A stretch of DNA of 37,654 nucleotides from contig MEZH01000013.1 in assembly GCA_001775995.1 (NCBI GenBank), positions 1-37,654 of the forward strand. The letters are read 5' to 3'. Shown here one piece after another: positions 1 through 37,654 of the stretch. The notes under the pieces are model-generated. The model did not search any database. It was not told where the DNA came from and was given only the letters and a program-made list of their open reading frames with translations. The position numbers were made by a program, and so were the translations under genes. Position 1 is the first letter of the stretch. The number at the start of each line of letters is the position of its first letter. The stretch comes from Candidatus Bathyarchaeota archaeon RBG_16_48_13 (lineage in GTDB: Archaea > Thermoproteota > Bathyarchaeia > RBG-16-48-13).

Positions 1-322
1 TTATCATGGAGATTCAGAACATCGGCGATGAATGAGGGACACGCGATTACGACCCTGCTTCTCAAAGTAGTATCGAGTCTAGCTATCGAATGTTGAAAGC
101 TTTCTGATCTGAAAACCTTTGAGAAGAGGCGCAGGCATGGTTCAAGGCATGCGCGGCGTAGGAGATTGATTCCCCGGGCCGGAAATTGACACGGCGATCT
201 GCCCCCTTATTCGGGAGCATAGTTGGAAAGCACCTGTGATTGTCATTTGACACCCACGCAACAATAAAAGCCCCAAACACAGATTGTAAGTCGTATATCA
301 GAATTCCAGGAGGAACGAAGGA
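1..322. other. Intergenic start of window, no gene supported
   Basis: I see no credible coding region here. The only track ORF (83-280, minus) has no family signature and no clear ribosome binding site. The only usable signals are the TATA-like element and Shine-Dalgarno sequence of the following Rieske gene near the right end. Confidence 0.5.
261..270 (+). promoter_or_regulatory. Putative archaeal TATA box for the Rieske gene
   Basis: The sequence acaataaaag is an A/T-rich box about 58 nt before the ATG. It would put transcription start near 290 and leave a short leader carrying the strong GGAGG site at about 310. This is by position and composition only. Confidence 0.4.
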
Positions 323-628
323 ATGGGATATGTAAGGGCACTATCCGTCAGAGACTTGACGCCCGGCACAATGACGAGGGTTGATGTGAACGGCAAGAAG
401 ATTCTGGTAGCAAATCTCAAAGGGGCGTATTACGCAATGGGCGACATCTGCATGCACAGGGGCTGCTCACTCTCTAACGGAACAATTTCTGGGGAGAATA
501 TTGAATGCCCATGCCACGGCTCGACCTACAGTATTGTGACGGGCAACATAGTGAGAGGCCCGACCACAAAGCCGGAACCAACATTCAAGGTTAAGATAGA
601 AGGGGATCTGATCATGGTTAGCGTCTGA
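323..628 (+). CDS. Small Rieske-type [2Fe-2S] ferredoxin
   Basis: This 101-residue protein is essentially one Rieske domain. The two ligand loops are CMHRGC (Cys43, His45) and CPCH (Cys62, His65), giving C-X-H-X16-C-X2-H. There is no signal peptide or membrane anchor, so it is a soluble Rieske ferredoxin rather than a cytochrome bc subunit. The family passes electrons to oxygenases or reductases. The ATG follows a clear GGAGG about 9 nt upstream. No oxygenase partner is adjacent; the next gene is a sensor kinase 205 nt away. The domain call is firm, but the redox partner is unknown. Confidence 0.93.
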   Translation: MGYVRALSVRDLTPGTMTRVDVNGKKILVANLKGAYYAMGDICMHRGCSLSNGTISGENIECPCHGSTYSIVTGNIVRGPTTKPEPTFKVKIEGDLIMVSV

Positions 629-833
629 CGACGCTGGTAACGTGCGGAACCTCCTTGGGGACTGACAGGGGTCGCCCCCGGTTCAAATGCGTTCAATGCC
701 AGCGCTGCCAACGCCAACATCAAAGACCACGCAACTCTCTGACTTAGTAGGGAGCAATCATTCCGCACATTCCTTGTGATCAGAAGCGAAATCTTTTACT
801 CAAGATTCAGACACCAACGGTTAGTGATGGCTT

Positions 834-3800
834 ATGGGCATCCCGATGCGAGAGCACGGTGAAGAGAGGCGCAAGTTCGGAATAGTCCTTGTGGGGGATA
901 TTCCTTGGGGCACTCATCTCTGCCAATTCTACGAGACAAAGCAAGACCTAATCGAGATTTTAGTACCTTACTTTGCGGAAGGGTTGAAGAATAACGAGTT
1001 CTGCATGTGGATTACCTCTCCGCCCCTTGAGGTGGAAGAAGCGAGACAGGCTCTTCTAAGAGCTGTTCCTGACCTTGATGAATACTCCAAGAAGGGACAG
1101 ATCGAATTACTCTCCTACAGGGATTGGCACCTGCTAGACGGCGAGTTTGACTCGAAAAGCGTGTTGCAGAGCTGGGTCGAAAAGGAAGAAGCCGCGTTGA
1201 AACGCGGATTCGAGGGATTACGGCTAACAGGCAACACTTTTTGGGTAGAACGAAAACTCTGGAAGAGTTTTGTCGATTATGAGGAAGCCATCAACTCGGT
1301 CATAGGGGAACACCGCATGATGGCATTATGTACTTATTGCCTCCAGAATTGCACCGGCACGGATGTACTCGACGTCGTGCGCAATCATATTGGAACACTG
1401 GTCAGGCAGGGTGACGAGTGGTATTTGGTCGAAGACGCGGCCAGGCGAAAGGCAGTGAGTGGGGCACTCAAGCTGAGCGATCAAAAATACCGCACGCTTC
1501 TTGAGAATATGGAGGATGGCTTCGCTTATCACAGGGTCTTGTTTGATGAAGCTCGGAAACCCGTGGACTACGTTTTCCTCGAAGTCAACGATGCCTTCGA
1601 ACGATTGACGGGTCTGCAGCGTGAAAACGTCGTGGGTAGAAGGGTGACCGAGATTCTTCCCGGCATGGAAAGAGATACTGCTGACTGGATAAATGTCTAC
1701 GGCAGAACTGCTTCGCCCGGCGAGCCAATGAGGTTTGACAGCTTTTCCGCGTCCCTTGGCAGATGGTACATGGTGTCCGCATTCTGCACGGAGAATGATC
1801 ACTTTGTTGCAACATTCGAAGATATCACTGAGCGCAAAAAAACGGAACAGTTGGTCCGCGAGAGCGAGGGGAGATATCGCGTTCTTGTGGATTCGGCGCC
1901 AGATGCCATACTCGTGCATCGTGAAGGCAATCTGCTCTACGCTAATCCAGCCGCTTTAGAGTTGTACGGCGCCAAGAGCTTCGACGAACTTGCGTCCCAC
2001 AACTTGTTGGAGCTAGTTCCCTCCGAAGATGTCGAAAAGTCAGCTGATCGTGCGAAGAAAGTCATGAACGGGCACAAACTGCCTTTGAGAGAAGCCAGGA
2101 TCATCAGGCTGGACGGAAAGATCATCCCAGTGGAGGTTATCTCAAACCTGGTCGAATACGGAGGGGATCGGGCCATCCAGGCGATCATTCGCGACGTTAG
2201 TGAGCGGATGAAGTCTGAAGAAGAGATTCGCCAACGGGATCAGCAATTGCAGGATATCATCGACAATTCACCAGGGTTGGTTTTCATCAAGGATCTGGAA
2301 GGTCGCTTCATCAAGGTCAACGCGAGGATGGCACAATTGTATGGCGTTTCGCAGACAGCATTCGTGGGCAAAACAGATTACGATCTTGGGTCGAAGGAGA
2401 AGTCCAATTACTACCGCGCCATAGACCGCCAAGTCATTGAATCGGGTGAATCCAAGCTGGTCGAGGAGGAGGACGTCTACCGGGACGGGCTTCGGCGGGT
2501 GTGGCTCACCTACAAATTTCCTCTTCATGATGCTGGAGGAAGACAATATGCGGTTTGTGGAATATCCACGGAGATAACTGAACGCAAGAAAACCGAAGAA
2601 GCATTGATTCAAAGCCTTGAAAGAGAACAATTGCTCGGGGACCTTGTTAGACATGCCTCCGTTGCTGTAGTCGTGGGCGACCTGATTGACAGAATTCTCA
2701 TGGTAAATCGCGCTTTTGAAGATCTCACGGGATACAGCGAAGAAGAACTGCTAAGAAATGGCTGGAAAACACCCCTTAACCCACCCGAATTCATAAAACT
2801 AACGGAAGCAAAGTTGGCAGAAGTTCGACGCACAGGGAAATCCGTGCATTATGAAAAAGAGTACGTTCGCAAAGACAGCTCCAGAGTACCAATAGAGCTA
2901 GTAGTAAATCCCTTTTTCGACAAAGACGGAAATGTGTCGCGATATTTCTCGTTCATAACGGATATCACCGAACGCAAGAAGGCTGGTGAAGAAATTGACC
3001 GACTTGCATCTTTTCCTGCGCTTAATCCCAACCCGGTTGTTGAGGTGGACTTCGGTGGTAACGTTTGGTTCGTCAATCCCGCAACCGAAGCTGTTTTCCC
3101 GGACCTTAAGAAGTCGGGCTTAAGCCACCCTTTCTTTTCCAACTGGGAGGGGGTTGTCAAGGCATTCATGGATGAAAAGAAAACAAATTTTGGCAAAGAA
3201 GAGAGGATCGGTGATCACTGGTACCATCAGCAGTTCTACCTCGCTCAAAAGGGTCAGCGTGTGCGAATCTATGCTGTAAACATCGACGAAAAGAAGCAGG
3301 CTGAAAATCAACTTCGAACACAGCTCGAGGAGTACTCCAAGAATTTAGAAAGAACGGTCGAGGAGAAGACAAAGCAGCTCAGTGACGCGGAACGCCTCGC
3401 AACCATTGGCCAGACAGCGGGGATGGTTGGTCACGACCTTCGGAACCCGTTACAAACGATTGAAGGGGCAATTTACCTCACCAAGGAAGAATTGAAGTCA
3501 CTACCGCCGGAAGATAAAGTGCGGCAGAACGCGCTGGAAACGTTGAGCTTCGTCGAGGAGCAGACCAACTACATGAACAAGATCGTTCAGGATTTGCAGG
3601 ACTTTGTGAGACCGATAACGCCTCAAGCTGAGATGATTGAGGTCAGAAGGATGGTAAAGAACGCGTTGCGTATGCTTGAGATCCCCAATAACGTCAAGGT
3701 CTCGTCAACGCTGAAGGACGTGGCGAGGATAGTGGCCGACCCACAGTTGATGACGCGGGTTCTCTACAACCTAATCGCAAACGCGCTTCAAGCCATGCCA

Positions 3801-4064
3801 ATGGGAGGAAAACTAATGCTGAGCGCGCGTACAGATGATGGCGCAGTCCTTCTAAGCGTCTCCGATACGGGTGTCGGGATCCCTGACAACGTGAAGGCTA
3901 AGATCTTCACGCCACTCTTCACGACCAAGGCAAAGGGGCAAGGATTTGGGCTCGCGGTCGCGAAACGCCTCGTGGAAGCTCACGATGGCACCATTACTTT
4001 CGAGAGTGAAGCGGGAAAAGGAACGACCTTCAAGATTAGAATTCCGCGGGGAAAGGTGCGCTAG
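834..4064 (+). CDS. MEDS/multi-PAS sensor histidine kinase
   Basis: The protein has 1076 residues and no obvious membrane segments, so it is probably cytoplasmic. Residues about 15-195 match the MEDS sensory domain (GTHLCQFYE near the start), known from DcmR and archaeal kinases. At least four PAS domains follow, each closed by an ITERKK-like linker, spanning about 215-720. A fifth, more diverged PAS lies at about 720-820, then a coiled coil. The kinase core has the H-box MVGHDLRNPL (His867), the N-box LIANALQAM, the G1 box DTGVGIP and a TTKAKGQGFGL segment. No receiver domain is attached and no response regulator gene is nearby, so the partner must be elsewhere. The ligand is unknown; MEDS and PAS domains bind small molecules or cofactors. 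Confidence 0.93.
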   Translation: MGIPMREHGEERRKFGIVLVGDIPWGTHLCQFYETKQDLIEILVPYFAEGLKNNEFCMWITSPPLEVEEARQALLRAVPDLDEYSKKGQIELLSYRDWHLLDGEFDSKSVLQSWVEKEEAALKRGFEGLRLTGNTFWVERKLWKSFVDYEEAINSVIGEHRMMALCTYCLQNCTGTDVLDVVRNHIGTLVRQGDEWYLVEDAARRKAVSGALKLSDQKYRTLLENMEDGFAYHRVLFDEARKPVDYVFLEVNDAFERLTGLQRENVVGRRVTEILPGMERDTADWINVYGRTASPGEPMRFDSFSASLGRWYMVSAFCTENDHFVATFEDITERKKTEQLVRESEGRYRVLVDSAPDAILVHREGNLLYANPAALELYGAKSFDELASHNLLELVPSEDVEKSADRAKKVMNGHKLPLREARIIRLDGKIIPVEVISNLVEYGGDRAIQAIIRDVSERMKSEEEIRQRDQQLQDIIDNSPGLVFIKDLEGRFIKVNARMAQLYGVSQTAFVGKTDYDLGSKEKSNYYRAIDRQVIESGESKLVEEEDVYRDGLRRVWLTYKFPLHDAGGRQYAVCGISTEITERKKTEEALIQSLEREQLLGDLVRHASVAVVVGDLIDRILMVNRAFEDLTGYSEEELLRNGWKTPLNPPEFIKLTEAKLAEVRRTGKSVHYEKEYVRKDSSRVPIELVVNPFFDKDGNVSRYFSFITDITERKKAGEEIDRLASFPALNPNPVVEVDFGGNVWFVNPATEAVFPDLKKSGLSHPFFSNWEGVVKAFMDEKKTNFGKEERIGDHWYHQQFYLAQKGQRVRIYAVNIDEKKQAENQLRTQLEEYSKNLERTVEEKTKQLSDAERLATIGQTAGMVGHDLRNPLQTIEGAIYLTKEELKSLPPEDKVRQNALETLSFVEEQTNYMNKIVQDLQDFVRPITPQAEMIEVRRMVKNALRMLEIPNNVKVSSTLKDVARIVADPQLMTRVLYNLIANALQAMPMGGKLMLSARTDDGAVLLSVSDTGVGIPDNVKAKIFTPLFTTKAKGQGFGLAVAKRLVEAHDGTITFESEAGKGTTFKIRIPRGKVR

Positions 4065-4222
4065 CGAAGGTGCGTTAGATCCTAGTCCAAGGAGGATTTT
4101 GGAGTTGCCCTACGGGCGTCACATCTCCGGAGCTCAGCCCCCTTTGCCATGTCTTCCTGAATCGTTAAATAATCATGACGATCCCGGGGGGAGCAAATTG
4201 CCCTCTTGAAGGATTGATGGTG

Positions 4223-4238
4223 AGAAAAAAAGAAGAAG
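4223..4238 (-). terminator. T-rich terminator after the membrane hydrolase-like gene
   Basis: Just past the stop codon at 4247, the minus strand reads TTCTTCTTTTTTTCTC. A T tract without a required hairpin is the usual archaeal termination signal. Confidence 0.5.
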
Positions 4239-4246
4239 GGAGTCCG

Positions 4247-4948
4247 CTACTTCTTGGCCGCCTTCTGCAGATATGCCCGCATCTGTTTTGCCTCCTTTTT
4301 GAAGGGCTCCCAGTCGCAGTCTTGTGCGTGTATCATGGTGCTCCATCTTGAGGTAAGACTCGCGAGGTAGTAGGTCTCTGCCAACTCTTCATAGGTGGCA
4401 CCGTGGTACTCCCATCGCGGTGTGCATGAGTTGACATTAGACGCGCCGACTCTCCCATGCGCCCAAAGGATCATCAGGGCTGCGTAGTAAATCATCCCGA
4501 GTACACCCATCCACACGCACATGTTGTATATCGCCGGCGAGAGTAGGGGGTTGTACATCGGATTCGCTGTCAGCGGATAAAATGGGTGTATATCGTCATA
4601 AAGTGGGGAGTCAAACAGTACGTGGAGCATCGCACCCGCGGCGCCCGCGACAACGAAGAAGACCAATTTCGACCCGTTGCCCTCCTCCAATCGAAGCGCG
4701 GCGTAGAAGGAGTGTAGGTATCCCCGGACCATGAACATTGCGCAGCCGAGGGCGACGCCCATGATTGAGGAAAGGAGCAACGTATGCAAGATTCCATGCA
4801 GCGGATATGACAGATTAAGATAAAGCACAAGGAAGGGCTTGACGTCAACCGCGACGCTTGCCAAGATGAAGGTGGGTGCGTGAATGTGCTTTCTCAGGGG
4901 GAGCCCGAAGGCCAGCGCCGGGCCGAAGTGGAAGGGAGTGAATGGCAC
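4247..4948 (-). CDS. DUF457/DUF4184-like membrane protein (putative metal-dependent hydrolase)
   Basis: The protein has 233 residues. It opens with MPFTPFHFGPALAFG, the typical start of the YdjM-like DUF457/DUF4184 integral membrane family, annotated as membrane-bound metal-dependent hydrolases by conserved His and Asp residues. Candidate metal ligands are His7, Asp35, His51, His55 and the LHVLFDSPLYDDIHP stretch. About five hydrophobic segments are visible, with a hydrophilic tail after about residue 175. The start codon is GTG. No enzyme activity is established for this family, so the hydrolase label is only a family name. It stands alone, divergent from the DUF350 operon. Confidence 0.75.
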   Translation of the reverse strand: MPFTPFHFGPALAFGLPLRKHIHAPTFILASVAVDVKPFLVLYLNLSYPLHGILHTLLLSSIMGVALGCAMFMVRGYLHSFYAALRLEEGNGSKLVFFVVAGAAGAMLHVLFDSPLYDDIHPFYPLTANPMYNPLLSPAIYNMCVWMGVLGMIYYAALMILWAHGRVGASNVNSCTPRWEYHGATYEELAETYYLASLTSRWSTMIHAQDCDWEPFKKEAKQMRAYLQKAAKK

Positions 4949-5140
4949 GGTTCATCGCCTACTCATTGATATGACCCGGAAGGAGATGAATTTTGGGTAC
5001 AGGCGTCCGCTTCCAGCAGGAATTCCCCCATTGCTCAGATTCTTCATCAGAGTCCTTGGAACTGAATTCTCACGAGGAAAGAATTCAAGAAACTCGGTCC
5101 AAATCCTTTTGAAATAACACAATCGACTGCCATCAACATG

Positions 5141-5148
5141 TTTATATG
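5141..5148 (+). promoter_or_regulatory. Putative TATA box for the DUF350-transglutaminase-HEAT operon
   Basis: The box tttatatg is centred about 31 nt before the ATG at 5176. That predicts transcription starting only a few nucleotides before the start codon, so this mRNA is probably near-leaderless. Confidence 0.6.
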
Positions 5149-5175
5149 TATTCTTCTTAGAACATCTCAGTCAAG

Positions 5176-5670
5176 ATGAGATTTATGGCCCTACCCTCAG
5201 AGTTCTTGACTGCTTTACTTCTGTGGTTTGTTCGCGCCTTCATATCGAGCTTGATCTGCTTGATTATCGGGATCATTGGAATAAAGATCATCACAATAAT
5301 GACAACCAAGATCTCCGAGTTCAAGACGATCAAGGGAGACCCAATTGGAACAGGGCTCTTTGTCAGCGGCTTTCTTGTCTTCGCCGGACTCGTCGTTTAT
5401 GGATCGATGGTCAATCCCTTCTTCCTATCTCAGTCGGTGGTTTTCAGCTCCTATTTCAACATCCAGCGCCTCCTCGTTGTGTCCCTGAGCTTCTTCGTTA
5501 GCCTCTTCTTCGGCTGGCTCTTCTACACCGTCTTTGCGAGGCTGACGCCGTTCGGGATGGATCTGGACGACGTGAACAAGTCTCCGATCGCTGTAGGAAT
5601 TTTCCTTTTCGGCTACGAAGTTTTTCTTGGGTTGATCATCTACGGAAGCCTCATGATACCGCTTGGTTAG
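5176..5670 (+). CDS. Duplicated DUF350-type membrane protein
   Basis: The protein has 164 residues and four or five membrane segments. It looks like two DUF350 halves: a cytoplasmic loop followed by a polar-then-hydrophobic helix occurs twice, as DPIGTGLFVSGFLVFAGLVV and later SPIAVGIFLFGYEVFLGLII. DUF350 proteins are small integral membrane proteins of unknown function, often beside envelope or polyamine-related genes. It is the first gene of a three-gene operon, 13 nt ahead of the transglutaminase gene. The ATG follows a TATA box at leaderless spacing. The internal duplication is visible in the sequence; the family name is by resemblance. Confidence 0.7.
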   Translation: MRFMALPSEFLTALLLWFVRAFISSLICLIIGIIGIKIITIMTTKISEFKTIKGDPIGTGLFVSGFLVFAGLVVYGSMVNPFFLSQSVVFSSYFNIQRLLVVSLSFFVSLFFGWLFYTVFARLTPFGMDLDDVNKSPIAVGIFLFGYEVFLGLIIYGSLMIPLG

Positions 5671-5683
5671 AAGAGGAAAAGGC

Positions 5684-6757
5684 ATGAACTGGCAGAGATC
5701 ACTCACAGTGGGAGTTATTGCAGCTCTAGCTTTTTCCTCACTGATTTCGGTCTACGCGATTCCGAGTGGAGGCATGTTCCCCCCTCGCTTCACCTTCCAC
5801 AACGAAGGATGGTACGATACCTGGGGGTACAGAAGAGATTACTACTTGGCCAGCGACAACGGGTTCCTCCCTAATGTCGCGTACGAATCGCTTGGGCCGG
5901 ACAGAGAAAAGGCGTACGGCATAGGAGAATGGTTCAAGGCGAATTACCCACAGAAGACGCAGAGGGCCGAAGCCATCCTTGCCTATGTTCAGAGATGGAC
6001 CGACTACGGATACGACTCAGACAACGTCTATATGAACGGAGAATCTCAGCCTGAGTGGGCTTGGAACGCAGATGAGTCAGCTCACATGTTCAATGAAAAC
6101 ACAGGCGAGGTCGCCATCGGGGACTGCGAGGACATGGCTTTCCTGTGCTCCACGATCTACTTGGCGGCTGGTTTTGACGTGACTCTGGTTTCGCCTGAAT
6201 CGCATGTTGCACTGATGATTTGGCTTCCAGAATACGACGACGCAAACCAATACTGGGACCTTGACGACGGCCGAGGGAAGGGCTGGATCTGGGTCGAGGC
6301 GACCGGGGAGGATAATCCCCTGGGTTGGACCCCTCCTGATTTCACTGACGGCAACTTCGAGGTTTATCCCCTGGGATTTTCAAGGTTCAACGTTGAATTG
6401 TCCCCTCAATACCCTCAAGCTGAGGATGACGTCGAGGTAGTTGCCAGCATCGTCAGCGCCCGAGGAACGGTGAGCAAAGCATACTTGAGCTACTCCATCG
6501 GGGGCACCAACAAAGCGGTTCAGATGACGCCCAGCGGATCGAATTTCGAGGCGGTGATCCCGGCGCAATCCGACGGGACCACTATTGCCGGCGCCGTTAA
6601 CGCGACTGATACCTATGGCTTTACGTCGGAATACTCCTTTGAATACGTGGTTGGACAGCAGGGAGGTTTCGATCTCTCTTCACCTCTTATCGAGACGGTT
6701 CTCGGATTCCTTGTCATACTCGTAGTCGTGTTCTTGTTGAGAGGGAAGAAGACCTGA
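5684..6757 (+). CDS. Exported, C-terminally anchored transglutaminase-like protein
   Basis: I place the start at ATG 5684, preceded by GAGG, rather than the track's TTG at 5663, giving 357 residues. A signal sequence occupies residues 1-25. The transglutaminase-like core follows: GDCEDMAFL carries the nucleophile (about Cys148), SHVALMIW the histidine (about His174), and WIWVEATGED the third acidic position (Glu where many members have Asp). After that comes a beta-rich domain at about 230-325. The C-terminal helix FLVILVVVFLLRGKKT would anchor the protein to the outside of the membrane. Such proteins act as proteases or crosslinkers of surface proteins; the substrate is unknown. It is co-transcribed with the DUF350 and HEAT genes. 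Confidence 0.85.
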   Translation: MNWQRSLTVGVIAALAFSSLISVYAIPSGGMFPPRFTFHNEGWYDTWGYRRDYYLASDNGFLPNVAYESLGPDREKAYGIGEWFKANYPQKTQRAEAILAYVQRWTDYGYDSDNVYMNGESQPEWAWNADESAHMFNENTGEVAIGDCEDMAFLCSTIYLAAGFDVTLVSPESHVALMIWLPEYDDANQYWDLDDGRGKGWIWVEATGEDNPLGWTPPDFTDGNFEVYPLGFSRFNVELSPQYPQAEDDVEVVASIVSARGTVSKAYLSYSIGGTNKAVQMTPSGSNFEAVIPAQSDGTTIAGAVNATDTYGFTSEYSFEYVVGQQGGFDLSSPLIETVLGFLVILVVVFLLRGKKT

Positions 6758-6812
6758 AACGCCGACGCTGCACAGGACCGGAAAGCAAGCGTTCGTGAGG
6801 GATGAGACTAGG

Positions 6813-7643
6813 ATGTCCAAGAAGGATAGATACGGGGACGTATTGTCACATCTGATCGACGGATTTCTGAAGACGGGCAACGAAGAAGAGTTGGCGGAAT
6901 ATCTCTCATCAAATAGCAATCTTCCAGGTCCCAGAGGCAATCTGGAGCTCGCCTATTCGTTCGCCGAAGCAATTGAGGATCGCACAGTCCGAGATTCCCG
7001 CAAAATATGGGAGCTCGCGACAAGACTGAGCCGCATTTCAGCAAGCGAGGCTCCGGTTAACGACCCAAAGGAATTCCTTTCGTTTTGCGGAGCCATCTCG
7101 ATAGGAGCCATCGGCTCGGTTCACAAGGCATTTAGCAAAAGCGCGTTCGGCCTATTGAAGAAGATGGCAGATGACTCGCGCTGGAGGATGCGGGAAGGCG
7201 TTGCCATGGGTATTCAGAAATTGGTCGCGAAACAAGGCCAGTCCGCTTTGAAGGAGTTGGATGGCTGGATTGGCGAGAATGAGTGGCTCTCAATGAGGGC
7301 CGTTGCGGCTGGAGTAGCTGAACCGGCTCTGCTTAAGGACGGGAAAACCGCCAGAATCGCCCTGGAGTTGCACAAGAAGATATTCGACCGGGTACTTGCA
7401 GCCAAGGCCCGGAAAAGCGATGAGTTCAAGACGCTGAGACAGGCATTGGGGTATTCTTTGAGCGTGGTGGCATGCGCCACCCCAGAGGCGGGTTTCGAGT
7501 TTATGCGGCGAATCATAGACACGAAAGACGCAGATATTCTGTGGGTGGTGAAGGAAAACCTGAAGAAAAACAGGTTGACCAGGAGCTTCCCAAGCGAAGT
7601 GACGGAAATGGAGAGGCGGCTAATTCAGGAACCCCGTCACTGA
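6813..7643 (+). CDS. HEAT/ARM-like alpha-helical repeat protein
   Basis: I start at ATG 6813 (MSKKDRYG) rather than the track's GTG at 6795, giving 276 residues. The protein is all helical, soluble and basic. The middle (about 110-200) has tandem helix pairs such as ADDSRWRMREGVAMGIQKLV and ENEWLSMRAVAAGVAEPALL, typical of HEAT repeats and similar in style to the AlkD-like DNA alkylation repeat fold. I cannot see a catalytic motif, so glycosylase activity is not claimed. It lies 55 nt after the transglutaminase gene, likely in the same operon. Confidence 0.65.
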   Translation: MSKKDRYGDVLSHLIDGFLKTGNEEELAEYLSSNSNLPGPRGNLELAYSFAEAIEDRTVRDSRKIWELATRLSRISASEAPVNDPKEFLSFCGAISIGAIGSVHKAFSKSAFGLLKKMADDSRWRMREGVAMGIQKLVAKQGQSALKELDGWIGENEWLSMRAVAAGVAEPALLKDGKTARIALELHKKIFDRVLAAKARKSDEFKTLRQALGYSLSVVACATPEAGFEFMRRIIDTKDADILWVVKENLKKNRLTRSFPSEVTEMERRLIQEPRH

Positions 7644-7671
7644 CTTGATTCTTCTTTGTCCAATTCACGAG

Positions 7672-7688
7672 GCTTTCCTTTTTCTTTG
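7672..7688 (+). terminator. T-rich terminator after the HEAT gene
   Basis: The plus strand reads ctttcctttttctttg about 30 nt past the stop, a pyrimidine/T tract of archaeal terminator type, just before a new promoter. Confidence 0.45.
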
Positions 7689-7732
7689 ACTATATGGAGA
7701 TCTGCTTTCTGGAAGTTGGCGCGAGCCAGACA

Positions 7733-7740
7733 TTAAATAT
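7733..7740 (+). promoter_or_regulatory. Putative TATA box for the 5'-nucleotidase gene
   Basis: The box ttaaatat lies about 45 nt before ATG 7781. It supports the internal ATG as the real start, because the track's start at 7694 lies upstream of this promoter. Confidence 0.55.
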
Positions 7741-7780
7741 AATTGAAACGCCAACATTGTTCTATAGCAGACCTGAGACT

Positions 7781-9247
7781 ATGAAGACAAAGAAATTTAC
7801 AATCCTCCACTCAAACGACATGCACGGCGACTTCTTAGCGGAAATCCAAGGACAGGGAGGCAAACTCATCGGCGGCCTATCCCTCCTGTCGGGTTACATC
7901 AACAAGGTGAGACAAGAAGAAGAAAACGTGCTCTACGTCATATCGGGAGACATGGTTCAAGGCTCCCTCATAGACACCGAATACAAGGGAATCTCAACCA
8001 TGGAAATCATGAATTATCTAGCCCCCGACGTCGTCGCCTTAGGCAACCACGAATTCGATTACGGCTTGCCCCATCTGCTATTCCTTGAGAAGATGGCCAA
8101 TTTCCCAATAGTCAACGCCAACCTGTACATCAAACAGTACAACAAAAGACTCATGCAATCTCACTTGATCCTCAAAAAAGCAGGCTTTGACATTCTCTTC
8201 ACTGGAATAATCACCGAAAAAGTCATGGACTCTCTAAGGCAAGACGAACTCATCAGCAGCTTTGTGACCTTGGAAGAAGCCAGCCAGGAAATCGGAAAAA
8301 TATGCAACGCGTACAAGAACGACGACATAGACCTGACGGTCATTCTAACCCACATAGGCTTCGAATCGGACTTGGAGCTGGCAAAGCTGATCAGCACTGA
8401 GGCGGGCGTTGACATCATCATCGGCGGCCACTCCCACACGATCCTCAAGGAACCAGCCGTAGTAAACAACATAGTAATCGTTCAAGCAGGGGTCGGAACT
8501 GACCAGATCGGGCGCCTGGACATCGTAGTTGACGACGACACCAACAAAATAGTTGACTACTCCTGGCGCTTGATTCCAATTGACAGCAACTTAGCCGAGC
8601 CGGACCCCAAGCTGGAAAAGTTCATCAGCCAATTCCAGGAGGCGGTGGATAACAAGTACAATGCAATAATAGGCAAACTCGCAGTTCCCCTGACTCATCC
8701 AATCCGCGAAGTGGAGACTTCGCTGGGCAACCTGGTTGCTGACGCTTTTGCAGAGAGAGCCGAATGTGATGTTGCTCTTGTCGGAAGCGGGTCAATACGG
8801 ACTAAAGAGATTGGACCCGTAATCACCCTCAAAGACCTGCATAGTTGTTTCCCGTTCGATGATTCTATTTCAAAATACTCAATAAACGGACTCCGTTTGA
8901 GGACTGTTTTCAGCCACATTATGCGTGCCGAAAACCGAAACGGAGAAGGGGAATGCTACCAAGTAAACAGCAGCGTCAGAGCAATATACGACGAGACTCG
9001 CCGGCAACTTGTATCGCTAAGAATAGATGAGAACGAGGTTCCCAACGACAGGCTCTACACGGTCTGCTTGCAGGGATACCACTTCAAGAACTCAATAGCC
9101 AACCTGAGCCTTTCACAAGGGCAGCTGGCAGAAGCCCGCAGTCCCAAGCTGGTGTCCACCTCAGCCCAAGACGTTCTTGTGGAGTACATTCGAAATAACC
9201 AGAACATCAAGAAACAAGTCGAAGGAAGACTCACCTTCTTTCGCTGA
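7781..9247 (+). CDS. 5'-nucleotidase / 2',3'-cyclic phosphodiesterase family metallophosphoesterase
   Basis: I start at ATG 7781 (MKTKKFTILH), downstream of the TATA box, giving 488 residues. The N-terminal calcineurin-like metallophosphatase domain shows all metal-binding motifs: NDMHGD, GDMVQGS, GNHEFDYG, an internal LTHIGFESD and GGHSHT. The C-terminal 5'-nucleotidase domain (about 290-480) carries SLGNLVADAF and VGSGSIR. UshA-type enzymes hydrolyse nucleotides to nucleosides and phosphate with two metal ions. Unlike bacterial UshA there is no signal peptide, so this copy is probably cytoplasmic. It forms its own transcription unit. The exact substrate is not readable from sequence. Confidence 0.92.
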   Translation: MKTKKFTILHSNDMHGDFLAEIQGQGGKLIGGLSLLSGYINKVRQEEENVLYVISGDMVQGSLIDTEYKGISTMEIMNYLAPDVVALGNHEFDYGLPHLLFLEKMANFPIVNANLYIKQYNKRLMQSHLILKKAGFDILFTGIITEKVMDSLRQDELISSFVTLEEASQEIGKICNAYKNDDIDLTVILTHIGFESDLELAKLISTEAGVDIIIGGHSHTILKEPAVVNNIVIVQAGVGTDQIGRLDIVVDDDTNKIVDYSWRLIPIDSNLAEPDPKLEKFISQFQEAVDNKYNAIIGKLAVPLTHPIREVETSLGNLVADAFAERAECDVALVGSGSIRTKEIGPVITLKDLHSCFPFDDSISKYSINGLRLRTVFSHIMRAENRNGEGECYQVNSSVRAIYDETRRQLVSLRIDENEVPNDRLYTVCLQGYHFKNSIANLSLSQGQLAEARSPKLVSTSAQDVLVEYIRNNQNIKKQVEGRLTFFR

Positions 9248-9362
9248 GGATGCCGCGCGCGTGCGCCAAGAAATGTATATCTACTGACTGCAAAGAGATT
9301 AGTGATTTAGGCAAACGAGTTAGCATTGTTTGTACCTTTTAGGTTAGGAGGAAAATGAAAGG

Positions 9363-9734
9363 ATGACGATCGTGAAGTTGGAGCTCCGAAAAGAAATAGT
9401 AATTCATGAATATACTGCCTACAAGGACGCAAATGAACTAATCAATACCGAAATAGGCGAACATCAGTCAGGAGCGACTTTTACTGGACTCAAATGGGTT
9501 GATGGGATTCTTCTAAAATTCACTCCCCTTCCTTTGAACGAAATCACCACCAAAGAACTCATAGAAGGAAGAGTTCATTGGGATCATATGTCATTCGCAC
9601 TATCGGCCAATTATCAAGAGCGTATCAGTACGGGAAGAGGCCCTACTGTGACCGTCAGTAACGTGAGTAAGAACCCAGACTACATAGAAGTTGCCAAGTT
9701 CATAAAGGAAAAACTTTTCGCCGAGAAAGAATAG
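9363..9734 (+). CDS. Uncharacterised small protein upstream of a radical SAM gene
   Basis: I do not recognise this 123-residue protein. It is soluble, mixed alpha/beta, with no cysteines and no signal peptide, and ends in a charged helix (KFIKEKLFAEKE). A GGAGG at about 9347 precedes two closely spaced ATGs. The first (9355) opens a three-codon reading frame whose TGA overlaps the ATG at 9363, so 9363 is the real start. The stop is only 20 nt before the radical SAM gene, so the two are likely co-transcribed; it could be a partner or substrate of that enzyme, but nothing in the sequence proves this. Confidence 0.7.
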   Translation: MTIVKLELRKEIVIHEYTAYKDANELINTEIGEHQSGATFTGLKWVDGILLKFTPLPLNEITTKELIEGRVHWDHMSFALSANYQERISTGRGPTVTVSNVSKNPDYIEVAKFIKEKLFAEKE

Positions 9735-9754
9735 CATTTGGGAGCGCGCGCGAT

Positions 9755-10852
9755 ATGGCAAGAATGCCAACTGATGGAATGGACTTCAACAAGATCCTGA
9801 ACGATTCGTTGCGAATCTTCTTCAAGGATGCGCTGCTGACGGCGGTCACCAACCCATCACAAGGGGTCTTCTTCCTCAGAACCTTGAGGTGGCAGAGACG
9901 GGCAGCTCAAATCAGAGATAACTGGGAGAAACTCGGGATACACGTACCTCCGATACTCGTCTTCAGCGTCACAAGCAGGTGCAACCTGCACTGCAAGGGC
10001 TGCTACGACCAGACTCTGCGCGGATCGCGCGAGAAGGATATCAGCGATGAATTACTAAGGAGGGTCATGGCAGAGGCGAAGGAGCTGGGCATATCGTTCA
10101 TCGTGTTGGGCGGGGGAGAACCTCTGATGCGCCCCCTCGTGCTGGACATTCCTGCGGAGTACCCCGAGATAATGTTCCTCACGTTCACCAACAGCTTACT
10201 GATCGACGACGGCGTCCTCAGGAAAATGAACGATAGAAGGAACATCATACCCCTGCTGAGCCTCGAAGGTTACCAGACGGATACGGATGAGCGGCGGGGA
10301 AAAGGTGTTTACGAAATGCTTCAGAGGTCAATTGACATGCTAAGGCAGGAAGGCATCTTCTGGGGAACATCGCTGACGATCACGAGACAAAACTTCGATG
10401 AGGTAACTGACAGCGTATTCGTGGAGAAACTTTTCAATGCCGGTTGCAGGCTTTTCATGCTCGTCGAATACACGCCTGTCAAAGAAGGGCCCGAAGACTG
10501 GGTATTGAATGAGACTCAGAGATCTGAGCTGATCAAGAGGAGAGACTTATTCCGCGCCAAGTATCGAGCAGCATTCGTTGCCCTTCCATGGGACGAAGAA
10601 GAGATTGGAGGTTGTCTATCGGCGGGACGCGGATTCGTTCACATAAGTTCTGAAGGCAACGTTGAACCGTGCCCCTTCGTTCCCTACTCCGACGTGAACC
10701 TGAAGAACACAGCGCTCAAGGAAGCTCTGCAGTCGAAAATGTTGAGGACGATCAGGGAAAACCACAAACAGCTTCGAGAGATAGGCGGGTGCGCCCTGTG
10801 GGAGAGAAGGAAGTGGGTTAAGTCCCTGGCCGCGAATCCTTCTGAGACCTAA
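9755..10852 (+). CDS. Radical SAM protein with SPASM-like C-terminus
   Basis: The protein has 365 residues. The cluster-binding motif CNLHCKGC (C-X3-C-X2-C) lies at about residues 76-83, followed by the SAM-binding GGGEP motif. After the barrel, a cysteine-bearing segment GGCLSAGRGFVHIS...GNVEPCPF and a final GGCALWE resemble SPASM/twitch domains that hold a second cluster. Family members modify peptides, cofactors or hemes by radical chemistry. The N-terminal 70 residues are helical and unassigned. It follows an orphan small gene by 20 nt and has no recognisable precursor peptide next to it. The class is certain; the substrate is unknown. Confidence 0.92.
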   Translation: MARMPTDGMDFNKILNDSLRIFFKDALLTAVTNPSQGVFFLRTLRWQRRAAQIRDNWEKLGIHVPPILVFSVTSRCNLHCKGCYDQTLRGSREKDISDELLRRVMAEAKELGISFIVLGGGEPLMRPLVLDIPAEYPEIMFLTFTNSLLIDDGVLRKMNDRRNIIPLLSLEGYQTDTDERRGKGVYEMLQRSIDMLRQEGIFWGTSLTITRQNFDEVTDSVFVEKLFNAGCRLFMLVEYTPVKEGPEDWVLNETQRSELIKRRDLFRAKYRAAFVALPWDEEEIGGCLSAGRGFVHISSEGNVEPCPFVPYSDVNLKNTALKEALQSKMLRTIRENHKQLREIGGCALWERRKWVKSLAANPSET

Positions 10853-10867
10853 GCGCTCCCAGCCAAG

Positions 10868-11055
10868 TCGCCATTCCTTCATTGCGCGCCACCGCTTCCC
10901 CTTCTATTGCTGCGATCGGCTGAACCGCAAGAGCCTGCGGTCGCCAGGCCTGTATGTGGACCCCTTGGGCTAGCCTGGGTTCTTCACGAGTAACAGCGTA
11001 AGAAGGAGCCCCCACAAACGGAAGTGCCCTGCGGCTTGTGTGGGGCGAAGGGCGA
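10868..11055. ncRNA. Candidate structured RNA, strand unresolved
   Basis: This gene-free interval folds on paper as a closed multibranch structure. An outer stem pairs TCGC(catt)CCTTC at 10868-10880 with GAAGGGCGA at 11047-11055. Inside are four successive hairpins: ACCGCA/TGCGGT (10924-10941), CCAGGC/GCCTGG (10944-10978), TTCTTcACG/CGTAAGAA (10980-11004) and CCCCACA/TGTGGGG (11010-11045). I could not match it to RNase P or SRP RNA. On the minus strand an open frame of 85 codons starts at ATG 11075 after AGGGAG, so a small protein-coding alternative exists. Six-base stems alone arise by chance; the nested arrangement is what makes this a candidate. Confidence 0.3.
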
Positions 11056-11151
11056 ATAGGACCGGTGTTTTTCATCGATTCTCCCTGATTTCGGGCTCTT
11101 GGCGTCTCGGTTCTTCTGCTGGACCTATGATCAGCGCAAAAGATGAAGCCC

Positions 11152-11172
11152 GCGTTCAAAAGGTTTGAACGC
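11152..11172. repeat. Perfect 9-bp inverted repeat upstream of the surface-protein gene
   Basis: GCGTTCAAA and TTTGAACGC flank the three bases AGG, a perfect 21-bp dyad about 50 nt before the next start codon. It could be a transcription-factor site for the gene at 11221 or a terminator hairpin for a transcript arriving from the left. Confidence 0.6.
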
Positions 11173-11220
11173 CCGTTCTAATGCTTAGGATTATGTGCTT
11201 GACCCGTGCTATACCCTTTG

Positions 11221-12351
11221 ATGATTGATATGAACAGCACTGGTTATCAAATTCTCGGGATTGCAGCGCTCATGGGCCTTATCCTGCTGAGCTCTAGCTC
11301 GTTGTCTTTCGCCAACGCAGCTTCGTTTAACAACGTGCAGGTCTTCATCCAGACCGCAAGTGACCTTCCGGATCATTTCACGATCTCGGCCTTCAACATG
11401 AGCGGCTACATGTTTGCCTCGACTCAAAGTAGGTACCCGGCGGCTTCCTTTGAGCTTCCAGACGGCCAATACATCTTCACCGCCACAGCGGAGAGGCAAG
11501 ACTATCAGGTCTACGGTTCGCCAACGCCTATGATGAGCGATTCCACTGGGGTTCAGGAACCGAGCATCGCTAAGGGCGATATGCCGATGCCGTATTATAA
11601 GGAACCAGTGGTTGAGTACGGCTATTCGGTGAGGCAGGTCCTTAGGTCGACGTCCTTCACGATCTCGACTCTGAACGTCACGTCCTTTCCCACATCTAAA
11701 CTCACCATCAAGGTCACCTACGCGAACGGAACGGCTGCCAGCGGCGCCTCCGTCTCCGCGTCGGTCGTGGGATCTCAGTATTACTGGGGTTATGGAAGCG
11801 ACTTGGTGACGTGGAACTCCACGGATGCCGACGGCGTGGCGACCCTTACCGCGCCTCAAGCGCCTGTCCAGATAAATGTCTGGAGCTGGATACCCGTTGA
11901 CCTGCCGAAGGAACAGAGAACGGTTCAGGTAGTCGTCGGCGGCGAGAAAGTGGACGTGACAGTGTACTGGGAGCCGATGCACGTGGGATTGGCGGGTTCA
12001 ATCCTGATAATTCCGCCCCAGACAAGCGCCTCCGTGACGCTGTACGTTCAACAGCCCAGCTACTGGGTGATGCCTTACGCACTCAGGGGATCGCCGACGG
12101 GCGAAGGCCAGACGACCGTCTCCCCTGGCCCCGACTCGATCCCAGCTCCCGTGTACATGCAGCAACAGGGAAACCCCAAACTTCAGGACTATCAGGCTCC
12201 GGAGGTCCAATCTCCCACGGGTTCAACTTCCACACCCGCTAGTCTAGGCCTATTCACCGAGAGCACGTTGCTGGTTGCCATTGCCGTCGCGGCACTTGTG
12301 ACGGCGGCCGTGAGCTTGCTGGTAGCGGTGAGAGCAAGTAGACGGCCTTAG
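11221..12351 (+). CDS. Exported surface protein with C-terminal membrane anchor
   Basis: Start candidates are ATG 11221 and ATG 11230; the GTG at 11206 is less likely. The protein has about 376 residues. A signal sequence ends near LSFANA-A, followed by a beta-rich, Ser/Thr/Gly-rich ectodomain. Residues about 160-250 look like a carboxypeptidase-regulatory or Ig-like fold (SKLTIKVTYANGTAASGASV, DADGVATL). The C-terminal helix LVAIAVAALVTAAVSLLVAV followed by RASRRP anchors it in the membrane. No catalytic motif is visible. Proteins of this build are common archaeal cell-surface or S-layer-associated proteins. The precise role is unknown. Confidence 0.8.
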   Translation: MIDMNSTGYQILGIAALMGLILLSSSSLSFANAASFNNVQVFIQTASDLPDHFTISAFNMSGYMFASTQSRYPAASFELPDGQYIFTATAERQDYQVYGSPTPMMSDSTGVQEPSIAKGDMPMPYYKEPVVEYGYSVRQVLRSTSFTISTLNVTSFPTSKLTIKVTYANGTAASGASVSASVVGSQYYWGYGSDLVTWNSTDADGVATLTAPQAPVQINVWSWIPVDLPKEQRTVQVVVGGEKVDVTVYWEPMHVGLAGSILIIPPQTSASVTLYVQQPSYWVMPYALRGSPTGEGQTTVSPGPDSIPAPVYMQQQGNPKLQDYQAPEVQSPTGSTSTPASLGLFTESTLLVAIAVAALVTAAVSLLVAVRASRRP

Positions 12352-12355
12352 ATGT

Positions 12356-12375
12356 CCAGCGGTTCCACCCGCTGG
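12356..12375. repeat. Perfect 7-bp hairpin just after the surface-protein stop
   Basis: CCAGCGG and CCGCTGG flank a six-base loop five bases past the stop codon at 12351. It is the first of three hairpins in this convergent intergenic region. Confidence 0.6.
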
Positions 12376-12386
12376 AAGCAGATTGC

Positions 12387-12430
12387 CAGCCCAGCGCAGA
12401 GGAATGCGGTGGGCTGAGCGTTGCTTTTTT
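12387..12430 (+). terminator. Hairpin plus T6 terminator of the surface-protein gene
   Basis: CAGCCCA pairs with TGGGCTG, extended by an inner CGC/GCG across one mismatch, and is followed within nine bases by TTTTTT. The form resembles an intrinsic terminator, with the T tract being the part relevant in archaea. Confidence 0.6.
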
Positions 12431-12455
12431 CGGAGGCTACAGCGGGGCGGTTAAA

Positions 12456-12481
12456 GGCTCAAGCGCGCCGTGGGCCGAGCC
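12456..12481. repeat. Hairpin, possible terminator for the minus-strand gene
   Basis: GGCTC and GAGCC enclose a GC-rich loop. On the minus strand the stem is followed by TTTAAC, so it may serve transcription arriving from the gene at 12575-13432. Confidence 0.35.
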
Positions 12482-12574
12482 TAATGAACTAAGAATCTGG
12501 TGGAACCGCTTCACTCTCGGGGACAGTTCGCTGCTCTTGCAGAGCCTGAGGTAGCTCGACTCGAGCAAGCAGGG

Positions 12575-13432
12575 TCACATCTTCAACGCCTTGAATAGGG
12601 TAATGTGAACGACCTGTCTTTCCTCAACCTTCCGGAAGAGGTCTCGAAGCATCGCTTGGATGGTCTTTCTATCAGCGTATTCCTCCGCTTCTTGCTGTTC
12701 GCGCTCGTACCTCTCCACAAAGTCACCTATCGTCATAGGGTCCGAAGGCTTCGTTACGAGAGACGTCGGCACCAAGATCGCCAGTGTTCCTCCCTCTTTT
12801 AGCACCCTTCGCCACTCCCCCATCGCCGCCCGAATGGAATCCTTTTTGGGTATGTAAATGATCACCTCTAGATCGGCATGCCCCTCCTTTAGTGGAATGT
12901 TTCCGAGGTCGCCGTCTAGAACCGACAGATTGTCAAGATGGATGTCCGCCTCCACTGACTTTGGCTTCACCAGGTACACATTGCCCAAGGTCGTCCGGCG
13001 GCAAATGGACTGTAACACCTTTTCGATGATCGCCGAGTAAACAGGGGTGACGAGGACGACGTTGCCTCGTTCCTTCCATCCCCGGGTGACATACTTGGCG
13101 ATGCGATCGAAGACGCTGGTCTCCGAAGGGAGCCCCAACAGATACTCTCCGTAGGAGACGTGAACAATTTCAATAGCTTCCGCTAGGATCTTCTCGAGCT
13201 CTTCTTTTCCCTTCCCGCCGAGCTGGTACACCCTCTTTTTGGGACCAAGTTGGCTTTTGTGCCAATGACTCTCAAGCAGCCCCTCTCTTAGCATCTCGTT
13301 GAGGACCTTGTAGAGTCGGCCCAACTCAACCTCGACGCCTTGGCGTTTGAGCCTCTTGTCGACCTCGTATCCATGAAACTCATCGCCTTTGAACATCTTT
13401 AGGATGAGTTTCTTGAGATCCGCAGTTTCCAA
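12575..13432 (-). CDS. PadR-type winged helix fused to a methyltransferase-like domain
   Basis: The protein has 285 residues. Residues 1-80 are a PadR-like winged helix (LILKMFKGDEFHGYEVDKRL then LGRLYKVLNEMLREGLLE). From about 115 to 285 there is a Rossmann-like half typical of class I methyltransferases, ending in ADLEVIIYIP, MGEWRRVLKEGGTLAILVPT and a terminal beta hairpin. The glycine-rich SAM loop is degenerate (VVLVTPVYSAIIEKVLQ in its place), so SAM binding is doubtful and the domain may be a ligand sensor. The gene is divergent from the GAF protein across a dyad-rich gap, suggesting self- and neighbour regulation. Both halves are read from pattern; the fusion is unusual. Confidence 0.75.
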   Translation of the reverse strand: METADLKKLILKMFKGDEFHGYEVDKRLKRQGVEVELGRLYKVLNEMLREGLLESHWHKSQLGPKKRVYQLGGKGKEELEKILAEAIEIVHVSYGEYLLGLPSETSVFDRIAKYVTRGWKERGNVVLVTPVYSAIIEKVLQSICRRTTLGNVYLVKPKSVEADIHLDNLSVLDGDLGNIPLKEGHADLEVIIYIPKKDSIRAAMGEWRRVLKEGGTLAILVPTSLVTKPSDPMTIGDFVERYEREQQEAEEYADRKTIQAMLRDLFRKVEERQVVHITLFKALKM

Positions 13433-13478
13433 CGCACGATGTCCTCGCTACATGTATTCCTAAGCTATAGTCGAAATC

Positions 13479-13489
13479 ACTTATATGCT
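13479..13489 (-). promoter_or_regulatory. Putative TATA box for the PadR-fusion gene
   Basis: The minus strand reads AGCATATAAGT about 50 nt before the ATG at 13432, which predicts a leader of roughly 25 nt. Confidence 0.55.
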
Positions 13490-13569
13490 TACTGACTTGA
13501 TCGGGAATGCATGGCTTTTTCTCGGATTCCCTTCCGGTCTAGAATGCCGTTTCTTGATTCTCCTGCACT

Positions 13570-13587
13570 TTCCGGAATAATATCCGG
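13570..13587. promoter_or_regulatory. Dyad TCCGGA-N6-TCCGGA around an AT core (possible operator)
   Basis: Two copies of the self-complementary TCCGGA flank ataata. The AT core could act as a TATA box for a short plus-strand transcript, so a protein on the dyad would block it. This lies between the divergent PadR-fusion and GAF genes. Confidence 0.4.
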
Positions 13588-13592
13588 AACGT

Positions 13593-13733
13593 ATGGCTGA
13601 GGATGGAGCGATGAAATTCATTTTCTCTAGCGCCAAGATCCTAGGTCTTATTGAAGAGGTCAGTCAAAGACAACCCCGGCGGCTTCAGGCGGGTTCGATA
13701 TCTTTGACTCTTATTTACCATGAACTGACCTGA
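13593..13733 (+). CDS. Possible small protein of 46 residues (alternatively part of an RNA leader)
   Basis: An open frame starts at ATG 13593, with a second ATG at 13611 after GGATGGAG, and ends at TGA 13731-13733. The product would be basic with no recognised motif. The same bases form strong hairpins (13657-13731), which makes a regulatory RNA at least as likely as a protein. Confidence 0.2.
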   Translation: MAEDGAMKFIFSSAKILGLIEEVSQRQPRRLQAGSISLTLIYHELT

Positions 13734-13751
13734 TTTCGGAGAGTCCCGAAA
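13657..13751 (+). ncRNA. Candidate cis-regulatory RNA with competing hairpins upstream of the GAF gene
   Basis: AGTCAAAGA (13662-13670) pairs perfectly with TCTTTGACT (13701-13709), enclosing an inner AACCC/GGGTT stem. AGGTCAGT (13657-13664) also pairs perfectly with ACTGACCT (13724-13731), sharing three bases with the first stem, so the two are partly exclusive. A third hairpin TTTCGG/CCGAAA (13734-13751) follows and runs into AAAAAG. A 9-bp dyad at this spacing is unlikely by chance in a gap this size. The later TATA box at about 13841 means the GAF gene can also be started downstream of it. Confidence 0.35.
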
Positions 13752-13781
13752 AAGTCTATACAGCGGGTCGAAACCAAGAAC

Positions 13782-13794
13782 CAAAGATCCTTTG
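13782..13794. promoter_or_regulatory. Dyad CAAAG-atc-CTTTG, possible operator
   Basis: This short perfect dyad lies about 45 nt upstream of the GAF-gene TATA box, where activator sites are typical in archaea. A second dyad, GTACTA (13812-13817) and TAGTAC (13832-13837), abuts the TATA box. Confidence 0.3.
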
Positions 13795-13836
13795 ACACTA
13801 TATGTGCGATTGTACTATAGCCAATACTCCTTAGTA

Positions 13837-13846
13837 CTTTATATTT
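13837..13846 (+). promoter_or_regulatory. TATA box for a leaderless GAF gene
   Basis: The sequence ctttatattt is centred about 26 nt before ATG 13868. This is the spacing expected for a transcript that begins at the start codon, and it argues against the track's ATG at 13853. Confidence 0.65.
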
Positions 13847-13867
13847 TTCTCCATGTTAAATCAGTCT

Positions 13868-14521
13868 ATGTCTCGTTCTAGCGCGTTCGATGTTGCTGAC
13901 TCTCTATTATTGCGTGGTGGCAAGGAAGATGAAGATGCTCGTTTTTGGCGTACGTTGTACGAAGTCTCTCTGTCTCTGAATTCTTCTCTGGCGCTTTCCG
14001 AGGTCCTGCAGCAGACCGTGAAGTTGACCGCCGAAGCCATGGGCGTCAAGGCGTGTTCGCTGAGGCTACTTGACGAGAGGGAAAAAAGCCTTGAGATGGT
14101 CGCGGCCTACGGTTTGAGCAACGCCTACATGAATAAAGGGCCCGTTGAGCTTGGGAGAAGCTTGATCGACACAGAAGTGATGCAGGGACGGGTTCTAGCC
14201 ATAGTCAACGCTTCTAGGGATCCGCGCTGGCAATACCCGGAGGAAGCTAGGAAGGAGGGTATAAAGTCGGTCCTCTGCGCACCGCTAACGGTAAAGGGCA
14301 GGGTGATTGGCACCATTCGGGTGTACACCTCCCGGAGACATATTTTCACTAGCAAGGAAATCCAGTTTCTCTCTGCGCTGGCGAGCCAAGCCGGCTTATC
14401 CATCGATAACGCCAAGCTCCACATGGTATGCCTCAGAAGCTACCAAGACGCCGTCGATGAAGTCTGGAAGAAGACTGATGTGTGGGGCTCAGGGGAACAG
14501 AGGATCTTAGCCCAAACATAG
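13868..14521 (+). CDS. GAF-domain sensor protein
   Basis: I choose ATG 13868 (MSRSSAFDVA) over 13853 because of the TATA spacing, giving 217 residues. A short N-terminal region with a helix (FWRTLYEVSLSLNSSLALSE) leads into one GAF domain at about 45-190, with motifs such as ACSLRLLDEREKSLEMVAAYGLS, SVLCAPLTVKGRVIGTIRVY and FTSKEIQFLSALASQAGLSI. There is no attached output domain; the last 25 residues are charged. GAF domains bind cyclic nucleotides, tetrapyrroles or small redox ligands. It precedes the pyruvate-kinase-like gene by about 50 nt and may be co-transcribed with it. Confidence 0.88.
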   Translation: MSRSSAFDVADSLLLRGGKEDEDARFWRTLYEVSLSLNSSLALSEVLQQTVKLTAEAMGVKACSLRLLDEREKSLEMVAAYGLSNAYMNKGPVELGRSLIDTEVMQGRVLAIVNASRDPRWQYPEEARKEGIKSVLCAPLTVKGRVIGTIRVYTSRRHIFTSKEIQFLSALASQAGLSIDNAKLHMVCLRSYQDAVDEVWKKTDVWGSGEQRILAQT

Positions 14522-14555
14522 GCAGTTCTGATCAGAATACGATCTAGCGAACTGC
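14522..14555. repeat. 7-bp inverted repeat between the GAF and PK-like genes
   Basis: GCAGTTC (14522-14528) and GAACTGC (14549-14555) form a perfect dyad right after the GAF stop codon and 20 nt before the next ATG. It could be a processing, attenuator or operator site. Confidence 0.4.
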
Positions 14556-14575
14556 GTAAAGTTCCAAGTTCATGA

Positions 14576-15145
14576 ATGGATAATTCTCGGAGGGCTGCCA
14601 CGTCTAGGAACTATAGAGCTATAGTCTATTTCGATAGGCCCGGTCAGGAAAACACCAACGAAGTCGTAGATCTCGTTCAAACGCGTTTTGATGAGGGTGA
14701 TATTTCCAAGATCATCGTGGCAACCACGAAGGGCGTCACCGGCCTGAAGTTCGCCAAGGCCTTCAAAGGAAAGGTCAGCACAGTTGCCATATCTCATGAG
14801 AAGATGGAAGTCGACTACAGAAAAGAGATGGAGGAACTCGGGGCGAAAGCTGCTGAAAGGTCACACCTGCCTTTCCATGCAGAGGGAATGGACGTGGTTA
14901 GGGACACCCTGTACACATTGGGACAGGGTTTCAAGGTGGCACTGGAAATAGTTCTCATCGCTACCGACATGGGTCTGGTTCCGCCGTACAACCGCGTAAT
15001 AGCCGTGGGGGGCACTGACAGGGGCTCCGATACAGCCATAGTGGCTCGTTCCACGACGACAGCCGAGGCATTCACAAGGGATGAGACAAAGCGACTCGAA
15101 GTTCGCGAGATACTGTGCATGCCGCTGAAGAAGACTTGGCTCTAA
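14576..15145 (+). CDS. Stand-alone pyruvate kinase C-terminal-like domain protein
   Basis: The protein has 189 residues. It matches only the alpha/beta C-terminal domain of pyruvate kinase, with ISKIIVATTKGVTGLKFAKAF near residue 45 and NRVIAVGGTDRGSDTAIVA near 145. The catalytic barrel is absent, so it is not a kinase. In pyruvate kinase this domain binds allosteric effectors; free-standing versions are known in archaea but have no assigned role. It lies directly after the GAF gene and may form a small-molecule sensing pair with it. The first 10 residues are rich in Arg and Ser. Confidence 0.8.
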   Translation: MDNSRRAATSRNYRAIVYFDRPGQENTNEVVDLVQTRFDEGDISKIIVATTKGVTGLKFAKAFKGKVSTVAISHEKMEVDYRKEMEELGAKAAERSHLPFHAEGMDVVRDTLYTLGQGFKVALEIVLIATDMGLVPPYNRVIAVGGTDRGSDTAIVARSTTTAEAFTRDETKRLEVREILCMPLKKTWL

Positions 15146-15215
15146 GATCTTTGGGTACTGCGCGCTTGCAACGATTCGATCGATCCATAAGAGTATTTCG
15201 ATCATCAGGACGTGG

Positions 15216-15229
15216 AAGAGTAGACTCTT
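15216..15229. terminator. Palindrome between convergent genes
   Basis: AAGAGT-AG-ACTCTT lies between the stop of the PK-like gene and the stop of etfA. The two-base centre makes it a poor RNA loop but a good DNA dyad; a bidirectional terminator role is a guess. Confidence 0.25.
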
Positions 15230-15233
15230 ATTG

Positions 15234-16319
15234 TTACTTTCGCTGAGTCATTCCTTCCATGCCGGCTAGCTGGTTTGGCCTAGACAATTTGGTGCGCTTT
15301 ATCTCCTCTATTAGTGCTGGCACAATATCTCGATAATCACCTACGACACCATAGTCGGCGTACTTGAAAATGGGAGCCTCAGAATCCGTGTTGATGGCCA
15401 TGACGCTTTTTGCTTCCCTGATTCCGAAGACATGTTGAGCTGAACCGCTAATTCCAACCGCAATGTACAGTATTGGTTTCACCGTTTTTCCTGTTTGTCC
15501 TATTTGGCGGTCTGCCGGCAGCCAGCCAGCGTCTACTGCTTTTCGTGACCCTGCCACAACCCCCCCAAGTTGGGAGGCAAGCTCCTCCAAAAGTCCAATG
15601 CCCTCTGGGCCTCCGATCCCCTTACCAGCGCTTACAATGCAGTCTGCTTTCTCCAGAAGCACTCTACCTAGTCCCAGACTTTGACTATTGACCAAACGGC
15701 CTCTGGGTTTTGGAACGTCAACCTCGGCCCTGATTATTTTTCCCATTTTCCCCTCATCGCGCTTGGGAAGAGGAAAGACGTTTGGTCGAGCGGTGGCTAT
15801 TTGGGGTCTCCTAAAGGGTGTTCTGATGGACGCTAACATGATAGCTCCAAACGGAGGCCTTATCTGAAGGACGTCTCTGCTTTCGGAATCCACGTCAAAT
15901 CCGGTGCAGTCAGCAGTTATCCCCACCCTCAAGATGTTCGCAATGCACGGCGCCATCTCTCGGCATCTCATGGTTCCAGCTATCAGTATGAGTTCAGGCT
16001 TGAAGCGCTTGGCGAGTTGGGCCATCACTGACGCATATATTTCTGGAAAGTAGGTGCCCAACGATGGTTCATCCACAAGTATTGAACGATCAGCACCATG
16101 GTAGAACATTTCCCTAGCGACTTTAGAAATTTTGGACCCTAAGATCACTCCCGTCACATCAACATCGAGCTTAGTCGCTAATTCCTTCGCTGGTGTGAGC
16201 ATCTGTAGGGACGCCTCAGAAATTCGTCCCCCGTGGATGTCGCCTAATACCCATATTCCCCGGTAATCTTTCTTTTCGACGTCCTCCCACTCAGGGCAAG
16301 ACGATTCCTTTTCAGACAT
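15234..16319 (-). CDS. etfA: Electron transfer flavoprotein alpha subunit
   Basis: The protein has about 361 residues. The C-terminal FAD-binding domain is textbook: GKGIGGPEGIGLLEELA, AVDAGWLPADRQIGQTGKTV, YIAVGISGSAQH and INTDSEAPIFKYADYGVVGD. The N-terminal half has MAPCIANILRVGITADCTGF and RPQIATARPNVF, the pattern of the FixB/electron-bifurcating ETF group rather than mitochondrial-type ETF. It is the last gene of the fixCX-etfBA run. ATG 16319 overlaps the etfB stop by one base; a GTG at 16322 would give a 4-base overlap. EtfAB collects electrons for the EtfC/X quinone branch. Confidence 0.96.
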   Translation of the reverse strand: MSEKESSCPEWEDVEKKDYRGIWVLGDIHGGRISEASLQMLTPAKELATKLDVDVTGVILGSKISKVAREMFYHGADRSILVDEPSLGTYFPEIYASVMAQLAKRFKPELILIAGTMRCREMAPCIANILRVGITADCTGFDVDSESRDVLQIRPPFGAIMLASIRTPFRRPQIATARPNVFPLPKRDEGKMGKIIRAEVDVPKPRGRLVNSQSLGLGRVLLEKADCIVSAGKGIGGPEGIGLLEELASQLGGVVAGSRKAVDAGWLPADRQIGQTGKTVKPILYIAVGISGSAQHVFGIREAKSVMAINTDSEAPIFKYADYGVVGDYRDIVPALIEEIKRTKLSRPNQLAGMEGMTQRK

Positions 16320-17161
16320 CACCTATGGGCCCCTCCGATAAGGTTGATGTCTTCATCCGCGTACTTCTGCATCAGCCACTTTGCTGCCTTTCCGGCATCA
16401 GGGTCCATGAAGACCTCGCGTTTGCGCTTGACCTCAGGAGTGTAATCGATCTTGGAAACCCATGTGGGTGATCCCTTCAGCCCTACACAGTTTGGGTTGA
16501 GCTTCAAGATTTCGTTGGTAACAATCTCAATAGGCTTCTCTGCTTTAGCTCTGATTTTGTAGATCAGTCTCACAGGCCTCGGTTCCCTGCTCTTCATCGC
16601 CACTCCTAGAACAGCTGGCAGAGGGAGATCGTAAATGGTCTTCTCATCCTCAAGCCACCTTTCGACAGCTATGAATCCGTTTTCTTTGATCTCGACGCTT
16701 CTCACGTAATAGAGGTATGGGAGGTCTAGCCATGAAGCAGTCTGCGCGGCTATGTGCGCGGTGGAGCTGTCAATCGTCTCCTGGCCGAAGATCACAAGAT
16801 CTAACTTGCCGCGCTGATTGGAGATCCTCTTTACGGCGTGAGCAAGGACGTAGCTCGTTGCCAGTGTATCAGCACCACCGTATATTCTGTCAGACACTAG
16901 AATTGCGCTATCTACCCCCATACCCAAGACCTGCTCCAGTCCCTCAATCGCTGAAGGAGGAGCCATGCTTAACGCATTCACTTCACCGCCATATCGATCC
17001 CTCAGATCTAGGGCAAACTCCACGGCGTCTAGGTCGTGAGGATTAACGATGCTGGGGACGCCCTCCCTTATCAATGCCCCCGTCTTGGGGTCAAATCTGA
17101 CATTCGAAGTATTGGGAACCCACTTGATGCCCACGAGGATCTGCAAACCCAACCTCTTCAT
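16319..17161 (-). CDS. etfB: Electron transfer flavoprotein beta subunit
   Basis: I start at ATG 17161 (MKRLGLQILVGIKWVPNT), preceded by GAGAAAGGGG, giving 280 residues; the TTG at 17176 overlapping the fixX stop is the alternative. Family hallmarks are the N-terminal IKWVPNT, NPHDLDAVEFALDLRD, the VLGMGVDSAILVSD and DTLATSYVLAHAV segments, and DLVIFGQETIDSSTAHIA. It pairs with EtfA, and in EtfABCX systems binds the second flavin and the pyridine nucleotide. Whether this enzyme bifurcates electrons cannot be decided from sequence reading alone. Confidence 0.95.
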   Translation of the reverse strand: MKRLGLQILVGIKWVPNTSNVRFDPKTGALIREGVPSIVNPHDLDAVEFALDLRDRYGGEVNALSMAPPSAIEGLEQVLGMGVDSAILVSDRIYGGADTLATSYVLAHAVKRISNQRGKLDLVIFGQETIDSSTAHIAAQTASWLDLPYLYYVRSVEIKENGFIAVERWLEDEKTIYDLPLPAVLGVAMKSREPRPVRLIYKIRAKAEKPIEIVTNEILKLNPNCVGLKGSPTWVSKIDYTPEVKRKREVFMDPDAGKAAKWLMQKYADEDINLIGGAHR

Positions 17162-17172
17162 ATGCCCCTTTC

Positions 17173-17475
17173 TCAAGTGAATCTGTATTGAATACCCTTA
17201 CCGCTTCTTGGATAGTTCCAGCTGATTGCATTTTGTGGGCAGACAATCCTGCATGTCCCGCACTCCAGACAACCTGAATAGCTGAACAGGACTTTTCCAC
17301 CTAGTAGATCGTAGCATTTGGCTGGACAGAGATCTATGCAAGGTTTGGTTTCGCAACCGATGCAACGATCAAAATTCACCGATATGTGCGGTGTCTCCTC
17401 CACGTCATAAAGGTCGACCTTCAGAATGTCGTCCACGTTGACGGGCTTTTTCGTGAGGTCATCCTTTTGGGTCAT
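17173..17475 (-). CDS. fixX: FixX-type ferredoxin-like protein
   Basis: The start is ATG 17475, overlapping the fixC stop by four bases (ATGA), not the track's 17562. The protein has 100 residues. Two cysteine groups are visible: CIGCETKPCIDLCPAKC and CLECGTCRIVCP; the second is a classic 4Fe-4S motif and the first is the conserved KPC...CP element of FixX. It passes electrons from EtfAB/FixC to quinone in ETF-quinone oxidoreductase complexes. It is coupled to fixC and etfB on both sides. Confidence 0.93.
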   Translation of the reverse strand: MTQKDDLTKKPVNVDDILKVDLYDVEETPHISVNFDRCIGCETKPCIDLCPAKCYDLLGGKVLFSYSGCLECGTCRIVCPQNAISWNYPRSGKGIQYRFT

Positions 17476-18785
17476 AATGTTCTCCCGATCTTGTACATGT
17501 CTTTGATCGCCGTCCAAGCGTCTGGGCCTACATCCTTCTGGGCGCCTCTGAGCGCTTTCCAAATGGTTGGACTTTCGAGTCCGATGTTGAATATTCTCCC
17601 CAAACCACTGTTAACCAGCCTTGGATATTGATCAAAGAAGTGAGGGTTGCGTCTGATGTATTCCAGTCCATTGTGTTTCCTTAACTCTCTGCCGATGAAT
17701 GATTCTTCCACCCGCCGACCGTATGCTGAGAGCATTTCGGACGTGAAGTCACCTTCTGCATGTGCCTTTGTGAAGGTTTCAGCCGCAAGGTAGCCCGAGT
17801 AGGCCGCCAAGTCCACACCCCGAATGGTCATGCCATTATTGAGAAGGACCCCAGCAGCATCGCCGACTACCAACAGCCCAGCGCCGCTCAATCTTCTGGG
17901 CATGAATCCACGCCAATATTCGGGTACCAGTTTTGCAGAGTATTCCAGCAGTTCCCCATCCCTCCACAGATGCTTGAGTTTAGGGTGAAGTCTAAAGTCC
18001 TCAAGAAGTCTGGAAATATGCCCGTTAGTTCTCTTGACGGCGTGAGAAAGAAACAGAACAAGACCAATGCTGACGCTGTCCCTGTTGGTGTAGACGAATG
18101 CACCTCCAGGTATATATCTGGTAACGCTACCAAGAAGAATCCATGCCATGCCCTCATCTTCCAGGCCAAACCTCTGGTTGACTCGCTCCGCGTCGAGCTT
18201 GATCGTCTCCTTCAATCCTATCGCGAGATCCTCTTGGCGTGGGACGTTCATTTGCCAAGCGCCTTCAAGAAGAAGCCTGTTAACGCCCTCGGCGTCGATG
18301 ACAGTGTCGGCGTAAACGGTGTCAGGTCCGGCCTGAACGCCTATCACCTTTTCTTTTTCGACTACCAGCCTGTCCACCCTCACCTCAGTCGCCACCAAAG
18401 CGCCGGCTTCTTCCGCTTTAGCCCTCATCCAGTTGACAAGTTCAGGCAGATACGTCGTGAAACTCTTGGATTCTCCGCCCCTGTATTCGATCGAGGTGAG
18501 TCCTTCATCAGAGACGAAGCTGAGTCTTTCAGCCTTTACCCATCGATGCACGGGGGCATCCTTCCTCAGCGATGGAAAGATTGCCTCCAGCGGTTCTGAA
18601 TAAACGCGGCCACCATACATGTTCTTGGTGCCAGCTCTTCGGCCCCGATCTATCATCAGCACCTTGAAACCCTTGCGAGCCAAGGTGAATGACGCCGAGG
18701 ATCCGGCAGGCCCAGCCCCAACGACGATTGCGTCGAACCTGTTGGTTGAAGGACTCGCGTTGGGGGTTGAGTGTTCGGTTGACAT
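17472..18785 (-). CDS. fixC: FixC / EtfC, ETF-quinone oxidoreductase flavoprotein
   Basis: The protein has 437 residues. The FAD dinucleotide fold is at the N-terminus (DAIVVGAGPAGSSASFTLAR, then FKVLMIDRG), with the second FAD motif LLVVGDAAGVLLNNG near residue 305. The geranylgeranyl-reductase/FixC layout is clear, and the FixX, EtfB and EtfA neighbours separate it from lipid reductases. In EtfABCX complexes this subunit delivers electrons to the quinone pool. The ATG at 18785 follows AGGTAA. The gene lies 33 nt after the DUF981-like membrane gene, probably in one transcript. Confidence 0.93.
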   Translation of the reverse strand: MSTEHSTPNASPSTNRFDAIVVGAGPAGSSASFTLARKGFKVLMIDRGRRAGTKNMYGGRVYSEPLEAIFPSLRKDAPVHRWVKAERLSFVSDEGLTSIEYRGGESKSFTTYLPELVNWMRAKAEEAGALVATEVRVDRLVVEKEKVIGVQAGPDTVYADTVIDAEGVNRLLLEGAWQMNVPRQEDLAIGLKETIKLDAERVNQRFGLEDEGMAWILLGSVTRYIPGGAFVYTNRDSVSIGLVLFLSHAVKRTNGHISRLLEDFRLHPKLKHLWRDGELLEYSAKLVPEYWRGFMPRRLSGAGLLVVGDAAGVLLNNGMTIRGVDLAAYSGYLAAETFTKAHAEGDFTSEMLSAYGRRVEESFIGRELRKHNGLEYIRRNPHFFDQYPRLVNSGLGRIFNIGLESPTIWKALRGAQKDVGPDAWTAIKDMYKIGRTL

Positions 18786-18801
18786 TACACGGTTACCTGG
18801 G

Positions 18802-18808
18802 AAAAAAA
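18802..18808 (-). terminator. T7 tract between the DUF981-like gene and fixC
   Basis: On the minus strand CCCCC is followed by TTTTTTT within the 33-nt gap. In archaea a T7 tract can terminate part of the transcripts, so it may lower etf expression relative to the first gene. Confidence 0.35.
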
Positions 18809-18818
18809 GGGGGAGAAG

Positions 18819-19421
18819 TTATGTGGCTGGAGCTGGTGGTTTGAGATGTCCAAATGTGGTATTTGCCCCTAAGTATAGCCAAGCCGCGGCATAGGCTATG
18901 GCGCCAATCGAGAAGAGCAACCTGAGCCATTTATTGTCACTGTGGGTAGCGGGAACCGAGAGAAACGTTGCTGCGGCCACCGACAAGTAGGCCAGAGCAC
19001 TCTTCAATGGGTCTGAGGTCATTCCATAGGCAAGAATTGAATATGCATCGACAACTAGGTAGGCGCCCAGCACGGCAGCGGAGTAAGAGACTGCTTTCAA
19101 CCCTCTATTCCAGAACAGCGCTGCTGAAAATCCCATGAGATTCAGGCCACCAAGGGCAGCGACCCCGCCAAAGAGTATGTTGGGACCTCCGCCTGGCGAA
19201 GTAAAGATCCAATTGAAGAGAATATGTGTGCCACTAAGGAAAAGAAATAGTCCGTTCAATCCAATAGCTATCGCTAGCCCCCTGCTCATGTTGTGTCCAG
19301 ATTCTTCGATGGCGTCGGTGGACGCCCTGTAAGGCAGTTTCCACAGGGCTATCCCTGACAGAATTCCGCTCGCTGCGATGCTGTACATCATAGTGTCAAG
19401 TAGGTCAAAAGGTGGTGCCAA
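18819..19421 (-). CDS. Six-helix membrane protein, DUF981-like
   Basis: The protein has 200 residues and about six membrane helices, with a TTG start set by a strong GGAGG at proper spacing. Its N-terminal pattern MAPPFDLLDTMMYSIAASGI, the central GGGPNILFGGVAALGGLNLMGF and the overall length resemble archaeal DUF981 membrane proteins, of unknown function. It is the first gene of the etf transcript, directly behind the promoter at about 19470. A role in anchoring or serving the Etf quinone oxidoreductase is an inference from position only. The family assignment is from memory of the pattern. Confidence 0.6.
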   Translation of the reverse strand: MAPPFDLLDTMMYSIAASGILSGIALWKLPYRASTDAIEESGHNMSRGLAIAIGLNGLFLFLSGTHILFNWIFTSPGGGPNILFGGVAALGGLNLMGFSAALFWNRGLKAVSYSAAVLGAYLVVDAYSILAYGMTSDPLKSALAYLSVAAATFLSVPATHSDNKWLRLLFSIGAIAYAAAWLYLGANTTFGHLKPPAPAT

Positions 19422-19463
19422 ATTTTTTATCCTCCAAGTATTCCGCTTACTTAATTGAAGCCA

Positions 19464-19474
19464 CTATATATGTA
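19464..19474 (-). promoter_or_regulatory. TATA box for the DUF981-fixCX-etfBA operon
   Basis: The minus strand reads TACATATATAG about 45 nt before the TTG start, leaving a leader of about 20 nt with the GGAGG site. Confidence 0.65.
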
Positions 19475-19509
19475 TTTTCAATAAATTGTCGCGGATAAAC
19501 GAAAATGAT

Positions 19510-19524
19510 TTTACACATTGTAAA
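19510..19524. promoter_or_regulatory. Operator-like dyad TTTACA-cat-TGTAAA
   Basis: This perfect 15-bp inverted repeat lies about 40 bp upstream of the etf-operon TATA box and after the end of nuoN. The position fits a transcriptional activator or redox regulator; the Lrp/AsnC-type gene at the head of the nuo cluster is a possible binder but this is untested. Confidence 0.45.
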
Positions 19525-19653
19525 TGAGAATGCCTTAAGATCACGAACCCACTGGGGAAATCGTCCATCCATTTGTGGGCAGCGGACCGTATTGAATCAT
19601 GTCATGCGAATTCTTCAAGAGCTTCCAAGCTCAAATTGACGAGTAGTCACTGA

Positions 19654-21090
19654 CTAAAGGATAAGCAATGACGCCAACACTGGGGCTAGTCCTAGGCCCA
19701 GGGCTACAGTTAGCACAGTGGTCAAAACAACAGCTATCACTGCGGGATCTCGGGGGTTCTCCCTCACCTCGTTGCGGTCATCTGTTCCTCGAGTTGATAG
19801 GACGTATCGTATTATCTGCGCGTAGTAACCGACAGACACACCGGTATTGATTACTGCGATCAGGGCAAGCCAGGGGGCTATCTCTATGACTGAAAAGAAG
19901 AGGTACATGAATTTGCTCCAGAAGCCTATTAGAGGGGGCATGCCAATGAGGCTGAACACCAATATGACGATGCAGGATGATAAGATCGGCATTTTTCTCC
20001 ATAAGCCAGCAATGCCATCTAGATCCGTCCCCAGACCTTTCTCGGCCAAATAGGATAAGGCGACAAAAATGCCTGTTGTAGCCAGGGCGTATGTTGCCAG
20101 ATGTAGGGCAATTCCCTGAGCCCCGATGGTCGCGCTGACTCCGCTGCCGCCAGCTGCGAAACCGACCAACATGTATCCTACATGCGCAAGGCTGCTGTAT
20201 CCCATCATTTTTTGAAAGTTTCTCTGAATCAAAGCCGCTACGTTGCCGAATGTCATCGTCACGATTGCGAATGCAGCGAATAGGAAAAGCCAACTGACGC
20301 CCAATTTCGGAGCGAAGGGATAGACTATCCGCAGAAGTGCGGCGATGCCTGACACCTTCACTATGCCCGCAATATAGGAAACCAAGATTGGATTTACGCC
20401 TCCGTATACATCAGGTAGCCAACCGTGGAAAGGGACAATTCCGACTTTGAAGCCGAAAGCTGCAACGATCATTATGATGGCTGTCAATATCGCTTGCATG
20501 TTGGCGGGGGAGGCGGCTTGCACTATCGTGCGTATGTCGGTGGAACCGGTCACGCCGTATAGGATTGCAATCCCAAAAAGCAGGAAGGCAGAGGCGACAA
20601 TGCCCATCAAGGCGTATTTGGCAGCACCTTCGAGAGAAGCCTCATCTTTCTTTATTCCAACGAATGCGTAGGAAGCCACGGAAACCAACGCCCAAGCCGC
20701 CAGAAGAAGAACCAAATCGTTAACTGCTATTATATAGTAAACCCCTACTGTGATAATAAGGATCAGAGAGAAATAGCTGGGAGCGGTCGTCCATTTTGAG
20801 GTATGGGTGAAAGAGGCAAGCGTTACAAAAAGGGCTCCAAGACTGGTAATAGTGAATAGAAAGGCGCCGTAGGCGTCTATCTTCAAGGCCCCATCGTAGA
20901 CGTACGTCGGGGGGTTGCCCAATGTCAGAGACAGCAATCCAATTGAAAGAGCCAGAGCGAGAAGAATCGCGGCTAGACACAACCAACGGCTTATTCTCTT
21001 CTTCAGATAGTATTCAATCGTCGGCGTGGCTAGTCCGATACCTCCGAGCAACAACCCAAGTATATCCAATAGGATTTCAACGGTCAACAA
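19654..21090 (-). CDS. nuoN: Complex I antiporter-like subunit N
   Basis: The protein has 478 residues and about 14 membrane helices. Ion-channel motifs include FKVGIVPFHGWLPDVYGG and AGIVKVSGIAALLRI (lysines of TM7 and TM8) and GMPPLIGFWSKF (TM12 lysine). The helix-5 Glu of most NuoN is not seen: the corresponding stretch is LLAAWALVSVASYAFVG. The gene is last in the nuo operon, beginning 6 nt after nuoL with a TTG start behind AGGA. It moves ions across the membrane, driven by quinone reduction. Confidence 0.95.
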   Translation of the reverse strand: MLTVEILLDILGLLLGGIGLATPTIEYYLKKRISRWLCLAAILLALALSIGLLSLTLGNPPTYVYDGALKIDAYGAFLFTITSLGALFVTLASFTHTSKWTTAPSYFSLILIITVGVYYIIAVNDLVLLLAAWALVSVASYAFVGIKKDEASLEGAAKYALMGIVASAFLLFGIAILYGVTGSTDIRTIVQAASPANMQAILTAIIMIVAAFGFKVGIVPFHGWLPDVYGGVNPILVSYIAGIVKVSGIAALLRIVYPFAPKLGVSWLFLFAAFAIVTMTFGNVAALIQRNFQKMMGYSSLAHVGYMLVGFAAGGSGVSATIGAQGIALHLATYALATTGIFVALSYLAEKGLGTDLDGIAGLWRKMPILSSCIVILVFSLIGMPPLIGFWSKFMYLFFSVIEIAPWLALIAVINTGVSVGYYAQIIRYVLSTRGTDDRNEVRENPRDPAVIAVVLTTVLTVALGLGLAPVLASLLIL

Positions 21091-21096
21091 GTCTTC

Positions 21097-23313
21097 CTAA
21101 ATCACCCCCAACAAGAGCAACAGAAGGAGTGCGTTGAACCCTAGCAAGAGGAGCAGAAGGTAGTCGTTGACCCTGCCTGTCTGAATCCTTCTGAAAGCGT
21201 TTGAAAGAAGGAGCGACGCCTTGGCGACCACAAGGTTATAGCCTTTATCTATGACTGCGGTTTCAAAGGCCTTGAATATGGAATCAGAAGCAAGCACGAA
21301 CGCTCTTGGCATCGCGCGATGATAGCCTCTGTCTATTACGCCTGTTTCAAAATATTTGGAGCCCACCGAAGAAGCCTTGGCTGCAAACCAGGGTATGATT
21401 CTATGATAAACGCGATCCACAACCCCTACATCCACGTATTTGAAAAGTCCATTCGCCAAATTGCTGGCTCCTTGGACAAAGATCTTGTAGTAGATCGAAT
21501 TCAAGTACCACCTATTGTACAGAAAACTCTGAATTCCCCTGGAGACCTTGTTCTTAGCCAATCTTTCGCCTATTTTCAAGTTTGATCCTCGTTTTCCATA
21601 TGTCAGGTAGGCCGTGCCCACGCCCACGGAAACCATGGCCAAGGACGTCCCCGTGAGAAGAGGGTCAAGCTCAACGCCAATGCTGAGGGGTTTCTCGGTC
21701 ATCGCCAACGCGTTCTTTATCAGTGCAGAGGAGATATCGCCTCCAACGAAAATCCAGACTACGCCAATCGCAACGGTCACAATTGCTAGCAATGCGTAGG
21801 GGGCGAGCAGCATTGGGTTTGCCTCATGCAATTCATTTTCCCCGGCCATGTGCTTTACTCTTTCAGAGGGCTGTGTCAGGAAGGTCTTCATTATGAGTCT
21901 GATCGAGTAGAAGGCTGTAAGAGCGATGGTTATCACCATCAACATCAACGGGACGAACAAATTGGTCTGATACACTATCTCTAGAAGATGATCCTTCGTC
22001 CAGAAACCCAGTAGAGGAGGTACTCCTGAGAGGCTTAGCGCCGCGATGAGCATGGTTATGAAGGTGACCTTCATGAACTTCGACAGGCCCCCCATATCGT
22101 CCATGTACCTAGATTCCACCGAGTGGATTACGGCTCCAGCCGCGAGAAACAGCGACGCCTTGAAGATTGCGTGGCTCATCAGGTAATTGAAGGCTGCAAT
22201 GAAGCCGCTGCTGAAATCAGCGATTAGCCCCGAAGCGCCACATGCCATGAAGATCAAGCCCAATTGAGAGGCTGTTGAAAACGCCAAGACCAATTTGAGC
22301 TCTTTCGCCACGATTGCCTGCGTCGCCATCAGGAAAGCTGTGAACGCTCCCAAGTAGACGATGACCGTAAAATAGAGTCTCACGTCGGCGGCAGCGCTGG
22401 GCACGATAAGGTTCAGTTCCCTCGATGCAAGATAGATTATGGGCGTGAATCGAAGCATGAAGAAAATGCCTGCTTTCACCATTGTTGCAGCGTGTATTAA
22501 CGCGCTGACGGACGTTGGGCCGGTCATAGCTGTGACGAGCCATTCGTGAAAAGGAAATTGGGCGCTCTTGGCCATGGCGCCTAGCGTAAAAGCGAACATG
22601 AACGGAAGCAGCATCCCTCTTACCGCCAGTTCCTGACCCCACAGTGCAACATTGCTAGCCATCGCGGGAATGCTTAGCGAATTCGTAAGCATGTAGATCA
22701 CCCCAATGCCGGCAATTAATCCGACATCCCCCAATCTCGTGAAGACGAGGGCTCGAACACCACTGTGGCTCGGTGAGAAGTCCATGGGGATACCCAAGAC
22801 CTTTCTGCCTTCGTCCCCCACCCACTTGTCCTTCTGATCGGTGAACCAATGCCCTATGAGGGCGTAGGAGGCTAAGCCTGTGCCTTCCCATCCAATAAAC
22901 ATCAGAAGTAGATTTCCTGCCATGACTATGAGTAGCATGCTTGCGGTGAAGAAACTGAAAAAAAACCAGTACCGAGTGAGGCCCGCGTCACCTTCCATGT
23001 ATTTGAGGCTGTAGAAGCCTATGAGAAAACACAGCCACGTGACGATAAAGGCCATGAATGCGCCCAAGGAATCGACAAATATCTCAACCTGAACCTGAAG
23101 CGATGGCACCCAAGGAACGGAAAAATGAACTACCCCACTTTCAAGGACCGTCTTCAGCAACAGCGTTGAGGAAAACGCGCTGAGGAATAGCATGCCGACA
23201 GCAACATATCCTCGCCATTTATCCAACTTCAAAACTGACAGAAGAAGTACGATGGCCGCTCCAACATAAGGGGCCGCCCATGTTGCGTTGGCTATTATTC
23301 CGTCTAGTATCAA
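21097..23313 (-). CDS. nuoL: Complex I antiporter-like subunit L, with repeated lateral-helix segment
   Basis: The protein has 738 residues, longer than the common 600-670. Core motifs are present: GWEGTGLASYALIGHW (TM5 Glu), KSAQFPFHEWL, PTSVSALIHAATMVKAG and GVPPLLGFWTKD (Lys-Asp pair on TM12). The C-terminal region before the last helix has three tandem units of exactly 28 residues, each with a VDRVYHR/IDRGYHR/IDKGYN core, where other NuoL proteins usually have one, followed by the standard RRIQTGRVNDY. The start is probably TTG 23313, 10 nt after the nuoM stop. It is the distal pump subunit, whose lateral helix clamps M and N. Confidence 0.96.
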   Translation of the reverse strand: MILDGIIANATWAAPYVGAAIVLLLSVLKLDKWRGYVAVGMLFLSAFSSTLLLKTVLESGVVHFSVPWVPSLQVQVEIFVDSLGAFMAFIVTWLCFLIGFYSLKYMEGDAGLTRYWFFFSFFTASMLLIVMAGNLLLMFIGWEGTGLASYALIGHWFTDQKDKWVGDEGRKVLGIPMDFSPSHSGVRALVFTRLGDVGLIAGIGVIYMLTNSLSIPAMASNVALWGQELAVRGMLLPFMFAFTLGAMAKSAQFPFHEWLVTAMTGPTSVSALIHAATMVKAGIFFMLRFTPIIYLASRELNLIVPSAAADVRLYFTVIVYLGAFTAFLMATQAIVAKELKLVLAFSTASQLGLIFMACGASGLIADFSSGFIAAFNYLMSHAIFKASLFLAAGAVIHSVESRYMDDMGGLSKFMKVTFITMLIAALSLSGVPPLLGFWTKDHLLEIVYQTNLFVPLMLMVITIALTAFYSIRLIMKTFLTQPSERVKHMAGENELHEANPMLLAPYALLAIVTVAIGVVWIFVGGDISSALIKNALAMTEKPLSIGVELDPLLTGTSLAMVSVGVGTAYLTYGKRGSNLKIGERLAKNKVSRGIQSFLYNRWYLNSIYYKIFVQGASNLANGLFKYVDVGVVDRVYHRIIPWFAAKASSVGSKYFETGVIDRGYHRAMPRAFVLASDSIFKAFETAVIDKGYNLVVAKASLLLSNAFRRIQTGRVNDYLLLLLLGFNALLLLLLLGVI
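21190..21441 (-). repeat. Three in-frame 84-bp repeat units in nuoL
   Basis: The units encode residues 625-652, 653-680 and 681-708 of NuoL. They start KYVDVGVVDR, KYFETGVIDR and KAFETAVIDK, with no gaps between them. The DNA has diverged, so the duplication is old and maintained at protein level. Confidence 0.8.
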
Positions 23314-23322
23314 GGAGATCTT

Positions 23323-24876
23323 CTACCTTAGCAAGCTCCTGACAAGATTGGAAAGTGGGTCTATGAAAATCGCCGGCCAAAAGAAGAGCAGTATTCCAAT
23401 TATCGCTATCACTATGATAGGAAACAGGAGGTCTCGTCTTTCCTTCGTGGGTTCATTGGAAATCTCTGGAGAGGGAGGCCCGAAGAAGATGCGTTTGATT
23501 GTGATGAAAGAATATGCCGTTGAGAGCCCTATGGCGACCAGCAGACCTATCACGAGGAGCACGAATGCAGTCGCGCCAATTTCGCTGGCCCGAGCTACTG
23601 CTCCAAAGACTATGAGCACTTCGCTCCAGAGGCCGAGCGAGGGCGGCACGCCAGTTATCTGCATGAACCCAATGAGGGCCAAGGCGGCAGTTACCGGCAA
23701 TCGAACAGCTAGTCCACCCATCTTCCGTATGCTTCTTAACCCGTGAAGCTGAACGATTAGAACACCCGCAACAGAGAAGAGCACAGCCTTTCCGACAGCA
23801 TGTGTTGCGTATTGAAGCATGGCTCCTGAGACACCGAGGGTGTTGAGACTTGAGATTCCCAGGAGCAAGTAGCCCATCTGGGAAATGCTGGAATATGCCA
23901 GCATCCTCTTGAAATCATCTTGAGCAAGCGTCATCAAACCTCCATAGATCATTGTTATCAGCGACAGCACAATCAGATACACCGAGATCGAAGCAAAAAC
24001 GGTCGGAAACAATAGGTAAGCGATCCTCACTAGAGCATAGCCACCAATTCCAATTAGGTTAGGCGAGAGAAGGGCCGAAACAGGGGTTGGAGCCTCAGCG
24101 TGAGCGTAGGGCAACCAAATATGAACGCCGAAGACTGCCATTTTCACCAATAGGCCAACAATCAGAATCAAGGCAACATAGAAAATAATGTTCTGCGGGA
24201 GAAGTTCGCCTATTCCGATGTTGAAGGTCAAGGTTTGCATATTCAGTATGTCAAAAGTCTTTGCGTTAAATCCTACAGTTATCGCTCCAATTAAGAAAAG
24301 CAGAGCACCCACGTGAGTCCAGATCAGATACATCAGCGCAATCCTCTCTCGAGCTCCGTATCCATAAAATGCAATTAGGAGAAAACTGGGGACCAGAGTC
24401 AATTCAAGGAATATGTAGAACTCCGCGAGGTTAGTGGATAGGGCAGTCCCAAGCATGGCTGACGCGAACATGATGTAGAGCATGTAATAGATTCCCCAGG
24501 ACGGTTCGTGTGTGCCCTCTTTCTGCATGTCCTCAAAGCGGTGCTCCATGTAGGGAAAAGAGAAGACAGCCACCATGGTTGTGACTAGGACTATGGAAAA
24601 AGCAATGGGCCCGCTCAGTCCATCCAGCAACATAGAAAAGGAACCCAAAAAGGGCTGACCAAAATATGGGGGGTCTACGACACCTTCGTTGAGTCCTGGG
24701 AAGAACGTGAACCCAACGATAACAATCAGCGGATAGAGCAAGAGCAACGTGCTCAAAGTCGCCACCGTCTTGGCTCGAATTCTCCTTCCGATTACGGGTA
24801 GGAGCACTGAAGCCAAAAAGGGTACCACAACTGAGGTTAGTAGTATAGGTTGGTCCAGTTTCAACATTTTTTTCAC
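23323..24876 (-). CDS. nuoM: Complex I antiporter-like subunit M
   Basis: The protein has 514-517 residues: GTG 24876 overlaps the nuoK stop by four bases, and ATG 24867 is the alternative. About 14 helices are visible. The TM5 Glu (YIFLELTLVPSFLL), TM7 Lys (VKMAVFGVHIWLPYAHAEAP) and TM12 Glu (GVPPSLGLWSEV) are present. The TM8 position that is Lys in E. coli NuoM (K265) reads LLSPNLIGIGGYALVRI, without lysine. Gene order here is K-M-L-N, unlike the bacterial K-L-M-N. Confidence 0.95.
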   Translation of the reverse strand: MKKMLKLDQPILLTSVVVPFLASVLLPVIGRRIRAKTVATLSTLLLLYPLIVIVGFTFFPGLNEGVVDPPYFGQPFLGSFSMLLDGLSGPIAFSIVLVTTMVAVFSFPYMEHRFEDMQKEGTHEPSWGIYYMLYIMFASAMLGTALSTNLAEFYIFLELTLVPSFLLIAFYGYGARERIALMYLIWTHVGALLFLIGAITVGFNAKTFDILNMQTLTFNIGIGELLPQNIIFYVALILIVGLLVKMAVFGVHIWLPYAHAEAPTPVSALLSPNLIGIGGYALVRIAYLLFPTVFASISVYLIVLSLITMIYGGLMTLAQDDFKRMLAYSSISQMGYLLLGISSLNTLGVSGAMLQYATHAVGKAVLFSVAGVLIVQLHGLRSIRKMGGLAVRLPVTAALALIGFMQITGVPPSLGLWSEVLIVFGAVARASEIGATAFVLLVIGLLVAIGLSTAYSFITIKRIFFGPPSPEISNEPTKERRDLLFPIIVIAIIGILLFFWPAIFIDPLSNLVRSLLR

Positions 24877-25178
24877 CCTTTGAACTTTCTCAGCTCATAG
24901 ACATCCAAACGCTTCTTGTGTTGGAACATCAGTATTGCGATCGAAACCATTATTCCCACATCGGCAACCGCGATGCCAATGGCCAGCAGTGCTATAACCC
25001 CTCCGGCTGCAGGGGAAGTTGACGATGAGGCGAGGGTAAGAAGCATGAGCACAGCAGCATTGAAATTGATCTCCGCGGACAAGAGCATCCGAAGCATATT
25101 CCTCTTTGTGATTATCCCGTATAGACCGATCCCAAACATGGCAGCTGATAGTCCCAACAATATGTATATTTCTTCCAT
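24873..25178 (-). CDS. nuoK: Complex I membrane subunit K
   Basis: The protein has 101 residues and three helices. The ATG at 25178 overlaps the nuoJ stop by one base; the track's TTG at 25181 is unnecessary. The conserved helix-2 acid is kept (LLSAEINFNAAVLML), while the helix-3 acid is Asp rather than Glu (IAVADVGIMVSI). Both positions lie on the ion path joining the quinone end to the pumps. Confidence 0.93.
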   Translation of the reverse strand: MEEIYILLGLSAAMFGIGLYGIITKRNMLRMLLSAEINFNAAVLMLLTLASSSTSPAAGGVIALLAIGIAVADVGIMVSIAILMFQHKKRLDVYELRKFKG

Positions 25179-25675
25179 CAAATCTCTTCCCGTCTAGCCA
25201 GTGTTATGGCTTCAATTAGTGTCGTGACCAAGGTCAACGCTGCGACAACTAACGCGAACCAGTATTTCTGAGTCAATAAACTCGCGAGCTCACGATAGCT
25301 AATGTTGATTGGTGCCAAGGTCTTCCCGAAATATTCACCGAATATTACTAGAAGTAGAAGAAACGTCAACAACACAGAGACGGCAGCGATGATCCTGAGC
25401 GGGCGTTCAATCAAAGGGGTCTCCTCGAACATAGTTATGGAGAAGAGAATGAATACAACGGCTGCGCCTATATACACTGCCACGTGAAAGATTGCCACAA
25501 ATGTGAATCCTAATAGTGCGAAAATGGACGCGATAGATATGCCCATAATCCCCAGAAAGAATGCTGAGTAGACCAAAGATTTGTGCTCAACTACGATGAG
25601 CGAAGACAACAAAGTCACTGCAGCCAGCACGACAAGGATCATAAGGCTGGGATCGAAAAGTTCAACAGGACTCAT
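25178..25675 (-). CDS. nuoJ: Complex I membrane subunit J
   Basis: I start at ATG 25675 (MSPVELFDPS), behind GAGGT, rather than the track's 25729. The protein has 165 residues and five helices, with the typical AIFHVAVYIGAAVVFILFSI segment of TM3. It overlaps the nuoI 3' end by 14 nt, indicating translational coupling. Confidence 0.92.
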   Translation of the reverse strand: MSPVELFDPSLMILVVLAAVTLLSSLIVVEHKSLVYSAFFLGIMGISIASIFALLGFTFVAIFHVAVYIGAAVVFILFSITMFEETPLIERPLRIIAAVSVLLTFLLLLVIFGEYFGKTLAPINISYRELASLLTQKYWFALVVAALTLVTTLIEAITLARREEI

Positions 25676-26135
25676 ATCTGAGACCTCTTTTCTCGTCAAA
25701 TAGGGGTTTAACCCTCGGCTTATCCTCAATGACTGGATCTTTACTGAAATCTTCTGGTTTCAATACCTGCTCACCAAGAGTGTAGCATGCTGCATCGTGA
25801 GAACCAGACATTTCGAGAGCGTCAACAGGGCAAATATCAACGCAGAACCCGCAGAATATACATCTTTGGTATGTTATTCCGGGATATTTTCTGACATCAA
25901 CTTTGACCATTTTTAATGCGTTTGACGGACAAATGCGGGCGCATAATGTGCAGCTTATGCATATGTCGATGCGAAGCTTTAACATTCCTCTGTAATTCGG
26001 TCCAAGGTCTTGAAGAACCTCAGGGTATAGTACGGTCATTCGAGGTTTGAAGATGTGCTCTATTCCAGACCTGATTGCTTGCATGTGTCCTGTCAGGCCA
26101 AGCAGCTTCCCCGCTCTACGATCTTTGGGTTTCAT
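25662..26135 (-). CDS. nuoI: Complex I 2x[4Fe-4S] subunit I
   Basis: The start is ATG 26135 (MKPKDRRAGK), two bases after the nuoH stop; the track's longer N-terminus runs inside nuoH and is spurious. The protein has 157 residues. Two cluster motifs are clear: CISCTLCARICP and CIFCGFCVDICP. It passes electrons to the cluster in NuoB. With no nuoEFG in the locus, NuoI is probably near the electron entry point and may take electrons from ferredoxin. Confidence 0.95.
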   Translation of the reverse strand: MKPKDRRAGKLLGLTGHMQAIRSGIEHIFKPRMTVLYPEVLQDLGPNYRGMLKLRIDICISCTLCARICPSNALKMVKVDVRKYPGITYQRCIFCGFCVDICPVDALEMSGSHDAACYTLGEQVLKPEDFSKDPVIEDKPRVKPLFDEKRGLRYESC

Positions 26136-26137
26136 AA

Positions 26138-27154
26138 CTAGAACCCCAGCACCCACACAATGCCGAGTGAGAGAGCCACAGACGCCACAGACAATACGAA
26201 GAGGGTGTGCCATCCCAGTTTCAGCACTTGGTCTATACGGAATCTTGGGTATATGCTCCTCATGAATACGCATAAGCCCATCACAAGGAGACCTTTGACA
26301 AAAACGGCCACTCCCGGAAGAATTGGATTCAAGGTCAAGGGCCAAATAAGAGGATTCCAGCCCCCCAAAAAGACCTCGGCGAAGAACAAGCTTAGGACGC
26401 TCAGTTTTGCGTACGATGCCCCAAGACAGAGCACGAAAATTATGCCGCTGTACTCGGTGTACGGTCCAATCACTAGTTCGCTCTCGGCCTCGGCAACGTC
26501 GAAGGGAAAACGCGCCGTCGTCATGAGCATCGCAACAAAAAACGTTATGGCCGCCAATGGGTTGAGCGCGATCCCCCAGAGACCAGATGATTGTCTTCCC
26601 ACGACTTGTACCAGATCTAGGGTGTCGTATGCTACGGCCATAGCCAAAATGGAAACAAACATCGGAATCTCATAAGCCATCATTAGGTAACCGTCTCGCA
26701 GGCTTCCGATGAAGGAGAACTTGTTGTTGCTTGACCAGCCCAGGAGAAGCATGAATATTGGAGTTATCGTCAGCAGCGCCAGGACCAGGAGAAGACTCAA
26801 ATCGCTGAAAAAAGCGGCGTAGCTGTTGCTTAGTGGAATGGCTACCACCGGCAACATAGATAGCGTGAACAAGAAAATTGGAGAAAGGATGAATGCTTTT
26901 TTATCAGATCCCTTCGGAATAATGATCTCGGTGAAGAGAAACTTCAGCAGATCCGCTACTAATTGAGGTAGGCCTCCCAATGATTTCAAAACGTATAGGG
27001 GCCCATACCTCAACTGAACTTTAGCTGTGAGCTTTCTCTCGAACCATGCAATGAATATGATGACAAGGAATGTTGTCAGAAGCCCAGGAAAAATAAGGGG
27101 GATGATGATCGTGGGGGACAGTAATATCTGCAGCAACTGCTCAACAACATTCAT
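26138..27154 (-). CDS. nuoH: Complex I membrane subunit H
   Basis: The protein has 338 residues and eight helices. Family motifs are IAWFERKLTAKVQLRYGP, the acidic loop RFPFDVAEAESELVIGPYTEYSG and a late RIDQVLKLGW. NuoH forms the membrane part of the quinone chamber and the start of the ion path. The ATG lies 3 nt after the nuoD stop. Confidence 0.96.
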   Translation of the reverse strand: MNVVEQLLQILLSPTIIIPLIFPGLLTTFLVIIFIAWFERKLTAKVQLRYGPLYVLKSLGGLPQLVADLLKFLFTEIIIPKGSDKKAFILSPIFLFTLSMLPVVAIPLSNSYAAFFSDLSLLLVLALLTITPIFMLLLGWSSNNKFSFIGSLRDGYLMMAYEIPMFVSILAMAVAYDTLDLVQVVGRQSSGLWGIALNPLAAITFFVAMLMTTARFPFDVAEAESELVIGPYTEYSGIIFVLCLGASYAKLSVLSLFFAEVFLGGWNPLIWPLTLNPILPGVAVFVKGLLVMGLCVFMRSIYPRFRIDQVLKLGWHTLFVLSVASVALSLGIVWVLGF

Positions 27155-27157
27155 GAT

Positions 27158-28318
27158 TTATCTGTCAGCCTCCGGTGGAAAGTAGTCTAGACTACCGTAA
27201 ACGGCTGGGATATCAGCCAATTTCTGGCCCAGCAGTGCGTGTTTGAAGGCTATCAAGTTCTTGAACGAGGGCGTCACGATCCTGAATCTATAAGGGTGAG
27301 TCGAACCATCGCTCACTAAATAGTGGAAGAGTTCGCCTCGGCTCGCTTCGACGCGTGAAACTGCCTCACCTTTTGAGGGCTTTAGCCCAGAAAACAGAGC
27401 AGGAAATTTCACTGAACTCCTCTTTTCAAACCGTGTTCTTGAAGGTACAAGATCCAAATATCTGTCTGCAAGGATCGAGCCGTCAGGTATTTTGCCCAGG
27501 ATTTGCCTTATCATGCTGATGCTTTGTTCGATTTCGCCTATTCTTACCAGAAGTCGAGCATGGGCGTCGCCTTCATCTCTGACTACTACCTCAAAGTCCA
27601 AGTCAGGGTAGATGCAGTAGGGCTCAATTTTCCTTACATCGTAAGCAATGCCGGAAGCTCTGAGGTTCGGACCGACTACCCCGATTCTAGCCGCATCAAT
27701 CCTATTGATGACTCCAACTCCTTTCAGGCGAGCCAATGTCACTGGATTGTGGACGAAGATGCGGTCATAGTCTTTGAGCCTTCTCTCCATGTAACTGAGG
27801 GCCTTCAGGGCGTCATTCCTGAAGTCTTGAGGCAGGTCTCTTCTGACGCCACCAGGTATGATATATGAATAGCTGAGTCTGGCCCCAGTAAGGCGTTGAG
27901 CTAGCTCTATGAATGGCTCCCTGTCCCCAAATGCCCACATCAGCATGGTGGTGGAGCCGATCATATTCCCGTGAATGCCCATTCCGTAGAGGTGACTATG
28001 AATTCTGTTGATCTCGGCCAACAATATCCTCAAGTATTGTGCACGAAGTGGCGCATCTATTCCGAGCAGTCTTTCTAATGCTAGGACGTAACCTAGATTG
28101 TGATTGGCTGTATCAGGCAACGAAGTCCTTTCCACTAATGGTATGATTTGCACGTAAGTCTTAGTTTCGGCTATCTTCTCTACAGCTCGATGCACGTAGC
28201 CGATATTTGGCTCGAAATTGAGGATAACGTCTCCATCCATCTCGGCGACAAGCCTCATATGCCCAGAGCCGGGGTGTTGAGGCCCAATTAGGAGTTCTAA
28301 GGTTTGCTCTTCACTCAT
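27158..28318 (-). CDS. nuoD: Complex I quinone-site subunit D
   Basis: The protein has 386 residues, separate from NuoC. It begins with GPQHPGSGHMRLV, a variant of the usual GPQHPATHGVLR, and the segment PLVERTSLPDTANHNLGYVL replaces the DRxDY stretch whose Tyr contacts quinone in characterised enzymes. The C-terminus keeps DIPAVYGSLDYFPPEADR. These variants match my recollection of thaumarchaeal NuoD. The ATG overlaps the nuoC stop by four bases. With NuoB it forms the site where quinone is reduced. Confidence 0.95.
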   Translation of the reverse strand: MSEEQTLELLIGPQHPGSGHMRLVAEMDGDVILNFEPNIGYVHRAVEKIAETKTYVQIIPLVERTSLPDTANHNLGYVLALERLLGIDAPLRAQYLRILLAEINRIHSHLYGMGIHGNMIGSTTMLMWAFGDREPFIELAQRLTGARLSYSYIIPGGVRRDLPQDFRNDALKALSYMERRLKDYDRIFVHNPVTLARLKGVGVINRIDAARIGVVGPNLRASGIAYDVRKIEPYCIYPDLDFEVVVRDEGDAHARLLVRIGEIEQSISMIRQILGKIPDGSILADRYLDLVPSRTRFEKRSSVKFPALFSGLKPSKGEAVSRVEASRGELFHYLVSDGSTHPYRFRIVTPSFKNLIAFKHALLGQKLADIPAVYGSLDYFPPEADR

Positions 28319-28752
28319 GCGTCTATTCCTTCGGTCCTTATCGTGTAGCTCTTCCTGAGTGGTGGCTCGCCTTCGAAGTCCTCCGGAAGCAGGAGTCTTG
28401 CCATCGCTTCACGTCCTCCGAAGTTTATTCCCATGAGGTCCGTGGTCTCTCTTTCGAGAAACTCAATACTTGGCCAAACGGCGACCAGCGTGTGGATATT
28501 GGGCTCCTGACGACTGACCGTAGTTCTGATTTCAAGGATGGTCTTCGCCAACTCCAAGTCTTCAAATGACGAAACATGATAGATGACATCTATTCTGTTC
28601 TCTTCTGGGTAATCTGTGGCGGTAACCGATATCACATGATCAAATTTCAAGTTTTTCAGCAGGTGGGCTGTTTCCAATATCTTTGAGGCGTCAACCGTGA
28701 TCGATAACCCATTCTGTTTCGTTAAGAGGACCCTTGTCACAATGCCCTTCAA
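28315..28752 (-). CDS. nuoC: Complex I subunit C
   Basis: The protein has 145 residues from TTG 28752. The 30-kDa subunit signature FLERETTDLMGINFGG and the DYPEENRIDVIYHVSS region are clear. The frame stays open upstream to within nuoB with no ATG/GTG/TTG, and the helix usually found at the N-terminus (LKTEELSGLISDKL) lies there, so a rare start (such as CTG at 28791) is possible and the annotated N-terminus may be short by about 13 residues. Confidence 0.9.
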   Translation of the reverse strand: MKGIVTRVLLTKQNGLSITVDASKILETAHLLKNLKFDHVISVTATDYPEENRIDVIYHVSSFEDLELAKTILEIRTTVSRQEPNIHTLVAVWPSIEFLERETTDLMGINFGGREAMARLLLPEDFEGEPPLRKSYTIRTEGIDA

Positions 28753-28780
28753 CTTGTCAGAGATCAGGCCAGAAAGTTCT

Positions 28781-29269
28781 TCAGTTTTCAGGGTGAGGTG
28801 TCACCTTTTTTCTAATTTTTTCTTGCTCCATCGTCAATGATTTCAGAATTGCCTCAGGCCTTGGAGGGCATCCAGGTATGTAAACATCAACGGGGAGTAT
28901 TTCATGAGGTCTGACTATGTTGTAGCTGTTCCAGAAAATCCCGCCATCGATGGCACATGCACCCATAGCAAAAACGAACTTGGGCTCAGGCATCTGTTCG
29001 TAAACAATCTTTGCCGCTTCAGCCATTTTCTTGGTTACAGTTCCTTCTATGAAAAGAACATTGCATTGGCGCGTCCCCACGAAGGGCAGGAAGCCGTATC
29101 TTTCGGCATCGTATCTTGGGCAGAAACTTGCCGCAAATTCTGACCCACAGCAAGCCGTAGTGAAGTGCACTGGCCAAAGAGAGAATGATGTCCCCCAATC
29201 TTTGAGGGAACTCAAAATCTTTTGTCGGGCTAACGCCCTCGACAATCTTCTTATGACCGCATCGAACAT
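28781..29269 (-). CDS. nuoB: Complex I [4Fe-4S] N2 subunit B
   Basis: I start at ATG 29269 (MFDAVIRRLS), two bases after the nuoA stop; the GTG at 29302 lies inside nuoA. The protein has 162 residues. All four N2 cysteines are present: the CC pair in TACCGSEF, then MGACAIDGG and IPGCPPRPE. It is the last cluster before quinone. Confidence 0.95.
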   Translation of the reverse strand: MFDAVIRRLSRALARQKILSSLKDWGTSFSLWPVHFTTACCGSEFAASFCPRYDAERYGFLPFVGTRQCNVLFIEGTVTKKMAEAAKIVYEQMPEPKFVFAMGACAIDGGIFWNSYNIVRPHEILPVDVYIPGCPPRPEAILKSLTMEQEKIRKKVTPHPEN

Positions 29270-29271
29270 GT

Positions 29272-29673
29272 TCAGCGTTCCTTTCTTTCCTTGATTTTCC
29301 ACAGCTCAATCCTATTCGCCGCATCCAAACCAAAAACTAGGGGGGGAGCGAGCATGAGCATGATCAATACGAAGAGTTGGACGACGCTATAGTACATCTC
29401 GTGCGTTTCCATCAAGAGAAGAAACAAATAGAAGAAAATGGGCTCAACGGTGAGAAAAACCACCAAGTAGGCATAGTATTGCATGGTGAACCAACCTCTC
29501 CCTCTTTTGGAGGGGGGGTTACCCGCTTCAAACCTCGCCTCCTTTATGGTCGAGTGTTTTGGAGGGGCAACGAGTCGGCTTATGGCGTAGCTCAGCAAGC
29601 CGGCACCCAAGCCACCGGACAGAGCCAAGAGAAAGGTGACCAAAGCATTATAGTCCAACGCGAGTTGACTCAC
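29272..29673 (-). CDS. nuoA: Complex I membrane subunit A
   Basis: The track start at 29748 lies inside the upstream gene. I prefer GTG 29673, which follows GGGGGC at good spacing and 29 nt of intergenic DNA, giving 133 residues. There are three helices with the family loop KEARFEAGNPPSKRGRGWFTMQYYAY (a variant of the usual YECG..P) and VEPIFFYLFLLL. It is the first structural gene of the nuo operon. The upstream bases ATATTTATG could be a weak extra promoter. Confidence 0.85.
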   Translation of the reverse strand: MSQLALDYNALVTFLLALSGGLGAGLLSYAISRLVAPPKHSTIKEARFEAGNPPSKRGRGWFTMQYYAYLVVFLTVEPIFFYLFLLLMETHEMYYSVVQLFVLIMLMLAPPLVFGLDAANRIELWKIKERKER

Positions 29674-29702
29674 AAATTGCCCCCATAAATATCTCGAATA
29701 GG

Positions 29703-30611
29703 TCAGAGAACTCCCTTGTATACCCGCACCGCCGGGCAACCCATGCATTGACCCTCAATGAATTGGACGCATTCAGCACATTTTCTACCACATGGTGCTA
29801 TATCTTCCTTCGCAGGGAAGACCCTTATATGGAATGCATCAGTCACGAGCGGCGGCTCAGAGCTGTGAACCGAGACGAGTTCTGTATCTTTGATGCCCTT
29901 AAAACTCTCAACGGTCGAGTTCAGGGTGCTCTGATCTTCGCCCCAGAGGAGAGTGAGTATGTTTGCTTTGTCAGTAGGCTTCAAGATCATCAGCACACGC
30001 GGGCAACTGAGCAGCATTTTCTCCAGTTTTTGGCGCGCATCAGAGTTCTTGCTCTCGAACGCTGCCAAAGTTGTCTTCATGCCCAGTTCGCTAAGGTTGA
30101 TCCCTGGCTTCAAGGAAAGGATCTTTCCGCTTACTAGACGATTCAATTTTGCTATTACGGTTGGTCGAGAGGACCCGATTTCCCTTGAAATTTGGAGGAC
30201 GGGCTTCCTGGAATCTCTTCGAAGTGCTTCAATGATCTTGAGGTCGATGGCATCTAGTTTCGTGGCACGACCCGGGACACTTGCATGAATTGTTCCATGC
30301 AATTTAGCATATTGAAGGGCTTCGTTCAACGAATAATCCGTTCTTTCGAGCTTGAGTCCTACCTTGGAGAAAAGCAAGGCTGCTATTAGATTTTCAATTT
30401 TAGTCGAGCCGACTCCGAAAATCGTTCTCAGTTCGTCGCTGATAGCTCTCTGGTTATTTTCGATTTCGTCACGGCGCAGAAGATTCTTTCCTTCGATGTG
30501 AACCAGGAAACTTTCTGCCGTCTTCTCATCGAGCATGATGTTCAAAGCCTCTCGAATGGAATCCAACACAAGTCCATCGAAGGTTTTGACCAGTTTTGAA
30601 GTGGTCTTCAT
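29703..30611 (-). CDS. Lrp/AsnC-like regulator with N-terminal helical domain and Cys-rich tail
   Basis: The protein has 302 residues in three parts. Residues 1-115 are helical (KTFDGLVLDSIREALNIML, IFGVGSTKIENLIAALLF) and resemble the NitrOD5-type domains of Thaumarchaeota. Residues about 120-260 are an AsnC-style winged helix (DAIDLKIIEALRRDSRKPV, REIGSSRPTVIAKLNRLV) plus a ligand-type domain. The C-terminus has five cysteines, CGRKCAEC...GQCMGCP, like the DUF3795 motif, and could bind zinc or an Fe-S cluster. It is directly upstream of nuoA and overlaps the preceding gene by four bases, so it probably controls this locus in response to a metal or redox signal. Confidence 0.75.
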   Translation of the reverse strand: MKTTSKLVKTFDGLVLDSIREALNIMLDEKTAESFLVHIEGKNLLRRDEIENNQRAISDELRTIFGVGSTKIENLIAALLFSKVGLKLERTDYSLNEALQYAKLHGTIHASVPGRATKLDAIDLKIIEALRRDSRKPVLQISREIGSSRPTVIAKLNRLVSGKILSLKPGINLSELGMKTTLAAFESKNSDARQKLEKMLLSCPRVLMILKPTDKANILTLLWGEDQSTLNSTVESFKGIKDTELVSVHSSEPPLVTDAFHIRVFPAKEDIAPCGRKCAECVQFIEGQCMGCPAVRVYKGVL

Positions 30612-31096
30612 TTCGAATCCCTTGAGATTCTCTTGAGGGCGCTGATTCTTTTCTTGTATTCTTCAGCCGAGATCAGGTCCATTTGGGTAACGGTCCCGTC
30701 GGACTCGTAGACTGATGGATAGACGTAGATCTTCATGTCGGGGCTCTTCCGATAGAGTGCTGCGCCGATGGCTAGGGCAATCGGACACGGTAGATCGATT
30801 CCTTTTATCTTGGAATGCACTCCGTGTTCTCCGCCAGCGAAGAGACACTTTCTGATTATGAAACTGTACTTGTTGCCATTCTTTTTGAGCTCTAGCCCCT
30901 TGTAGAGACCTGTTCTCTCAAGCTCAATCAGCAAATCCCTCACATCTTTTTGACCGAAATGCTCGAAATAGCTTTCAACTGTGTTATTGATGCCCTTGAT
31001 GGCCATCTCGTGAACATCGAAGAAGTTTCTCTCCTTCTTCAACGCTTGAAAAGTTCCGAAATAGACGCCGTGCAGAGCGCACGCCAAGGTACGCAT
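30608..31096 (-). CDS. Uncharacterised protein coupled to the nuo regulator
   Basis: I start at ATG 31096 (MRTLACALHG), giving 162 residues; the track's 56 extra N-terminal residues are low-complexity and unconvincing. I do not recognise the family. The N-terminal half is helical (FDVHEMAIKGINNTVESYFE), followed by a beta-rich half with KCLFAGGEHGVH and DLPCPIALAIGAALYR, whose two cysteines and layout recall V4R or MetOD-type ligand-sensing domains. Its stop overlaps the start of the Lrp/AsnC-like gene (ATGA), so the two proteins are made together and may form a sensor-regulator pair. Confidence 0.65.
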   Translation of the reverse strand: MRTLACALHGVYFGTFQALKKERNFFDVHEMAIKGINNTVESYFEHFGQKDVRDLLIELERTGLYKGLELKKNGNKYSFIIRKCLFAGGEHGVHSKIKGIDLPCPIALAIGAALYRKSPDMKIYVYPSVYESDGTVTQMDLISAEEYKKRISALKRISRDSK

Positions 31097-31162
31097 ATTC
31101 TCTAATTCTTCCTTTCCGGTCGTGCTGTCCTGTCCCCCAAGGGAATATGCGCATCGAGGACC

Positions 31163-31170
31163 CTTATTAG
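31163..31170 (-). promoter_or_regulatory. Possible TATA box for the regulator-nuo operon
   Basis: The minus strand reads CTAATAAG about 70 nt before ATG 31096, leaving a leader of about 45 nt with a GGAAAGGAAG stretch. Confidence 0.35.
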
Positions 31171-31291
31171 CATTTTGTAAAGGGAAAGGGATGAAAGGAC
31201 ATTGTGGCGCGGTCCAAAGCGTCTCCACCCTTCCATGCTGACGAGTGAATGCATGCGAACCCATGCAAAGTGTAAACCACCTATCGATAAG

Positions 31292-31300
31292 TTTAATTAT
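31292..31300 (+). promoter_or_regulatory. TATA box for the GGPPS-menA operon
   Basis: The box tttaattat is centred about 35 nt before ATG 31331, which predicts a leader of about 10 nt. Confidence 0.55.
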
Positions 31301-31330
31301 TGAAGGAATTCATCTTACTTGGGCGACGAA

Positions 31331-32311
31331 ATGTTAGAGAAGCCTGCAAATGCGTTGCCAACGGCGGATATTTTGGGGCTACGAAGCCTAGTCAACCGCC
31401 ACATGAAAGGTCTCCTATCTTCCATCGGACACCTGAGTCTTAGTCCTCAACTTGATTATTGTCTCCTCTCACCTGGAAAGAGACTCAGACCCTTAATAGT
31501 CCTCCTTTCGACCTATGCCGTTGGAGGCGATTTGGAAAAATCTCTACCGCTTGCGCTTTCCATCGAGGCGCTGCACACGGCCACGTTGGTCCATGATGAC
31601 GCCATAGATCGTGATCAAGATCGGAGAGGCGTTCCCACGGTTCACACTAGGTGGGGTGTTGGCGATGCCATACTTGTTGGTGATTCTCTGATCTCTCTTT
31701 CCATAAGTTTGGCCGCGGACTACGGCCGAGAGATAGTGAAAATCATCGCTAACACAGGTTTGGAACTCTCCGATGGAGAACATGCCGAGGCATCATCACA
31801 GTTGAAAATATCCACTGAAAATCAATACTACGCAAGAATCCGAGGTAAATCTGCAGCCCTTTTCAGGGCCGCGGCCAGAGTCGGGGCGTTGGCGGGGGGC
31901 GGTAACGGGCGTGAAGTCGACGCCTTGGGAGAATTCGGCGAGAGATTCGGCTTAGCCTATCAGATCAGGGACGACATTCAAGACCTGATGGAGAAGGGAA
32001 GTGAGATGCCCCGAGACCTGCGGAATAAAGTCCCCACGTTGCCGATCCTTCATTTGTATCGTAATGGAGACGCCGGGGTCAGGAGGCTTCTGGACAGGGG
32101 CTTCACTGAGGGCTTTTCGATTGCAGAAGCTCGCCAAATAGTGGTCGAACTCGAATCGAGTGGTTCGATTCTCTATTGCGAGCAAAAAATCGAGGAAAAT
32201 CTCGGAGCGGCCCTGAGAGCGTTGGCCGAGATCAGGTTCGCCAAGGCAAAGAATCTCCTAACTGAGTTGTTTGAGGTCGCTATTCCACATGTGGGGATGC
32301 AACCGCCATGA
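31331..32311 (+). CDS. Geranylgeranyl diphosphate synthase-type polyprenyl synthase
   Basis: I start at ATG 31331; the track's TTG at 31319 sits at the predicted transcription start. The protein has 326 residues. The two Asp-rich motifs HDDAIDRDQDRRG and IRDDIQDL are the Mg-diphosphate sites; GKRLRP is the substrate-binding stretch. In archaea this family makes C20 or longer prenyl diphosphates for lipids and quinones. Chain length is set by residues just before the first motif (ALSIEALHTATLV), which I cannot translate into a length with certainty. It overlaps the prenyltransferase gene by four bases, pointing to quinone side-chain supply. Confidence 0.93.
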   Translation: MLEKPANALPTADILGLRSLVNRHMKGLLSSIGHLSLSPQLDYCLLSPGKRLRPLIVLLSTYAVGGDLEKSLPLALSIEALHTATLVHDDAIDRDQDRRGVPTVHTRWGVGDAILVGDSLISLSISLAADYGREIVKIIANTGLELSDGEHAEASSQLKISTENQYYARIRGKSAALFRAAARVGALAGGGNGREVDALGEFGERFGLAYQIRDDIQDLMEKGSEMPRDLRNKVPTLPILHLYRNGDAGVRRLLDRGFTEGFSIAEARQIVVELESSGSILYCEQKIEENLGAALRALAEIRFAKAKNLLTELFEVAIPHVGMQPP

Positions 32312-33255
32312 AGCCGATTCACGGATTTGCGCCGTCCAGTCTGAAGGTCAAGATCCCCTTGTTGCTGGCTGAGTTGCGGGCACCATTTCTAACCGCAAGC
32401 CTGGCTTCCGTGTTCTTAGGAACGGCGATGGCTTGGGTGTCCTGGAAGAATATTGATCCAATATTCTTGCTGCTGACCCTGGCCGGAACGTTTTGTCTTC
32501 ACTCGAGTGCGAATGTGATCAACGATTATTTCGACTACAAGAGTGGCTGTGACGGGCTCAACAGAGATTCTATTCCCCCATTTACCGGAGGAAGTGGCCT
32601 CCTTGTCAGCGGCGCCCTGCGCCCGAATGAGGTGCTTGCGCTCGCTTCGAGCCTATTCCTGACAGCAGGGGCAATTGGCCTTTACCTCGCAATGATCAGA
32701 GGGTGGATCATCCTAGTCCTAGTCGCCGTCGCCGTTCTTTCCGGATATTTCTACACGACTCACCTCGCAACCAGAGGTGTTGGAGAGCTCGTCGTAGGTC
32801 TTTGCTTCGGTCCGCTTCTTGCATTCGGAACATATTATGTCCAGACCAACTCCTTCGCGCTGGGACCTCTGTTAGCGGGTTTGCCGCTGGGCCTACTTGT
32901 GGCAGCCATACTTTGGATAAACGAAATACCTGATTACAGAGCTGACAGCCTAGTAGGGAAGAACACGGCCGTCGTCAGGCTCGGGAAAAGAAGAGCTGCT
33001 CAAGTTTACGTATGCATTGTCGGCCTCGCGTACGCGATCATCGGGTTCGGCATCCTAGCCCGTGTCCTCCCGGTAACATCAGCTCTAACCTTCTTGTCAC
33101 TCCCCTTGGCACTCAAAGCCGCGAGAATAGCGAACACTAGTTATGATTCGAAGGAGTTGAGACCCGCAAATGGACTCACCATTTCGACGCACCTCGTCGT
33201 TGGAATCCTCTTGACAACTGGATACATCCTGCTGCCTCTTCTCCCTGCCATCTAG
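32308..33255 (+). CDS. menA: UbiA-family prenyltransferase, MenA type
   Basis: The protein has 315 residues and about eight helices. The first Asp motif is NVINDYFDYKSGCDGLNRDS, followed by PFTGGSGLLVSGALRP. The FTGGSG element is typical of the MenA (1,4-dihydroxy-2-naphthoate prenyltransferase) branch rather than of the archaeal lipid enzyme DGGGP synthase. The second Asp motif is NEIPDYRADSLVGKNT. It would attach the prenyl chain made by the preceding enzyme to a quinone head group. Being divergent from the nuo operon fits a role in making its quinone. The exact aromatic acceptor is not proven. Confidence 0.88.
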   Translation: MKPIHGFAPSSLKVKIPLLLAELRAPFLTASLASVFLGTAMAWVSWKNIDPIFLLLTLAGTFCLHSSANVINDYFDYKSGCDGLNRDSIPPFTGGSGLLVSGALRPNEVLALASSLFLTAGAIGLYLAMIRGWIILVLVAVAVLSGYFYTTHLATRGVGELVVGLCFGPLLAFGTYYVQTNSFALGPLLAGLPLGLLVAAILWINEIPDYRADSLVGKNTAVVRLGKRRAAQVYVCIVGLAYAIIGFGILARVLPVTSALTFLSLPLALKAARIANTSYDSKELRPANGLTISTHLVVGILLTTGYILLPLLPAI

Positions 33256-33687
33256 CACTTGAAACCACTACGTCCTTGGCACTCGTCCACGTCGAGAGAT
33301 CGGGTGGCGGACCGTCAACGCACCAATCCCCCGGCTTTTTCCTTGTGCGATCCCTCCAGCATTCCTGCTTTCCCGTTTGCGATTTCGTTTCCCTGTTCCT
33401 TCTCGTTGATGTCGAGGCATCAAGACAACGAATCTGCCCAGCGGGCTTGAACATTGTGGATTTCGTACTTGAGCCTTTGATTTACGCACACTATATGTAG
33501 TTCACTACTGTAGCCACTCATCCATATGGTCTTATCTAATGCGGGCGCATACTGATTCTTGTGCAGAGAGGAGAGGATTCGACGGGGACCTTCTGCCAAG
33601 GGTAGTCGCCCTCAACAACCGCCGTGAAACCTGGCGGTACATCCTCTCTGCCTATGATACTCTAGCTGTCCCCCCGAGACTGACCCG
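33256..33687. other. Non-coding stretch with an orphan promoter
   Basis: I see no credible gene; the track ORFs here overlap one another and have no family signature. A T-rich ggctttttcctt at about 33334-33345 may terminate the menA transcript. The sequence ctatatgtag at 33491-33500 resembles a TATA box, and a leaderless ATG at 33526 follows but meets a stop after nine codons, as if the gene behind it had decayed. Confidence 0.4.
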
Positions 33688-33837
33688 TTGAAGAGAGGCG
33701 GAGTGATCAGGGCGTTGACGTTCTCCGTCATAGGCTTGATCACATCGTGGTTCGGCTTCGTCTTCGACATAACTGGCATCCAGGACCACCCCATTTACCG
33801 CCTCAAGTTCAGAAGAAAGACCCAAACTTCTTCCTAG
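33688..33837 (+). CDS. Possible small single-helix membrane protein or gene remnant
   Basis: A frame from TTG 33688 (or GTG 33703, after GAGAGGCGG) to TAG 33837 encodes 44-49 residues with one hydrophobic helix, ALTFSVIGLITSWFGFVF, then a basic tail. It is too short for the ORF track. It may be a real small membrane protein or a fragment in this decayed stretch. Confidence 0.25.
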   Translation: MKRGGVIRALTFSVIGLITSWFGFVFDITGIQDHPIYRLKFRRKTQTSS

Positions 33838-33917
33838 TCAAACCGAGAGCACAAATCCCTCAAGACGCGCTTCACAATATTATCTCACAACGTATTGAGA
33901 AGTGAGGCAAGAGTGGG

Positions 33918-34148
33918 TTGAACTCAAGGACGACAGTAGTCGGCTTGGCACTCATTCTCATAGCATTGACTCTCGGAGGGGTGCAAGACCTCCACGTATA
34001 CAACATCTACGGAGACATTTAAGACAAGTGGTATTTCTACGGCGCGATCGGGATCGTCCTGCTCGCAGGAATCATCCTAGCGGTGTGGAGTTTGCTGAAG
34101 AAGAGTGGCACCGGGACAAGCCGATCCATTGATCGCTTTGGGAGTTGA
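33918..34148 (+). pseudogene. Two-helix membrane protein gene interrupted by an in-frame TAA
   Basis: One reading frame encodes a first helix (TTVVGLALILIALTLGGV), a polar link ending in YNIYGDI, then TAA at 34020-34022, and continues in the same frame as DKWYFYGAIGIVLLAGIILA and KKSG to TGA at 34148. Both sides read as protein, and such two-helix proteins of 65-75 residues are common in archaea. The stop falls in the loop. The start would be TTG 33918. The 3' end overlaps the convergent sugar-dehydrogenase gene. A recent nonsense mutation or a sequencing error are both possible. Confidence 0.5.
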
Positions 34149-35330
34149 CGATAATAACCCCAGAATGGCTGGAGCACTCAGTGAATAGATTTTTCCATCA
34201 AAAGCGCAGCCGTATAGTTCCTTGTTCTCGCCTATTCCGAACGAGGAAATGGTGAGATTCGAGTTGACGAGCAGCGTGTTTGTGCCGTTTGCCGCCAGCG
34301 CCCAGATTCTGCCGGAGCCGTAGTCGCCGTAAACGTAAGCACCTCTCAGTTGAGGAAGCGCTGAACCGCGGTACACGTAGCCGCCGATTATGGCGTATCC
34401 CAGGGAGTGGTTGTATTCATAAACGGGCAATTCGAGTCCTGTTTGGTTTCCGCCTTTATAGTGGAGGGTGCCTTCCATTATGTTCCAGCCGTAGTTCTTG
34501 CCTTTCTCGACGACGTCAATCTCTTCTATTTGGTCCTGTCCCACATCACCCACCCAAAGCTTTCCTGTGGCAGAATCGAAGCTGAAACGCCAAGGATTCC
34601 TAAATCCGTAAGCAAAAATCTCTTCCCTGTAACCCAACGCGTTGCCCACAAAAGGGTTGTCGGCTGGAATACCGTAGTTTCGTCCTGAGGAAGGCGAGTT
34701 CACGTCTACGCGGAGAATCTTGCCCAGGAGGGTCAAGCGGTTCTGCCCATTGCCCAAGGGGTCGCCTCCGCTTCCACCATCGCCTAAGCCAATGTAGAGG
34801 TAACCATCGGGTCCGAAGGCGAGTTGTCCGCCCTTATGGTTGGGGAAGGGCTGAGCGATCTCCAAGATAACGAATTCGCTGGCCTTATCCGCCCCATTAG
34901 GGTTACCTGCCAGGGTCTTGTACCTTGCGATAACGGTCCGTGTTGGATTTGGCTCTACGTAGTCAACATAGAAGTAGCCGTTGCTTGAGAAGTTGGGGTG
35001 AAAAGCCAGTCCGAGCAAGCCCTGTTCCCCGCTGAAAAGCACGCGGTCAGTAATGTCTAGAAAAACCGTTGAGGCAGCAGCGTCCGCTGCGTTCTGAAAA
35101 ACTCTGATGGTGCCCGCTTGCTCCACAACGAAAAGACTATTGCTGCCATCTCCTGCACTGCAGATTCCAACAGGATTACTGAAAGTCAGCTGCGAAAAGG
35201 CAATCTGAATACCGTACTTGCCTTGCACCTGGCCTGGAGGAACCGCAACGTATAGAAAATAGAAGATGAGTGTGACTGCCAATACGGAAGCAGCTATCAT
35301 CGTGAAAAGAATCTTGCCTTTCAAGCCCAC
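34077..35330 (-). CDS. Membrane-anchored PQQ-type glucose/sorbosone dehydrogenase
   Basis: The protein has 417 residues, GTG start. Residues 8-28 form a signal-anchor (ILFTMIAASVLAVTLIFYFLY). The rest is the six-bladed propeller of the GSDH family: NPVGICSAG, EQGLLGLAFHPNF, NHKGGQLAFGPDGYLYIGLGDGG, YGFRNPWRFSFD and VGDVGQDQIEEIDV. In characterised soluble members, PQQ and calcium sit in this propeller and sugars are oxidised, with electrons passed to acceptors. It would act outside the membrane. No PQQ synthesis genes are in the window, so the cofactor is inferred from family. The last 20 residues overlap the decayed plus-strand frame. Confidence 0.9.
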   Translation of the reverse strand: MGLKGKILFTMIAASVLAVTLIFYFLYVAVPPGQVQGKYGIQIAFSQLTFSNPVGICSAGDGSNSLFVVEQAGTIRVFQNAADAAASTVFLDITDRVLFSGEQGLLGLAFHPNFSSNGYFYVDYVEPNPTRTVIARYKTLAGNPNGADKASEFVILEIAQPFPNHKGGQLAFGPDGYLYIGLGDGGSGGDPLGNGQNRLTLLGKILRVDVNSPSSGRNYGIPADNPFVGNALGYREEIFAYGFRNPWRFSFDSATGKLWVGDVGQDQIEEIDVVEKGKNYGWNIMEGTLHYKGGNQTGLELPVYEYNHSLGYAIIGGYVYRGSALPQLRGAYVYGDYGSGRIWALAANGTNTLLVNSNLTISSFGIGENKELYGCAFDGKIYSLSAPAILGLLSSTPKAINGSACPGATLLQQTPHR

Positions 35331-35362
35331 CGCTTAACCCGTTGACAATATGTTCTGTCAGC

Positions 35363-35371
35363 CTTAATATG
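35363..35371 (-). promoter_or_regulatory. TATA box for the sugar dehydrogenase gene
   Basis: The minus strand reads CATATTAAG about 37 nt before the GTG start, leaving a leader of roughly 12 nt. Confidence 0.5.
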
Positions 35372-35563
35372 TGTAGGACTGCGGTTCTGATCGATGCATT
35401 ATCATGATTTCTGTGATTAATTCTGGGGCGAGTGGATGTCTCCGAAGGGAGAAAGTCTCGACCCAAGATCACTTTGATGGCAGTCAGGTCGGAGAGATGA
35501 GAGAGCGTCTGCGAGGTCTCTGGTCCAGGGGATCCTGTTCTGTCTCTTGTATGGCGCGCGCTA

Positions 35564-35917
35564 TCATCTTTTCTTTTGTTTTGGGGGCAGCGAAGACACA
35601 TACTCTATCGATCGACCCAACCATTCAGCGAATGCTTTGTCATTCATGTGGACCGTTTTTGGGATGACGACGTATCCGCTCATCGCTCTTCCAGGCATTG
35701 GTTCGAATGGAGTCACTTGCGAGTGAGTTTTCATGATTTTCTGGATATCCGATGTGGATAACCTGAGGAATATGTCTTCGGCGTGAACCCCGGTAAACAT
35801 GTTGCCGTTGATGAAGTATGCGGGGTATCCGAACATTTCGCGGAATTGGCAGTCGACCTTCTTCATCCTCTGAGCGAGTAACTCGACCAATTCGGCGAGA
35901 GCTTTCTTCCATTCCAC
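35564..35917 (-). CDS. TfoX N-terminal domain-like protein
   Basis: The protein has 117 residues from a GTG start. The core REMFGYPAYFINGNMFTGVHAEDIFLRL and the later MPGRAMSGYVVIP match the TfoX/Sxy N-terminal domain, here alone without the C-terminal domain. In bacteria TfoX is linked to competence gene control; single-domain versions in archaea have no known role. It has its own position, 233 nt after which (on the minus strand) the sugar dehydrogenase begins. Confidence 0.82.
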   Translation of the reverse strand: MEWKKALAELVELLAQRMKKVDCQFREMFGYPAYFINGNMFTGVHAEDIFLRLSTSDIQKIMKTHSQVTPFEPMPGRAMSGYVVIPKTVHMNDKAFAEWLGRSIEYVSSLPPKQKKR

Positions 35918-36043
35918 GACGACAAACTCTCTTTATTCCATGTGCATGGGTTCGTTAATTAGGCTTTTATCCGCGCAACCAAAGCGCGCGAGGTCGCTGA
36001 TGAAGTGGAAGCCGGAAAAAAGGCTGCGTTGATACGGCGAATC

Positions 36044-36727
36044 CTAAGCCTCGGGATTGAGGGGTACCAAATCGCAGTAGTAGAACTTATTCTCTCTTAG
36101 GACGATTTCTCCTACGTCGTATCGTATCCTTTTCTTGAATATCGGGCCGTCATACGCGAATGAGTGAAATTCTCCGTTTTCGCCACATGGATCAACAGTG
36201 GGCGGAAGGTCGTCTAGGAACTGTCTGTCGAACTCTCTACCCACGAATCCCTTGTCTAGTACCTTTGAGTCAACAGAGACTACGATTGCCCTGAATCCCT
36301 GGTCCATGAATCTCTTGGCCAACTCTTTGGTGTTCTTCTTCCAGTTCGGGAATATTCCTCGCATTCCCATCTTCGAGAGGATGTCCTCGCGATACTTCCT
36401 CACGTTCTCCAGGAAGATGTCCCCGAAAACCATTGATGAGGCTCCAGCCGCATTATACTTCGAAAGGACCGCTCTCATCTTGGACTCGTATTCCTCATCG
36501 GAGATATCTTTTGAGATGAGCACCACGTCAAGTGGAACTCCCAGGGATTCTGCCTGCACTTCCAGCAGGCTCCGTCGCACACCGTGCGTGCTGACCCGGT
36601 CGTACTCTTCTGTCACGTTCGTCATCAAACCGATAACGTCGTACTTGCTTGTTCTTATGATTTCGTTGAAGGCCAGAGCGCAGTCTTTGCCTCCGCTCCA
36701 CGAAAACCCAACTTTTTCCAACATCAT
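36044..36727 (-). CDS. dph6: Diphthine-ammonia ligase (Dph6 / DUF71)
   Basis: The start is ATG 36727 or 36724; the protein has about 227 residues. The ATP-pyrophosphatase loop SWSGGKDCALA is at the N-terminus, and the family-specific ENGEFHSFAYDGPIF lies near residue 190. Dph6 uses ATP and ammonia for the last step of diphthamide formation on elongation factor 2, a modification found in archaea and eukaryotes. This supports an archaeal host. It is divergent from the small coiled-coil gene. Confidence 0.95.
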   Translation of the reverse strand: MMLEKVGFSWSGGKDCALAFNEIIRTSKYDVIGLMTNVTEEYDRVSTHGVRRSLLEVQAESLGVPLDVVLISKDISDEEYESKMRAVLSKYNAAGASSMVFGDIFLENVRKYREDILSKMGMRGIFPNWKKNTKELAKRFMDQGFRAIVVSVDSKVLDKGFVGREFDRQFLDDLPPTVDPCGENGEFHSFAYDGPIFKKRIRYDVGEIVLRENKFYYCDLVPLNPEA

Positions 36728-36763
36728 CGTCACCAGCCTCTACTATCGTGATAATTCTTCTGA

Positions 36764-36772
36764 CAATAAAGG
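36764..36772 (-). promoter_or_regulatory. TATA box for dph6
   Basis: The minus strand reads CCTTTATTG about 40 nt before the start codon. Confidence 0.4.
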
Positions 36773-36910
36773 ATTGGCGCGCGCTTTGCCCCCGATCATT
36801 GAGATCATGAACGTCCGAAGTCGATTATGGGCGTTAAGGCAAGATTCATCCACGGTTTACCCATTTCTCCAAAGATCTTTAGCAACATGTCCAAAAAAAT
36901 TGTGCAAATC

Positions 36911-36920
36911 AGATATATAC
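36911..36920 (+). promoter_or_regulatory. TATA box for the small coiled-coil gene
   Basis: The box agatatatac lies about 66 nt before ATG 36982. Transcription would begin near 36941, leaving a leader of about 40 nt with a GGAAGGTG ribosome site. Confidence 0.55.
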
Positions 36921-36981
36921 TCTTCACCGCCCAGTGGCATCTTCACGCTCAAAGTCTTCCTCTTCATGGAAGGTGTCCGCG

Positions 36982-37353
36982 ATGACTCAGGATATAAGAA
37001 AAGAAGACGCAAAGAAAATCGTGAAATCCCTAAATGAAAGAGCTGAAAACCTCGAGCAGTTCGGAAGAGCCCAAGCAGATCTCTCAAAGATCAACACCTC
37101 CATCGGGAAACTGGGAGTAACACCCGAATCCTCGAGTCAGAAATCAAAGCTTGTGAGCCTGGGAACTGCGCTCATTATATTCCCTGAACCCTTCGGAGTC
37201 TCTGACGTGACAGGGGCGGCCATGATAGCCGCGGGACTCCTCGCAATGAAGCTCAAGAAAAAGCCCCTAACCATTCATGAAGTAAAGAGAGATTTCACCG
37301 AGTCCATAAAGGAGCTACAAAAGCTCAGACAAACCGTTCTTCAACAAAGCTAA
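36982..37353 (+). CDS. Small coiled-coil protein with a hydrophobic hairpin
   Basis: I start at ATG 36982 (MTQDIRKEDAKK), behind GGAAGGTG; the track's 36934 lies before the predicted transcript start. The protein has 123 residues. Residues 1-55 are a charged coiled coil, about 60-95 hold two short hydrophobic segments (LVSLGTALIIFPEPFGVSDV and AAMIAAGLLAMKLKKK), and the rest is another charged helix. I do not recognise a family. The build suggests a membrane-associated structural protein with both ends in the cytoplasm. Confidence 0.7.
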   Translation: MTQDIRKEDAKKIVKSLNERAENLEQFGRAQADLSKINTSIGKLGVTPESSSQKSKLVSLGTALIIFPEPFGVSDVTGAAMIAAGLLAMKLKKKPLTIHEVKRDFTESIKELQKLRQTVLQQS

Positions 37354-37553
37354 TCATCATAGCCTCGACAACATTTAGAACTGAAGCTCTCATTCCATTC
37401 TTCTCTAATGCAAGTCCACACGAATTTCTGGATTCAAGAGCAAGCGCTTCCGAGCATTTTGAGTCTGAACACATAGCTAAAGAGATATTGGAACCAATAA
37501 CATAGGCTTAACTATGAGCATGCCGAGCCATCAATAAAAGCAACGGTGATGGA

Positions 37554-37654
37554 ATGGAGTTTCATGAACACTTCAAAAATGCCGTAACTGAAATCAATAA
37601 TAGGCGTCTCTCAGATCCCAAAGCTCAAGAAGCTCTTAGCCGCTATCATGGCAG
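37554..37654 (+). CDS. Start of an unidentified gene cut by the window edge
   Basis: An open frame begins at ATG 37554 (MEFHEHFKNAVTEINNRRLS), after a GGTGATGG that can act as ribosome site, and is still open at the last base. About 33 residues are visible, hydrophilic and helical, with no motif. It is too short for the ORF track. A TATA-like tcaataaaag lies at 37531-37540. Confidence 0.5.
   Translation, partial: MEFHEHFKNAVTEINNRRLSDPKAQEALSRYHG

Follow-up and report, generated by a model that had tools for sequence, protein, structure and literature searches.

Two additional 28-residue units in the lateral helix of an archaeal NuoL from a complex I cluster with a single NuoM

In complex I, NuoL contributes a lateral amphipathic helix that links TM15 to TM16 and runs alongside the other antiporter subunits. 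The role of this helix has long been debated, with piston, coupling rod and brace as the alternatives. The window analyzed here, a stretch of 37,654 nucleotides in total, encodes a NuoL whose lateral helix is extended by tandem repeats, together with one NuoM and one NuoN.

The nuo cluster of the window comprises 11 genes in the order A-B-C-D-H-I-J-K-M-L-N, every one on the minus strand. Genes for NuoE, F and G were not found within this cluster. Its parts are:
24873..29748, minus strand: nuoK, J, I, H, D, C, B and A, the remaining genes of the 11-gene cluster
23323..24876, minus strand: nuoM, the sole NuoM of the cluster
21097..23313, minus strand: nuoL, 738 amino acids, TTG start
19654..21090, minus strand: nuoN, the closing gene of the cluster

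The NuoL protein scores 418.3 bits on TIGR01974 (NDH_I_L, cut-off 407.5) and NuoM scores 268.7 on TIGR01972 (cut-off 263.8), and nuoL lies inside the cluster. The genome (G000, 75% complete) contains six antiporter proteins in total, corresponding to two clusters of three. The second cluster, on contig C4, is a distantly related complex I with its own M, L and N and a standard two-unit NuoL (L008).

A self-comparison of NuoL residues 590–712 resulted in a BLOSUM62 sum of 92 at a lag of 28 residues. Lag 56 was the runner-up with a sum of 24, and all remaining lags were negative. Across lags of 5 to 69, the top sum in 1000 shuffled sequences was 24 as well, which rules out a chance or low-complexity repeat. 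The first-pass annotation had described three tandem repeats of 28 residues in the lateral-helix region (residues 625–708, correctly mapped to positions 21190–21441). The repeat as such stands far above the shuffles, but the count has to be revised: in register there are four units of 28 residues each, and the three repeats described before are U2, U3 and B, offset by seven residues from the natural boundaries. Together with the final transmembrane helix the units are located as follows:
21421..21504, minus strand: unit A LNSIYYKIFVQGASNLANGLFKYVDVGV, residues 604–631, canonical first lateral-helix unit, aligns with NdhF1 (6hum_F)
21337..21420, minus strand: unit U2 VDRVYHRIIPWFAAKASSVGSKYFETGV, residues 632–659, extra unit, common to three-unit relatives
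21253..21336, minus strand: unit U3 IDRGYHRAMPRAFVLASDSIFKAFETAV, residues 660–687, extra unit, window lineage only
21169..21252, minus strand: unit B IDKGYNLVVAKASLLLSNAFRRIQTGRV, residues 688–715, canonical final unit with the QTG element
21103..21171, minus strand: last transmembrane helix TM16, residues 715–737 (AlphaFold2), very Leu-rich

U2 and U3 are the closest pair of neighbors with 13 of 28 identical residues, compared to 7 of 28 for A/U2 and 8 of 28 for U3/B. Unit A is a weaker repeat (A-U2 BLOSUM 32), yet in alignments it falls on the canonical unit found in other NuoL proteins. At the DNA level the identity among the units is only 0.32–0.49. The copies are thus old, and an assembly artefact in the window is excluded by this 32–49% identity; the protein repeat has been retained while the DNA copies diverged, just as had been supposed. 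In the codons of the Leu-rich final transmembrane helix a further repeat with a 33-bp period is visible (21112–21174).

An AlphaFold2 model of the window NuoL (64 sequences, mean pLDDT 89) shows a nearly continuous lateral helix in two segments, residues 604–664 and 669–710, followed by TM16 (715–737), i.e. the arrangement of lateral helix and TM16 expected for a NuoL. At residues 660–670, the start of U3, the confidence drops below 50, and the helix may be broken there. The two-unit paralogue from the same genome was modeled as a control with a single 55-residue helix (602–656) and TM16 at 659–678. In the models, the extra units add about 52 residues to the lateral helix; of the two outcomes considered in the first-pass annotation, a longer helix or a separately folded module, the prediction agrees with the longer helix. 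In three- and four-unit helices the hydrophobic periodicity has its maximum at 91 degrees, which is near 7 turns per 28 residues, so that an added unit keeps the hydrophobic face in phase. Foldseek matches were NuoL/ND5 chains of solved complexes, and a sequence comparison with solved chains yielded none with extra units.

The canonical lateral helix (HL) and TM16 of NuoL, ND5 and NdhF occupy the same position and comprise the A and B units with a QTG-type end. NdhF1 (6hum_F) aligns through unit A of the window straight into its own final unit. The standard form consequently has two units and not one, as had been assumed for other NuoL proteins; the expectation that the window exceeds the standard by two units holds nonetheless, with U2 and U3 added to A and B. 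A longer NuoL helix is known from 2M complex I, in which, according to accounts of the work of Chadwick et al. (2018), a second NuoM is accompanied by a NuoL insertion of similar length (PMC9040806, PMC6606698, PMC7117926 and, for archaeal 2M complex I, PMC7300363). The insertion is reported as about 26 residues, i.e. about one unit. The window shares the lengthened helix, but has two inserted 28-residue units and only one NuoM in its cluster, hence more helix but no added pumps. In the bacterial Ca. Manganitrophaceae, Complex_I_1 and 2 likewise have a helix insertion and no additional pumps (PMC9040806); there the insert is a single one of 26 residues, in contrast to the two units of the window. 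One cluster among Complex_I_1/2/3 of these bacteria has five pumps, and the pumps are partly MrpD-like (PMC9040806). The helix insertion of the window is thus of a kind known from 2M complex I, but its antiporter-independent form is unusual.

To place this NuoL among its relatives we determined the distance between the RW(Y) anchor and the terminal G in about 120 archaeal NuoL sequences. The distances cluster at ~27 (some sequences), 53–56, 79–83, 104–111 and 131–136 residues; a few sequences with misplaced end anchors (lengths 58 and 62) were counted as two units by eye. The lengths are quantised in steps of ~27–28 residues, corresponding to 1 to 5 units. In a Thermoproteota MAG from Guaymas (L043), neighboring nuoL units are identical over 86 nt at a lag of 84 bp, starting at about position 2355. 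This exact 84-bp tandem duplication, seen on one MAG contig, is the gain of a unit caught as it happens.

A quick maximum-likelihood tree of the NuoL core without the helix, calculated without bootstraps, places a three-unit NuoL from a Bathyarchaeota MAG (L039) as sister of the window and another three-unit NuoL (L040) next to them. The organism itself probably belongs to Bathyarchaeia, given that the sister NuoL and a close relative of the NuoL of its class-mates stem from Bathyarchaeota records. Some 20 other relatives have three units as well. U2 is therefore common to the relatives, and the gain of U3 (or its equivalent) falls in the lineage of the window. Accordingly, the extra length is a lineage trait, a possibility raised before, with respect to U2 but not to U3: this archaeal clade has long had one unit above the standard, and it is the fourth alone that sets the window lineage apart. 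On the same tree the four-unit state requires at least five changes, and unit number as a whole fifteen; one sequence marked as one-unit (L118) has a C-terminus without the usual end motif and an unsure count. Four-unit forms have several independent origins. U2 has its top score (78.6) with the middle unit of the relatives. U3 scores 42.3 with this middle unit, 32.9 with A and 23.1 with B, a pattern that would be expected of a middle-unit copy that has diverged. The conservation of the middle unit (0.40) is close to that of unit B (0.41) and TM16 (0.39), with D2, Y5, H6, P10 and E25 as near-invariant residues. Both U2 and U3 of the window retain all five, so the two extra units are probably functional.

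We compared unit number and antiporter-like genes in clusters with enough flanking sequence; the numbers of antiporters obtained in this way are affected by how complete the MAGs are and by gene neighborhood. G016 was left unscored because of two interleaved clusters. One unit goes along with two antiporters in G019, G037, G045, G013 and a separate upstream cluster of G222. Two units and three antiporters are found on the window genome's own contig C4, in G015, G052, G061, G062, a dozen more genomes and ~30 relatives, and three units and four antiporters in G020, G030, G036, G038, G040, G055, G179 and G403. The last of these had appeared to combine four antiporters with two units, but its full C-terminus reveals three. 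Four units and five antiporters are present in G034 (N-L-M1-M2-M3, with M2 50% identical to M1). The number of units is at least the number of antiporter genes minus one in all readable clusters. A strict relation of one unit per extra antiporter does not hold: antiporter number gives only a minimum for the number of units. Helix length is a ceiling on the number of antiporters and does not imply that number.

Several further clusters were observed during this survey. The cluster of G034 (C5, 7087–15462; L119) is of a '3M' type: its antiporter-like genes number five (N-L-M-M-M), and its NuoL has four units. At L169, L170, L171 and L176, compact clusters resembling complex I have only two antiporter genes (L, M), and their NuoL has a single unit. 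The one-unit NuoL-like proteins L172 and L173 have no other antiporter gene nearby and possibly belong to a different complex. In the literature available without subscription we found no description of the 1-to-5-unit series and its bound on antiporter number, of the surplus-helix state across Thermoproteota or of a five-antiporter cluster with three NuoM.

The window, with four units and three antiporters, is one of many cases of a lengthened helix with no additional antiporters. In the cluster of G043, three antiporters accompany a five-unit NuoL. Surplus units are combined with three antiporter proteins in the whole genome in G102 (99% complete), G159 (98%), G268 (97%) and G025 (92%), and four units in G296 (98%) and G042 (96%). 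About 20 relatives of the same type as the window have three or four units, and most of them encode M, L and N alone in the whole genome. G034 and G042 belong to the same genus and their NuoL proteins are 84% identical, both with four units, but G034 has five antiporters and G042 three. The single M of G042 is directly followed by genes that we take, from their sequence, to encode an A-type ATPase, on a part of a 445-kb contig that contains no gaps. An additional gene family common to three-unit clusters was not found, the shared items being mostly shadow ORFs, and no extra membrane gene turned up in these clusters.

A segment of 28 residues corresponds to ~42 Å of helix, and the spacing of antiporter subunits is close to this value. 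On balance, we think that the lateral helix consists of whole modules and that the surplus pair of the window braces the membrane arm past NuoN, over K/J/A/H, instead of serving extra pumps. Each module would roughly span one antiporter subunit. Modules would be gained by in-frame 84-bp tandem duplication with the hydrophobic face staying in phase. As the window complex encodes NuoM, L and N only, two modules would exceed the need of M and N. These could extend the brace beyond NuoN across the proximal subunits K/J/A/H and contact them via the conserved D-x-x-Y-H...P face, thereby stabilizing the membrane arm. A modular brace is suggested by analogy to MrpA of Mrp antiporters, whose amphipathic HL braces the neighboring antiporter subunit, in a complex that is not redox-linked and has fewer antiporter-like subunits than complex I (PMC7419157). 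On the other hand, two extra modules add ~84 Å, possibly beyond the reach of the proximal arm, and the confidence below 50 at residues 660–670 and the 75% completeness of the window genome also speak against this reading. A natural series of 1 to 5 units that bounds but does not dictate 2 to 5 antiporters fits a modular brace, and it offers ready-made test cases: the G034/G042 pair and the window clade uncouple helix length from pump number.

The surplus units could also be leftovers or products of neutral slippage, if duplications within a repetitive amphipathic helix are tolerated. Such an origin would fit the frequent shifts in unit number along the tree and the sisters G034 and G042, of which G042 has a four-unit helix but is without the two additional NuoM genes of G034, and E. 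coli tolerates insertions of 6–7 residues at some helix sites (PMC3274701). We nevertheless regard it as not very likely, because the lengths are strictly quantised, three units are kept across many families and the middle unit is conserved like the canonical units, which argues against pure slippage. That conservation also means that the middle unit must contact something, and the partner might be a single NuoM (or NuoN) product that is built in repeatedly, so that three genes would yield four or five pumps. In clusters that do have four or five antiporter genes, units equal antiporters minus one, and a four-unit brace would fit five subunits. We know of no complex I, however, that uses one antiporter gene product twice, and in about 20 three-unit relatives M, L and N of that complex are each encoded by exactly one gene. 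Repeated incorporation is unlikely in general, and quite unlikely in the specific form in which NuoM or NuoN copies fill the four-unit helix and helix length, not gene number, sets the number of pumps.

It is very improbable that the window encodes part of an ordinary 2M- or 3M-type complex I with additional antiporters unlinked or missing from the assembly. The genome is indeed incomplete and holds the second complex I cluster on C4, but the antiporters of C4 are matched by its own two-unit NuoL. The nearest relatives G061 and G062 combine a three-unit NuoL with M, L and N alone and have their other antiporters in separate clusters. Near-complete relatives with surplus units and just three antiporter proteins argue against missing genes as well. 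With regard to the window, a brace extended past NuoN remains our preferred reading.

Just downstream of nuoN, on the same (minus) strand, positions 15234–19421 encode a DUF981 membrane protein followed by flavoprotein, ferredoxin and Etf-type genes. A counterpart of the DUF981 gene common to the clusters of the relatives was not found. Judged by sequence, the four genes beside it presumably encode a FixC-like flavoprotein, a FixX-like ferredoxin and an EtfBA-like pair, and possibly form a second route by which electrons reach the quinone pool.
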